Part shown: positions 1-64,000 of the stretch, piece by piece | How positions within the stretch are numbered: the stretch's first letter is position 1 | Layout of the letters: the number at the start of each line of letters is the position of its first letter | Assembly (NCBI GenBank): GCA_003117195.1 | Contig: BDSI01000077.1 | Coordinates: 554,841-618,840 of the forward strand | Direction: 5' to 3' | Length of the DNA stretch: 64,000 nucleotides | From: Eudorina sp. 2006-703-Eu-15 | Taxonomy: Eukaryota; Chlorophyta; Chlorophyceae; Chlamydomonadales; Volvocaceae | Position numbers and translations under genes: made by a program | Notes under the pieces: generated by a model | Databases searched by the model: none | The model's input: the letters and a program-made list of their open reading frames with translations, nothing else | What the model was told of the DNA's origin: nothing

Positions 1-1560
1 GGCGTCTGCCCCGCCCTTGGGTCCCAGGACGAAGCGGACCGCCCACCCGGCCCATCTGGCCCGCGCGTGCTCCAGCAGGGGTAGGGCCCCAAACCCTCCT
101 CCCGTCGGGTGCCCTGCCAACAGCGATTTGGGAACCCCTGTTGCCCTCCGTTCTGTGTCGTCGGGGCCGAGTCCTCTATCGATTAAGCGAGCCGCCAACT
201 TCTCCCAGGCCATACTCTCTCTCTGGGGCGGTAATCCGCCGTGCTCCATGTGCCACGTCACTCGCTGCAGTCCATATGCTGCCGCTGATGATGCCCTCCC
301 GAATATCGACAGGGATAGCCGCGATAGCGCCTGAAGGCGCTCTTTCACCTTGTCCCCGTGCGCCCTCCAGTCCAGTTCAGCGTCCCTTCCCAGGTTCGTG
401 AAAGGGAGGTTAAGCGCAGTGGCGCGGTGAACAATCCTCAACCCCGCGACGTCCAGACCCTCGCCCAACACGACTGTGCCCGACTCGTCCGCCGCCCCTA
501 CAACCAGAAGCTCCACCTTGTCGAGATTGAGCTGTTGCCCCGACGCCTTCGCGTATGTGTCCATATATTCCAGGAATGGAGCCACGGCCTGGGTGTTCTC
601 CAGCACTACTTCCGTATCATCCGCAAATTGCACCGCCGTAGTGAGCTCGCTATCCTGCGGTCCTAACTTGATCCCTACCCCGCATTGCTGCAGCCAGCAA
701 AGCAGCACCTGTGCTGCAAACAGATATAGCAGTGGTGCTAACGGGCACCCCTGCCTGACTCCCGCCGTCATGGGGACTAGCTCCGACTTGTACCCATTCA
801 CCACTGCTCTCGCCGCTGTCTCCGACAGGAGGGTACGGGTCCACTTCATCAGCCCTTCGCCGGCCCCCATCGCGTCCATGCATCCCATGAGGAAGGGCCG
901 GTCTAGAGTGTCGTACGCTTTCGCAATGTCCAGGAAGGCTATGCAGCCTGACCGGCCCTGCTGTGCCAGCAGGTGGGGCAGGTACCGCAGAAACAGCACA
1001 TTTGCGCCTATCAGTCTCCCCGGGAGAAACGCCGACTGTTCCAGGGTGACCACCTTGCCTAGGGCTGGGCCCAGGCGGTTGGCTAGCACCTTTGCTAGAA
1101 TGCGATAGTCCGTGCACAGCAGTGTAATCGGCCGATAGCTACCTGGCAGGTACCGATGCCCCCGATTCTTGTACAGAATGGTGATGATCCCGTCAAGGAA
1201 CCCGTCCGGCGCTCGCCCTAGGGTTCCAATGGCCGTGTACAGATTCGCCAACACGTCTGCAAACTTCGCCCGGTATCCCTTATACAGCTCGCCCGGGATA
1301 CCGTCCCATCCTGGCGATTTTCCCGGGCGCAGCGATTTCAAGACACTTCCTACCTCCGTGGCGGACACCTCCATCGAGCCGATGTCTGCTGCTTGGTCTT
1401 CCGGTATCCTTAGGTTTCGGTGCCGCAGGGCCTGCAGCACTTGCTCCCTATCCTCCGCTGTCACATTCGCCGGGGATTGGCAAATCGTCCCCCAGTAGTC
1501 CGCGACCACTTGTGGCAGTTTCTTCGCAGTCGTATTGTTGTTTTGTCGTCGCAGTCGTAT
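1..1560 (-). CDS. Non-LTR (LINE) reverse transcriptase, 5'-truncated, runs off left edge
   Basis: Read on the minus strand, this stretch is open without a stop from about 1794 to the window edge. From about 1500 downward the translation is a clear LINE reverse transcriptase. In order it shows a KSPGWDGIPGELY block, the YRPITLLCTDYRILAKVL block, an AFLDIAKAYDTLDRPF block with the first catalytic Asp, GVRQGCPLAPLLYLF, and the catalytic box QFADDTEVV, followed by thumb-like sequence. Its role would be target-primed reverse transcription of its own RNA. No endonuclease precedes it: upstream of about 1520 the frame stays open but reads unlike a known domain, so the copy looks 5'-truncated, as dead LINE insertions often are. 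The 3' end lies outside the window. It differs clearly from the LINE at 7.6-19.5 kb (FADDTEVV against FADDLAIL), so it is another lineage. Identity as an RT is nearly certain; clade is not assigned. Confidence 0.93.
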   Translation of the reverse strand, partial: MRLRRQNNNTTAKKLPQVVADYWGTICQSPANVTAEDREQVLQALRHRNLRIPEDQAADIGSMEVSATEVGSVLKSLRPGKSPGWDGIPGELYKGYRAKFADVLANLYTAIGTLGRAPDGFLDGIITILYKNRGHRYLPGSYRPITLLCTDYRILAKVLANRLGPALGKVVTLEQSAFLPGRLIGANVLFLRYLPHLLAQQGRSGCIAFLDIAKAYDTLDRPFLMGCMDAMGAGEGLMKWTRTLLSETAARAVVNGYKSELVPMTAGVRQGCPLAPLLYLFAAQVLLCWLQQCGVGIKLGPQDSELTTAVQFADDTEVVLENTQAVAPFLEYMDTYAKASGQQLNLDKVELLVVGAADESGTVVLGEGLDVAGLRIVHRATALNLPFTNLGRDAELDWRAHGDKVKERLQALSRLSLSIFGRASSAAAYGLQRVTWHMEHGGLPPQRESMAWEKLAARLIDRGLGPDDTERRATGVPKSLLAGHPTGGGFGALPLLEHARARWAGWAVRFVLGPKGGADA

Positions 1561-1571
1561 TGTTGTTTTTT
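1524..1571. repeat. Two tandem copies of a 25-bp unit at the RT fragment boundary
   Basis: The unit beginning TCGCAGTCGTATTGTTGTTT occurs at 1524 and again at 1549. It lies where the RT similarity fades, so it may mark the 5' junction of the truncated LINE. Confidence 0.7.
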
Positions 1572-1572
1572 C

Positions 1573-2114
1573 AAGGGGGGGTAGGGAAGTTATTTCCTGA
1601 ACACATCCTATGAAGTTGTTTTTGGAACCCCCAAACCGACCGACCGACCGTGCCGTACGGTTCCGGAGCAGAAGTCTGCCGTACATCCTCAAATCTTCAC
1701 CAAATCGAACCGGAAAAACGCCTGTTGGCTCCTTTATGCATTTTCTATTTAGTCCAATTAATATAGGAGCGAACGCACGCATCGCAACTTGTCGTCAGTG
1801 GCGCCACACCCCCTCGGCCCATCCCCATCCGGAGGCGGGCAATAAGTGCACGTTCTCGCAGGTTTTCCGCGCCGCATTAAATACTTTATCGGCGTGGCCA
1901 TGGCGTGACCGTTGCGCAGTGCACAGAGGCCAAGTTAAGTGTCTGTACGTCAGGACGCACGCCCTTAACCCCAACCCCACAAAAGCAAAGTCTTGGCCCG
2001 ACCAGGGCCTGAATCTCGTTCATTGGGAATGCGTTCAGAGTACCGTTGAAGCAAAACGCCTTGATGTCCGGGGAGGGCCTGGGAACCTTGCCTCTCCGAA
2101 GTCAGCGTGCGCTT
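1573..2114. other. No gene recognised
   Basis: About 540 bases with long but featureless open frames on both strands. I see no domain, repeat or splice-site series here. It separates the RT fragment from the zinc-finger pseudogene. Confidence 0.5.
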
Positions 2115-3540
2115 CTACACGCCGTGAACCCTGGCCCGGCCCCCACGGCTCCCACGCCCGCCGCGGACCCTGCCTCGGCTACCCCTGCCACGCCTTCCCC
2201 TGGCTTGACCATGCGGCTCATCTGCCCCAGAATCGGGCGGTGCAGCTGGCCCAGCGGCCGGCTCGCTCGTTGGCGGGCTCAGCACCCGGCTCGGTGGCAT
2301 TGGCACCTTCCCCGGCATCCTGGCCAGCACTGCCGTCACCCCCAACCAGCTTTGCCCAAAACTTTGAAGCGGCCTCCCCCAGAACATTGGCCCCGCCTTT
2401 GAGCTCGGCTATCCGGCCGGGTGCGGGCTGAGACCCCAGCTTGACCTTCTGTACCACAGCGTGGAACTCTGCCGGCTCCACTGCGTACTTAGCTACCTCC
2501 GCTCAGGGTGGCTATCTTATTTTGCAGAGTATCTACGGCCGGAGATACTCCTTGCCCAATCGTGCTGAAAGTATCTGTCGGAGGGAGCTTTTGCCGGCAT
2601 TTTATCTACTCAAAGGGGGCTTTTCCCCGTGCGAGAGGCCATGAGTATCTAAAACCCCATTTTCCCACCAAGGGAAAGTATCTATCAAAACGCAAGGTTT
2701 TCGGCCGAATATATATTTATATCTTAAGATAGCCACCCTGCCTCCGCTGGGCTGACGTGCTCACTGCCATGAGCCAGCTGCAAGTGATCCAGGTAGTAAT
2801 ACGTCCAGATGGTGCCCGCAACATTGGCTGACGAGCAGGCCTACCTGGCACTCGACGGGCACGTTTGTGCACGGTGCCGAATGCATAGACTTGCGGGCTG
2901 ACGCGTACCGGATGCCAGTGTAGGCGTACGGGCATGTGGACGTCACCTTGACGACACCAACCTTTGAGCAATTCGCGAGACAGGTGCTGCAGCTGCCACC
3001 AACACAGAGGCTTCCGCACCAACCACACGGCTGGGTTCCGGGTGCTTCCGCGGGGTTGCTGACACCAGACCTCCAGTCTCCAAGCAAGATGTGCGGCCCC
3101 ACATGCTGCCTCATCTCGGACCTAGGCACTGATCGGTTGCAGCCGTCCACCTTGCAGCGCAGCTGCTCGTTTGCTGCAGTTGCCTGCTGCCCGCTGCCTC
3201 CGCCGCCGTGGGCCCCCGCTACCCCCGCCCCCATAGTAAAACTTGGCTCCCCCGAGCAAAGGGGCCACTCACTGGTTCCGGTCCTGTAGGGGAAAACCTC
3301 CGATGTGCGGATCTCCACCAACCGCTGTGCAGCCGGGTTGCCCTCACAGGACACCTTGGCCGAAGATACATACACGCGGTTCCCTGGCTGGCGGCCTAGC
3401 GAAAAAGCGTTTCGCCTGGAAGCGGTCCTGCTGTAGCGACCTTTCTGCTTGCAGTCTATGCTGTTGAAGTGCGCGGCCCACTTGTGAGAAGGGGTGTTCG
3501 CAGGAAGACACTTGCCGCAGCCCTCCCGACATGGAACTAG
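2115..3540 (-). pseudogene. Cys/His-rich (zinc-finger-like) protein with RG-rich tail, split by a MITE
   Basis: Minus-strand coding sequence in three shifted frames. The first part has CKVDGCNRSVPRSEMRQHVG, then PCGWCG, further cysteines and PCTNVPVECQ. The next frame gives TIWTYYYLDHLQLAHGSEH. This Cys/His spacing resembles zinc-binding regions of hypothetical proteins that travel with large fungal and algal DNA transposons; that link is from memory and only suggestive. After the MITE the frame continues AKYAVEPAEFHAVVQKVKLG and, after another shift, ends in an Arg/Gly-rich tail typical of nucleic-acid binding. Excising the MITE and one 8-bp duplication gives an unbroken reading across the junction (EHVSPAEV followed by AKYAVEPAE), so the MITE entered a coding exon. 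There are at least two further frameshifts (near 2815 and 2280), so this copy is dead. An upstream part may lie at 3541-4179. Confidence 0.6.
2504..2740. mobile_element. 237-bp MITE, copy 1, with 16-bp TIR and 8-bp target duplication
   Basis: The element begins CAGGGTGGCTATCTTA and ends with its exact reverse complement. It is flanked by CCTCCGCT at 2496-2503 and 2741-2748, a perfect 8-bp target duplication. It has no coding capacity. An 8-bp duplication and a CAGGG terminus fit hAT-like non-autonomous elements (family knowledge; no transposase source is visible here). Related copies lie at 37652-37936 and 47930-48060, both inverted relative to this one. The intact duplication implies a fairly young insertion. 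Confidence 0.93.
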
Positions 3541-4179
3541 TTGAGTAGTCTTTGCGGCACTTCCAGATGCATCATTTTTGTCTTCTATATTGTCACGATC
3601 TCGTTTGCGCAGCTGGGGCTCATGGAACCGTTAAACTGAGGGCTAGCTCGTTGTCGGGCAACACAGCACCCAGGGCTCAGGACGCTAGGGTCAATCTCAT
3701 GACCACCCCCGAAGAATTCGAATGAACTTGAGCGACCTTTCTGGCCGCCAAGGCACAGCAATTGCTGTGATCTTGATGCTAACGTTGCTGTGGAGTTGAC
3801 CATTTCAATGCCAGGTCTCCGGCAGGCGCCATGAGGACCTCCTTCAGACTTTCTCCACGGATAGAAATGCGCCAACTTCAGCTTTTGAGCTCTACAAAGG
3901 CACTGAAATGCTCTGCTCGCAGTGCCAGCTTGTCTTAGGAACTGGTAAACGGCGGGACCATCGAGCATGGGCCGACAGCCAGACAACGGCTCTAAATGAT
4001 ACGCCACAATTCCTCGAATTCCAATATCTTCTGGGCGTTCGTCTGCGAGCTCAGGAATTTACTTCCCAGACAGAGGATAGTGGACAGGCGGTAGATGACG
4101 ATATCGGCGCTGCACAACAGTTCTTTACAGCCAATGAAAGATACGATGAACGCCAGCATACTCTGGGCATACAGCTGTT
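3541..4179 (-). other. Possible upstream coding remnants of the zinc-finger gene
   Basis: Minus-strand frames look coding-like in pieces, for example SFIGCKELLCSADIVIYRLS followed by KFLSSQTNAQKILEFEELW near 4165-4000, but they are broken by stops and shifts. They lie directly upstream of the zinc-finger pseudogene on the same strand. The left repeat of the Replitron-like element abuts them at 4180, so they may be remnants cut by that insertion. No domain is recognised. Confidence 0.25.
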
Positions 4180-4254
4180 GACCTTAGTGACAGGGGGCGT
4201 GTTACAATAAATCAGTAGCGCACTTGATAATTCAGTAGCGCGGCGGTTACTTTG
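4180..4254. repeat. Left 75-bp direct repeat of the Replitron-like element
   Basis: Begins GACCTTAGTGACAGGGGGCG and ends CGGCGGTTACTTTG. It matches 7095-7169 in the same orientation with 5 differences, four of them clustered in the middle. It also has an internal doublet (ATAAATCAGTAGC, then ATAATTCAGTAGC) that could serve as paired Rep-binding iterons; that role is inference. Confidence 0.95.
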
Positions 4255-4663
4255 GTCGCAGCGACCCAGTAACGTTGCGTCCAGGTGTCAATCGCAATGC
4301 ATATTATGTTATCGGTGCGCGAAAAAGGAAGCCGTTCAAATGTCAGAAATGCAAAAGCCAAGGTACGACTTTGACAACGCGACCCAAACCACCGAAAGCC
4401 ACCGAGAGCAGGCACCAGCCTATGTATATGTTGCAAGTATATTATGTATGTCAATGTATTCAACCGTGTCAAAGAAATGCTGCACGCTGACCGGCACCCA
4501 GGCGTCCATGTGAAAAGCTAGCGCCACCGAAATAGCAGAGAAGCCCAAACATTCCAATGCAGTTGCGAAGATGCATATCGAAAACAACAGTACATAACAG
4601 GCAACAGCGAACAATATTCATAGGCAATGCGTCCGCGAACAGTACATCAGGAGTCCGGTTCAA
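4255..4663. other. 3' region of the Replitron-like element, no gene recognised
   Basis: About 410 bases between the left direct repeat and the stop of the minus-strand Rep gene, presumably its 3' untranslated and subterminal region. I see no second gene and no clear inverted terminal repeat. Confidence 0.4.
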
Positions 4664-6984
4664 CTACTCGTCCGCCGGAGTAATCTCGTTGTCGTTCAGT
4701 GAAGCGGGCGGAATCTCAGGCGGCTGGCTATCGGCGAGCGGCTTGGTCAGCGGCATCTGGTTGTCGGCGGCGCGGCGCACGAGGTCCGCAATGATGCGGT
4801 CCGGATCGAGGCCGCAATCGTCGTCGTCGTCGGTGTCCACGCGAATGGGCGCCGCGCGCGAGTTGCCGTCGTTTGGGGTCGTACGCTTGTTAGGGCTGCA
4901 GAGCTCCGGAATGATGAGACGGGGATACGCGTTGCCCCCCGTGGCTTCGGCAGCCGCGGCCCGCAGCGAGCGCTTCAGAGCGGATTGTGCGCGGCGGTCC
5001 TCGCAGACCTTGTAGCAGTCGGTGCAGGCCCGGTCCATGTGAACGATACAGCGCACCCAGTCACGGGGCAGGATGGTGAAGTCATCCTTGCAGATGCGGC
5101 AGTTGACCTTGTACACAACGTTGGTGTTGAATAGGAACTTAGCACGGTTGACCTTGCTGAGGCACTCCGGGCAGCCGCCGGACTTCAGGACGGCTTCAGC
5201 GGCGGCACCTTCGGAGCTGGACACTTGAACCGTCTTGCTGCAAATGCCGCATTTCGAAACGACGGCGAAGGCAGGCTGGTTGCGGTCGTGGAAGAGGAGG
5301 AGCGGGTCCCGGGCCTGGTTACCGGACGGCGCCCCAACTGCGCGCGCCATTGGGGTCAATGGGGAGCCAGCCGTCTTCATGGTTGACAGCGTCGATGACG
5401 TTCGTGTTGAAGTCTGCGGAGCGGAGGTCGACATTGACAGGTCAGTGCAGGTTGCGTGAAATGAGGAAGTATTTCCCATGCATCAGTTGAGGTACAAGAA
5501 GAAATCAAAGTGTTCGAAAGGCCAAAAGAACCAAAAGGGGCAACTTTGCTGCAATCAAACAGCAGATGCTCACCGACAGCCGGGTTCTCCAAGCCGGCCA
5601 GGTCCTTCTCCGAGCAGTCAAGGTCGCCTAGGAAAGGATGATGCAAGCGACTTGATGGAGCCGGCGCCGCGTCTGCCATTAATGTAGAGCCCTCGGGCAG
5701 GTACGGCTGGATCCGCTGCAGCGGGTTTGAGTGCCGAATCTGCGACTCCAGCTCAGCAGCATCATCGTTGAAGTCCTCACAAAAGTAACGGCAGTTGAAG
5801 TCCGGCTTATCGAAGAAGACGCGCTGGACGTCCGCGGCGACGATATCCTGCGGCGCGGTGATCATCTTCCAAATCGTCTCGGACTTGGTGCGGTCCACGG
5901 TAGCAGCTCCGTTGAAACGCACCATAGCCCAGGTCCCAGATGGATAATATCGCCCGGTCCGAAGCATGGCGGTCAGGGTTGCGCACACGCTGAAGCGCCG
6001 GTTGAAGATGTCCGGCCCACATCGGGCAATGAGCCACTGATACGCCCGCTGGAAGTAGTTGTTCGCCGTCAGCTCCACGCGCTTCTTCAAGGCGGCCTCG
6101 CCGTAGAGGCCATATAGTTGCATGCCTTCAAGGATGTCCTCAGCAGAGACGTTTTTGAACTCCACCCGAAAGTGCTTCTTGCCCGCATCCTTCGTGCAGT
6201 AACCGACCATGCCCACGAAGGTGTGCATATTCTCCTGCGCCAGCGACACCACCTTGACGTGCAGGCTCTCAACGCCTTTGTTGATGCGCCGGAGCCAGTT
6301 GTGAACGGCGTTCCCCGAAGTAGCGTCAATTTCGAGCACGCCCTGCAGATGTCCGTGCTCCAAGTCGGTGCCCCGCTCATAAGCTAAGCAAGAGCGATGA
6401 ACACCAGGGTACAGGTTGATGACGCGGACCGTCTTCTTGTAGGCCTCAACGTCCAGGTCGCCGCCCAATGCCGAAACTGTAATGCTGAGCTGCAGCCGCT
6501 TCACCTTGCCATCGTCGTCCGCGGTAGCACCGTCCTTAAGCCGCTTCCGCTGAACAACCGCACTGACCGGCCCGCCGTAATCCTCCAAAGGGTCATCCTC
6601 GTCTGGTTGGCCTTCGGCGACCGGGTCCGCAACATCACCGTCGACGAAATGCACCCGGCGGCGCTTGCGTCCAGAGGTATTAGTTGCAGGGCTGGGCGTA
6701 GTAATTGGGTCCTCCAGAACTGCCTCCGAAGGCGAAGGGTCTGTTGCCGCTGCAGCAGCACCCTCATTGCGTCGCAGCCTGCCAGAGCGCCGAGCTTCGC
6801 TGCCAGGAGTTGCGCTACGAACGCGAGGCTGCCTATCAGTACTCCCAGGAGGGCGACCGCGGCCCCGGCGAGTGGGCGTCGTCGCTGCAGCATTGCCCGG
6901 AACCGGCGCACCAGCCGGCTCCGTATCGACTGCTTCGGCAAGCAACTCCATAAAGGACATATCTTGCTGCATTTCCTCAACCAA
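4664..6984 (-). CDS. Replitron-type HUH (Y1) transposase, spliced, with C-terminal Cys-rich tail
   Basis: Rep-like single-strand endonuclease expected to nick and join element DNA. The start at 6984 opens a 535-codon frame. Residues 38-48 hold an AT-hook-like RRGRGRPPGS, and 106-110 a basic RKRRR (likely nuclear targeting). The HUH domain follows: LQLSITV about 164-170, HGHLQG at 210-215 (His210 and His212) and VGYCTKD with Tyr262 and Lys265. No Walker A helicase motif is seen. A GTGAGC donor after 5574 and a CCGCAG acceptor before 5413 define a 160-base intron; joining is in frame and adds DFNTNVIDAVNHEDGWLPID. That frame then meets TAA at 5319-5321, while a frame one base away continues as a 200-residue tail with paired cysteines (CGIC, CPEC, CRIC, CTDC) and an acidic stretch. 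The tail is therefore frameshifted, translated from another splice form, or separated by an assembly error. An otherwise intact core suggests recent activity. Confidence 0.85.
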
Positions 6985-7094
6985 ACACGACCGAACACAG
7001 CCTGTCGGTTACTTCGCCAGCACTATAATTAATTATTGTACGGCAATTATAGTGATTTTTAGCGGAAAGACAGTTTTTGGACCTCATAATATGA
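6985..7094. promoter_or_regulatory. Upstream region of the Rep gene
   Basis: AT-rich 110 bases between the Rep start and the right direct repeat, presumably the promoter. It contains TATAATTAATTATTGTA and a 46-base block (7038-7083) that recurs at 7561-7606. No TATA box can be singled out with confidence. Confidence 0.4.
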
Positions 7095-7169
7095 GACCTT
7101 AGTGACAGGGGGCGTGTTGCAATAAATCAGTAGCAAATTTTATAATTCAGTAGCGCGGCGGTTACTTTG
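7095..7169. repeat. Right 75-bp direct repeat of the Replitron-like element
   Basis: Matches 4180-4254 in the same orientation (70 of 75). Both copies are followed by loosely similar sequence (CCAATGAAGG here and CCAATGAAAG just left of the left copy), which might reflect a longer decayed duplication. Confidence 0.95.
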
Positions 7170-7504
7170 CCAATGAAGGCATGCCAGCATGCTGAGACAC
7201 TGGCGGAGTCAGGATCAACCCACGGAATGACAATACCGACCATCACGGAACTGTTTTGAAGATGACCCAGCTGGACCCATCGGCGGTGGATAAGTCTGTC
7301 CAGGTCCTCAGCGACGCCTCCATTGCGAAAAACAATCTAAATTATAATCTTCACTGTGAAAATGTAAGATTTAGGGTTGACGCAGTGCCGTGGTACCGGC
7401 GTTGCTGATTTCCCGTTCTCCGCCGACCCAGACGCTCCGGCTGTGACTGTATATATCAGCATAACCATACGAGTTTCAACATGTATTTTAATCTTTCATT
7501 CCTG
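7170..7504. other. No gene recognised
   Basis: About 335 bases between the right direct repeat and a second terminal-like fragment. No coding potential or repeat is recognised. Confidence 0.5.
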
Positions 7505-7612
7505 TGAGCGGCATGCTTCCGGTTACTTCCTTGGCCGAAGCCTATGAATTGTTATGCGCAGTACGGCAATTATTGTGATTTTTAGCAGCAAGACAGTTTT
7601 TGGACCTTAGTG
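7505..7612. repeat. Second, diverged Replitron-like terminal fragment
   Basis: From CCGGTTACTTCC through GTACGGCAATTATTGTG to GACAGTTTTTGGACCTTAGTG this stretch parallels 7010-7103, upstream of the Rep gene. It lacks the CAGGGGGCG continuation of the 75-bp repeat. It is best read as a remnant of a second related element inserted next to the first; the LINE begins immediately after it. Confidence 0.65.
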
Positions 7613-8989
7613 GGTACCATGATACTCCAACCTGGGAACGCGCAGAGACATGCATGTAACATATCGTCTTTGCCAGAATGTACCCCACCAGTCCCAAGAG
7701 GGAGCACGGAAACTGAATACAACTGAATTTAACTACGACACCGAAGTGGTATGGATGAAAGACCTAGGAAGGAAATGTATGCCCAGGAACGGGGACCAAG
7801 ACGGACATCGACATCGAGGGGCTTCACAGGCTCAACTACAGCGTGCTCCAGTTCAAGAGATGAATGTTATCCACATTAACGGAAATTGGGAAAGGGACCA
7901 CACGGAAAGACCACACCCCGCAAAGGGTACGGACAGGGCTGCCCTCCGCAGTGCAGAACACAAGGCGACACAAGCACATGCGCCAATGACCCTGTGGCAA
8001 CAAAGAACACAACTAAGATCTCTTCTAGATACAAACATGCAGGGCACTCACCCTTCACTGAGGCGCCACCTGATTAACACTGGGCTATTTAACCACCGGT
8101 TGTACACCCGCAAAGAGATTACGAACGCAACTCTGACCACTGCACTCAACAGTAGGGAACCATACGTCAATAGGCTTTCGGAGAACGACCTCAACGAACT
8201 ACGTCAGGTCACAACCTGGGACAATGGCCTGCTTGCAGCCTCCACGTGCCTCCTTGCGCATCAAACGGGCCGTGCACCGATCACCGGGGTGCACTCCTCA
8301 GTACGCGTGGAGACCGCGCGCGTTCTGTTCCACAGGATCGCGATCGGTGGCCAGCACGGGACCGCTCACGAGGACGTAAAGCAGCTCACGGACCTGGACA
8401 AGGACGTTGTAGTACACCCAACCTCCAAAGCTGCCAAGGTAGCACTGAAATCGGATACATATGCAACTATCGATAGGGTTCCCGCCGGCACCAGGCCAGA
8501 CGTACTCTGCCATAATAGGGTTGAAATCCGCCTGGACGAACAGTTGAGTGGGCCCATAATGCTCATCGCGACCCTGCTTGTAATTTACATCGTTAGCGTC
8601 ACAATGATGCACAATCGCAGACGTCATTTAAACGACAACAAGGTCCCGGCCCTGCCAGAGCACCTCATGGATAAAAAAGGGGCTACGCCGGGAAGGGCTA
8701 GCCAAAGAGATACAAACCCGAGGGGTCACGCAGCACCACACAGGCCACCCCTGCCCTGGCCCCTCCCGTGGAACGAGCAACCACCGGCATACCACGAGAG
8801 GCAAGTGGCTCAGTTTTGCCAGATACACGCCATCAACAACCTGATAGGGTACCAACGTATATCCCCGCAGCATGTACTGTCGTACTGTAACTACATCCAC
8901 CAACAGCTTCGATCATCGGACACCACATCGGAGGCAGCCACCCTCCCTATGGCATTCATACCCAGGGTAAACGGGGGGTAACCCCCGGG

Positions 8990-9874
8990 TACCGCCCTAC
9001 GGGGCTGGGTGGGTAAAGGTATCCTGGGGTAACCCAAGGGTAATTCCATACATTTTATAATTTGTAAATGTAATATATAAGTCCCCTTGTCGGTACTCAA
9101 TTATTGTATTTAGAGTAGTAAGCATTGTGTATGAGCTGTCTAGCCAGAAGTTTCACTGTCAAGTTATAGAGCTATGAATGAAATTGGTGACAACGGCCAT
9201 ATGTAAAGCATGCATTAATACGTGTACCCGTTGTTGTACTTAGTAACCTTTACAAGGTTGGCCTGTATCCCGACCGGGTGTCCAGACGGGCCCAGATAAC
9301 CCCTACCAAGGACTGCACACCCATCCTCCACGGGGGTCATGCAGCCATACCGCCCAAAACATCAGGTTACCAGCACGCCAGAATTGCCTCCCCTGGAAAC
9401 TGCGCCAGACCCACCAAATGACATGGTGGGGAGGGAACTGGGGTTCACAGCATATCACAAGATTGACATTAACACCTGGCACATGCATGAGGGTGTCATC
9501 TTTCACCTGTCCACACAGTCCTGAATGCGCGCGCAGCCCTAGTACATCCGTCCCCCCAATGCCGTGGACAATCTCACTTAGTCCATGTGCATGCGATGGA
9601 TTTCCTACCATGGTGTAGCAGATAAGCAAAGGAGTGAGTCACACCGAACAGTGCCCGTTTTAGCCTGAAGAGTAATCACTCACACCTGCAGGTCTGTGAA
9701 TTGTGTACCCAAGGCCCAAGGCCAGCCACGCACATGAGAACCAGCATCATCATCATTGGGTTGACATCAACACACGACACAGGACTGTGTCACCTTCCAC
9801 CTCTCTGCGCATACAGCCCAAGTCCGTCCCCCAAGTGCCTTGAACACACTTGGGTGAACGCGCTCATGCTGTCT
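8990..9874. other. 3' flank of the oxygenase gene with a diverged internal duplication
   Basis: No gene is called. Two segments, about 9455-9570 and 9745-9860, are imperfect direct copies: each has TTGACAT(C/T)AACAC, a GTGTCA(C/T)CTT-CACCT block and a CCGTCCCCC-AA-TGCC end. On the minus strand they lie downstream of the oxygenase stop, so they may be untranslated sequence or decayed coding sequence. Confidence 0.45.
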
Positions 9875-10839
9875 CTACTGGAAGCACTCTGCAAGGCGGC
9901 CAAAGTAGGCCAGGTGCGTGGTCTCATTTTGCTTGTCGTGAGAGCGGGTCACATACCAGTGGACTCGCAGGGACTGCTGGCCATCAATGCCACGGTCACC
10001 TGCGTGCACAGTGTGCCCGCTCATGAACAGGCCTAGGATGTCGCCAACGTCCAGCTCCAGCCTGATGGCCTTGTAGGTCTGCGCTCCAAGCCAGGTGTCA
10101 ATGCAGGAAGCTGGCGCCAACTCGCTTTCTACCAGTTGCTCCAGCCGCCAGTACTCCTTGAGCACCAAGTGGCTCCCAGGGAAGACCAGAATGCTGACCT
10201 TCTCAGCGGGGGCAATTGCTACAAACCCCCACTGATTCTCACTCATGTCGGTGTGGAAGCCCTGGCGGCGGACTGGCGCCTGCCCCTCTTCCTGCTTGTT
10301 GATTAACAGGTGTGGTCTGCTGAGGCGGATGTCAGGCTCGCGCATCTCGTCCATCACCTCCTTCATGCACGTCTCCACTCCAGCTGCAGAGGAGAAACAC
10401 ATGTAACGGCAGGGTCGGACGTCACATGTGACCGCAGGGTGGGACGTCGCCTTCAAGGTTGCACCCCCCACTGTCAACCCTGCCAATCCTGCCTCCTCCC
10501 CTGTACCCTAGCGGCCAATCTGTCTGCCTATCTACCTTGAAAGCTGACGAGGACGTTGGCGCCTGCCCTGATGGGGCGCTGCTGTCGTTGCTCCGTCCCA
10601 TAGATCGAGTCCAGAATGCCAGTGGGCTGCCCGTGGCGGTCCAGCTCGGGAAGGAACTCCCCGTGAGAGTCCAGTGCGGGCCCCTGGAAGATAGGTAGGG
10701 CCTTGTCCAGGTACTTGACTGCAGCCCGCAGCTCCTCTGGTGTCACCGTCTCCTTGATGGAGGGCACCTGCCAAATGGCAACACCCTGGTTGACCAGGCG
10801 GGGGTAAACAGGGGCGGCACGGGGAAGGGTACACGCCGG
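9875..10839 (-). CDS. 2-oxoglutarate/Fe(II)-dependent oxygenase-like protein, two exons seen, 5' end unresolved
   Basis: Exon A is open from 10839 to 10534 and exon B runs from 10383 to the stop at 9875. They are joined by a 150-base intron with GTAGAT donor and a CTCCTCTGCAG acceptor, and the join is in frame (SFQ then AGVETCMKEV). Exon B has the double-stranded beta-helix signature: GFHTDMSENQWGF with the His-x-Asp metal pair, VSILVFPGSHLVLKE, then LELDVGDILGLFMSGHTVHAGDRG with the distal His, and LRVHWYV with an Arg that could bind 2-oxoglutarate. Such enzymes use Fe(II), O2 and 2-oxoglutarate to hydroxylate small molecules, proteins or modified bases; the substrate here is unknown. TET/JBP-type oxygenases are mobile with some fungal and algal transposons, but I cannot assign this one to that family. 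No start codon is chosen: a TGA at 10840-10842 blocks the frame upstream, so another exon or a broken 5' end is likely. Confidence 0.72.
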
Positions 10840-10842
10840 TCA

Positions 10843-11340
10843 CGCAACGGTACCACAGCAGCTGTGGTCCAGGAGCGGGCCAAGCGTGTTCGCAGCGGTG
10901 CAAAGCAATAAGTGCAGATTCTGAAGGGGATTGACTGTGGCTTTGGGAGGACAGACAATGACCGCCGGTTTCCATGCATGGCTGCACAGGAGTATGGCAG
11001 GACGGGGTGTGGTTGTGAGACAGATAAGGTGGGACAGGCGTGTGAGGGTTTACCTACATTCTTCATACCCTTGGGTTTGGTGGTGTGATGACGAAGGCAA
11101 GTGCATGGATTCGGACAGACAGTACTCTGAGATACACAGCCAGGTTGTAGGATGCCTGTGGCTTGCAGTATGAGGTAGACTACTGGACTGCTGGTTTGGG
11201 TAGCTAGGTTTCATCACCAACAGATGCATGCTGCCATGAGCGGGGATGTGTATGATACGGTGGAATCAAGGCGGTGATGATGAAGTTCACAATGCGGTTC
11301 GGTCCAGCGTGAAACGTATTCTGTAAAATGACGGCCAATG
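10843..11340. other. Upstream region of the oxygenase gene, no gene recognised
   Basis: About 500 bases with no convincing further exon. A pyrimidine-rich stretch ending CCACAG near 10858 (minus strand) could be an acceptor, but the frame it opens looks non-coding. Confidence 0.4.
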
Positions 11341-11664
11341 CCTGGGTTACCCCCTCCGTTACCCCTGGGTAATGATTACCCCTACCCCTGGGTACAATTA
11401 CCCACCCCCCCTTGTCACGAGGGTGGGTGGGTAACCATTACCCCCACCCTCACCCCCCTGGGTAATGGTTACGAGGGGGTTACCCCCCCTACAATGTCAT
11501 AGGGCCTATGGCGTCATGCCTACAATGCCGCAACGGGCAACTTTAACACGATGATAGTCAACCATTACCTGCGGTACAATGTTGTCGTACAACGAGGGGC
11601 GTCCCCACACCTAGCCGTAGTAAGCAGCGGATACACCGTACAGCGAGGAAGCACCAGAGACCAC

Positions 11665-12014
11665 TGGTCTGGTCTGGAGACAACTCACTGCCAATTGTGC
11701 AGCTGTAGTCGCAGGTTCGATTCCTGTACAGATCCCCGACGGAAGTCGGGTATGAGATAGCAGCTAGTTGCTGAGATGTGGTGTTGAGGCTTAGTTGATG
11801 GGCCAAGATACGCACGCTTGATTGGTGGCGATGCCGAACCCTCAAACTCGAAGGATGGTCGGGTGAACGGATATGGCGGAGATCGTGAAACGATTACGAT
11901 GGTAACTGGTGCGGGAAGATCGTGATGAGCGGCCTTTGACGGATGTCCATTGCGGGGCCACATGTGACTGGCCGGACGGTCAGTACAACATGTAACATTC
12001 CATTCCATTCCATT
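11665..12014 (+). mobile_element. tRNA-derived SINE with B box, (ATTCC)n tail and 11-bp target duplication
   Basis: A 350-bp insertion flanked by CCAGAGACCAC at 11654-11664 and 12015-12025. Near its 5' end it has GGTTCGATTCC (11714-11724), a good polymerase III B box; the A box is not clear. It ends in about four ATTCC units. Removing it with one duplication joins STRDH to ILQQV in frame, so it landed in LINE ORF1 coding sequence. It is not a functional tRNA gene. Confidence 0.87.
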
Positions 12015-12242
12015 CCAGAGACCACATCCTGCAGCAGGTCCAAACACACACACCTAGGAACAGTACTGCGCTAACGATCGGATTCCTGGTGCATGACACT
12101 AGACATGCCATCACCATTCGCCGGGCAGGAGACCAATGGTACAGACTGGACTCGGAAGAAACGCAACCCAGACGGCTGGACGACACAGAGTGGGCGCGAC
12201 TCCAAGGGCACGTGCATTACTTGGACTCAATAGATAGACATC

Positions 12243-15200
12243 ATGGCCATAAATCAAATGCACATTGCATTCCGGCCCATTCGCCCTGCGCACGACCCCT
12301 CGCCACACCCAGAGGAACACCACGACACCACGCAAACAGAGGAACCAGCACCGCATACCCCAGAAGCACGTGCGGTAACTCCCCCACAGCCAAGGACAGA
12401 GGACGCCGCAGACGATCCGAAAACCGATCATCCCGACCGCGCACACCGCCTACAAGAAAACACGACCCCCCCGGGGACCCAAGCGCCTGACACACAGGAC
12501 GAGGAAACCGAGCAAACATCGGCCGACACAGGCACCGCACACACAGCCCAAACCAGGCGACCGGCCAGCCCTACAAGCAACCATCGTCAACCCAAACGCC
12601 GCCGTACCCAAGGACCGCCCACCCATTCGATCCTCTACTGCCTTCGACGGCAACAGGGCCTGCCTACGAGGCACCCCACCGGAGGCGATGAGAGACGGAA
12701 CCCAACCGCACCTGACGCACAACACCGTACCTCGCGTCGGCGGCCCGCACGCGACACGGCACCCGACCCTACGAACGCACCACGGGAACCGCAGACCCGG
12801 GCTCCGCAAACCCGGAAGCGGCCCGCCGAAGCGCCACCCCAGCCGTGCCACACCTCGAGCGGGCTCAAGCAGCAACCGATGGCCAAATACCTCCGCAAAG
12901 CCAAGCAACCAAAACCCAACTCCCCTGTACAACACCGGCCCACAACAGCCACGGAAGCGAATCCTGAACAAGTACCCACCCAGCGCGCCCAGGACGGGCC
13001 ACCGCCGACGGGGCTCTTCAAGGTGGTCACACTCAACACCCGGGGGATTCGAACGCAAATGGAAGCAGTCCAGCACGCCATACACGAACAGCAGCCCGAC
13101 ATCGCAGTCCTCACGGAAACCAAGCTAAGCAGCCACCACAGGCGAGCAGTCACTGGGATAAAACACGCACTGAAACCGTACCAAACATACATGAGCAACC
13201 GCCCCCACAACCCAGATATCAGCTCCCGGTCTGCAGGCGTATTGATCTGTGTGTCTGAACGGTTCAGTCGCCAACACAGTGTCACCGCCACGCCGGTGCC
13301 GAATAAGCTCAACGGGTACATTGGACACATCCGCATGGCACCAGCCTCAAGCAAACCCCTCCATGTCGTGGGGGTATATTGCCCGGAAAACTCGCAAACG
13401 CGCAAGCGGATCTACGAATACTGCACCAAAGTAGTACGGGAAGCCTCGACCGGAGGGGAAAACGTGCTGCTTGCCGGTGATTGGAATGCGGTCCTCGATG
13501 AAACCGACAGGTCTACAGGCGAATGCGATTCGGCCGACCTATCGCATCAAAGCTTTGCGCAGGCAGCCAAGCTTCAGCCGGTCAGCTGCCCCAGGCGCGA
13601 GCCCACGTACACCCAGGTGAAAGAAGGAAGCGTCGTACACCAGAGCCGTATCGACGACGTCCTGATCGCCGAGCACACCCTGGAAGAAGTCAGCGAGGAT
13701 GGGCAGCCGTACGAGAGAGTCTACGACTGCGGCGGAATCTTTGACCACAAGGCACTGTGCACCTATCTGCCACTAGCGGGACTCAAGCTGTACCCGCCAC
13801 CAGCTGCACGACCCAACACCGAACAACACCCACACAGCTGGAGCAGAATCAAACTGCCCATCACAAAAGACAGCAAAACCAATGCGAAAGCGGAAATGGA
13901 GGCCTCGCTCACCAGCGAAATTGCGGCGCTCCACGATCTGCTGAAGCCCGCCATGGAAGCGGTGCAACACGCCAGCGAGAACCTGGAGCGGAACATTACG
14001 GAAGAAGAGGCCAGTGCCCTAATGAACGACCTCCGACAGCACCCGGATGTCCGCACCCTGGACGTCACGCAAGTCAGTCATAACCTCGGCACCCTGCTAC
14101 TGAGGTGTCTCACGATACTAGAAAGCCACTGCGACAAAAAGCCCCCTCAAACGGGGAAACTGCACCCACCCAGGGCCCTGAACAAGAAACTCACGAGGCT
14201 GTACAAAGAACATTATGACCTAAAGTCCGAGCTAACACGCCAACTCACCGGCGGGACGACAAACTGGGCCAGAGACCAGAACGACTCAGCGGTGAACCCA
14301 GAGCATAGCGCATCAGGCGAACCCGCCAGATCCAATCCGCAGACCACGCCCGCCGAACGAGAGAACGGCGGGCCGGCCAGGGGTGCGGGGCACGCCACCG
14401 AGGCAGCCGCCGCTGCTGACACCCCCGCAGACAACCTGAGGGCGGCCATCCGGGATAAAGGAGCAGAAATCAGACGCATTGTACAGGAAGTTAGGACAAG
14501 TCGCTGCAAGAAAGCCGCCAAAAGATTCCAGAAACTCCTGAGCAAGAAGCCTAAACAGGCGCATAGGCAGGTCCTCGACGACGACGACGACCAGCCCCGG
14601 GGGATCTCCGCCATTCGACATCCGGCGGATGGGCAAATTCGAACGGACCCGGAAGAGATCCTGGACGCGCTCCACACGCACTTCGCTAAACTGGCGAAGC
14701 CCATCTCCGGACCCCGCACGGGCAAATTCCTGCCAACAGATGCCCCCCGCGACTACCCCTGGATGAAAGCGAGCGCACCCGACCCCATGCGAACGCTAGC
14801 CCGACCGAGAGGAGTTCCAGTCTCCTTGCTCCCCGGGATTGCTGACCCTATGCACTTTAGGGAATGTCTAAACCACCTTGCGCGCAGCAAGGCACCAGGC
14901 CCCGACGGCATACCTAATGAACTCCTCCAGGCGCTCCCGGATGCCCTCCAGCACGTCCTCCATCACCTCATGACCATTATGTGGGCCAAGGCGGAGATCC
15001 CGGCTCACTGGACCGCGTCCGAGACGGTTCTGCTGCCGAAGAAGGGGGATCCGCTGCTCATAAAAGACAAGCGACCCATAGCGCTGGCAAACACGGTGTA
15101 CAAGCTGTACACCAGCCTGGTCACGCTGAATATGGCCCTCTTTAGCGAGCAGTCTCACATCTTCACCGAAGCACAAGAAGGGTTCCTACGGCAGCGCAAC

Positions 15201-18155
15201 ACAGAACGGCAAATACAGAATGTCCTGCACGCCATGGAAGACGCGGCTCTCATGAGTCGGGACCTCATCATCCTGTACGTCGACTTTACGTCGGCGTTCA
15301 ATACGATTGACCAAGATAAGTTGCTGTCCATCCTATATGACCTCGGATACCCCGTAGACCAAATAGAGGTCATCTCAAACCTGTACTCACGGGCGTCTAC
15401 AACAATCAGAACAGAACACGGGCGCACACCCGCGATTCCTATTGAGTGCGGAACGGTCCAAGGTGACACGCTGTCCCCGATGCTCTTCATTATCTTTATG
15501 GAACCATTGCTGAGGTGGCTACACAATGGCGGAAGGGGGTACAGATATGGGTGCCTAACCCCCGACGAAAACGACAGACACCACTTCAGCTCTGGCGCCT
15601 TCGCTGATGACTTGGCCATACTGACCAACAACGTCTCCGACACGCGCGTCCAGTGTGCTAAAATCGAGGCCTATTGCACATGGGGGGGACTAAAGGTGAA
15701 CGCAAGCAAATGCCAGCTACAGGGGATCCTACATGGCCGCGCGCGATCGGACCGCGACCTCAGCCGGGGCCCAGGGAGTAAGCCGTACGACGCCGCACTC
15801 GCCAGGATGCTCAAAGGACAAATCCGCATCGATGGCGAAGCTCTCCCATATGAGCCCCCAACGGAACCTTACAAGTACCTGGGGGTGCACATCACCCCCA
15901 CACTAGACTGGGCAGAGCAGGTGGCCTACACCCGGGCCGAAATCAAGCGCCGGGGGCAAGGAATTGTCGAGTCCCTCGCCACCCCCGACCAGCGCATCAA
16001 CATGATCAAAACGCTGATACATCCTAAAGTTGCATACGGCCTATGCGCTATGGCCTACACGCCACATGACGTTGCCAGTTTCGACTCGCAGATAGCAGGT
16101 ATTGCTAAACGAAGCTACGGCCTGAAGAAGGGATTCCAAACTCGCGCAATCCTAGCTCCCACCGACCAGATAGGCCTAGGCGTAGGGTCGATACGTACCT
16201 TGTACGTGCACCGCGCCACCAAAGCACTCGTCACATCCCTGAACGACCCGGGACGGCTTGGAGTAGTCACGAGAGCCCTCCTACGGGTACAGGGACAGCA
16301 TGCCGGAAACATACCGATCCATCAGCTCAAGCGGGAAAGTCGGTTCTATACGACGCTCAAACAGCTGGCGCTCGTACGTGAAGCCGGTCTGGAGCTTACA
16401 GAGCAAGGGGAACACTATCACCAGGAAGCTAACAGCCTCGCACAACTGCTAGGCGAGGGGCTCATGACCCCAACCGAGCACGCCCTACCGTTCCGATGCC
16501 TTCAACCACTGCTTGAGCTGGGCCTTGACCTGAGAGCCCTACGTGATAACAACACGGGGCAGCACCTCATCGACACAACCCAGCTGCAACGTATAGGGGG
16601 GCGCCGTGTAAGACAGAAACACAAAGTCGCATTGAATAGACTCAGTCTAGCGCTCAGCGAGGACGCCACTACCCGCACGGGAGCGGCAAAGTACCGCAGC
16701 GCTGCACCACTGCCGGCCCATCTCAGAAAAGTTCCCGGAGACCCGACCGTCACAGGGCTCACACGCCGGGGCACCGTCCCCAACCCCCTCCCGGGAGACT
16801 ACATTACCCGGTACATGCGGCCTGCCGGGATGCAAAACCCCGACCAGAATGCGCGCCCCGACCCAGAAAATACCCACCCAGACCACATGAGGCACAGGGC
16901 ACAGGACACTGAAGCCCCTGCACCCGCACCGCTTACAGGGAATGTGCGACCATCACGCCCAGGCAGAAGTCGGAACCCGGACGGAAAGAACCGAAAGCAC
17001 GAGCTCCAAAAACTCTACCTGCGGAGAAACAAGGGCAAGCCGGTGAATGGGATCACGGATACAGACCCAATCGGATGGGTGCCACAACAGGGACCCCTAA
17101 CCGTCGAACACTGTGCCCTCCTGCTGAGGCTCCCCAACCTTCGGGGACTCAGCCAGAGGGTGCCCGACGCGCAACGACTTTACAATATGCTCATGGGCAA
17201 CCAAGACTGGCCCGAGGGGGTGCCAACCGAACATGGGTTCGCCATCACCCAAGCCCTGTTCGGGACGCAGGACAGAGTGGCCCGCATTATAGCCCAAACA
17301 CGAAAGCGAGTGGACGCTGACCCGCCCCCGAGTAAGCAAAAACGGACCGGGAGACATAGCCGACCGACTCACCGTACACACTACACGGTCGCCTGGCAGA
17401 GGACCCTCATACCCAAGGGGGCGCTTCCGCTTTACGAAGCCCACAAGTACACACCGCGCGACCTGCGACCATACACCACAGGAGATGATGGGGAAGGCGG
17501 CATGCTAGACGTTGAATGGGAACCAACGGAAGAGGAGGAAACCAGGCTCGCGTCGCAAGACACATGGGACACCCTGCTATCAGAATACAACCATAGACGA
17601 GAACACGGCATCGAACATGAGCCCGGGCGAGTGAACCAGGCGCAAGATCAACACCTAACGGACGAACAAAGGCAAGGACGATGGGAAGAAGAGTGCTACC
17701 AGACCACCCGAGGACAGCGGACCCTTCGGAGGTACGTGGAGATCGACACCGAAGCACGGAACCCGGAGATGGACATACACCCGACCGGCAAATACACAAT
17801 CCAAATAGGCAAGCACAATTGCGCGCCGGGCGCAGCGCACCCGATATTTAGTGATCCCCGAGACCGGGAACCCGCGGACCTACAAACCGCGAAACGCGCA
17901 TATGTCTACGACCCGAGGGGAAAATGTCTAGGAATGCTCCCAGCAACACGACTGCGCGACATGTGGCTCCGATACACGGCGGCCAAATCTGCTCACCCGG
18001 AAGAACATGCGAGGCTTGCCGCCCCCGGAGGATTCCCCGAAGACGTGGCCCGACTGCTGCTACGATACAGGGACAGGGGCGGGAGCAAAACGAATACCGT
18101 CATAAAAGCGCACGAGAAACGTCTTAGCGAACGGAACGACTCATGCAGGCCATAG
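12243..18155 (+). CDS. LINE ORF2: APE endonuclease and reverse transcriptase, 1970 codons
   Basis: Uninterrupted 1970-codon frame. Residues 1-255 are Pro/Arg/Thr-rich and low complexity. The APE-type endonuclease runs about 260-505: VVTLNTRGIRTQ, AVLTETKLSS (catalytic Glu), LLAGDWNAVLDETDR, QSRIDDVLIAE and GGIFDHKAL (terminal Asp-His). The reverse transcriptase occupies about 865-1180: SKAPGPDGIPNELLQ, ILYVDFTSAFNTID (Asp), IECGTVQGDTLSPMLF and the catalytic GAFADDLAIL near residue 1119. It nicks the target and copies the element RNA there. After a long linker the C-terminal 250 residues are acidic and unrecognised; no RLE or CCHC signature is seen. It overlaps ORF1 by 248 bases in a different frame and ORF3 by 13 bases. 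Full length, intact catalytic residues and no stop argue that this copy was recently active before its ORF1 was hit. Confidence 0.95.
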   Translation: MAINQMHIAFRPIRPAHDPSPHPEEHHDTTQTEEPAPHTPEARAVTPPQPRTEDAADDPKTDHPDRAHRLQENTTPPGTQAPDTQDEETEQTSADTGTAHTAQTRRPASPTSNHRQPKRRRTQGPPTHSILYCLRRQQGLPTRHPTGGDERRNPTAPDAQHRTSRRRPARDTAPDPTNAPREPQTRAPQTRKRPAEAPPQPCHTSSGLKQQPMAKYLRKAKQPKPNSPVQHRPTTATEANPEQVPTQRAQDGPPPTGLFKVVTLNTRGIRTQMEAVQHAIHEQQPDIAVLTETKLSSHHRRAVTGIKHALKPYQTYMSNRPHNPDISSRSAGVLICVSERFSRQHSVTATPVPNKLNGYIGHIRMAPASSKPLHVVGVYCPENSQTRKRIYEYCTKVVREASTGGENVLLAGDWNAVLDETDRSTGECDSADLSHQSFAQAAKLQPVSCPRREPTYTQVKEGSVVHQSRIDDVLIAEHTLEEVSEDGQPYERVYDCGGIFDHKALCTYLPLAGLKLYPPPAARPNTEQHPHSWSRIKLPITKDSKTNAKAEMEASLTSEIAALHDLLKPAMEAVQHASENLERNITEEEASALMNDLRQHPDVRTLDVTQVSHNLGTLLLRCLTILESHCDKKPPQTGKLHPPRALNKKLTRLYKEHYDLKSELTRQLTGGTTNWARDQNDSAVNPEHSASGEPARSNPQTTPAERENGGPARGAGHATEAAAAADTPADNLRAAIRDKGAEIRRIVQEVRTSRCKKAAKRFQKLLSKKPKQAHRQVLDDDDDQPRGISAIRHPADGQIRTDPEEILDALHTHFAKLAKPISGPRTGKFLPTDAPRDYPWMKASAPDPMRTLARPRGVPVSLLPGIADPMHFRECLNHLARSKAPGPDGIPNELLQALPDALQHVLHHLMTIMWAKAEIPAHWTASETVLLPKKGDPLLIKDKRPIALANTVYKLYTSLVTLNMALFSEQSHIFTEAQEGFLRQRNTERQIQNVLHAMEDAALMSRDLIILYVDFTSAFNTIDQDKLLSILYDLGYPVDQIEVISNLYSRASTTIRTEHGRTPAIPIECGTVQGDTLSPMLFIIFMEPLLRWLHNGGRGYRYGCLTPDENDRHHFSSGAFADDLAILTNNVSDTRVQCAKIEAYCTWGGLKVNASKCQLQGILHGRARSDRDLSRGPGSKPYDAALARMLKGQIRIDGEALPYEPPTEPYKYLGVHITPTLDWAEQVAYTRAEIKRRGQGIVESLATPDQRINMIKTLIHPKVAYGLCAMAYTPHDVASFDSQIAGIAKRSYGLKKGFQTRAILAPTDQIGLGVGSIRTLYVHRATKALVTSLNDPGRLGVVTRALLRVQGQHAGNIPIHQLKRESRFYTTLKQLALVREAGLELTEQGEHYHQEANSLAQLLGEGLMTPTEHALPFRCLQPLLELGLDLRALRDNNTGQHLIDTTQLQRIGGRRVRQKHKVALNRLSLALSEDATTRTGAAKYRSAAPLPAHLRKVPGDPTVTGLTRRGTVPNPLPGDYITRYMRPAGMQNPDQNARPDPENTHPDHMRHRAQDTEAPAPAPLTGNVRPSRPGRSRNPDGKNRKHELQKLYLRRNKGKPVNGITDTDPIGWVPQQGPLTVEHCALLLRLPNLRGLSQRVPDAQRLYNMLMGNQDWPEGVPTEHGFAITQALFGTQDRVARIIAQTRKRVDADPPPSKQKRTGRHSRPTHRTHYTVAWQRTLIPKGALPLYEAHKYTPRDLRPYTTGDDGEGGMLDVEWEPTEEEETRLASQDTWDTLLSEYNHRREHGIEHEPGRVNQAQDQHLTDEQRQGRWEEECYQTTRGQRTLRRYVEIDTEARNPEMDIHPTGKYTIQIGKHNCAPGAAHPIFSDPRDREPADLQTAKRAYVYDPRGKCLGMLPATRLRDMWLRYTAAKSAHPEEHARLAAPGGFPEDVARLLLRYRDRGGSKTNTVIKAHEKRLSERNDSCRP

Positions 18156-19360
18156 GTGCGGACACGGAGCGCTTCGCCTCGCCCTTGAACGTCGCCAAGT
18201 GCACAAGAGTATACCATGCAAGATTCCCCGAGGACAAACTGTTTGGAGCAAGCCACGACGCATACCAACAGCCATTCAGGGGTGCCTCTGTCGCTCACCC
18301 GGAACCAACCCCCGAAGAGGGACACCATGCCATGCGATGGGCCCTGGGATGGGCTGACGCAGAGCGCAACCACACAGACCCCACGGCCACGCTGCTCGTG
18401 TTCCCTGCATCTAAAACGGCACCCTGCACCCGGTACCTACGGCACGACCTGGTCACTCACGTCGGGACAATCTCGACCGACAGGAGTGACAGCAACCTAA
18501 GCAACGACGCAATCTGGGAAGACGTCCCCTCTTACCCCAACGGCCTCGACCTGATCCTCGTGGCCAACAAGACTGAAGGCAGTGTCGTGGAACCACTTCG
18601 CCAAGCAATCGACTCCATAACGAAGCCGCCCCAGGAACGCACAGCAATGGACGAGACCCAGGACACGGACCTGCGACTACCCCAATGGGTGCGCAAACAC
18701 ATACGTAGGTTGAAAGAGAAGTACGAAACCGGCTGTGCACCTAGCCTGAGCTCCCGGAGATGTGACAACCTGACCGACGACGAACGATGCAGCGCACACC
18801 TGATGTTCCCAGCAAAAATAGCTCTGCGCCATGACGCTGAATCCGGCATATACACTGATGGGTCTGTCCAAAAGATCCAGGTTGATGAAGCCGAAGCGCA
18901 AGTCCTTGGGGCGGCCGCGGTCGATGCCCTCACAGGCAAAACGCTCTACATAGATGTTAATGCAGGAACGACGGGATGCCAAAGCATTACACGTTGCGAG
19001 CTCAGTGCTATCCACCAAGGTCTTACTATGAGAAATGACGAGGAGGGCCTCAACAACGCACCCATTACAATCTGGACTGACTCAGCCGCGTCACTGTTTC
19101 GGATAAAGAAAATGATAAATCAACCTACGAAACTCGCGCTCAGTAAACACAAAGACCTACTTACGAACATTGTACGGATTCTGAAAGAACGAGCTGTAAG
19201 GAAACTCAAGACACATCTTCTGAAGGTAAAATCCCACACAGGAATAAAATACAATGACGCGGCTGATAGAGCGGCAGTTAAGGCTGCGCGCCGGGACGCG
19301 CCCGACGACGCCACGTGGCAAACAGAAACGTCTGACAACGGGTTCAAAGGAGCCGGTTGA
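18143..19360 (+). CDS. LINE ORF3: RNase H domain protein, 405 codons
   Basis: Starts at an ATG 13 bases before the ORF2 stop, in the -1 frame (the overlap reads ATGCAGGCCATAG). It could be made by termination-reinitiation or by frameshifting from ORF2. The N-terminal 230 residues are unrecognised. The C-terminal part is an RNase H fold: GIYTDGSVQ (first Asp, about residue 237), TRCELSAIHQG (Glu, about 285), IWTDSAASLF (Asp, about 311) and KVKSHTGIKYNDAADRAAV (His and last Asp, about 360-370). It would degrade element RNA in the RNA:DNA hybrid. The catalytic set is complete. RNase H is more often fused to the end of ORF2, so a separate overlapping ORF is unusual. Confidence 0.9.
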   Translation: MQAIGADTERFASPLNVAKCTRVYHARFPEDKLFGASHDAYQQPFRGASVAHPEPTPEEGHHAMRWALGWADAERNHTDPTATLLVFPASKTAPCTRYLRHDLVTHVGTISTDRSDSNLSNDAIWEDVPSYPNGLDLILVANKTEGSVVEPLRQAIDSITKPPQERTAMDETQDTDLRLPQWVRKHIRRLKEKYETGCAPSLSSRRCDNLTDDERCSAHLMFPAKIALRHDAESGIYTDGSVQKIQVDEAEAQVLGAAAVDALTGKTLYIDVNAGTTGCQSITRCELSAIHQGLTMRNDEEGLNNAPITIWTDSAASLFRIKKMINQPTKLALSKHKDLLTNIVRILKERAVRKLKTHLLKVKSHTGIKYNDAADRAAVKAARRDAPDDATWQTETSDNGFKGAG

Positions 19361-19480
19361 GACGGTGCTGAAGCTGATTCATTGTATATAAATTGTATCA
19401 TTTTGTAAGTATCTTCTCAACGTTTGAGCTGCATGTAATAAACACGTTTCGTCGCGGCCGGTTCGGTGTGCGTTAGCTTG
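19361..19480 (+). other. LINE 3' untranslated region with TGTAA poly(A) signals
   Basis: After the ORF3 stop come AT-rich sequence and TGTAA at about 19404 and 19433 (CATGTAATAAAC). TGTAA is the usual green-algal poly(A) signal. No A-tail or simple-repeat tail marks the exact end. Confidence 0.5.
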
Positions 19481-20135
19481 GTGACGGCAAAATGCTAGTC
19501 ATCGAAAGTAATTTGCACACCAACCCCTGTTCAAATCTTACAACCATACAAGGGTCATATTGACTTATATACTAGTTTTGATGAAGTACATGGGATGTGT
19601 AAAATGCTATAATTCGATGGCTATACGTACGTCTCCGTCCCCCCATCCCCACCCCTCCGCGTATTTGAAACGACCGCGCGAAACGCTGCAATTGCCATTT
19701 TGCAAAAGTTGCTTTCACATTCTGTTGTTTATGCATATTTTTTCGAGGTTTAAGGGCGAGCGTAAGGGCGGTGCGAATGAACAGAGAACTGACTGCTGAT
19801 AAAAATGTGAATTCACAGTATAAGTACATGCGCGCAGCTAAGTACGTACGTCCATTGCCTTCCACCAGCCGAACGCAAGCTGTTGCTACATGCGCCCGCC
19901 AGGCGAAAAGTAATGCCGCCCACTAATTAGCTTCCTAAGCTGCAGTACAACACGTCCATTCATGGGTGACTGTTTGCGATCTCCTTCTTAGACCCGAGCG
20001 AGGCCACAAACGTAAGGACGTGCGGCGGCCAGTCCTTGCTAGCTAGCTAGCAACCTGAATGATGTAAAGGATGGATGTCCAAGTTGGGTAAAGGCTTCAC
20101 ATTATCGATTACAAAATTTCCCCATCTACCGTATA
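19481..20135. other. No gene recognised
   Basis: About 650 bases without recognisable coding sequence or repeat. It includes a GCTAGCTAGCTAGC run near 20040. Confidence 0.5.
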
Positions 20136-20583
20136 TAAAAAAAGCTTCCCATTACCTATGACAATTAAGCTTCCCATGCATTATAATCTGTTCCCCCTTC
20201 CCATCTACCCTCCGTCCCATCTACCCCTACGTACATATGCTTGCGTTCATGCATGCGTGCACGCAGCCTGTCCCCATAAGGATGGCTACAAGGCCTTCCC
20301 GGACATGATCTTCGGCGGGGGAATTATGAGCGTCGCGCCAAAGAATGCTCTAGTACGACTGAGAGCGGCGGAAGTGCTGTGTGGAGGCAAATGCACTGTA
20401 TATATTTGACAGTCACGGAGTTGTCATCAATGTTCGAACGTACGGCGACCTCATGTCGATGTCTATGTTGGGCTTCTGCAGCTACGTAAAAGGTAATGTA
20501 CGTGTATATTCTAGCTATGCATGTAAATAAATGTGTAGTTAATGCCGTACAATACGAAGTAGATCTAGTGAAGGGCATTTGAA
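20136..20583 (+). repeat. 448-bp segment repeated exactly at 35220-35667, copy 1
   Basis: As far as I can compare by eye this segment is identical to 35220-35667; both copies start at an A-run and stop at GGGCATTTGAA. It contains a degenerate Cys-module exon: DGYKAFPDMIFGGGIMSVAP in one frame, then IFDSHGVVINVRTYGDLMSM and GFCSYVK in another, ending at a donor-like GTAATG after a phase-1 base. The frameshift sits in a TATATAT run and is present in both copies, so it preceded the duplication. No flanking duplication or terminal repeat indicates the mechanism. Confidence 0.9.
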
Positions 20584-22269
20584 CGAGAAGGGCCTGCGGT
20601 GATCCCGCTTTTTGTTTTGTGTAGGTTTGAAGAAAGGATGTGAAGAAGGGCGTAGGGGGCCGATTGCATCACTTGAATGAAATAGAGCACGAATCCTCAT
20701 GAATGCTGCATACATTTCGGCGAAGCAGGGTGTATCGATTTAGACGACGTCCACATGGTAGCATGTTGACTGCACGAAACAGAAAGGTCCAGTCGGTCCG
20801 TGGCCCGACCCCACTGACGCATGACACCGGCAATGCCAAGCACCACACTCTCATCCGCGCATTTCCGCAGTCCTCCTACTTTGACCGGCGCACTGCCCAC
20901 CACGACCGTCGCCGCCGGTGCCACCTCCGCCCCGCCTCCACTGTCTTAGCGGCATATGCCAACATTCGTACGTGGAGGCAATGCAGGGGCTTCCAGGCCC
21001 CATCTGCACCTGTTTTGTTGGACCTCTCGGGCCAAGCCCGACTTTGCCTGATACCATCTGCATTATTTCGGACCTTCTCGGGGCATGTACAACCCACCCA
21101 TGTCCAAACCCACGCATCCCGGACAGTGTTGCTATCTTAAATAAAATAAACATTTACGGGCCAAAAACCCGGAATTTTTTCATTTCACGGACCCCCAGAA
21201 AACCTGCGAGATTTCATTTATTTGACGCTGTAAGGAGCCGGAAATCTGCCCTGCCAACTATTTTCCTGACTACCAAAAGGGCCTGGAAATCTGCAGGTGC
21301 AGGGGCAATTCCTGCGTCGTACACCTGTCTACCGCCAAAACACACTCTAATGCCGTGCTTTATTGCTGGTCCCCCTTGCAACGCTCGCTTCCTAAGGCCG
21401 TGTCCCGGACTCCTGGTTACCCCCCTCCCATATGCATCCGCGACGCCAGGAAAGCGTGCTTCAGCCCTTCAAGACTGAGAATCCATATCGTAGCTGTGGT
21501 AGCAGTCGCCCTGCTGTCGAAACACGCAGAAACCCCGGCCTGCCTGGAACTTTTCATTTCCTGGCACCTAGGAAGGCCCCCCAAATCTGCCCTGCCAAAG
21601 GTTTTTTGGCTACTGGCGACAGGCCGGAAACCTGCGGAATTCTATTTCCCCGGTTTGGAAGATAGCAACACTGATCCCGGACCCCTCCCGGTAATCCACC
21701 TATACCTGGAAAACCCCCAACTGCATCCCATCCATGCTTTGAGGCAATGTACGTCGCAAAGGCTTACCGTATGTACCCGGGCCCGACCCCGTCTGTAACC
21801 TTCAAAGTGCAGGAGTAGCCCCCATTGGCACCCAACCTGACCCCTGCCGAAGTGCTATCTGTACCTGCTGGAATGCCCCCAGCGACCGCATCCCCACCCG
21901 GGCCCAATTTCATCTGCACCTCACCAATTCTAGGGGCAAGCGTCACCCATGCCCGATCCCACGCGAGCGCGTTCCTGACCCCTCTTCCCTGAAACACCAT
22001 CTGCACCTGATAAACCCCCGACAGCATCTCAATCCATGTGAAGGTACCAGCACAGTCCGCCCCGGGACCTCGATCCCCGCCTCACATGACCCCGATCGAC
22101 AATACCAAGGACAACACTGACGTCGTCTGATCCCTTATGGGGTCGGCATTCACAGTCACTCATCTCGTCCTTGACATCTAGGCCTCTTCCTTACCTTATT
22201 CATTCCTCATTTGCACTGATCAATCAGTTTTCATTGGACGTCCGAATTTTGCATCTCCAATAACGGTCA
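20584..22269. repeat. Degenerate C-rich dispersed repeat region, no gene
   Basis: No coding sequence is supported. Motifs such as CCATCTGCACCTG, GGGCCAAGCCCGACTTTGCC and a TTCTCGGGG-ACAACCCACCCATG block recur loosely through the region and again at 23150-23230 and 28030-28150. They look like decayed monomers of a dispersed or tandem repeat family. Confidence 0.4.
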
Positions 22270-22700
22270 GGTTCCGTAAGAGGGAGGTCTCCGCAGCCGA
22301 AAATGCGCGGTCCCCGTGAAAGGGATCCGTCATCGGTGCCTCACAGGGGAAACCCCCACGAGCTGTGGCACCCCACCGACAAAGCAGCGAGGCATTCTCG
22401 CACTACATTGCTGTGAAAAGCGAGCGGGGACGGGAACCCGCCAGCAGAACCACCCAAACACGCTGAGACTGCCAGCGGGACAGCACTGCCTATGGGGCAC
22501 GAGCGACGCACCACGGTCGCACCGGGAACGGATCATGCAGAACATGGGGGAAGTCGCCCACACAGGCACCCCAAGGTCCAGTACCCCCACCCCGGACGCG
22601 TCCTGCGCCGCTGAAGCTTGAGGTCCTGGACGCCCACGCCTGGCTCATGACGATGTGCAGCAGTCGCTGGCAGGAAGCCCCTCACCCACCAAGCACCCGA
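22270..22700. repeat. Diverged repeat related to 48061-48480
   Basis: Both loci share an ordered set of blocks, including a GA-AAGTCGCCCACA-AGGCA-CCC block, a CCTGCGCCGC block and a GGA-G-CCACGCCTG block about 60 bases later. This suggests two old copies of one element. No domain can be read with confidence in either. Confidence 0.45.
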
Positions 22701-23220
22701 CCGCCCCCAGCCGGGGCCAGAAGCAGGCCCGCCTGCGGGGCGTAAAAAAACCCACCGACCGTCAGTCCTCGGGGCCGGCCCTGCACGCTGCTGGGTCCCC
22801 CCGGCCACCCACAACACTGGATGGAAGGAGCCCACGGAGCCCCAGCCACGCATGGGGACCCCCAACTGGGAGGACCCGGCGCCAAGATCGGCCCCACACG
22901 GGAAGCTGCCCTCCGCGGGGCGGCGGCTAACCCGAGCCCCCAGAGCTGCGCCCGGCTCACCCGGGCCCCCAGCTGTAATTCCCATCACGGCCAGGGCCAT
23001 GCAGCAGGCCCAGAAGTGACGCTGCCGTGTGGTGGCTTCCCCACCACCCGCCGCGGGAAACGTCCCGCAGCCACACCGGGCCACCGCCGCGGGGCGCATG
23101 TGGGAGTTGCCCATTTGCAGAGGCAATGCAGGGGCCATCCCAGGCGCCATCGGCCCCTGGTTCGACATCCATCCCTATCCATCCATCGGGCCAAGCCCAT
23201 CCTGACCTAATCCCATCTGC
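22701..23220. other. GC-rich stretch, no gene recognised
   Basis: Long open frames exist on both strands but follow from high GC content; their translations are Pro/Gly/Arg-rich without motifs. It ends in a copy of the C-rich repeat. Confidence 0.4.
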
Positions 23221-23500
23221 ATCCCAGCCTTCGTCTGTAATTTTGTAGGCCGGGTATATCCTGTAAGTCCGTGTATTACACGGTCTTGTGTCTGACACTG
23301 AGTATACACGAGAGGTGTTTACACGGCTAACACGGTAGGTGTAAACACGGCTCCGGCTTGACACGGCAGTGTAAACACGTCAACGGCTTGACACGACCAT
23401 ATCAACACTGCACCGGCTTGAAACGACCATATCAACACTGCACCGGCTTGAAACGACCGTATCAACACTGCACCGGATGTACATGGTTGGCATACACGAT
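23221..23500. repeat. Tandem ACACGG-type repeats, with inverted relative near 28 kb
   Basis: The second half is a run of about 27-32-bp degenerate units (CACCGGCTTGAAACGACC, then a -ATCAACACTG- part), at least four copies. The first half (TCTGTAATTTTG-AGGCCG ... ACACTGAGTATACACG) recurs near 27990-28045; the TCTGTAATTTTG part is inverted there. The two loci are likely copies of one repeat family. Confidence 0.6.
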
Positions 23501-24069
23501 GGTTCTTGGAACAGTTTAAACCTTATCTATTGGCCGTCTTTGCCTTCCATATTAACCCTCCAGCAAACGAGGTAGGGGCCTGCTGCATGTATGCCTGGAT
23601 GGACAGGGCGCGCATGAGACTTGCACGGGCTGTACCTGCTGATGATGAGCCGCCTGCGCTGCTAGTTAATTCCCCCTATATACCTGCTGCGCGGGCTCTT
23701 ATTACCTCTGGCTGTATGTGACTGGTCACCTCGAACGGGATGAGTCCCTGATAGATAGAGTTGGTGTGCGTTGGTGCGCTTGCTTGTGGAGCCTATGTAT
23801 CTGGTGCGCCACCATGCATGGTGTATGTGTGCGGACGACTCGCTTAGCAGTGTGTTGCTTGATAGTAGGCTGCACGCGGCATCAATTACCCGCGGCATGG
23901 GTATGATTGCGCCAAGGAATGTCTGCAAACGCACTGGTGTTTTACTTCACGCCAAGTCGGCAGGTGGCACACAGCTTCCTTGGCACACAGCTTCCTTAAC
24001 CCAAACGGGCTGCTCAGTTCTTTTGCGTTGTAAGAATTTAATCGCAGTAAGATAAAAACACCATTTATC
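23501..24069. other. No gene recognised
   Basis: About 570 bases without convincing exons or repeats, apart from a doubled TGGCACACAGCTTCCTT near 23965-23998. Confidence 0.45.
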
Positions 24070-24346
24070 GTTGTGCCTACTGAAGGATTCAAGAATTGCA
24101 AAGATTTCAGATCGCCTCTTACGCCCGCTTATTTCACCACAGTTCATTACGACCGTGGAGGTCCAGTCTATATAGACGAACTTAGTCACATCAAACAGGA
24201 TGCATTCTGTGAGCAAGTTGTAGAACAAACCGATGCCTACGCATGCCAAAAACTCGTACGAAGGCCACTCCGGTGGCAGTACGACAAGCAAGTCAACATA
24301 CGGCCTGAGACCGCGTGCCGGATGCAACCGCTTCAAAGCAATCCAT
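24070..24346 (+). CDS. Candidate exon of a Cys-rich secreted module
   Basis: The plus-strand frame reads VPTEGFKNCKDF, AYFTTVHYDRGGPVYIDEL and DAFCEQVVEQTDAYACQKL. The pattern (Pro-x-x-Gly/Tyr start, a central Cys pair about ten residues apart) resembles the module exons at 37-41 kb and 50-52 kb. It ends at a stop in AATCCATAG without a clear donor, and no strong acceptor precedes it. It may be a terminal or decayed exon. Alternative: chance open frame. Confidence 0.3.
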
Positions 24347-27300
24347 AGCTAGCTGCTGTCGCGCATGATGGGTGATGACACCTATATTTAACAAGCTTGC
24401 TATGCTTGGTGCGCACCATACATGGCACGACCGGCACCCTAACTATGCAGACGTTCTCATCATCTTTTGTTTGGCCGCACAGCCAATCTCTCCCTCGCGC
24501 CCCGCCCGTCTGCCTGGCCTTACTGCACTGATGGGCAGGTTAGCATCGCGGGTGTGACTCAGCAAGCGAGTCCGTCTGTTTGGACATCGGACCACGCCAG
24601 CGGGGAGTGGGAGAAGCATGAACGGGTCAGCACGCAATATCAGGCATTTCCACAATGAATGACTGAGGTGCTGTGTTGAGGTGTATGATCAGTGGTACTG
24701 GCTGGGGGTGAACGTGTGGCACCTGGCACATACACTCTGCCTGTGCAGGTGCTTGGGTGTAGGAGGTGTTTCTTAACACCAAGCCATGCACGGTGTTGGC
24801 AAACATGTAAATAAACTACCAATTAACCCAGTCAGCAGTCGACGGTACGCCCAAGTACCATATTATTTCAACCTTGTAGTGCAACTAGTAAAGCATCAAG
24901 CCTGAGACGTTCGCACGCTAGGCAGACAGCAAACTCATGTCGGGAACATGCGACAGCTCGCCCTGCATTGATTGCCTGCTGGCGCTCCCACCTGACTACT
25001 TCGCGACGTGAAGCACGTCAGCTTCATATTGTTGACACGCTGCATGGGACCAGCCGCCCTGTTGGCTTTCTCTATCTGCTGGCTCAAGAAGTCATGAAGG
25101 AATCGGTACAGAACACCTTGTACGTACTTGCGTATGTGGGTTGCACCAGGTTATACGGTACCTTGATGGACGGTTGTGCGCTCAGTGGACTCTGTGCACG
25201 GTCAATCCTGACATTTGCGTATGGGTCATGTAACTGTATCACGCCCGAGCAAGGTGGGGAAAGTTACACACGCATTGGATATACCCCAGCAGGGTTTTGG
25301 ATAACCCAACCGGAGGGTTCTCGCTGGAGGAGCCAACCCCACGTTTTGGCCACCGTGCTCTGGATCAGATATGTATCTCCTCGGAGTACGTACATACGGG
25401 CTAGCACGGATCTTAGAACTGGATGGTTACAAGTCCATGTTGGTGTGAACTCAGCCGGCAGGGTTAGCAGGCAGGGTCCGCTATCTACACCGAACAGAAG
25501 CCATCACCCTCAACGAAGGTTGGTGGAATCGTTCGCTCAGAACTCATCAAGCCCTTATTATTACTGATTGATTGAACTCCGTGTCGCGCCCGTCCAAGCA
25601 ACACGATGCTGTGTGCGGCTACACAACCACACCGTACGTCCGCTGCCTAAACACCATCGTAAATAAAGAGCAGTCGGGTGCTCGAGTAAAGCCCCGCACC
25701 TTACTTCCCACGCACCCCACCAACGAGTGCAACGGGGTGGGCTAACTGGTATACTGCAAGACAGGGCCGGTGGCGGTGTCGTATAGGAAGCCTCAGCATC
25801 TCTGCCCCCTCTGGGCCCTTATTACACGCCAGCCAGCAGGGTTATGCCTGGCAAGGTTTTATTGTTTTTGAGGGTACGGCGCGTAGTACGGGTATGTGCA
25901 TTGATTTGGCGGGTTATTAGTGCGCCTAAACTAGGGGGGCATGGGAGATGAGGTTCACTGATGATGGGCCTGTACGTCGCTGCCAAATGGGTGGCTAGCT
26001 ACTTAGAACACACTGTATAGCAGCTGCAAGCGGCAGCAGATAGACTACGCCACATATATACGCAGCACAGGTACTCGTAGCCTGCATCAACGCGTTCAAG
26101 AATATTTTATATTTGCACTGTTCCATACGTAACCGTATTGCTGATGAGGGCTAGTTTCCGGAGGAGCGCTAGGAGCGCACAGATGCCACATTCAATTTGC
26201 GCTACCGACCCGCACCTGGACCCCGGAGTTTTACTCTTTCTTGTATATCGCAAATTGAAATATTCTATTTCATGCTGACATGTGCAGTCGAGGGCGCGGC
26301 ATCAATGGACGTACACCTAAGGGCTAAGGCAACACGCCAACACCGGCATACTTTGCATTCAGGCTATAGATTATACTGTTTGTTGTCATGTAATAAACAG
26401 TACATCTACGTCGTTAGATTTTTCCATTGCCTTGTTGGCCTTTGGGCAATATAGCCGACTGTTAACAACGGTCAAACACAGAAATATGCCAAGCACTGCC
26501 ACGCGTAACGCAAACTTCGCTGCAGTATCTATATATACATCATAAATGCAGTAAATTAGTTCTCTGGGACGTCCAATCGAGCTCGGTTGGAGTTGGGGCC
26601 TTTACGGGAACGAAGAAGCTGGAGTCCCCTTCGCAGGTCGACTCTAGGAACGCAACACAGCAACACATTCTAATTAGTCACTTTCTCCCTTTTATGGCGC
26701 AGATTCATCATGAGTCCTGGACAGTCGGTGCAGTTGTGCTGGCCATTCAGTGGTGAGTGTCCACTGACGGCCACAGTGATCCGCCGCCGCCGCCTTAAGC
26801 AATTGACTAAACGCTTACAAAGAGGTGCATTGGATATTTTGCCCACAGATGACCGGTGATGCACGCAAGACCTCGCGGTATGGCAGCTGCAGCATGCAGG
26901 CATAGTAGTAGGCGTAGCTAAGCAAGCGCGCGGGACCGAAAGCCTGGGACCGAAAGCCTGGGACCCGAGCTGGTAAGTGGCAGCAGTGGCAGGAACTGAT
27001 GTACGCACGTATGTATGTCTATTGGATGTGTGGGGTGTGCTTTCCGGATCCAGCCAAACAACTGGATGACACTAGAATGAATCCCCGTCACCCCACACAC
27101 GGCCTTCTCTTATATGCACACACGCACACACCTCTGTTCTGTTTTTCGTGCAACACCTCTTTTCTTTCTCTGCTATGTACCCTGCAGGGCTGTTGTCAGC
27201 AGAGGCGGATCAGCAGTGAACAGGACTACCGACCATACGTGGCGAGGAGAAGGATAGCAAGCAAACGTGTTTGGGGTAGAAGGATTATTGTGTTGGCTGG

Positions 27301-27764
27301 GTGCGTGGGCGGGGTAGGATTTGTTGAACCCTTGGTACCGCCGACCGGGCTAACCGGGCGTGCTGTGTCTCGCGCCTGATTGGTCTCCTTGACTTACTTG
27401 ACTTGGAGTTGCTGCGTGGGTATGAGTGTTTTGTTCAATCAAGTACCGTGCGTGCTTGGGCCCTGTCTGGGTCTACAGCTGCGGCATGGCTAGCTGCCAA
27501 GTGCCAACGCGTTGTGTATCTGTGTCGTAATGACACTGTGTTTAGCCTTGCTCTGTGGAGGTGGGCGGACACATTTGGCTTGTGTGCATGGACATGAGGG
27601 TGCGGCTTACTTGCCATTTGGAGCGAGGAGGGCATGAAGGCGGTAGCAGTACACTGGAGCGCAAGCTAGATAGCTACTCTGTAACAACACACACCATTGG
27701 ATACTCTTGCCCCCCTGCCTACGGTTTGCACACGGCAAACTGCGTGTACATGGCCACCAGGTTT
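24347..27764. other. Gene-poor stretch, nothing supported
   Basis: About 3.4 kb with only scattered open frames lacking motifs, splice-site series or homology within the window. The longest (24968-25567, plus) has no recognisable feature. Several TGTAAATAAA-type signals occur (for example near 24810 and 25660), so transcripts may end here, but I cannot define a gene. Confidence 0.4.
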
Positions 27765-27960
27765 ACACGAGGTGTATAGCCGGGCCATGTTAACACATCT
27801 AGTGTATATCCGGGCCATGTTAACACGGCCAGTGTATATCCATGCCATGTTAACACGGCCAGTGTATATCCATGCCATGTTGACACGATGGGATATATCC
27901 TAGTGTCAACACGCACCGGATATATTCGACCGTGTCTACACCCTCGGATAATAGCCTATC
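27765..27960. repeat. Tandem repeat of about 31 bp
   Basis: Four to five units of the type CCATGTTAACACGGCCAGTG followed by TATATCCATG (27784-27890), then more diverged units with TGACACGATGGGATATATCC. The ACACGG/GTGTA vocabulary matches the repeat at 23280-23480. Confidence 0.85.
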
Positions 27961-28714
27961 CGGGTATTTTTGCATACACGGCCGTGTGATACACAGTCGT
28001 GACACTGAGTATACACGGCCTCCAAAATTACAGACGTTCTCGGGGTACACCCAACCCATGCCCCCCTCCCTAAGTGCTACCCGTGCCTGCTTCTGGCATG
28101 CCCAGCTTCTGCCTGTTGATCCCCACCATGTCCAACCCACCTGACCCTATCCCTGCTTGGGGCCCACCTCGCCTTGGCTGGAACATTATAAATCAGTGTC
28201 TCACCGTGTTGCCAAGCTCAAGCATCCCATACTTCCCCCTCGCGTGACCCCATCTGCAATCCATGTGGACCCAGCCCGTGGCCGACGCACCCGACCCGTC
28301 CATCCGCCATCCAAGGGCCCCACGAGCCCTAACACTGCACCTGGTCCAACCCGTGCATAACCTCAGGGCTGTATTGCCCAGCTTCTGCCTGTTGATTCTT
28401 GTCTTGCTTCTGAACTACAGGTTTGCCACCAGGTGCCATCCTACCTCAACTTTCTTCTTGTGGAATTCTTAGCAGTTACCGTATGTCCAAACGTCGTAAC
28501 ATATAGTAGATATGACTTCATAGCAGTTAAAATAGCGCGCTTCTGGTTCCCCAATTGCGAACAGTCATCAAATCAATGCGCTTCGGCCCAAACAAACGTC
28601 AATGCGCTCGCAAACCTGTCAATTCAATGCAAATGTTTACGCTCTATCGTGGCGCTAAGCGAACCTGGCGAAGGGCCTTGATTTCCTCCATGTCCCTCGG
28701 TTACGGTACCTTAC
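27961..28714. other. C-rich repeat remnants, no gene
   Basis: 28030-28340 carries the same C-rich blocks as 20.9-22.0 kb (TTCTCGGGGTACACCCAACC and others). 28560-28710 is loosely similar in block order to the right flank of the recombinase element (34835-35000), possibly older copies of related terminal sequence. No coding sequence is supported. Confidence 0.35.
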
Positions 28715-28879
28715 TGAATGAGACTGAAATGCTCGGCCTTGGGGTACGACACTGTACGGTGTGAGCAAATTGCATAACTCAGGGCGAGCCCAGGTGCAAC
28801 CCTCGAAATTACTTTACACGTTCTCTCTAAAGCGCATTAGAGTAAGCGCCTCACAGTGGCACGCTACTTCCGCAAAAAC
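28715..28879 (+). repeat. Split direct repeat A1 (left end)
   Basis: 165 bases identical to 32163-32327, from TGAATGAGACTGAAATGC to CTTCCGCAAAAAC. Flanking bases differ on both sides, so the limits are sharp. Confidence 0.95.
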
Positions 28880-29504
28880 TAGGAATTTGATATTCATTTA
28901 GCTAACAGAATCTAGCCTACCAAACTTTCTCAAATATCAAGTATATTAGGATACAACAGACAACAAACATCTTCATGGAGAGCTGCCGCACAGCGGTGTC
29001 GGTTGGGGAGCTTTGACGTTGTTTGACCAGCCGAGCGCCCATCGCATTCAAGTCCCGCTGTCAGCCCGCCCTGAAGTCACAGGATCGCCAGAGTGCAAAA
29101 TATGCCCGCGATATTTTCTCAGATGATGATGGCAAACCCGGTAGACGCACGAAGGCCGACAAGGAAGCCATGAGCAGCGGACAACCAGCGTATGAAGTTC
29201 GGGAAGCTCAGCGTGTGGCGGCAGGAACCCCCGAAGCGGGACGCCATTTGAGGCGGAGGCCCCCAGCAGCGGGATGCCATTAGGGCCGCGGGCGGTCGAT
29301 GGATAGCAGGGCCAGCCACCAGGCGATAGTGCCGGCCACCGCGGTAGCTACGCACGCGAAGGGGTGGGGCTTGGGGCGCCCCGCTGCGCCGCTAGGCCCC
29401 CAACAGCCCACCCCGGAGGCGCGGCAGATTGTGTGTACCAGCCGCGCCTCCACCACCCTGGCAGCCACCGTCGCCGGTAGCTGGTCATAGAGATCCTCCA
29501 GGGA
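28880..29504. other. Internal region of the recombinase element before the minisatellite
   Basis: An 86-codon frame at 29023-29283 (plus) is basic and featureless. No Gag, protease or reverse transcriptase motif is visible on either strand. Confidence 0.4.
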
Positions 29505-30755
29505 AATGTTCGGGCGGAAGGCCATCACCTCAGCGAGAATGCCACTTGCGGGCGGAAGGCCCCCTTTCGGCGAGAATGCCACTTGCGGGCGGAAGGCCAT
29601 CATTCGGCGAGAATGCCACTTGCAGGCGGAAGGCCATCACTCGGCGGGAATGCCACTTGCGGGCGGAAGGCCCTCATTCGGCGAGAATGCCACTTGCGGG
29701 CGGAAGGCCATCACTCGGCGGGAATGCCACATGCGGGCGGAAGGCCATCACCTCAGCGAGAATGCCACTTGCGGGCGGAAGGCCCCCATTCGGCGAGAAT
29801 GCCACTCGCGGGCGGAAGGCCCCCTTTCGGCGAGAATGCCACTTGCGGGCGGAAGGCCCTCATTCGGCGAGAATGCCACTTGCAGGCGGAAGGCCCTCAT
29901 TCGGCGGGAATGCCACTTGCGGGCGGAAGGCCCTCATTCGGCGAGAATGCCACTTGCGGGCGGAAGGCCCTCATTCGGCGGGAATGCCACTTTCGGGCGG
30001 AAGGCCCTCATTCGGCGAGAATGCCACTTGCGGGCGGAAGGCCCTCATTCGGCGAGAATGCCACTTGCGGGCGGAAGGCCCTCATTCGGCGAGAATGCCA
30101 CTTTCGGGCGGAAGGCCCTCATTCGGCGAGAATGCCACTTGCGGGCGGAAGGCCCTCATTCGGCGGGAATGCCATTCGGCGAGAATGCCACTTGCGGGCG
30201 GAAGGCCCTCATTCGGCGAGAATGCCACTTGCGGGCGGAAGGCCCTCATTCGGCGAGAATGCCACTTTCGGGCGGAAGGCCCTCATTCGGCGGGAATGCC
30301 ACTTGCGGGCGGAAGGCCCTCATTCGGCGAGAATGCCACTTTCGGGCGGAAGGCCCTCATTCGGCGGGAATGCCACTTGCGGGCGGAAGGCCCTCATTCG
30401 GCGGGAATGCCACTTTCGGGCGGAAGGCCCTCATTCGGCGAGAATGCCACTTGCGGGCGGAAGGCCCTCATTCGGCGAGAATGCCACTTGCGGGCGGAAG
30501 GCCCTCATTCGGCGAGAATGCCACTTTCGGGCGGAAGGCCCTCATTCGGCGGGAATGCCACTTGCGGGCGGAAGGCCCTCATTCGGCGAGAATGCCACTT
30601 TCGGGCGGAAGGCCCTCATTCGGCGGGAATGCCACTTGCGGGCGGAAGGCCCTCATTCGGCGGGAATGCCACTTTCGGGCGGAAGGCCCTCATTCGGCGG
30701 GAATGCCACTTGCGGGCGGAAGGCCCTCATTCGGCGGGAATGCCACCTCCCTCGG
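29505..30755 (+). repeat. 37-bp minisatellite, about 33 units, open in three forward frames
   Basis: Unit: GGGCGGAAGGCCCTCATTCG followed by GCGAGAATGCCACTTGC (37 bases). Because 37 is not a multiple of 3, each forward frame cycles through the same 37-residue peptide, and none has a stop for over 420 codons. Early units (29505-29850) vary (CATCACCTCAG, CCCCCTTTCGG). Later units differ mainly at two sites: TTGCGGG or TTTCGGG at the start, and GAGAATG or GGGAATG near the end. Units at about 30190-30690 form a seven-unit pattern repeated twice (259-bp higher-order period). One unit near 30170 has a partial duplication. This is not CRISPR: units abut with no spacers. Confidence 0.95.
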
Positions 30756-32060
30756 CGCAATGTCACCCTAGGCGGCTCGTGGTCGTATGGGACCGGCCTG
30801 GCAGGTAGCCACCCGAGACCACGGGAAGGGCATCCCAGGTTTGGTTAAACCCTGGGGGATTCGCGGGCGGGGAAGCCCATTGGCTGGGGGCCATTGGGGA
30901 GCCGGAATCCCAATGGCCGGGGGCTAATCACGTGTGTTTGAAGGCCGATGGCCGGGGGCTAATCACGGGTGTTTGAAGGCCGATGGCCGGACACCGTCGT
31001 GGACAGCAAAACTCGTGGTGAAGGGGGTGGGCAACCCCGTAGCAGAAGGCCGGACCGGGAGGCCGGCGATCGGCGCGAGGCAGAGCACGGGAGAGGCGCT
31101 TAAGTGTGCCAGAGGGGCCTCATGCCCGTGGCCCTCTGAACACCTTCCGAGACCCGAAGGCAAATCACAGATGGTGCCATGTGAGCAAGCAATGCCCATC
31201 AGAGGACTGTTAGGAGCAGGGCGAGCCAAAGGCGGATGGCCGCGTGCGACCTACCTAGTTCGACCCGTGGGGAAGCCTGATCTGGAACGACGCTGAAGGC
31301 GATGTAACGTACTATGGGTGTGAAACCGTGCGGCGAGAGCAGGCGTGAGTTTTGGACCGCCACAGGAACGCCACAGCTGAAGGTTGTACATGACCTTGCC
31401 GGCTGCCGCATCCCCTCGCAGGCAGTGTTTGGCAGGGAAGACTAACCGAATATTGAGAAACAGGCAAAGGGAGCCCACGGCAGAATGTGTGTGACCATGG
31501 GTGGGGAGCCCCGCGGTCGGCTGACGGCTTGGTAAAGTGGGCGGGGCCTGACGGCAGAGCCGGTCCACCCTGAGCGGGAGGCTCGACGGAATGTACCGGT
31601 GCCGGATGAGAACCCAGGCGCTCAGAGAACCATACCTCCTACGTGAAAGGTCGCCGCAGGCGGTGTGTGATTGGGTATTGGTCTAAGACGGCGGTGGAGA
31701 CCGCTTCGCGGGTAAGAGGGCTGCGAGATTGCAGCTTCCCACTCGGTTGGGACGAAGCCTGGAGGCGCAGGGTGGTGAAGCTGGACGCCCGGGGTGCGAC
31801 AGGAAACAGTCGGGCCAGCACCGTTTCTATTTCGTCCCGAAACCGGGAGGCGCTGCGAGAGGCGTCGAGACGCCTCGAGCTCTTCTAAGCCCGGGTCAGG
31901 GAGTTGTCAGCCCGGTGCAGCGAGTGGAGTAGGAGTCGCGAGCACGCCCATGCGGCGTGCGCGACTCGTGCGCAAGCGACCTTTGGGTACCCTGGCAAGC
32001 CGAGGGTCTAGTGGTTGGCGGTTGCACGTGTGTATGCCGCGGGACGCGGTGTGGGTTGGG
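30756..32060. other. Internal region of the recombinase element after the minisatellite
   Basis: 1.3 kb of GC-rich sequence with a 35-bp direct repeat (about 30913-30992; ATGGCCGGGGGCTAATCACG unit, just over two copies). No coding domain is recognised. Open frames here look compositional. Confidence 0.45.
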
Positions 32061-32327
32061 CTGCGTTCGATAGAGCATGGGTACGGGTGTACCTGGCGCC
32101 AACGGGCGCCTAGCCAAACTCACTTTAGCCCAAGTACGGCGAGAACAGTTGAACTCCAGCAGTGAATGAGACTGAAATGCTCGGCCTTGGGGTACGACAC
32201 TGTACGGTGTGAGCAAATTGCATAACTCAGGGCGAGCCCAGGTGCAACCCTCGAAATTACTTTACACGTTCTCTCTAAAGCGCATTAGAGTAAGCGCCTC
32301 ACAGTGGCACGCTACTTCCGCAAAAAC
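32061..32327 (+). repeat. Split direct repeats B1 and A2, directly joined
   Basis: B1 (32061-32162, from CTGCGTTCGATAGAGCATGG to GAACTCCAGCAG) runs straight into A2 (32163-32327). B1 matches 34731-34832 and A2 matches 28715-28879. The junction reproduces what joining the right and left ends of the element would give. Confidence 0.95.
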
Positions 32328-32523
32328 CCCCACCCGCCCTCCCTGTTTCGCGGCAAGACAGCCGTGTGATTGGGCGTGGGGCCCTTGACACCTAGCGAGC
32401 AGCGGACGCCTGCATCGCTACGCCAGACTGACAGACACCCGTTCACAGGAGATGCTCTGTGGAGTATACCCCGCGCCACCGCACCCGTGTCCCAGACACA
32501 AGCCGCGAACATCCCACCCGCTG

Positions 32524-33689
32524 TCACGCCACGCGCCGCCGCTGCAATGGCTGCTGGGCCCCCAAGTGCCTGTGCTCATCGGTGTATCGCCCTAACACGG
32601 CCGTGCTCTTGATCTGCCCCAGCGACTTCAACTCTGACTGCTCTAGACCCCGCTTAGCCGCCGCCTGGAGCGCCCCGCGGCGGAAGCTGTGGTTAGTTTC
32701 GCCCTCGTAGAGCTCGGCATCGCGAAGGTGGCGCCGGATGCGCGCCCCCAGCGCAGAGCTGCTCAGTGGCTCCTCCTTAAAGGACCGGCGGTCGCTGCGG
32801 AGAGGCCGGAAGAGGTAGCAGCTGATGGCACAACCTTCCGCATCCGGCTGACTAGCCCGCCAGACGTAGTAGGCGAAGGTCTGCGGGAAGCATACCGCCG
32901 GGCGTGCCAGGTTTGGCTCCAAGAATACAGCGGGTGCCCGTTGCGCCCGGTAGGTCTTGGTGCCGCGCTCTCGAACGCACATCCGGTACGAGTCACCAGG
33001 AGCCCACTCCCACGGTGGTGGCAGTGGGAGCCGCGGATCAGCCTCGTCCGGCTTTTCGGGGTTGCAGAAGTCAGCCCACGCCAGCTTGCCCGTGTCGAAG
33101 CCCCGGTACGTGCTTTGCCACATGAACTGCGCGCAGAGCAGGTCGCGGGCGAAGAGCAGTGCATCCACCGCCTTCTGCGCAGCCAGCAGCTGGCCCATCA
33201 GGTACTCGCACAGGCGCTCGTACTTCTCCTCAGACAGCGGCACCGCAGACAGTTCGTCGTAGCCACCCAGCATGCGCAGCCGGGTGTAACCCGCGCGATA
33301 ATCGGTGACCCACGGAGACTCACACGGGTTGCCCCGACCGGTGGCTGGATCGTAGGGTCCTACCCTCCCGGTACGGGTAAAGTAGCCGCTGAGGGCGGAC
33401 AACATCCCTTTCACGGCCTGGGGCCCGGCGTCCTCCTGCTTCCGCCCGGGATGGTTCGGTAGCCACCATTCTTCCGTGTAGACAAGAAGGGACTCGGGGC
33501 CCACAGTGGCCAACCCGATGTCCTCCCCGTGCTGCTGAGCCAAGCCGCGAACTCCTTCGCCGCCGAATCCTGGCGCTCGCGAGTGGCGTTGGCCAGGGCC
33601 TGATCCATGACGGCCTGGGCCTTCAAGAGGCCACGCTGGTAGAAGCCCGCTTTAGGTGGCGGGGGCTGATAGCGGGGTATCTGGGCCAC
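32524..33689 (-). pseudogene. Tyrosine recombinase (YR) with one frameshift
   Basis: Integrase of the element, catalysing strand exchange through a covalent phosphotyrosine. Counting from 33543, the catalytic set is Arg147 in QSTYRGFDTGKLAWADF, His285 and Arg288 in NHSFRRGALQAA and Tyr320 in VLGRYTDEHR. The region between (FAYYVWRASQ) fits the catalytic core. An N-terminal part starts at 33689 (MAQIPRYQPPPPKAGFYQRG ...) and leads through KEFAAWL into AQQHGEDIGLATVG, but the two are one base out of frame near 33530. The C-terminus is basic (LQRRR). The gene lies between A2 and B2 and runs opposite to the assumed element direction, an arrangement I recall for Kangaroo of Volvox. The frameshift is either inactivating or an assembly error. 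Confidence 0.88.
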
Positions 33690-34730
33690 ACGAGCAGCCC
33701 GTAGCGCTGCGAACCCCGGGCGAGCCTACGGGACAAGGTGATCGTCAGCATGTCGAGGTAGCAATCGAGTCGAGGTAACGGCCACTCACCAAGCCCGGTG
33801 GCGGAACCAACGGGGATGGCCCACCCGAAAGAAGGGGGCGGATTCCAGACGAAGCCGTGTTCTCGGCCCCGAGTTGCAGCACACCGGGAACGCTCGGTGG
33901 TCGCGCCTGCACGAACACCGGCGATTTATGAGTATTAGGACGGCTCGGCCAACGTTCACGTCGGCGAATAGGCACCCACCGAGAGCGAACGGTCGGAGGC
34001 CAGGGCAGGCCCCTCCGGCCGAGGGGCTTGGGCCCCGGCAGCAGCCCCTCAATGCCGGACCCGAACGGAAGCCCTCCCATCGAGTCCGTTGGTCGCGCCT
34101 GCAAGAACCGCGAGGCTTCAGCATCAGCACACCAACGAGAGATATCGACTGACACGATGTACGTCAACTTACCAAGCTTGGCCAGGTGAGGGCCCGCCCG
34201 ACAGACGCGTCACCAAGAACGGCATCGACACTCGGCAGGCCCGCGGCCCCCGCCGCAGAGCAAAGCACCCCGAGGGGATTAGGGGCTGACGAAAGGGCCT
34301 GCGCGAATGGCAAGGGTTCAGTACGGCGAAAGGCTGGCAGCTCCCTGCGAGGCTAACCTACCCGCATGACCAGAGACGGGCGAGATTCGCCCTCAATGCT
34401 TGTTGGACGCACTTGCAGCCGCAAGCCGACGCCAGGGGTGGAAAGATCCAACACGAATGGCGCAGGCATATCGGACAGATCGACTCCTGCCCATGCAGTC
34501 GCTGCTGCCTCGCGCTCAATGTAGTTGATTTCTTCCTGCTTAATGAATCAGGACAATTACTAGCAATGAACGCCATCAACCGTTGTGTTACATTTCTCCC
34601 TTACCGGAGCAGCGCGAGCAGGCGGCAACAGGAAATCGTTTGAGCGGTTACCCAACGAATTACTTAACCCGCCGTATAAGAGGCTCACATTCCCACTGGA
34701 GCCAGGCCCACCCACCCCACCCGTTACGGA
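33690..34730. other. Region between the recombinase and B2, no gene recognised
   Basis: About 1 kb, GC-rich at first. GGTCGCGCCTGCA-GAAC occurs twice (about 33899 and 34092) with diverged flanks, suggesting an old internal duplication. No domain is seen. Confidence 0.4.
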
Positions 34731-34834
34731 CTGCGTTCGATAGAGCATGGGTACGGGTGTACCTGGCGCCAACGGGCGCCTAGCCAAACTCACTTTAGCC
34801 CAAGTACGGCGAGAACAGTTGAACTCCAGCAGTG
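34731..34834 (+). repeat. Split direct repeat B2 (right end)
   Basis: Matches B1 (offset 2670) from CTGCGTTCGATAGAGC to CTCCAGCAGTG, then diverges. This sets the right end of the element at 34832-34834. Confidence 0.93.
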
Positions 34835-35219
34835 GAACCAATATGCTGGAACCCAAACAAATGCCAGAAGCGCACCCAACTCTTTCAGCCAAAAGGAATT
34901 CATTCGTTTTATCGTGGTGACGCCCAAAGCCGTCGCTGCCCCTCCATTTCCTCAACGTCCCTCGCTCAGTCATCCATGTGCTCCGACGCAACTAACCGCA
35001 AACTCGCGCCGCAACTAGTCAGTTGAATGCAACTGGATAAGCTATATCCTTGCGCACACGGAACGTGGCGCACGGGGTCCCTGCCTTGATGTCTCTCACA
35101 ACCGCGTACCGCCTGTACAATGTACAGGGGCCCACATACGGGCACCACATAAGGCCCAACGGTCCCCTGGGCTATAACCCTCTTTTCCCGAAAAGCCCCC
35201 GTTAAGCGGAAAAACCGGG
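34835..35219. other. No gene recognised
   Basis: Flank of the recombinase element, loosely similar in block order to its left flank. It leads into the repeated 448-bp segment. Confidence 0.35.
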
Positions 35220-35667
35220 TAAAAAAAGCTTCCCATTACCTATGACAATTAAGCTTCCCATGCATTATAATCTGTTCCCCCTTCCCATCTACCCTCCGTC
35301 CCATCTACCCCTACGTACATATGCTTGCGTTCATGCATGCGTGCACGCAGCCTGTCCCCATAAGGATGGCTACAAGGCCTTCCCGGACATGATCTTCGGC
35401 GGGGGAATTATGAGCGTCGCGCCAAAGAATGCTCTAGTACGACTGAGAGCGGCGGAAGTGCTGTGTGGAGGCAAATGCACTGTATATATTTGACAGTCAC
35501 GGAGTTGTCATCAATGTTCGAACGTACGGCGACCTCATGTCGATGTCTATGTTGGGCTTCTGCAGCTACGTAAAAGGTAATGTACGTGTATATTCTAGCT
35601 ATGCATGTAAATAAATGTGTAGTTAATGCCGTACAATACGAAGTAGATCTAGTGAAGGGCATTTGAA
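35220..35667 (+). repeat. 448-bp segment repeated exactly at 20136-20583, copy 2
   Basis: Same sequence and same broken module exon as copy 1 (offset 15,084). Here the exon remnant, ending phase 1 at GTAATG near 35577, precedes the module exon at 37186, whose start is also phase-compatible. This copy therefore could be the parental one, with the 20-kb copy derived from it. Confidence 0.9.
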
Positions 35668-36561
35668 ATAAATCATGGATAGCATCCATAGCACATACAT
35701 CTAATGATATGTATGCACAGCACTGACGGAGAGCGTTTTCTTTCTTCTCATAATACATCGTCAACAGAATTTGCAGGGAAGCGTACTAATTGGCTAGGCC
35801 TACCTGGCAACCGGACGGATAGTTCGGGCGGGCAGCCGGATAGACGTTGTTGGGCGGGGCCCCACGGGCAGCGCGAAGCGCGTTCCGGGCAGGACCGACC
35901 CCAGCCCCCTGGCATTGTCCCTGCCGTGTGCCGTACGTGTGTGCGTGTGTGGCTAACGACAAAACGTCGGTTATCCATCCGCCCCACACACCACGCTGGC
36001 AGCCATGCATTCGTTGTCGAACTCCTTCTTCTACTGAAAAACGCACTTCATTTCTGCAATACTGCGCACTGCACAATTATTCGGAGTACTCGAGTTTCTG
36101 TGCACCATGTCATTATCGTAACTAGCTAGCTAGCTACGTAGGCTCATACATATCTTACAGTACGCGTACAAACGGCTACCACCTACGTATACTACGTACG
36201 GTTCGAACCGCCGTTGTTAGCTTACCTAGCTTACCAAGCAACCGTGTAGCGCGCGGCGTCTACATACGTATAATAATTTGCTCTGTAGGGGGAGGCGGTA
36301 GGGAGGTGGCGGGAGAGTGCGGCTCCGCCTGAGTCACGATGTTGTATTAATTGTATCATGCATGCCTTCGGTACCGTACCTTCGGTAAAACAAATTTACC
36401 GGTATTATTACCGGCAGCTGACAAATGTACCTCCAAATGTCCAAGGTGGAGGTAGCGGAAGATAGCTAGGTATGTAGGTGGTTCTTGGCCGCCGTCCGCC
36501 GTCGGATGTATTTGGATGTTGTGACCAAAGTCCAACTGCTGGGGGCAGTCAGAACTGCCGA
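35668..36561. other. No gene recognised; ACGT/TAGC-rich
   Basis: About 890 bases without supported exons, rich in self-complementary runs (CTAGCTAGCTAGCTACGTA near 36122; TTCGGTACCGTACC near 36368; TTACCGGTATTATTACCGG near 36396). Confidence 0.4.
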
Positions 36562-37029
36562 TTAAGGAAACCTGGCGTGCTTATGAGCACAGTGCGTCAA
36601 CCAGTAGTGGTACGGTGCGGTGGACGAGCCCAACCGACGACCGTTACCCCGGTGACCCTTAATCGGAATCGAGATGCCGGAGACTTGCGCTCCAACTATG
36701 TGATTTGACGCAATAGTTCCCGTTTGTAAATAGTTTACAAACTGGTGCCATTGTGGCGGTGTCATAGTGACGACCCAAAGAAGGCCAGTTGCGGCGCATT
36801 GTGCGACGGTTACCTGAAAACGGAGAGGATGCCAAATAGAATTGGGCGTTAAGTTAAAGATCACTGGATGTCCGTTGCCGTTGGTAGTTTTGTCTCTATT
36901 CGCCAACATGTACTGCATGCAGTAGCCGCAGCCCTCGCTGCCCGCCTGCTGTACCCCATCCCGGCATGCACGAACGTCTAACACGTCCGTTTGGCCTTCC
37001 CGTGCCACCGACAAACTAAACAAACACAA
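36562..37029 (-). CDS. Unrecognised candidate coding segment
   Basis: Minus-strand frame of 155 codons with protein-like composition: VRACRDGVQQAGSEGCGYCM, NGHPVIFNLTPNSIWHPL and VTMTPPQWHQFVNYLQTG. A pyrimidine-rich CTCTCCGTTTTCAG inside it could be an acceptor, so it may be one or two exons. It matches no family I know and lies between module exons of the other strand. Confidence 0.3.
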   Translation of the reverse strand: MCLFSLSVAREGQTDVLDVRACRDGVQQAGSEGCGYCMQYMLANRDKTTNGNGHPVIFNLTPNSIWHPLRFQVTVAQCAATGLLWVVTMTPPQWHQFVNYLQTGTIASNHIVGAQVSGISIPIKGHRGNGRRLGSSTAPYHYWLTHCAHKHARFP

Positions 37030-37185
37030 ACAACGGCACCTCGATCGGTCTCAGCGAGCCATCCATGTATCTGAGAGTGCAAGTGTGACCAGGTTCTTAT
37101 CGATCCCACCTCGCTCTTACTCGTGGTCCGTCTCCCGCCCGCGTTGTTCCTGTATGTACATACGCCTTCGTTCATGTTCGTTTCA

Positions 37186-37408
37186 GTCCCTGCGGAGTGC
37201 TCCACGGTCTCCGGCTACACTCTGTTTCCCCACATGGCAATCAATGCCGCCGAGACGCAGACCGGCGAGTTCGGCCTCTGCCAACAGATGCCTGCCGTCT
37301 GTTCAGGCGTGGTCATGTTGCCAAGAAGAAACCCCCAATTGGCCAAGAATGATATCTCTTCCTTCGACAAGTATCTAGGAGCCTGCAGTTACATCTCAGA
37401 CTCAGCAG
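37186..37408 (+). CDS. Cys-rich secreted-module exon (plus-strand set, 1)
   Basis: Acceptor TTCGTTTCAG before 37186 and donor GTACGT at 37409; start and end are both phase 1. It encodes VPAECSTVSGYTLFPHMAIN ... GEFGLCQQMPAVCSGVVML ... YLGACSYISDSA. The pattern is C near the start, Tyr, a central C-x(6)-C, then G-x-C-x-Y near the end, as in exons at 38.7, 40.9, 50.7 and 52.2 kb. It is a plausible extracellular module of about 70 residues, distantly like PAN/Apple-type domains (inference). The 448-bp segment upstream carries a related exon that also ends in phase 1. Confidence 0.6.
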
Positions 37409-37451
37409 GTACGTACTTGTCGGGTAATTTTATTATAATTATCATCATCCC

Positions 37452-38040
37452 TCCCTCCCCGCCATGTGATTCGGCGGGTCTGGCTAGCTAGTCTGGCGCG
37501 GTTTCGAGGAGAGCCAACCGACCCGTGGGACCCGACCCGTGGGACCCGACGAGCGCCCCAAAACTTAGGACCTCTGGGAGCGAGCCGCCCCAACCTCTGG
37601 GACCGACTCGTGCGTCCCCTGGGTCTGCTGGCTGGACCCCTGGAATCCGACCAGGGCGGCTACTTACGATATGAATATATAAATATAAATATAATATATA
37701 TTTATAATATATATCATATTTTATTCGCCGAAAAGCTTGAGATTTCACAGATATTTTTCCTTGGGAGAAAAACGAGGTTTTAGACATTCATGGCCTCTCG
37801 CGCGGGGAAAACCTCGCTTGAATAGATAAAATGCCGGCAAAAGCTCCCTCCGACAGATACTTTCTATACTTTCAGCACGATTGATCAAGGAGCATCTCTG
37901 GCCGTAGATACTCTGCAAAATAAGATAGCCACCCTGGACCGACGACCCAACGCCTGCGATGTGACCCGTGGGACCCGCCGACCCCACATCTGGGACCCGA
38001 CCCGACCCCCGGGACCCGACACGACCCCTAGGAAGTGATT
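37452..38040. repeat. GACCCGTGGGACCCGAC-type minisatellite interrupted by a MITE
   Basis: Degenerate units of GACCCGACCCGTGGGACC occur at 37515-37650 and continue at 37937-38035 after the MITE. The MITE therefore entered an existing GC-rich minisatellite. The preceding 37452-37515 resembles the SINE 3' part at 48555-48605 (GCCGTGTGATT-GGCGG-TCTGG and GCGGTTTC-AGGAGAG). Confidence 0.6.
37652..37936. mobile_element. MITE copy 2 (285 bp), inverted relative to copy 1
   Basis: Starts CAGGGCGGCTACTTAC and ends AATAAGATAGCCACCCTG. Internal sequence matches copy 1 in reverse complement (CTCCCTCCGACAGATACTTT, GGCCGTAGATACTCTGCAAA). The left terminal repeat has mutated and no perfect target duplication remains, so this copy is older than copy 1. 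Confidence 0.88.
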
Positions 38041-38449
38041 TTTGGCCAGAAAAATAGGCGCCGCACCCTTCGAGTCAAAATTTCATGCAATCGGCAGAAG
38101 TAAGCATGGTGGACATGTCCATATGTTCTGGGCATAGCAGAAGGAGCAGCCCTGCCGCGTTGGGCTGTTGGGCGGTTGTATGTTGCGGAATCTATCGCTT
38201 AACGACTGCTTTCAGCCAGCAAAACGCGCCACCACGTCTCCGACTTGGAGAATCATCGCGAATACTTAATTTTCATAATCCTGGATGTAGCTGTAAATTT
38301 ACGGCGCCGCCTGTGATAGGTTTCCGTGTCGGGCCACTTTCTGTGGCTGACGTGTTTACGGCGGTGTTTCCGCGCGCTGCGCGTTTAGCCGCTGCTTTTC
38401 CCAGCTTGTTGCAAAATTATTGTAGCTATCCGTGTTGCTAACGAACACC
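38041..38449. other. No gene recognised
   Basis: About 400 bases without supported exon or repeat. Confidence 0.4.
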
Positions 38450-38580
38450 CTCAAATAAACCGGTCTCTGGTATATGCCCAAACCCATTTCCCGGACTCGT
38501 TTGACGCGCACATCTCGGGCTCTCTTTGACCGTGGCATAAGGACCCGACTGTAGAGCCGATCTGCTCGTGTGACAATCGC
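38450..38580 (-). repeat. Fragment of the SINE family present at 47.5-47.9 kb
   Basis: Shares blocks with 47655-47760: CTGGTAT-GCC-A-CCCATT, GACTCG/CCGCTTGACGCGC, CATCTCGGGCTC and GACCCGACTG-AGAGCCG. It is a truncated or diverged copy. Confidence 0.6.
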
Positions 38581-38608
38581 TAAGAGTAAATAACATCAAC
38601 TTTACATG

Positions 38609-38609
<1 letters not shown>

Positions 38610-38664
<55 letters not shown>
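38610..38664. repeat. (AT)n microsatellite
   Basis: About 27 uninterrupted AT units. Confidence 0.98.
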
Positions 38665-38668
<4 letters not shown>

Positions 38669-38732
38669 GTCCTTGTAATGAGGCATTTGTCTTTGGTATG
38701 CGAATGTATGTACGGCTGCATACATGCATTCA

Positions 38733-38971
38733 GCTGCTGACTGTATGTGTACCCAAGTACGGCTGGACCACCGTGTACAAGTCTTTGTTGGTGGGCATCA
38801 CCGACGCCGCGCACGGCGCCAGCACCGGCACCATCGGCACTGCAGCAGAGGCGGAGGCGCACTGCCGGGTCAACACGCGTTGTACGGCATACGACACCAA
38901 CGGCGTCGTCGCGTTTGGCGGCTTGTCGACAACAACTGAAACTAACGGGAGCTGCACCTATATCAAGGACC
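38733..38971 (+). CDS. Cys-rich secreted-module exon (plus-strand set, 2)
   Basis: Encodes CVPKYGWTTVYKSLLVGITD ... AEAEAHCRVNTRCTAYDTNG ... NGSCTYIKD, then donor GTAAGT at 38972 in phase 1. It has the same module outline as the other exons: C-x-P-x-Y start, C-x(5)-C centre and SCTYIK end. A CAG acceptor precedes 38733, but it would be phase 0 while the preceding exon ends in phase 1, so the exact 5' border is uncertain. The end joins in phase with the exon at 40895. Confidence 0.6.
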
Positions 38972-39600
38972 GTAAGTATCTGATTGTGCTGAAATACGTG
39001 CGTGAATTAAGCACGCGAAACGCTTCAAACCTAGGCGTCTGTAGGTTTGCTTCGACGGCAATCCATGCACAGGCAATTTAAATCTACGCCGACCGTTGCA
39101 TACGTACCATCGTTATTAATATAAGGGTAGCTGCATGTATTAAGTAGTGCCCGGCGCGTTTGGGGGCTGACCGTATGTATCATGCCGCATCCGTACGTTA
39201 TGATACATGCATGTATCATATGATACGTACGTATGTAAAACCCCAATAACGCCGTGCGTGCACCATCGCGTCGCAACATAGTCGCATCAGCTTGCAAAAC
39301 ACATAAATAAGTATACATGTATGTATTTATTAATGGAATTTGGCAGACGTCTGCTCTCAGATAGTCTATCAAGTGCCCTCGGCGGATGCACTACTCGCTC
39401 GAAGGCCTCATCACGCAGCAGCAGTCTCCGCCGCGAATGATCCAATCAAACCGCTGACAACAACATATAACTAACCTCTGTATTCATTGTCCTGCAAGAA
39501 CCTTAAATAACCTTTGCGGCCTTAATGTTTGCCTGCAAATAAAACCTTTTACAAATGATAGCAGTAGCAACTAGCTAGCTAGCATTGTGTATGTGTAAGT
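38972..39600. other. Intron-like sequence, no gene recognised
   Basis: About 630 bases of AT-rich sequence with CATACGTACGTATG-type self-complementary runs. It would be intronic if the module exons form one gene. Confidence 0.4.
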
Positions 39601-39609
39601 AGTGTAAGA

Positions 39610-39845
39610 CGTATGTCGCGTGGTGGAACCGTACGGATATAAGCCTACGTACGTAAGAATGGTGGAGCCGTACGGATGTAAGCCTACCTACAGTACGAAT
39701 GGCGGAGCGAGCCGTACGGATATAAGCCTACATACGTATGTAAGAATGGTGGAACCATACGGACGGATATAAGCCTATAAGCCTACGTACGTAGGAATGG
39801 CATGGTGGAGCCGTATCAGCTTACGCTAAGAATAGTGGAGCACAG
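39610..39845. repeat. Degenerate minisatellite of about 40-45 bp
   Basis: Five to six units of GGTGGAGCCGTACGGATATA followed by AGCCTACGTACGTAAGAAT, with small length changes. Confidence 0.85.
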
Positions 39846-39862
39846 CAGCTCTAGTGGGCTTC

Positions 39863-40351
39863 TCACCGCCCAGTGTTAAAGTATGTATGAGCCAGGGCAT
39901 GCAGCAGCAGGCTTGCCTGCATCTTGCTTGTATGCCGCTGGCTACGCTGGCTCGCGGCACAGCGAGCTAGACTAGCCCGACGGACGGACGGAACGATGAT
40001 AAACATCAGCTGGTCAGGATCCACGTGCACGCATTTGTACGCGTTGCGTATATACGGACGGACTTGGCTAAGCTCCTCCAGGAACTCGGCGCACCCCATG
40101 ACCAAATTTGTGTTTAAACATGTATGGCACTGCTGCACAGGCCTGCACAGGCTACACAGGCAGGGTGTGCACTGGACGACCGTGATCAACACACACAGAC
40201 GTGTCAAGGTAAGAACAAAGGCGTGCATACCACCGGTGGCACCCGCCATGACACTGACAACCCCTTGAGGGGAGGACACAGGCCCTACCAGCGGCCGGGA
40301 CACCCGGTCGATTGGGCAGCCGGGGCAACCCGTACCTGCCCGATCTGCCAC
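39863..40351 (-). CDS. Unrecognised Cys-rich candidate exon
   Basis: Minus-strand frame with TVVQCTPCLCSLCRPVQQCH, CLNTNLVMGCAEFLEELS and RNAYKCVHVDPDQLMFIIV. The Cys content and hydrophobic LTLTRLCVLITVV suggest secretion, but no donor/acceptor pair is convincing and the module pattern is not clear. Alternative: chance frame opposite intron sequence. Confidence 0.3.
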   Translation of the reverse strand: MADRAGTGCPGCPIDRVSRPLVGPVSSPQGVVSVMAGATGGMHAFVLTLTRLCVLITVVQCTPCLCSLCRPVQQCHTCLNTNLVMGCAEFLEELSQVRPYIRNAYKCVHVDPDQLMFIIVPSVRRASLARCAASQRSQRHTSKMQASLLLHALAHTYFNTGR

Positions 40352-40894
40352 CCGCCCCCTTAATACACGCCCTAGCTATGCCCTAGGGCGTACCTATTAT
40401 TATTATCATTATATCTGTACCATACATATATACTATATCTATACTATACATGTATACTTATATATACTTACTTATATCTATACTAAATATACTATATATA
40501 CTAAATAGCTACGTACGTATGCAGCGCAGCTACTGCGTGATCACGCAGGTAATCTATATACGTACCTGTTGACGGCCCGTACTCACATAAATCGGCCTCA
40601 CTGAGGCATCACCGACCATACATGGGGCCCCTGCTGCGCATGCGCGCATGCCCGCCCCTCTTGCCCCCGTCTTACTTGCGTGTGTCGTTTTTTTGCATAT
40701 CGCATATAAACGTTTATAAAGTATATCGTATGTATGTACCGACCCGCGGGGTCCATTGCTGTTGACATAATTGTTGACATAATTAATAATAATACATCGA
40801 CCTGCGCGTCCATCTTCCCTTGGACCTTGCTTCACTGCCTGTAAATATTTGACAATATTCACCGCGATTCCCGTGGATGCTACCCCATCATGAG
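40352..40894. other. No gene recognised
   Basis: AT-rich, with degenerate TATACTATA/TATCTATACT runs at 40390-40510. Intron-like. Confidence 0.4.
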
Positions 40895-41131
40895 GGCTCG
40901 CCTGCCTGCCCCGGGCGGGCTTCATCGCCTACGCGGACCACACCACAGCCATTCCGGCGGATGGCCCCCGCAAGACCGACCTGTGCCCCGCCGACCTGTA
41001 CGACTGGTGCCTCAATGAGCCGACCGGCATAGGCTTCGACACGCTGAGGAACACCTGGGTCACAAGGCCTACTTATGCGGACATTTCACCCTTCCCTGCT
41101 GATTTCCCAGGCATGTGCTTGTACGTGAAGG
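40895..41131 (+). CDS. Cys-rich secreted-module exon (plus-strand set, 3)
   Basis: After CATCATGAG the frame reads LACLPRAGFIAYADHTTAIP ... TDLCPADLYDWCLNEPTGIG ... FPADFPGMCLYVK. The module outline matches the others (C-x-P-x-x-G start, C-x(7)-C centre, G-x-C-x-Y-x-K end). The start is phase-compatible with the donor at 38972. At the end the expected GT is CT (AAG-G-CTTACG), so the donor is lost or the exon reads on to a nearby stop. It may be a decaying exon. Confidence 0.5.
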
Positions 41132-42494
41132 CTTACGGATTTTATATATATGAAATCAAATACTCCGCAATAACTAGTTTATTTATTGCGTGGATGGCAC
41201 GCTTGTAGCAGAACGATTTGTGAGCCGATACGTAGCTAATAGCAAGCAAGGCGAGGTCTATCAGTTTGATTCCGGGCAGGATTTGGTTGGCAGTCGTACG
41301 TATGCCGACTATGGATGGATAGATGCGTGTGCATCTAGTGCATCAATAATATATTACATAACGGCAATAATCAACATTTCCACTGTACGTAGTCTTGATT
41401 ACGTACATGCCCGGAATATATGCAGGCAGCGGGGGCTACACACACCATCTTGAAGGTGCAGGATGATCGTACGTCTTGTGTGCCGTGCCCATGTTCCGTC
41501 AGGCCAGGGTGATTATATATTAACCGAAGCCCTGTGGGCGTTGAGTAGTAGTGGGCCGCGGTTGGACGGGGCACTGATGCGCTCTACGGCCCGTTGGCCA
41601 TTATTGTTAGGTCCGTCTTTCTGGCTGGCCCGGTGGGACCGTACGGGCAGGCTCGTAATGTATGGTGGCTCGCGACGGCGGGAGGCCCCGTCACATACAC
41701 GGGGAACGGCCGTATCTTGAGATGTCTTCTTTCCACTTGAGCTGCGCTTGAGCCTGTATTGAGCTTGTCTTGAGTACTTCTTGATTGATATATCAAGAAG
41801 CACGATCAACTGGTGGCTATCCGAGAGTACGGGCCACCGCGCGCTGGAGAAGTGACCCCGCCTTGGTTGGGGTGGTGGTTCGCTGATAAGGGCGCCCTGG
41901 TGGTTAACTCCCGATGAGCGGGCTTTACTTTACCCCTAGTCATGGTTGGTTCTCAGGAACGGGGTGGTTCCCTGGTAGAGTGGGCACGGGGAGTGTTTCG
42001 GTGCACTTGTATGTGGAGCCTGTCCGGTGCGTCATGGTGGCGCAAGTTCGTTTATGCAGTGTATGGTGAGGAAGCTTCGGCTGTCATCGATGACCCTGGC
42101 GTGGTCCGCTGTAACTTCCTTGATACAAAAATGTGTTAATAAGCGGGCAGGGGTGATGAGGCTATGGGTTTCCGTCCCCGCCCTTGCTTGCCTATACACC
42201 ATCCGCCACGCACCGCACATCTATGAATCGAAGGATTATTTCGGATCTTTGTAATGTTGAACGATTGCAGCTGTTTCGTTCGGGTTGCATGGGGAAAGTA
42301 GGGAGGGTACATACGGCTACATCAGGGTACTTCAGCAAGTACTGGCCCAGGAAAATTTTGGGGAAACGGGGTTTTGGCCGGGACGAAGTCCCGGCCCACT
42401 CCTGGCCAAGGCATCCCATTGCTTGGCAGAGACCTGGTCACAAACCAGAATTTGCTCGTGAATATTGTCAAGAAGTAACAAACGGACATGTGAG
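41132..42494. other. No gene recognised
   Basis: About 1.36 kb without supported exons. 41790-41945 has a SINE-like flavour (GATAAGGGCGCCCTGGTGG, TTACCCCTAGTCATGG), but no B box is seen. Confidence 0.35.
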
Positions 42495-45150
42495 GCAAAT
42501 CGAGACAAAGCACCAAGGCAAAGCCTCGACCTAAATCACAAGACAAACAAGTACGACACTCTACCATCAGTGATGGTCCCGAAACCAAAGGAAACGGACA
42601 ACCGAATCACACAACAACTCACAATAACCGCAAATAACCGAATTGGAGCAGTAAACTGACGGGTGCAGTCAATCGGCGTGACAGCTGTCAGGCCGTATGA
42701 CTGCTCTCTGACGTATCATGTGCCTACCCGTGACTCCCCCCCCAGCGTGCAACGCAGTAGCAAAGCTGGAAAGATGGGTTCCAGGTGGTGTGGTGTGGAT
42801 GCGTGAGGTAATTGCGTCCAAATGCGGCAATAAGCGACCAGCATGCGTAGCTGGCAATATGAAGTACATGGCGACCGAGACCCGAAATGTACGACAAGTA
42901 CGGCATGCTCAGACGGTGTCCAACATGATGGCAACAGACTCGCAACAGGGAACACCAACGGCGCGGCTACTGATGCAGTCAATCAAATGGGCCAGCAGCA
43001 AACAAGGCACAAACACAAAGCACGGTGTATGCTCCAGCTGGTCTACACGAAAGGCTAAGCACAAGGCGTGGCCCGGGATCTAGCGCTGGCGACTTTGGCA
43101 CGGGCATTCCCACAGACAGCAAAACACGCGGGCATCACCTCCGAACGCGGCCTGGGCTGCACACGCATGACCTCAGAACTCTCACGTCGGGCGATTCCAA
43201 CTGGATGGAGCACCAAAATGACGACTGCCGAACGGAACGGCTAAGAAGTCGCCGACATACCAAATCGCTCGGCACCATTGACAACTGTCATTCAGCAACC
43301 ATCATTTGATCACGCTTGACAATACAAGCGCTTGGTCTCGATTTGCTGGGAAAGCATGCGCGAAGAAGAAAAGAGACTCCTCAGCGCATGCGCGCACGTT
43401 GGCTGTTCCATTCAAACAAGTCTGCATCAACATAAGATCAGAAATAACATGCCATCGTGGAGGCAGCAGAAACGCTGCTGTTGTAGGTTCGCGACACCGG
43501 AGGCAAGGCCGAAGGTAGGATCAGCTGGCTGGTCCGTTGCAGAATCGACGCCGCGCAGCTGTCCATAACGCTGATGTAAGCACTATGCGTGCAAATGATG
43601 ACAATGGAACAAGGGCGCGGTCCAGGAGATGAATGATGTGATGAACGACCTTACATGTCTCTTCCGCTAGGCCAGGTCCATAACCTAACGAAAGGGGCCT
43701 ACTAGTTGCTCATCGGCTATTGCCGAAGAGCAAATCGAGACAAAGCACCAAGGCAAAGCCTCGACCTAAATCACAAGACAATTAAGTACGACACTCTACC
43801 ATCAGTGATGGTCCCGAAACCAAAGGAAACGGACAACCGAATCACACAACAATTCACAATAACCGCAAATAACCGAATTGGAGCAGTAAACTGACGGGTG
43901 CAGTCAATCGGCGTGACAGCTGTCAGGCCGTATGACTGCTCTCTGACGTATCATGTGCCTACCCGTGACTCCCCCCCCAGCGTGCAACGCAGTAGCAAAG
44001 CTGGAAAGATGGGTTCCAGGTGGTGTGGTGTGGATGCGTGAGGTAATTGCGTCCAAATGCGGCAATAAGCGACCAGCATGCGTAGCTGGCAATATGAAGT
44101 ACATGGCGACCGAGACCCGAAATGTACGACAAGTACGGCATGCTCAGACGGTGTCCAACATGATGGCAACAGACTCGCAACAGGGAACACCAACGGCGCG
44201 GCTACTGATGCAGTCAATCAAATGGGCCAGCAGCAAACAAGGCACAAACACAAAGCACGGTGTATGCTCCAGCTGGTCTACACGAAAGGCTAAGCACAAG
44301 GCGTGGCCCGGGATCTAGCGCTGGCGACTTTGGCACGGGCATTCCCACAGACAGCAAAACACGCGGGCATCACCTCCGAACGCGGCCTGGGCTGCACACG
44401 CATGACCTCAGAACTCTCACGTCGGGCGATTCCAACTGGATGGAGCACCAAAATGACGACTGCCGAACGGAACGGCTAAGAAGTCGCCGACATACCAAAT
44501 CGCTCGGCACCATTGACAACTGTCATTCAGCAACCATCATTTGATCACGCTTGACAATACAAGCGCTTGGTCTCGATTTGCTGGGAAAGCATGCGCGAAG
44601 AAGAAAAGAGACTCCTCAGCGCATGCGCGCACGTTGGCTGTTCCATTCAAACAAGTCTGCATCAACACAAGATCAGAAATAACGTGCCATCGTGGAAGCA
44701 GCAGAAACGCTGTTGTAGATTCGCGACACCGGAGGCAAGGCCGAAGGTAGGATCAGCTGGCTGGTCCGTTGCAGAATCGACGCCGCGCAGCTGTCCATAA
44801 CGCTGATGTAAGCACTATGCGTGCAAATGATGACAATGGAACAAGGGCGCGGTCCAGGAGATGAATGATGTGATGAACGACCTTACATGTCTCTTCCGCT
44901 AGGCCAGGTCCATAACCTAACGAAAGGGGCCTACTAGTTGCTCATCGGCTATTGCCGAAGAGCAAATCGAGACAAAGCACCAAGGCAAAGCCTCGACCTA
45001 AATCACAAGACAAACAAGTACGACACTCTACCATCAGTGATGGTCCCGAAACCAAAGGAAACGGACAACCGAATCACACAACAACTCACAATAACCGCAA
45101 ATAACCGAATTGGAGCAGTAAACTGACGGGTGCAGTCAATCGGCGTGACA
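42495..45150. repeat. 1.23-kb tandem array, 2.15 copies; possible LTR-internal-LTR-internal-LTR
   Basis: Unit starts GCAAATCGAGACAAAGCACC. Copies: 42495-43729 (1235 bases), 43730-44961 (1232) and a partial third at 44962-45150 (about 189). Copies 1 and 2 differ at only a handful of bases plus a 3-base deletion. The partial copy equals the first 189 bases of the unit. This pattern arises from a satellite-like duplication, or from unequal recombination of a small LTR element (LTR about 189 bases, internal about 1045 bases). A TGACAGCTGTCA palindrome lies at the end of the first 189-base segment. No gag/pol is present; short frames inside carry no motif, and TG...CA ends and a primer-binding site are not evident. 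Confidence 0.93.
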
Positions 45151-46393
45151 GACAGGCCGATGATCCTCGTGTATATTGCTTGTGACTTTGTTTATTTGCT
45201 TTGCCTGTCCATGTCCTCCATGGCAGGACAATGGGTCCGCTGTAACGTTCATTCATTCAATGTTGCAGGTAGATAGGGGCAAGCTGGTAATAAAGCTGTG
45301 CCAGGTTGCGTGCAAGCAAAGGCTTTCCCGGGCGATATGATAGGGCAATACGCGCAAGGCATTAATAAATATCATATGGCCGGAAGTTTTCTTGGGAGGC
45401 GAAGGGAGATGGCAGCCGAAGGCCTCATCAGCCGCCGCAGGCGGGGTGCACGACTTCGCCTATTGCACTGCATTACACATACGCCCGCAGATCACATTCC
45501 AGATTGAATTCCAGATCATTATTTCAGATCACATTTCAGATCACATTCCGGATCACATTATTCCATCACAATAAGGTAAAAGACCACGGGAACGGTGGAG
45601 TACGGCACCCACCAGGTACCTAACGTATCCCGCCTGGCTGGACCGTGGGACCCGCGGTCGCTGCAGCTCCAAGGCATTTTTTGCAGCGTAATCCACGTAA
45701 CAAGCAACCCCTGTACGAATAAAAACGGTCAACCAACTGTGCGTCGTGCGTCGTACTACGGTTATCGGGCTCCAGCTCCGGCAGGATATACGATTTATTT
45801 GGTGCCAGCAGCAGGGGGCCGGGGGGGGGAGGGGGCGGGCGGTACTATTTCGTGGCCTGCACCGCTTGGCTGAAGAGAACGATCGACACGGCGGGTTAGG
45901 GTTGGGGGTTATAATTAAGGATGTTACAGCGCGCGGACCCCGCGGGTCATCGGTGACAGCCGAAGCTGGGGTGTCATGTGCATCTGACGGCAGCACTGCG
46001 TCCCGCCCCGACATTGGGTGCGTGGACTTGTGAGTGCTCGCGGGGCGAGCGCGACAGCAGCTTGCTAGACTACAACTCGGGCTTATTGTATCTAATGCTG
46101 GCCCCGAGGCCTGACCACGTTGGCGAGGCCGCGCTCCTTCTCCCTAATCCTACCGACGCTAGGCTGGTCCAGCTGATGATGTTAGAGGTTGCAGCTGCAC
46201 GCAGAATGATAGGTGATAACAGCCGGCCAGGTTGATCAGGCCTGGCCGGCGCCACACTAGAGCTGCAAGTAATACATTGTTGATTGGTCGGCCTGGGCCG
46301 GACGATGGCGGCGTTACCCCCGGATGTAAAGAGAGCCAAGTGTTACAGCCCTTTCAAAATCATATCATCCTTTGATCTGTGATGACCAGGCGA
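45151..46393. other. No gene recognised; short GATCACATTC repeats
   Basis: At 45485-45575 AGATCACATTCC/AGATCATTATTTC units repeat about six times. The remainder shows no supported exon; open frames at 45595-46235 lack motifs. Confidence 0.4.
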
Positions 46394-46415
46394 AGCGCTG
46401 CCAACAGGCAGCGCT
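46394..46415. other. Perfect 9-bp stem-loop
   Basis: AGCGCTGCC, loop AACA, GGCAGCGCT. Function unknown; it could form a hairpin in RNA or single-stranded DNA. Confidence 0.7.
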
Positions 46416-47496
46416 CGCACCTCGGTAGAGCACCGGTGGGACGAGCCAAAGATCCCAACCGACAAAGTCACCTAACACAACTGATACCGCGCGCCAGTCC
46501 TCTGTAACACCAAACCGTTATTTCCGGGAACTCCCAACGGCTTTTGCCACTGAACTGCACGACCGTCAACGGTGCACGACAGGGGGTGCACGAGTATATG
46601 TGGCTTAGTCCTGTTTAGTTATCGGTCGAAATCAAGGTTAGGTGTACTTGCATGGGGGCGTGGGTGGGTGGGCTCCAGACTCCAGCACGGCAAGGCCACG
46701 TACGCCAGCGCGCGCGCCACGAAACACAAACACAGGCAATGACATGATTCGCGGGCGCGGAGGTGGCCCGCCGGGGCGCCGAAACCACGAGCCACGCATG
46801 TGGGGTGTGTATGTGTTGGCGGAGCGGGCGGGATGCGCACACACATATGTACACTAATTACTCTACTAATAACTTGGACGCGCGCAGCGCAGTCGCCGCG
46901 CGGGCGGGCCCCTCATCATCAACGCAAAGTGTGGATTGATAAAAATAAGAGATGAGGTAGATAGAGGAGGAGGAGCCAGCAGGGGAGTACTCGTCGCGAC
47001 GGACATACATACATTTATCTATCGTGCCAAGCGTCACTCTGGGAAAGACTTTTCTCCGTATATATTTGCAGAATCGCCCGTAAAGTGGGGTGCGCCCGTC
47101 CGTAAAGCGCGACCGGGCAACCGCTGTACCCTTGCTCAAATAATCGTTTTCTTGCGTTTGCGAGCTGTGTTCAGTATGTTATGTAGATACATGTTTGCTT
47201 CACGTTCGTTCAAGGACCGGAGTGGTGCATACAGGAAGTGACTGATTCAGAACGCAAATTCATCTAGTCGGCTTTCCACTAGCACTTGCTGGGATATCAT
47301 TGCCGAGGCAACGGGGCAGAGTTGGTCGGAGCCGTCCGTAAGGCGGGACCACTTTCCGTAAGTAGTACAGTTTCGCAGATTACGGACAAAGCATCAACTT
47401 TTGGCTTTCATACACAGTGGGTTGTTTGTAACCAGGACCTAAGCAAATTGACTGTTTTTCACTTTTTTACGTAATATGGGGTGCGGGTCCCCGTTG
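46416..47496. other. No gene recognised
   Basis: About 1.1 kb without supported coding sequence. Open frames around 46620-46860 on both strands are compositional. Confidence 0.4.
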
Positions 47497-47905
47497 GTAG
47501 AAAGAAAGAAAGAAAGAAAGGTTTACTCCTGGACCGCTAAGCCCAAGCGTGTTTTAAGGGGACCGCCGATGTAAGGGTTGGGCGTCGACATTGGTCACCA
47601 GTATTTTGTTCACGCAGGTATCCGCCTGCGGCCCCTATCCGTGTTACCAGGCCCCCGAAACCGTTCCCTGGTATGGGGCCAGAGGCCGGACCCATTGGCC
47701 CGACCCGCTTGACGCGCGCGCACGTCTCGGGCTCGGACCCGACTGAAGAGCCGGGCTGTCCAAGCGAGACTCCCTTATTCTCAACCATTTTGTCCCGGCC
47801 CGAACCGAACCGGCGACCTCATGGTCGCAGACTCGATGCCTTAGGGAATGGCCAAGTTCAGCCTGGCTTACACTTAAGTTCCAACAGTAAGTCCGATTCC
47901 GGCGG
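47497..47905 (-). mobile_element. tRNA-derived SINE, minus strand, with (CTTT)n tail
   Basis: On the minus strand a tRNA-like head (GGCATCGAGTCTGCGACC, then CCGGTTCGGTTCGGG as a B-box-like motif, 47801-47813 on plus) is followed by about 280 bases of body and ends at a (CTTT)5 run (GAAA repeats at 47500-47520 on plus). A diverged fragment of the body is at 38450-38580. Not a functional tRNA. Confidence 0.7.
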
Positions 47906-47929
47906 TCGAATGAGCAAGTTATGCAGCTG

Positions 47930-48060
47930 GGAAAACCCCCCATGAGTAGATAAAATGCCAGCAAAGGCCCCCTCCGACAGATACTTTCAGAACGATTGGG
48001 CTGATTGGGCAAGGAGTATCTCTGGCCGTAGATATTCTGCAAAATAAGATAGCCACCCTG
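47930..48060. mobile_element. MITE copy 3, truncated
   Basis: Ends AATAAGATAGCCACCCTG at 48060. Internal blocks match copies 1 and 2 (TAGATAAAATGCCAGCAAAG, CTCCGACAGATACTTTCAGA). The other end is missing after GGGAAAACCCCC, where different sequence begins. Confidence 0.88.
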
Positions 48061-48484
48061 ACTAGCGAGAAGAAGAAGCCTGGAACGAATCCCGGCACAC
48101 ATGCATAGCACCCGTTGGTGAATCAGAACAGTGGAGTGACATGGTACGGGACCAGCAGCAGCAACCAACCACGGAGGTATGCTGCGATCGATGCGCGGGT
48201 GTGCCGCCCATGTGCATGCAGCAACAGGCAATCAAAGTGCGCAGAGGGACCCTGACCCCTACGTACCGACTGGAAGGCACATACAGCAACTGACAGTCCT
48301 CAGCGGCACGCAGTCAGCAATGGATAAAGTCGAGCACGGAGGAGTCGCCCACAAAGGCATCCCGCCCATTACCCAGCTACCACGACGGCACCCCTGCGCC
48401 GCACCCTCTCGAGGGCTTGCTTGGATGGAAAACTCACGCCTGCCTCGCGACAGTGCCCAGCGACCGCTAGCTAGTGGAGCACCC
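48061..48484. repeat. Diverged repeat related to 22270-22700
   Basis: Begins immediately after the MITE terminus. Shares ordered blocks with 22.5-22.7 kb, including GGAGTCGCCCACAAAGGCAT and a CCCCTGCGCCGC block. No intact frame; likely a decayed element part. Confidence 0.45.
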
Positions 48485-48800
48485 CTAGGGTCGTCTAATG
48501 GGAAAGACACTGGCATTCTGTCCAGAGATCGCGGTTCGAATCCCCGTCCCCTCACCGCCGTGTGATTAGGCGGCTCTGGTGCGGTTTCCAGGAGAGGCAA
48601 TCCTGGCGCGCTGGTAACCTGGTGTAGTGGCCGGTATGGCTGCGTGACCTCCCCGCGGGTGATGGAGGATGGGTGCGCAGTCCTTGGTAGGGGTTGATGA
48701 GACGAGGCACCTACGAGCTATCTATCTGGGCCCGTCGGGATACGGGTCCACCTTGTAACGCACGGTTACATTACCCCTCATCACCCAACGAACACCGCTG
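48485..48800 (+). mobile_element. tRNA-derived SINE with strong tRNA-like head
   Basis: 48486-48552 resembles a whole tRNA: a TAGGGTCGTCTAATGGGAAA head with A-box-like TCGTCTAATGG, then GCGGTTCGAATCCCCGTCCC with B box GGTTCGAATCC (48533-48543). The body continues with GCCGTGTGATTAGGCGG and GCGGTTTCCAGGAGAGGC, also found at 37452-37515, so this is a dispersed family. The acceptor-stem pairing is imperfect and the body is transcribed past the tRNA end, so SINE is preferred over tRNA gene. Confidence 0.75.
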
Positions 48801-50609
48801 TGACCATTAAAACAAAAGGCTAACGGAAGTCCGGCCCTCTACGGCAGCTGTGGGCAGCAGGTTTAACGTCGGAGCAAAGGCACTATGCTAGTTCGTTGTC
48901 ATTTTCGGGATTCTCACAGATGTTAATACTCCCCATTTGGAGGGCAAGCCCCTCCGGGCACGAATCTGTCCCTCGCTCGCTCGCCAGCTCCAACGAACCC
49001 TCTACAGCAAGCGCCTACAGTTATTACTACAGTCCACATTGCGCCAGGCCGGATGCACCACTAGCTACCGCCTCAGCGCAGCGAGGACCTGAACCGACAT
49101 TTAATAACAGGTACGTAGGATCGACGGAGCGAACCCACAACCTAAGCTTTCGCAAAGAGGCGACGAGTTCTAGGGTATAAGGGTTAGGGTTCACGCACGT
49201 AGCCTCGATACCAGTGTTAACGTCCGTCGGAGCGAATAAAGGCACTAGTAGTTGTCGTGATTGTCGGGATTCGCACAGATGTATGTTACAGAACAGGCCA
49301 GCAGGTCCCCGAATCGGCCACGGGTAGGTGAACCCGTAGCATTGTGCGGGACCGACCCCATCAGACAGCAGTTGGGATACAACAAATCCAGCCGTACGCA
49401 CCGGCGGCGGCGCTGTTCGTCAGGCGGACGGATCTGACAGCTAGGCCTACATACATACCTCAGGAGAGGTGGCTAATTATTAGCCACACAGGCACGCACG
49501 CACCCCGCCCTACCTGCTGTACGTATGCACTGATTACACTGATACGTATGCCCGAACAACGCACGCACGCACGCACGCACGCCGGTGCATGTAGTGCATG
49601 GCGCCAGCATTTATCCAAGCCAACTAACCACATAGCTAGGACCACTCGCTCGAAGCACGTCCGCGTTCCGCATATATACGAAGCCTTCTACGCCATACTT
49701 CATTGTGACCATTATTATTGTCTGTGTGCCGCCGAGCGATCGACAGATGGCTGCAGCGGCAAGCTACACGCAGCACGCAGCAGTACATACGCAGGTACCA
49801 CGCACGCAGACAGATACACATCTGCAAAAAAGACGGCAGTAGCTACCACGCAGACAGATACACGCACATCTGCGTGCGTGTGTCGTCAGCACTAGTGCGT
49901 GAGTGGCGCACAGACATCGATTACATCTATCGCAGCAGCTGTGCCTCAATCAAGCAAAGATGCGTATCTATTGATTAAGCCGTCGTAGCCTTCGTTCCTG
50001 AAACACCCGTGATTGTGTGCTTTCGTCATTCACGCGCGCCTCACGACTCATCATGTTGTCCGGCGCGTGCCTTCAGTCGTCGCCAGTCGGTGTGGTGCGT
50101 GATGAGCCGAGCTTGGTTGGTTCGGGAGGTGCTCCAATATCATTATGGACCAGCCAAATATTGAAGGTCGACACTGCAACATGCATTACATAGACAAACG
50201 AACGAGTGAGACATAAATATCTAGTGGATAGATACCTCGCTGGTTAACAATAATGATGCGCGGAAACACATACGTAGGACATACGGTAATGGGAATAATC
50301 AGGGGGCATCTCTCTGGTCGGTGCAAAACATGCATAAAATCTGATGACCGTACCGACGCTGGCAAAGGGCTGCTGCAGCAGCTGCTGCTATCCCATCCAT
50401 AACGAAAAGACCGCCAAAGCACTGTCTCGGGCGAGGGGGGCGTTAAGGGCCTCTGTCCCCTCTCGCTCTCAAAAGGGTGCGCGCCCGATCCCGGTTTTAC
50501 GGCGGACCGGCCGGCGACCCCTCGCCCCCGCCCCCCCCCCCCCCATCCTACACACACAGAGCAAGCAACGGCATGGGCATACTACGCACGCACATGGGCG
50601 CATACTTAC
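48801..50609. other. No gene recognised; region downstream of the four-exon gene
   Basis: About 1.8 kb. 48840-49210 and 49200-49400 share a degenerate phrase (GTTAA-GTC-GGAGC-AA-GGCACTA-TAGTT), suggesting an old duplication. (GCAC)n occurs at about 49560-49580 and a C-run at 50528-50544. Further exons of the minus-strand gene may lie here, but none is convincing. Confidence 0.35.
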
Positions 50610-53173
50610 GAGGAAACGTAAACACAGCCTCCAGGGAAGTCGATCAAATTTGATTGGGAAAGGGGGCCGTCAGACCACACATTGCCACTCTTGTCAAATG
50701 CGTTGCAGGTACTGTTGACGCAGTGCTTCCAGATATCTGTGAAGCATTTCTCAGTCAACTTGTCAACTGGAGGCCTGCCGATGACTGTCTTGTCTTGGAA
50801 AACTTCATACTTTGGCATAACTGGGCACACTGCAAAACAAACAAGGCAGCGCATGTACTTGATAAGACACCGGTCATCAGCAGCGAGGTAGGGAGATTGC
50901 TGTGTGTATGGGGGGGGGGGGCGGGGGTTGGGGGTTAGGTGTCACGGACAGATTTAAATCAAACCCTCTTGAAGCAAGTGAGGCGAAAACGCAGGCCTGC
51001 ATGGGCTCGCAAGCGTGACTCACTGGGTTTTTTGTAGCTGCAAGCTCCCTGTACGTAGGCCGCAACCACGGCAGCGCCCACCGTGTAAGAACCACCCATA
51101 CTCCAGGAGGTGCAGCGTGGCTCGTACCTGACACACAGCAGGGTTCCGTTGCACAAACCAATATCACAACATATATTTATATATTTTATATAATATGTAA
51201 TCATAAAAACATAATAAACATTATATCATAAAAACATAATAAACATTATATGTAATATTATTATTATGTTTTATGTATTTTTAAATCATATATACACATA
51301 TGTCCGTGTGCGTGTGTGTGCGTGGGGTGTGTTTTGGTGCATTTCTGACGCCTGCTCGGTGCTCCGCGGCGGCGCGGCGATTTCATTTCTGCAGTGTTTG
51401 GTGAGGAATGAAGCTACGGCTGTCGCTGATGAGCCGCGGGGCGCAATATCACATCATGAATAATTATCATCTAGGGTTTATATTTATTATTATACATTAA
51501 TAAACGGCCGATAAAGGTCAGTGATAATTATAGCGTTATGGCGAACCCTGCCCTGCTGGCCCCGCCCAAAGTAGTGATGCCTCAGCCGGCCAAGGCATGC
51601 CAAGTGTCTATCAACCGTGAGTCGCTCACACATGCGCACGTACGAAAGACCTGTCGCGCCGTCCTGGCTGACACTAGTGTACGGCATTGATGCATGGTTT
51701 AGACGGCGGGTGCGCAGTAATAAACGTATAATATTTTATGGGCCCTAGCTACGTACTGCATGCATGCTGTAACACGGCTGTGTATGCATGTAGCGACACC
51801 GCTAGCTATATATTAGCTAGCCTACGACTGCTTGTAGCTAGTGCGCAGTGCAGCTCGAGCGAGTGGCTTCTTTCACCGCCCGGCTACGTATAGCGCTGCC
51901 TCATTAGTGTTGCTTCCACGCCGCTCTTGACACGTATGTACGTGCGTACCTGTGTGGATCCCACGCACGATATTGTCTTAGCCCATGAGTACACGTGCAT
52001 TGGTGAGGTCTACTCGCAACATTTGTTTCAATACCAATGCTGGTGGTAACTAAGTTCGATCTTTACATACGTACATACAAACAAACAATTAAATTTAATT
52101 TTTTTCGATCGGTGAAAAGACATCTCGTGCGTACTGACCTACAAAACTCAGCAGCTTGCTCTGCGGTGTCCAGCGTTCCAGAGCCGATGCCCGTGACCCC
52201 CGTCGGGCTTGTGAAGAGTACACCGGGGACTTTAACGTACGGCGGCATATCCGGGCAATTAGGTTGTGCTGCGTGTATATATGTACGTGCACGCACACAC
52301 ATACAAAGGGACGGACGCTCTTATCATCAACCGTTCGTTGAGAGTCATGTATACACGTGCGTAACAGGTAGGCAGAGACGGAGCGAGACAGCCTAAATAA
52401 CACATACACTACTGCGAACGTCCCTGCGTGACGCTTGCAACAGTTTGAGCAAATCGATGCGTGCAGCAAGCAGCAGGCACGCCACGTACGCCGCGCGCGC
52501 GCACGCACATACGCGCATGCGTGGAGTAGTGTAGATTGCGAGCATTCGAATAATGAAGTGAGCGAGGGAGGGCATTCAGCATTCGTCAGTGGACAAGCGC
52601 AAGCTCGCTATTTACGCACGTATAAAACGTACGTATGTCGTGTTTCCGACGTCGGTCGCAGCTGTTCGCGGCCTGGGCGACCACGCACAGCGCGCGTTGC
52701 TCGGCTAAGCATACATCCTTGCATGTTCGTATCCTCATACCCGCGCGCCCCGCCGCTTCGGTGGACGGGTTCCCTATTCTTATTCTGTCGTGTTACGTAT
52801 TAGCCCGTCATTGTTCTCAGTACCCCTGAGAAGAAAGCGAGATTACGCAACGACGCGCGTGCACTCTTAAGCTTCGCTTGCATTCATTCGGAGGCTACTA
52901 GCTAAGGCTACGTATGTAGCTACGTGACAAACAGCATAACGTCATCGATTATTATTATTGCCTCGAAAACGAACACCTATGTATGTAGCTACGTGACAAA
53001 CAGCATAACGTTATCGAACACACTTGAGCGACTTGCCGCATAGAAACTTGGCACGGACTTGTGTCAATGTTTTTACAAATCAAACATATTTGCTTACCGA
53101 TAGCGAAGATGCTGCGCCCCGGGACAGCGATCAGCGCGATTGCCAACACCAGTAAGAACTTGGCCATAGCCAT
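50610..53173 (-). CDS. Secreted Cys-rich modular protein, four phase-consistent exons, 3' end not found
   Basis: Exon 1 (53173-53098) encodes a signal peptide, MAMAKFLLVLAIALIAVPGR, and ends at GTAAGC in phase 1. Exon 2 (52268-52139) follows a CAG acceptor and reads AQPNCPDMPPYVKVPGVLF ... EQAAEFC, ending in phase 2 before GTCAGT. Exon 3 (51127-51024) completes that module: RYEPRCTSWSMGG ... YVQGACSYKK, ending in phase 1 at GTGAGT. Exon 4 (50829-50610) after TTTGTTTTGCAG holds a second module, CPVMPKYEVFQDKTVIGR ... KCFTDIWKHCVNSTCNAFD ... GGCVYVSS, with donor GTAAGT. All three joins keep the frame. Modules of about 70 residues share C-P-x-M-P-x-Y, a central Cys pair and G-x-C-x-Y; they resemble PAN/Apple-like or cell-wall/matrix modules only in outline. 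Introns are about 0.2-1.0 kb. A GT donor after exon 4 means more exons are expected. The host role is unknown; extracellular binding is inference. Confidence 0.72.
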
Positions 53174-54742
53174 GTTCGTTGTTGTAAATATATATATGCC
53201 GCAATGAAACACTTGTGCAACCAGTCGGCTGCAATACTTAGTTGCTGAAAACACTCCGTCTCAAGCAGGCAGACAACAGCAAAACGAGTGGACGTAGGAC
53301 GTAACTAACGAAATTGGCTGGTGACAAACAAGTCCTCGCAGAGCGAAGACGATAATCCCGTTTTCAGTAGTCTGCATGCGACCAGCTTTATGGAAGGTGC
53401 GTTATCTGTTTCGACAATTGGCAGTACACGCATACGACCATTCGCTCGTCCACGCTGGGAGCTTGAAGCGGTGGGCGCGCGCCTTCATGGGAAATGCATG
53501 ACTGACGATGATGTACGTATTGCTCCGTCCTCCGTTGCACTTGTATGTTGCACTCGACATCATCTTAGGCATGTAAACAAAGCTTTTCAATGTTTGATGA
53601 GCTGCTGCGTACGTGCACGGCACCTTTGAGTCCCTGAGTTACACATCTATGTCCTAACATAATAACCAATCAACCACGCAGCAGGATTGGGCGTACGTTT
53701 GGTAATATTGCTAAATTAATTAGCCCCTTTGTTTGATGAACTAAGGTCGGAAAAAATGGTCGCGCAAAAATTCCCAATCTTTCACCTCGATCCAATTGCA
53801 AAACTGAATACAAAGGCGGTTTGCATTATGTCGCCATATTTCCATTGGGATCGTCAGCCGTGCCATGTCTGTCGGCCTGTAGAAAGGTTGTGTGCTACGG
53901 TCTCAACTGCTGATTCAACGTATCTCGTCGTCATATGACGAGCAAGCACGAATACATGTGCATGCATCGCCCAAGCAAGACCTCATATATAACACAAGCT
54001 ATCATCCGCAGCCGGAATCTGATGCGTTATGCGCTCACATTGTTTTACTCAGTTACGTGTACCGAGACTATCTGTACTGCGCCCAGTAATGGCTCTAGCG
54101 TGTCATGCTTGTCGTCCAAGCAACACTTTCATAAGATATGCACGCAATCATCAACAACAGCCACCGAAATCTGATGTGACACTCCTTTCTGATTAACGCG
54201 CAATAATCCTAAATACGTGGAGACACCCTCTTAGTTACTGTCTGTACCGAAACCTCCGCATCGATTGCAATACGTATCTGCCACTACGAACGGCTGAAAT
54301 TACGACTCTTTCCCTAAAATTACTGGCTGTTATGAGGAACTTAATCATATCTTGTAAGAATTGTATTTTCTATTTTCTTTTGCAGCCGTCCATCGATAGC
54401 CTTCATCGATTCCACAACGAATTAAGCTCCATTCCGTATGCTCTCGTCTATCTCGATCGTCCGCCGGCCTCCCAGTCGAAAAATGGTGCCCACCAACGTG
54501 CGCGGTCGTACAGAAGTACAATTGAGCATGATTATCATTACGTTCTGTACACTAGGTAAATGCATGTAAATAAGTCGAAAGCAAGGCAGGTAGGAGTACC
54601 CGCTTCTGCTTGGGCCCTGCCCACGTTCCTTCATTCGCACTCAAGGCAAGACGTGACTTATAATGTACTTTATGTAAAAGTATTGTAATTACTGTGATTT
54701 TGAGCGATGATGTAGACGTTCAGGAGCTACAGCAGGCCTACC
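53174..54742. other. No gene supported; one possible acceptor-exon
   Basis: About 1.57 kb. TTTTCTATTTTCTTTTGCAG at 54365-54384 is a textbook acceptor, followed by an open frame to 54559 (plus), but no partner exon is identified. Other frames (53321-53629, 53729-53938) lack motifs. Confidence 0.35.
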
Positions 54743-54781
54743 TTTCGAGGGTGGTCGCGCAACTTTTTTGCCACCTCGTAG

Positions 54782-55160
54782 GGTAATGGGGGTGTGGGAG
54801 TAACGAATGATGGGGGGGGAGGGGTGGTCTGAGGTACCCTCTCGCCCAACAATCATTAGTACGGCACGCGTACGGCCATGGCCGTACAAGCGTTATGCCG
54901 CAGATCCGCTTGGCAACTTCACATGGATAAATGTGCCGCTTATACGTTCGTTTAGGAAGCCAACAACATATAGAGTGCGTGCCTTGCAATCAGAGGCGTC
55001 AGCCGGCATTTGCAGTCCGACCGTCACTGATCGATGGCGCAGCTTACTGTTGAAAATGGTTGATTACCAAGTCATGCAAGCTAGTTCCTGGCTACGTATC
55101 TACCTCCCTTAGTTGATTTTAAGCACTTAGGCTGGCCACGCCACTCAGTGAGGTCACGAC
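54782..55160. other. 5' subterminal region of the DNA transposon
   Basis: About 380 bases before the transposase start. It contains GATGGGGGGGGAGGGGTGGTC (54808-54828), a block also found in the same orientation inside the right end (61280-61303). A promoter is expected here but no element is distinct. Confidence 0.45.
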
Positions 55161-58100
55161 ATGGCGACCATTAGTGGGTCATTGGTAAGTGCAAGCATTG
55201 TTTCCCTTGTTCATGCGTGATACTACTCTAGTTGGGTGCTTAACACCTTGCCTTATTGCAGTTGAGGGAGTTGGAGGGCAGCGACGAGTGGGTCGACGGG
55301 AAGTGCGCGGAACACGATGCTCTTGCCGGGCAACATTATTACAACATCATTTTGGAATACAAGGACGATACCCATATGTTTGAGCTGAAGTCCACTGCGA
55401 CCTTCGCGCACCTGCGTGCCGAGAGCTGCAAGAACATCGGCCTCAACCCCGTGGCAGACAGCGTGGCTGTCAAGTACAAGGTGCCCCCTCTGAATGGGGT
55501 GGATTCGCCTGTCCTGCTGGTCACGCTGGCCGATGACCCACACTGGACGTCGCTCACGAGGCAGCTTCCACCGGGGTTGGTAAAGCTGCAGATGGCTGAC
55601 GTACGGCAGGAGAGGAGGTGGCGGTGGCAGCCTGGCTGGACACCTTCAAGCAGGCCACTCCCGCCTACGAGTCGCCGCCAGTTTTGCCGCGAGTCGAGGT
55701 CGCCATTCCCACGGACTTCTACTCGCCGTCGCCAGAGAAGGAGAGGCCCCGCAATGGCACGTATTACTGCCCGGTGGAGCTGCAGGCAAAGGTGGACGCC
55801 TTCAACAGCAAGATGGCGGACGCCAACTTGTTGTGGAGCGACACATGGGCGGACATGGTGAACGCAGCTGGTGACTTGGACATGATGGCGGACCTGATGG
55901 AGCCGGAGGCGCCGCCCGACGGCATGGCTGAGCAGGGCCTGGACGACGCTGGACGTGTTCTCGCTGGAGCTCAGGAGCCGACCGGCACAGAAGGTGTGCA
56001 TGAATGTCTTTGTTGCGGCGGTGGCAGCTGCTTATTGGTATGGGGGTGTTGATGTGCCTTTAATAGCTTAATCCCCTGCTGCACCTTATCTTTTACAGTC
56101 CTCTGAAGCTGTGCCTTCGGATCTGTGCGTTCGTTTTTGCAGGCGTCGCCGCGCCGGCTGGGGTTCACCAGGGACAAGGAGCAGCACGTGCAGCCGGCGC
56201 TGGTGGCGGCCCACAGCCCCGCGCCGGTCCCGGCCGTGGCGCAGCCGCCCTCGGGCGGCTGGTGGCCTCGGGCGGGTGGCGCGGTGACGCCACCGATGCC
56301 ACCCGCGGGGCGCAAACACCGTGGCCGGCGGTGGGCGGCGGCGCATTGGTGCAGACGCAGGGCAGCGCCGTGCGGCGGATGGGCCGCCTGAGGGGCAGCC
56401 GCAGGCCCAGCGTGCGGCACGGTGACTGGCGCGTCAGCGGCAGCCAACCGTACCTGCCGCTGCCGCCCCAGAAGCGGCGTGGACTCCTATGTACCAGCGT
56501 GCGGTGAGTGGGGATTGGGTGCACTGGTTTTCGGTTGATTGATTTCTGGCAGCATGTTTGGTCCCTGATTTGGGAAACGATGTCCGCGACATGTGTCATT
56601 CCCCGGTTATAGTAAAGCTGGTGTGTCCTCTCCGTTCTCCTTCCTTGTGGGCCGTGCAGGCAGTCGCCGGTGAGAAGCCAGTGGAGGGCAGTCCGTGGCT
56701 GTGGCGTTCGGCGTGCACCGAGTCCCTCGAGGCGTGTGAAGCCCGCCTCAAGCGTCAGGACCTCACCGACCAGGGAGACGCAGCAAGGCTGCTAGATGTC
56801 GTTGCCCAGGTGAAGGCGCAGACGGTGATCAACTTGGTGGCGGTTAGGGCGTGCCTGAACACCGGGCCGATCCGGCAGGAAGCAAGAACCCTGCTGAAGA
56901 AGCTGCTCGGCGTAAAAGGGCTCCCTTTGTACGCCACGTTCCCCCCGATAACATGGCAGTGGCCGCCCGCGAGGCCGGCACCCTTTTCACATTGGCTGGG
57001 AGTGACGTTGGCCTTGCGGCGCTAGGCGCGGAGCATGCAAAAGTCGTGGAAGCTGCACGCCCCACCGACTCACGCCTCAAAGCACTCATCCAGCGTGTCT
57101 ATCGGGTGTTCGGCAGGAAGCAGGACGGCCACAGCAGGTCGTTGGGGGTACTACTTCACGCCTTTATGGGGGACCGGGCACGTGTGTTCACGAACTGCTC
57201 TCCTGAGAAAGTCACGGAACTTGAAGGGGAGGTGGAGTTATTAGCTGACCGCATCTCGGCTTCACTGGGTGTTAGCTATGAGGTCGAGTGCCGGCTGGCG
57301 GGGCTGCCACTGGGACACGCGGACACTGACACGCCGGCATTCAAATCACGTGTGCGTCGACGGGCAGCAGCTGTCTTAGAGCGAATTGAGGTTGAGGAGG
57401 GCGTCGCACTGGCAGTGCCTGTTGACCCCTTACAAGCAGAGAAAGAGAAGGCCAGGATGCACATCGCTGACTCCACCCGTGCAAGTGCACACCAAACACG
57501 TGTCACGGGGGCCGGGGAGGAATTACCTCTCATGTACCTCCTGTCCAGCCGCAATGAGCTGTTCAGGACGTACAAGGCCGGCGGAGGGAGCCTTGGCCGC
57601 ACCACCTTCCTTACTTGTTTTGGGGAAAACATGGTGCCTCTGCCCATGCGCTCGTGCCTTTGTGCGCACTGCGCGGCTGGCAAAGCGGCTTTGGAATCCC
57701 TGGCCATCCTCTGCCGTCAAGCTAGCACGGAGTGCACGGACGACGAGACAGGAAAGGCGCTTGTTGCCGGGGCTGCTGAGCTGCGGGGGCTTTCGGGAAG
57801 TACTTGGAGAAGGTTAAAGCGGCAGTGTGGGACGGGAACGACTCCACATCATGTCGTGGGGAACTGCCGATGGCGGTGTTCTCGGAGCTCAAGGAGCATG
57901 CTAGCGAAAAGGGCGAGGCAGCGTTTGCGGAGGAGGTTGCAAAGGTGGTCGCGGCTGTACAGGAATACGCCGAGCACATTGAGCGATGGGGTTACCAGTC
58001 CACGATTCACCGAAAGCACGTGTTGGATGCAAGGCGCAGCCACCCGGTCATGGTGTGCGACTTCAAGGAGAAAGTGAAGTCCCACCAGACCAGCGCTCAG

Positions 58101-60713
58101 CTGCAGAGGGACTACTTCAAGAACGATTCCCTGTCCCTGTACGATATCACCGTGGTGTACACTGAGGGGGGCGTCACTAGTTACTTTCACTACGATTTCG
58201 TTTCCGCGGACACTGATCAGGACAGCTTCTGGGTGCAGTGTGCTATGAAGGTGTTCGTGGAACAGTTGAAGGCCGATTTCGGGGATGCGATCCGTGGGGT
58301 GAAGGGCTGGTCTGACAACGGGCCGCACTTCCACAACAGCATATTCCTCTCGACTGTTCTGCTGGGCTTGAAGGAAGAGCTGGACTTGGAGAGCATTGAA
58401 TGGAACTTCTTTGAGCCGGGGGAGGCCAAGAACTGCTGTGACCAGCACTTCAGCCATGTGGGGGGCACGTTCCGCCGGTACGTTAGCTCGGGTTGCGACA
58501 TTAACGGTGCTGACGACATCGTGGGCATCCTGCGGGACATGAAAAACACCAGTGTGTCGCTGGTGCCTATTGACCGCAGCGCAAGTGACCCGGAGTACTT
58601 CGCTATCCAGGCGGTGAAATCGTACAAGCAGTTCCGGTACTGTGCTGCTGACTTTGATGGTGATGAGGGGTTGCGGGCTCGTGTGCTCAGCGATATTGGG
58701 GAGTGGGTGAAGTTGGATCGCGGTGCGGTTAAGAAGCGAGCGACTCGCGGTCATAAGGCGCAGTTGAACGAGGCACAGCTGCTGCAGGAGCTGTTGCTTC
58801 CCACGAGGTGCTACGGCAGCACGTGCCTAGGTTGGTGCAGGATGGAAAGCTGGTTAAGAAGGGTGCCTGGTCCGATGCTGAGGCTGATGTCGAGCTCCAG
58901 GTGGTGGAGGAGCTGCGAGTTCTGGTGAATGGGTACCCCGAGGCAGTGCGGAAAGCTGTCGTGAAGACCGCCCCAAGGAAGGCGCACAAGTGGTGCGAGC
59001 TCCTAATCGCATGTGAGCAAGCACACCGAGCTACTCCCAAGGGCCGCGGCACCCAGCCAGGGGGCGCGCCACCAGTGAAAGGGCGGCTGGGGACGCGATG
59101 GTACAGGGCGACGCTGGGCCATCTGCGGCAACTGCCATTGTGGCGGAGGGCACGGTAGCCTTGCTAGGCCAGGCGCCTTCAGTCGCTGGCGTTGTGGGGC
59201 AGGCCCAGCGGAGCGCGCACCATTTGATGGCTGCTGCATCAGCTGCTAAGGCTGCAGCAAGCCAGCGCTGCGGTGTGACAGGCGACCACCAACATGGCGG
59301 CAGAACCCTACCTCGTGGGCGACAGGTGGCGGGAGCGAGCTTGGGGCCTTTACAGCACATGGCAACGGAAGCTGTGCAGTCTGCCACCTTGCAGGCTGGA
59401 GGCGGTGTGCGGCCTCAGGTTGCCGGGCCGTATGCGGGCTTGGATGTGGGGGTGGCGGGAGGGGGCTTGGGCCCCATGCAGCGCTTCAATGCCGCCGCTG
59501 ACGCCATCGCACTGGCAGCAGCCAACGTGCAGGCGCAGGCGGGCGGTGTGCGGCCTCAGGTTGCCGGGCCGTATGCGGGCTTGGATGTGGGAGGGGGCTT
59601 GGGCCCCATGCAGCGCTTCAATGCCGCCGCTGACGCTATCGCACTGGCAGCAGCCAACGTGCAGGCGCAGGGGGGCGGTGTGCGGCCTCAGGTTGCCGGG
59701 CCGTATGCGGGCTTGGATGTGGGGGTGGCGGGAGGGGGCTTGGGCCCCATGCAGCGCTTCAATGCCGCCGCTGACGCTATCACACTGGCAGCAGCCAACG
59801 TGCAGGCGCAGGCGGGCGGTGTGCGGCCTCAGGTTGCCGGGCCGTATGCGGGCTTGGATGTGGGGGTGGCGGGAGGGGGCTTGGGCCCCATGCAGCGCTT
59901 CAATGCCGCCGCTGACGCTATCGCACTGGCAGCAGCCAACGTGCGGGCGCAGGCGGGCGGTGTGCGGCCTCAGGTTGCCGGGCCGTATGCGGGCTTGGAT
60001 GTGGGGGTGGTGGGAGGGGGCTTGGGGCCCATGCAGCGCTTCACTGGCGCCGCTGACGCTATCACATTGGCAGCAGCCAACGTGCAGGCGCAGGCGGGCG
60101 GTGTGCGGCCTCAGGTTGCCGGGCCGTATGCGGGCTTGGATGTGGGGGTGGCGGGAGGGGGCTTAGGCCCCATGCAGCGCTTCAATGCCGCCGCTGACGC
60201 TTTCGCACTGGCAGCAGCCAACGTGCGGGCGCAGGCGGGCGGTGTGCGGCCTCAGGTTGCCGGGCCGTATGCGGGCTTGGATGTGGGGTGGTGGGAGGGG
60301 GCTTGGGCCCCATGCAGCGCTTCACTGGCGCCCCGGACGCAGCCATGGTAGCGGAGGCGCGGGCGGGGTCTGCAGCAATGCAAGGCAGTGTTACCCTGCC
60401 AGGTGACGGTGGGATTGGGGGTGGCAGTTCGGTGTTTGAGGCAGCAAGCACGGGTTTGGGGCTGATGCATGGTGTGCCAATCCACCATGCACTCCTTAAC
60501 GCGCTGCAGATGAATGGGCAGTTCAATCAGGTCAGGCGAGATATGGAGCGGTGGCAGGGTATGGCGAGATCAGAGTGGGAGGAACAGGAGATTAGGTCGA
60601 TCCAGGGTCTCGGCAACGGCAACGCTTCGTACGCGCCACAGCAGTACATGCTGGTGGGTCACCCTGTTGCGTCGCAAGCCGTGCCATACCAGTTGCAGTT
60701 CAATGCGTGACTT
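55161..60713 (+). pseudogene. DDE-like transposase gene with introns, 47-residue repeats and several frameshifts
   Basis: Exon 1 (55161-55184, MATISGSL) joins exon 2 (55262-55993) across a GTAAGT...TTGCAG intron, and exon 2 joins exon 3 (56143-56503) in phase 1; exon 4 starts near 56660. Exon 2 opens with a compact region (LRELEGSDEWVDGKCAEHDA). A Cys cluster (CLCAHCAAGKAALESLAILC) lies near 57655-57715. The catalytic core follows: HPVMVCDFKEK (first Asp), KGWSDNGPHFHNSIF (second), EWNFFEPGEAKNCCDQHFSH (Glu and Asp), the layout of an RNase H-fold transposase. The C-terminus has seven Gly/Ala-rich 47-residue repeats, then an acidic/Gln-rich end (VPYQLQFNA). One-base shifts occur near 55605, 57800, 58800, 59085 and 60285, several in G or C runs. 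The joining of exons 3 and 4 is also out of phase. Either the gene is recently dead or the assembly has homopolymer errors. Confidence 0.72.
59401..60330 (+). repeat. Coding tandem repeat of 141 bp (47 residues), seven copies
   Basis: Starts at 59401, 59542, 59674, 59815, 59956, 60097 and 60238; the second is 132 bases (nine deleted). It encodes GGVRPQVAGPYAGLDVGVAG GGLGPMQRFNAAADAIALAA ANVQAQA with few changes. In-frame length changes imply selection or recency. The last copy lacks one G in a run and shifts the frame. Confidence 0.95.
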
Positions 60714-61687
60714 TGGAGCGCAGCTAAATGCGTCGCGTGCACGCAGATGCGGATCGGGCGATGTTGGAAGTATGCGCGTTGTCGTACACTGCCGTGTGCT
60801 AGCTTCCAAGGCGGGGCTGCCTCGGGCGCCAATCCAATCAACATATTCAGGGATCGGGTTCATGTTTCATACATCATAGAGGCCCCTTATATTCCATTGT
60901 AAAACGAGAAACATCGGATGTTCGCACACACTGGATGCCTGAACAACATTGAACTACCAGCGTCGCTATTTTGACAGAGTCTACTAAAAGTGAAGCGAAC
61001 AGGTGCTTTGATTACAGCCGACATGTCAGTAGTGAAATGCGGTTCTTCGGAAGAGTTCAAATGGACTCCTTCACTGAAGGAATGTGCCCAGCCCTGCCGT
61101 GTTGTAAGCCCAAGCTTCTCAGCGCTGTTTGCTTACAAGGTTTATTATGAACGATGTGCAGATCAGGTTTCATGGTTAACGCTAGGGACTCTGGAACTGT
61201 GTTGTAATAACGACGGCGCAACCCAACGCACAGGTACGGAACGCGCTAAGCCCATGGATGCCACGGGAGGGGCAAGGAAGGATGATGGGGGAGGAGGGGT
61301 GGTCCGGACCCCCTCCCTGTACTACGAAGTGCCAAAAACGTTGCGCGACCACCCTCTTTCGTTCTCGCTCCTTGCGGCTCCTTGCTCCAAAGTTCGCTTC
61401 GTTCCGTGCAGTTCCGTGCATCCTATTCAGCACTTACTGCATTATTACATTATGGAGCTTTCAGTAAATGTCAGAACGGGGGAACTTTATTGTTTGATCG
61501 CTCGTTATCACTACTTACGTTCGTACCCTCGTGATACATCTATCGACAACGCAACAGCAGCACCACTGAGTCAGCACTACGTAGCTACCAATATTACGTA
61601 CCTATTGAGCACGAATATATAATGCAGCATGACATTCTTGCTTGTTTGCCTGTTCCCCGTTTGCAGGTCGCCCAGCCAGTCGCCCCC

Positions 61688-61838
61688 ATGGCAACCCGCG
61701 TTCCTTGGTTGAAGCGGTTTCACGCTGCTGCGCTGCTGGCGGTCATCTTCATCGTCTTTGGGAGCATGAATCAAGGTGTATCAGCTGCAGCGGGCATGAT
61801 CGAAACTGGCGCCGCCATAAAGACAAGCATCAAGACGG
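61688..61838 (+). CDS. Candidate first exon of a secreted protein
   Basis: MATRVPWLKRFHAAALLAVIF ending VSAAAGMIETG is a good signal peptide with an Ala-x-Ala cleavage region. A GTATGT donor follows at 61839 in phase 1, the same phase as the signal exon of the gene at 53.2 kb. The next exon should lie to the right, but the sequence enters the (TA)n core and then returns as the inverted arm, so the gene is cut off. The mirror copy is at 62318-62468 on the minus strand. Confidence 0.5.
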
Positions 61839-61989
61839 GTATGTTGGTGTAGGTCGGTATATAATATAAATAAATAAGTAAATAAACAAAGATATAAATA
61901 GAAATATAAATATAATACAAATTATATATATATAATTTGTATTATATTTATATTTTTATTTATATTTTTATTTATATTTTTGTTGTCGT

Positions 61990-64000
<2,011 letters not shown>

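What the first reader, a model, noticed from the sequence alone, without database searches (positions are those of the whole stretch)
7650..12490. LINE ORF1 carries a Josephin-like deubiquitinase domain next to a membrane-like segment
Three coding pieces together give the Josephin order: C-x2-H-x2-N-N, a GNF-N-MIVNHYLRYN middle, and T-RHAITIRRAGDQWYRLDS with His and Asp. A protease in a retrotransposon ORF1 is rare (Dualen/RandI has a cysteine protease; I cannot say it is Josephin). A transmembrane-like segment just before it hints at membrane-associated action or protection from ubiquitin-dependent decay.
Basis: partly seen in the sequence, partly recalled or inferred. Interest (0 to 1): 0.85.

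Follow-up and report, generated by a model that had tools for sequence, protein, structure and literature searches.

The report
Algal retrotransposon carrying a deubiquitinase
A self-copying element in what looks like a green alga's genome carries an apparently intact ubiquitin-removing enzyme next to a membrane-like segment, and related elements swap it for other enzymes of that kind, which suggests that these genomic parasites need to undo a ubiquitin-type tag.

Summary
The Josephin reading holds. The window's three pieces match one Josephin profile in order (51, 41, 59 bits), split by a 2,560-bp TIR transposon and a 350-bp SINE-like repeat. Uninterrupted copies exist in the same genome; Pfam, a PDB profile search and a confident model (pLDDT 89.7) give Josephin. 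Catalytic residues are nearly invariant among relatives. 'ORF1' is wrong: in long-frame copies Josephin shares one frame with APE and RT, in one 5'-truncated copy also with RNase H and an RLE-like end: the Dualen/RandI layout. In relatives the slot holds Josephin, OTU or Ulp1 proteases, exchanged several times on the RT tree. A membrane-like segment or a 2A peptide precedes it in 45 of 60 proteins. Best reading: a deubiquitinase module; activity is untested. A Dualen 'cysteine protease' was published in 2005 (recalled; not held), so this is a new variant of a known kind.

The parts
7623..8944 (+). N-terminal coding region of the element (open frame 7623-8981, element part up to 8944; the element's 5' end was not located)
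   Evidence: open frame; hydrophobic segment and Josephin junction align with L002 and L012
8553..8609 (+). transmembrane-like segment, mean Kyte-Doolittle 2.34 over 19 residues, about 60 residues before Josephin
8790..8944 (+). Josephin piece 1, with oxyanion Gln (8802-8804) and catalytic Cys (8817-8819)
   Evidence: 51.3 bits, profile 1-49 of 163; own-genome match C77:563594-563788
8945..11504 (.). inserted DNA transposon (TIR CCCTATGGCATT / AATGTCATAGGG; target duplication CCT at 8942-8944 and 11505-11507)
   Evidence: flanks adjoin in L043/L044; several other copies start at its first base
11505..11664 (+). Josephin piece 2 (GNF-N-MIVNHYLRYN)
   Evidence: 41.2 bits, profile 51-113, the match running 30 bases into insert 2; 95.0% identical to L044 and L043
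11665..12014 (+). inserted SINE-like repeat with tRNA B-box-like GGTTCGATTCC (motif recalled) and CATTCC tail; target duplication CCAGAGACCAC at 11654-11664 and 12015-12025
   Evidence: ARAGORN calls no tRNA there
12015..12235 (+). Josephin piece 3, catalytic His (12104-12106) and Asp (12149-12151)
   Evidence: Pfam Josephin 30.0 bits; 58.6 bits, profile 100-162
12230..12240 (+). ATAGATAG: 4 extra bases against relatives, putting Josephin out of the EN-RT frame
   Evidence: window frames against the uninterrupted L012 frame; 4 gaps in the alignments to relatives
12234..18155 (+). EN-RT open frame of the element (1,973 codons)
13017..13793 (+). apurinic-type endonuclease (APE) domain
   Evidence: Exo_endo_phos 41.3 bits; local profile 301.5 bits
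14838..16088 (+). reverse transcriptase domain
   Evidence: RVT_1 96.2 bits; local profile 593.1 bits
18134..18439 (+). PCIF1-like domain (frame shifted against EN-RT in this copy)
   Evidence: local profile 115.3 bits; Pfam PF12237 33.0 bits in the relative L011
18848..19279 (+). RNase H domain; similarity to L011 ends at about 19340, so the RLE-like part is missing here
   Evidence: local profile 137.4 bits; end of match to C289A (L011) at 19340

Best explanation
The window holds a dead, twice-interrupted copy of a Dualen/RandI-type LINE. Long-frame copies encode one polyprotein: hydrophobic N-terminus, Josephin cysteine protease, basic linker, APE endonuclease, RT, PCIF1-like domain, RNase H, CCHC plus RLE-like C-terminus. 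Shown by sequence and model: domain identity, shared frame, near-invariant Gln-Cys-His-Asp, purifying selection, dispersal. Inferred: the Josephin removes ubiquitin from the element's own polyprotein or RNP, or from host factors at a membrane, so that the large product escapes proteasomal decay or ubiquitin-based restriction; the TM segment (or, in other elements, a 2A site) places or frees this module apart from the nuclear EN-RT part. The repeated replacement of Josephin by OTU or Ulp1, all ubiquitin or ubiquitin-like proteases, argues that deconjugation itself is what is selected.
Against: No activity, location or expression was tested. No own copy was shown complete from 5' end to RLE in one frame: C97 is 5'-truncated, and the near-identical C14 copy has a frame break after RT. 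Some own copies lack the Cys (L032) or the N-terminal part (L041). Two relatives have Glu for Asp. 36 of 60 relatives have no TM-like segment, nor has L024. Ulp1 can act on SUMO (recalled), so the shared substrate may not be ubiquitin. The OTU2 group (P0022, P0038, P0042, P0053, P0054) is weak by Pfam: 13.4 bits against 23.3 for P0054, nothing for P0038 and P0053. Three of 13 long proteins without Josephin (P0094, P0097, P0113) have no protease that I found. Family C scores under the cut-off in a whole-protein scan (L022 24.6 against 26).
Confidence: 0.6

Rival explanations
1. The Josephin is mainly the element's polyprotein-processing protease: it cuts in cis to free the nuclear EN-RT part from the membrane-anchored N-terminus, as papain-like proteases of RNA viruses do.
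For: One polyprotein joins hydrophobic segments with nuclear enzymes; NLS-like motifs are enriched just after the protease; some relatives put a 2A site before it, so separation seems useful.
Against: No enrichment of [LIV]xGG or GG in the protease-EN linkers (1 observed, 2.7 expected; 12 against 15.3). In all 22 proteins with a 2A site it lies before the protease, so it does not replace a cut between protease and EN. All three enzyme classes are known for ubiquitin or Ubl substrates (recalled).
Confidence: 0.25
2. The domain is a host-gene passenger or fold relic without enzyme function, for example a ubiquitin-binding or structural module.
For: Some copies lack catalytic residues; first Josephins of tandem pairs look degenerate; the His after the Cys is replaced in 13 of 83 rows.
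Against: The catalytic columns are among the most conserved of the domain; dN/dS 0.13-0.49 in seven pairs; replacement by other cysteine proteases with their own active-site motifs.
Confidence: 0.1
3. The Josephin-LINE link is a chance juxtaposition or gene-prediction artefact.
For: In the window itself the domain is in three pieces and out of frame with EN.
Against: Same order and frame in own copies, in Pleodorina starrii and Haematococcus lacustris proteins and in metagenome proteins.
Confidence: 0.02

Closest known systems
Dualen/RandI LINEs of green algae (Kojima and Fujiwara 2005, recalled; not held)
   Same: APE and RLE-like domains in one element, RNase H, a cysteine protease (from the recalled abstract), green algal relatives; (TAT)n 3' tail like the (ATT)n tails listed for RandI-linked SINEs in PMC3747384 (passages seen)
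   Different: Here the protease is identified as Josephin, with OTU and Ulp1 alternatives in the same slot, a TM-like or 2A element before it, and a PCIF1-like domain. Whether the 2005 paper named the class I could not check.
NeSL and Utopia-1_TSP LINEs with N-terminal Ulp1-like protease (PMC4640811, passages seen)
   Same: N-terminal Ubl-type cysteine protease in an RLE-bearing LINE
   Different: no APE, another protease class, nematode hosts
Ataxin-3, ATXN3L and JOSD Josephin domains
   Same: fold, Gln-Cys-His-Asp/Asn residues, motif spacing
   Different: cellular proteins; here part of a retrotransposon polyprotein, 16-25% identical in the structural alignments
Bacterial JOS proteins (PcJOS, PaJOS, BpJOS in the PDB)
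   Same: Josephin fold
   Different: bacterial; two are called ubiquitin clippases in their titles; no link to mobile elements seen here
Viral papain-like and OTU proteases within polyproteins (recalled)
   Same: cysteine protease with possible DUB role inside a replicase polyprotein, membrane segments nearby
   Different: RNA viruses; cis-cleavage known there, not shown here

Membership tests
Josephin (PF02099) | match to the family profile over its cut-off | tested here: met
   30.0 against 26; 42.1, 43.9 family A; 26.6 family B; 24.6, below, in L022; 14 of 14 at E <= 0.1
Josephin (PF02099) | oxyanion Gln and catalytic Cys, His, Asn/Asp in order | tested here: met
   aligned with ataxin-3
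Josephin (PF02099) | Josephin fold | tested here: met
Josephin (PF02099) | deubiquitinase activity | not testable with these tools
   needs an assay
Dualen/RandI LINE | APE endonuclease before RT | tested here: met
Dualen/RandI LINE | C-terminal restriction-like endonuclease with CCHC | tested here: inconclusive
   the recalled motif pattern is there in the C97 copy and an RLE-like profile match in 98 of 124 proteins, but no Pfam, NCBIfam or PDB match names it RLE; missing in the truncated window copy
Dualen/RandI LINE | RNase H | tested here: met
   Pfam 60.4 bits in L029, window 137.4 bits by local profile
Dualen/RandI LINE | RT falls in the Dualen clade against reference RTs | not tested
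   no reference RTs at hand; only the relatives were treed
LINE with separate ORF1 | ORF1 distinct from the EN-RT ORF | tested here: not met
   one frame in L012, L019 and the C97 copy
OTU | profile match of the window's domain | tested here: not met
   no OTU match for the 14 A1 members at E <= 0.1, nor for the window pieces or its forward frames with two local OTU profiles

The most novel reading that the evidence does not exclude
Dualen-type LINEs carry a near-obligatory, exchangeable deubiquitinase module, replaced several times (Josephin, OTU, Ulp1) and either membrane-anchored or freed by a 2A peptide: a retrotransposon counter-defence against a ubiquitin-based host restriction of LINEs, convergent with viral DUBs.
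Probability: 0.45. Interest if true: 0.85.

Novelty: new variant of a known kind. Interest (0 to 1): 0.66.

Why it matters
It gives the cysteine protease of a poorly understood LINE group a precise identity and shows three protease classes in one slot. If the function is deconjugation, it predicts that ubiquitin or a Ubl limits LINEs in algae, and it offers a direct test by Cys mutation in a recently spread element. It also links a membrane-like or 2A device to a retrotransposon otherwise expected to work in the nucleus.

Tried and rejected

A protein-database search with the Josephin region of L012 gave nothing among 696 candidates; searches with the RT regions did. Single-sequence PDB search was weak (best E 0.27, all five hits Josephins). 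A LxGG cis-cleavage motif was looked for and not found enriched. A DVExNPGP pattern, exact, has no match in the own genome (the DIE form was not searched). The PCIF1 search at a stricter E-value gave nothing; the PCIF1-like piece of L011 finds no PDB sequence, and Pfam does not list PCIF1 for the family-B piece L029, where it rests on the local profile. Pfam does not list C48 for Cymbomonas P0145 at E <= 0.01, although the local profile does (35.6 bits).

Literature: I saw no held paper that puts Josephin in a retrotransposon. Searches are listings (in 6 the prefix also catches other words); 100 lists the 6 papers that hold both whole words, of which I opened one passage (a wheat gene near a SINE) and saw only titles and abstract starts of the rest; one search listed 20 of 764 papers, none of the 20 holding 'josephin'. 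Dualen with OTU: no paper. PCIF1 with retrotransposon: 8 of 189 papers listed, none of the 8 holding 'pcif1'. No search was made on 2A peptides or TM segments in LINEs; 2A in other LINEs is known (recalled). Most journals are not held.
Full report
What was checked. The window is C77:554841-618840 of a 181-Mb, 3,033-contig genome; the host was not identified, and 'green alga' rests on its relatives. I read about 6.5-18.0 kb in full and parts up to 19.7 kb. Three coding pieces with the reported motifs are there. A profile built from relatives matches them in order: 8790-8936 at positions 1-49, 11506-11694 at 51-113, 12014-12220 at 100-162 of 163 (51.3, 41.2, 58.6 bits; forward frames only). The codons at 8817 (Cys), 12104 (His) and 12149 (Asp) are intact.

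Why it is in pieces. L043 and L044, close relatives of this copy, run straight through. Insert 1 is 8945-11504, with inverted ends CCCTATGGCATT / AATGTCATAGGG and CCT on both sides; insert 2 is 11665-12014, with CCAGAGACCAC on both sides. Insert 2 has 41 matches in the genome, its own included and two rows at C54 being one place, several over at least 345 of 350 bases. The first 756 bases of insert 1 have 46 matches, several starting at base 1 or 2, though most cover only an inner stretch of about 200 bases. Both searches scored 40 of 315 and 40 of 1,271 candidates. Four extra bases near 12236 shift the frame to EN, a second break lies between 18128 and 18155, and similarity to L011 ends at about 19340. 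The window copy is dead.

Long-frame copies. PF02099 has 64 matches in the genome, all over cut-off. A 201-residue family-A query finds 114 matches, including all three window pieces at C77. In L012 (2,325 aa) Josephin 493-646, Exo_endo_phos 907-1117 and RVT_1 1575-1860 share one frame; in L019 (2,370 aa) likewise. The C97 copy has one 3,376-codon frame; its first 15 codons are flank and it is 5'-truncated against the C14 and C51 copies. C97 and C14 are 99.99% identical over 10,210 bp, but the C14 frame breaks after RT. Both end in a (TAT)n tract of different length, as LINE copies do. The C-terminal 752 residues of C97 hold RNase H (60.4 bits) and a CPVC..H..C, RPD, E..Y..D stretch, the RLE pattern as I recall it. 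Many copies are not open: frames stop between domains, and L022 carries another LINE's EN-RT in frame.

Is it kept working? In 95 aligned rows, from a search that found Josephin in 67 of 124 proteins, the Cys column has Cys in 83 of 83 letters, His 92 of 92, Asp/Asn 92 of 94 (two Glu); an Asn near the Cys is also invariant (83 of 83), a neighbouring His is not (70 of 83). dN/dS of ten own pairs: 0.13, 0.14, 0.18, 0.18 (dS saturated), 0.20, 0.33, 0.49, 0.64 (dS only 0.02), and two not computable because dS is saturated.

Relatives and swaps. With the RT of a family-B copy 233 proteins scored, 120 listed, among them Pleodorina starrii, Haematococcus lacustris, Parachlorella kessleri and metagenomes. 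With the RT of L012 85 scored, 31 new, among them Cymbomonas. The 120 plus four own frames were mapped. Of 71 with at least 1,000 residues before RT, 58 have Josephin. Of the other 13, the slot holds OTU in P0010 (31.3 bits), P0019 (23.5 on the cut-out domain; cut-off 23.3) and P0009 (by similarity to P0010), and C48/Ulp1 in P0015 (25.4), P0050 (26.5 on the cut-out domain; cut-off 20.7), P0086 (18.4, below) and P0035 (by similarity). P0038, P0042 and P0054 (and P0022 and P0053 outside the 13) are OTU-like by motif and mutual similarity only; P0022 and P0042 start inside the domain. P0094, P0097 and P0113 have none that I found. P0053 has Josephin and OTU-like, P0015 C48 and a sub-threshold OTU. 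Among the 31 new proteins 5 have Josephin, 1 OTU-like, 6 C48-like by local profiles (two of the six, P0148 and P0149, at 16 bits or less; P0149 is from Caenorhabditis remanei). On a quick RT tree of 44 rows (77 labelled; 33 near-identical rows dropped; P0086 not included) the labels need 8 changes, 4 being the least possible; shuffles average 10.6 and are as low in 2 of 200. Starred branches force at least 5 changes for Josephin, 3 for OTU, 2 for C48; for Josephin alone 47 of 500 shuffles are as low, so its clustering is weak. The tree cannot tell gain from loss, support is SH-aLRT only, and the OTU count leans partly on the OTU2 group.

Membrane and 2A. A 19-residue stretch of mean hydropathy 1.6 or more lies within 200 residues before the protease in 24 of 60 proteins, against 11 of 300 control stretches downstream; near-identical Haematococcus rows were not removed. 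22 of 124 proteins have a 2A-like DxExNPG[PA], all before the protease; only P0031 has both features, so 45 of 60 have one or the other. In P0069 and P0072 a first Josephin starts right after the 2A and another follows. The own genome has no exact DVExNPGP match. Between protease and EN, K[KR]x[KR] occurs in 18 of 37 dereplicated linkers against 5.9 in shuffles; [LIV]xGG in 1 against 2.7.

Interpretation. Shown: a Josephin domain, in frame, in a Dualen-like LINE, conserved and recently dispersed. Inferred: it is a working ubiquitin hydrolase; it acts on the element's product or on host factors; the TM or 2A parts separate it from the nuclear enzymes. The replacement by OTU and Ulp1 is the strongest hint that deconjugation is the selected role. 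Cis-processing stays possible.

Known ground. I recall that the 2005 Dualen paper lists a cysteine protease besides RLE, APE, RT and RNase H; it is not held. Ulp1-like proteases in NeSL and Utopia are in PMC4640811 (passages). Dualen families in all core-Reinhardtinia species studied are in PMC8226300 (passages). The kind is known; the Josephin class and the PCIF1-like domain I met in no paper of the searches named in Tried and rejected, and for the exchange of classes and the TM/2A parts I made no search of their own beyond.

Noticed in passing
window 18134-18439; L011:880-1719:-; L050:1201-2241:+: A PCIF1-like domain lies in 99 of 99 proteins that have both RT and RNase H (local profile); Pfam PF12237 gives 33.0 and 35.1 bits in L011 and L050, 52.3 in P0058, 52.0 in P0145 (cut-off 31.1), none for L029. 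The catalytic NPPF (recalled) is mostly changed (WNVPA, AHPxx, ANPEY), so a degenerate or altered methyltransferase is likely.
   Followed up: partly
P0069, P0072, P0031 and others: 2A-like peptides before the protease; in P0069 and P0072 a first Josephin directly after the 2A, in tandem with a second.
   Followed up: partly
window 5377-7008, minus strand: 543-codon frame with a Replitron HUH endonuclease domain (PF21859, 76.1 bits) and a weak Replitron_C (16.3 bits, below cut-off): a replitron-like transposon.
   Followed up: partly
window 8945-11504, frame 9875-10507 minus: The TIR transposon that interrupts Josephin holds a 210-codon frame that looks dioxygenase-like to me (recalled motif); Pfam lists nothing at E <= 0.1.
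   Followed up: partly
window 11665-12014: SINE-like 350-bp repeat with B-box-like motif and CATTCC tail, at 39 other places among the 40 candidates scored of 315.
   Followed up: partly
window 3617-4158: A further fragment, 87% identical to the 5' part of family-A copies, lies beyond the Replitron frame.
   Followed up: no
L022:87-9332:+: A 3,082-codon frame in which another LINE's endonuclease and RT sit in frame after the Josephin-APE part: a nested insertion that keeps the frame open.
   Followed up: no
P0025, P0029, P0031, P0032, P0058, P0119 and others: PHD fingers (PF00628) in some Dualen-like polyproteins, in P0058 at 1110-1156 between RT and the PCIF1-like domain; possible chromatin targeting.
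   Followed up: no
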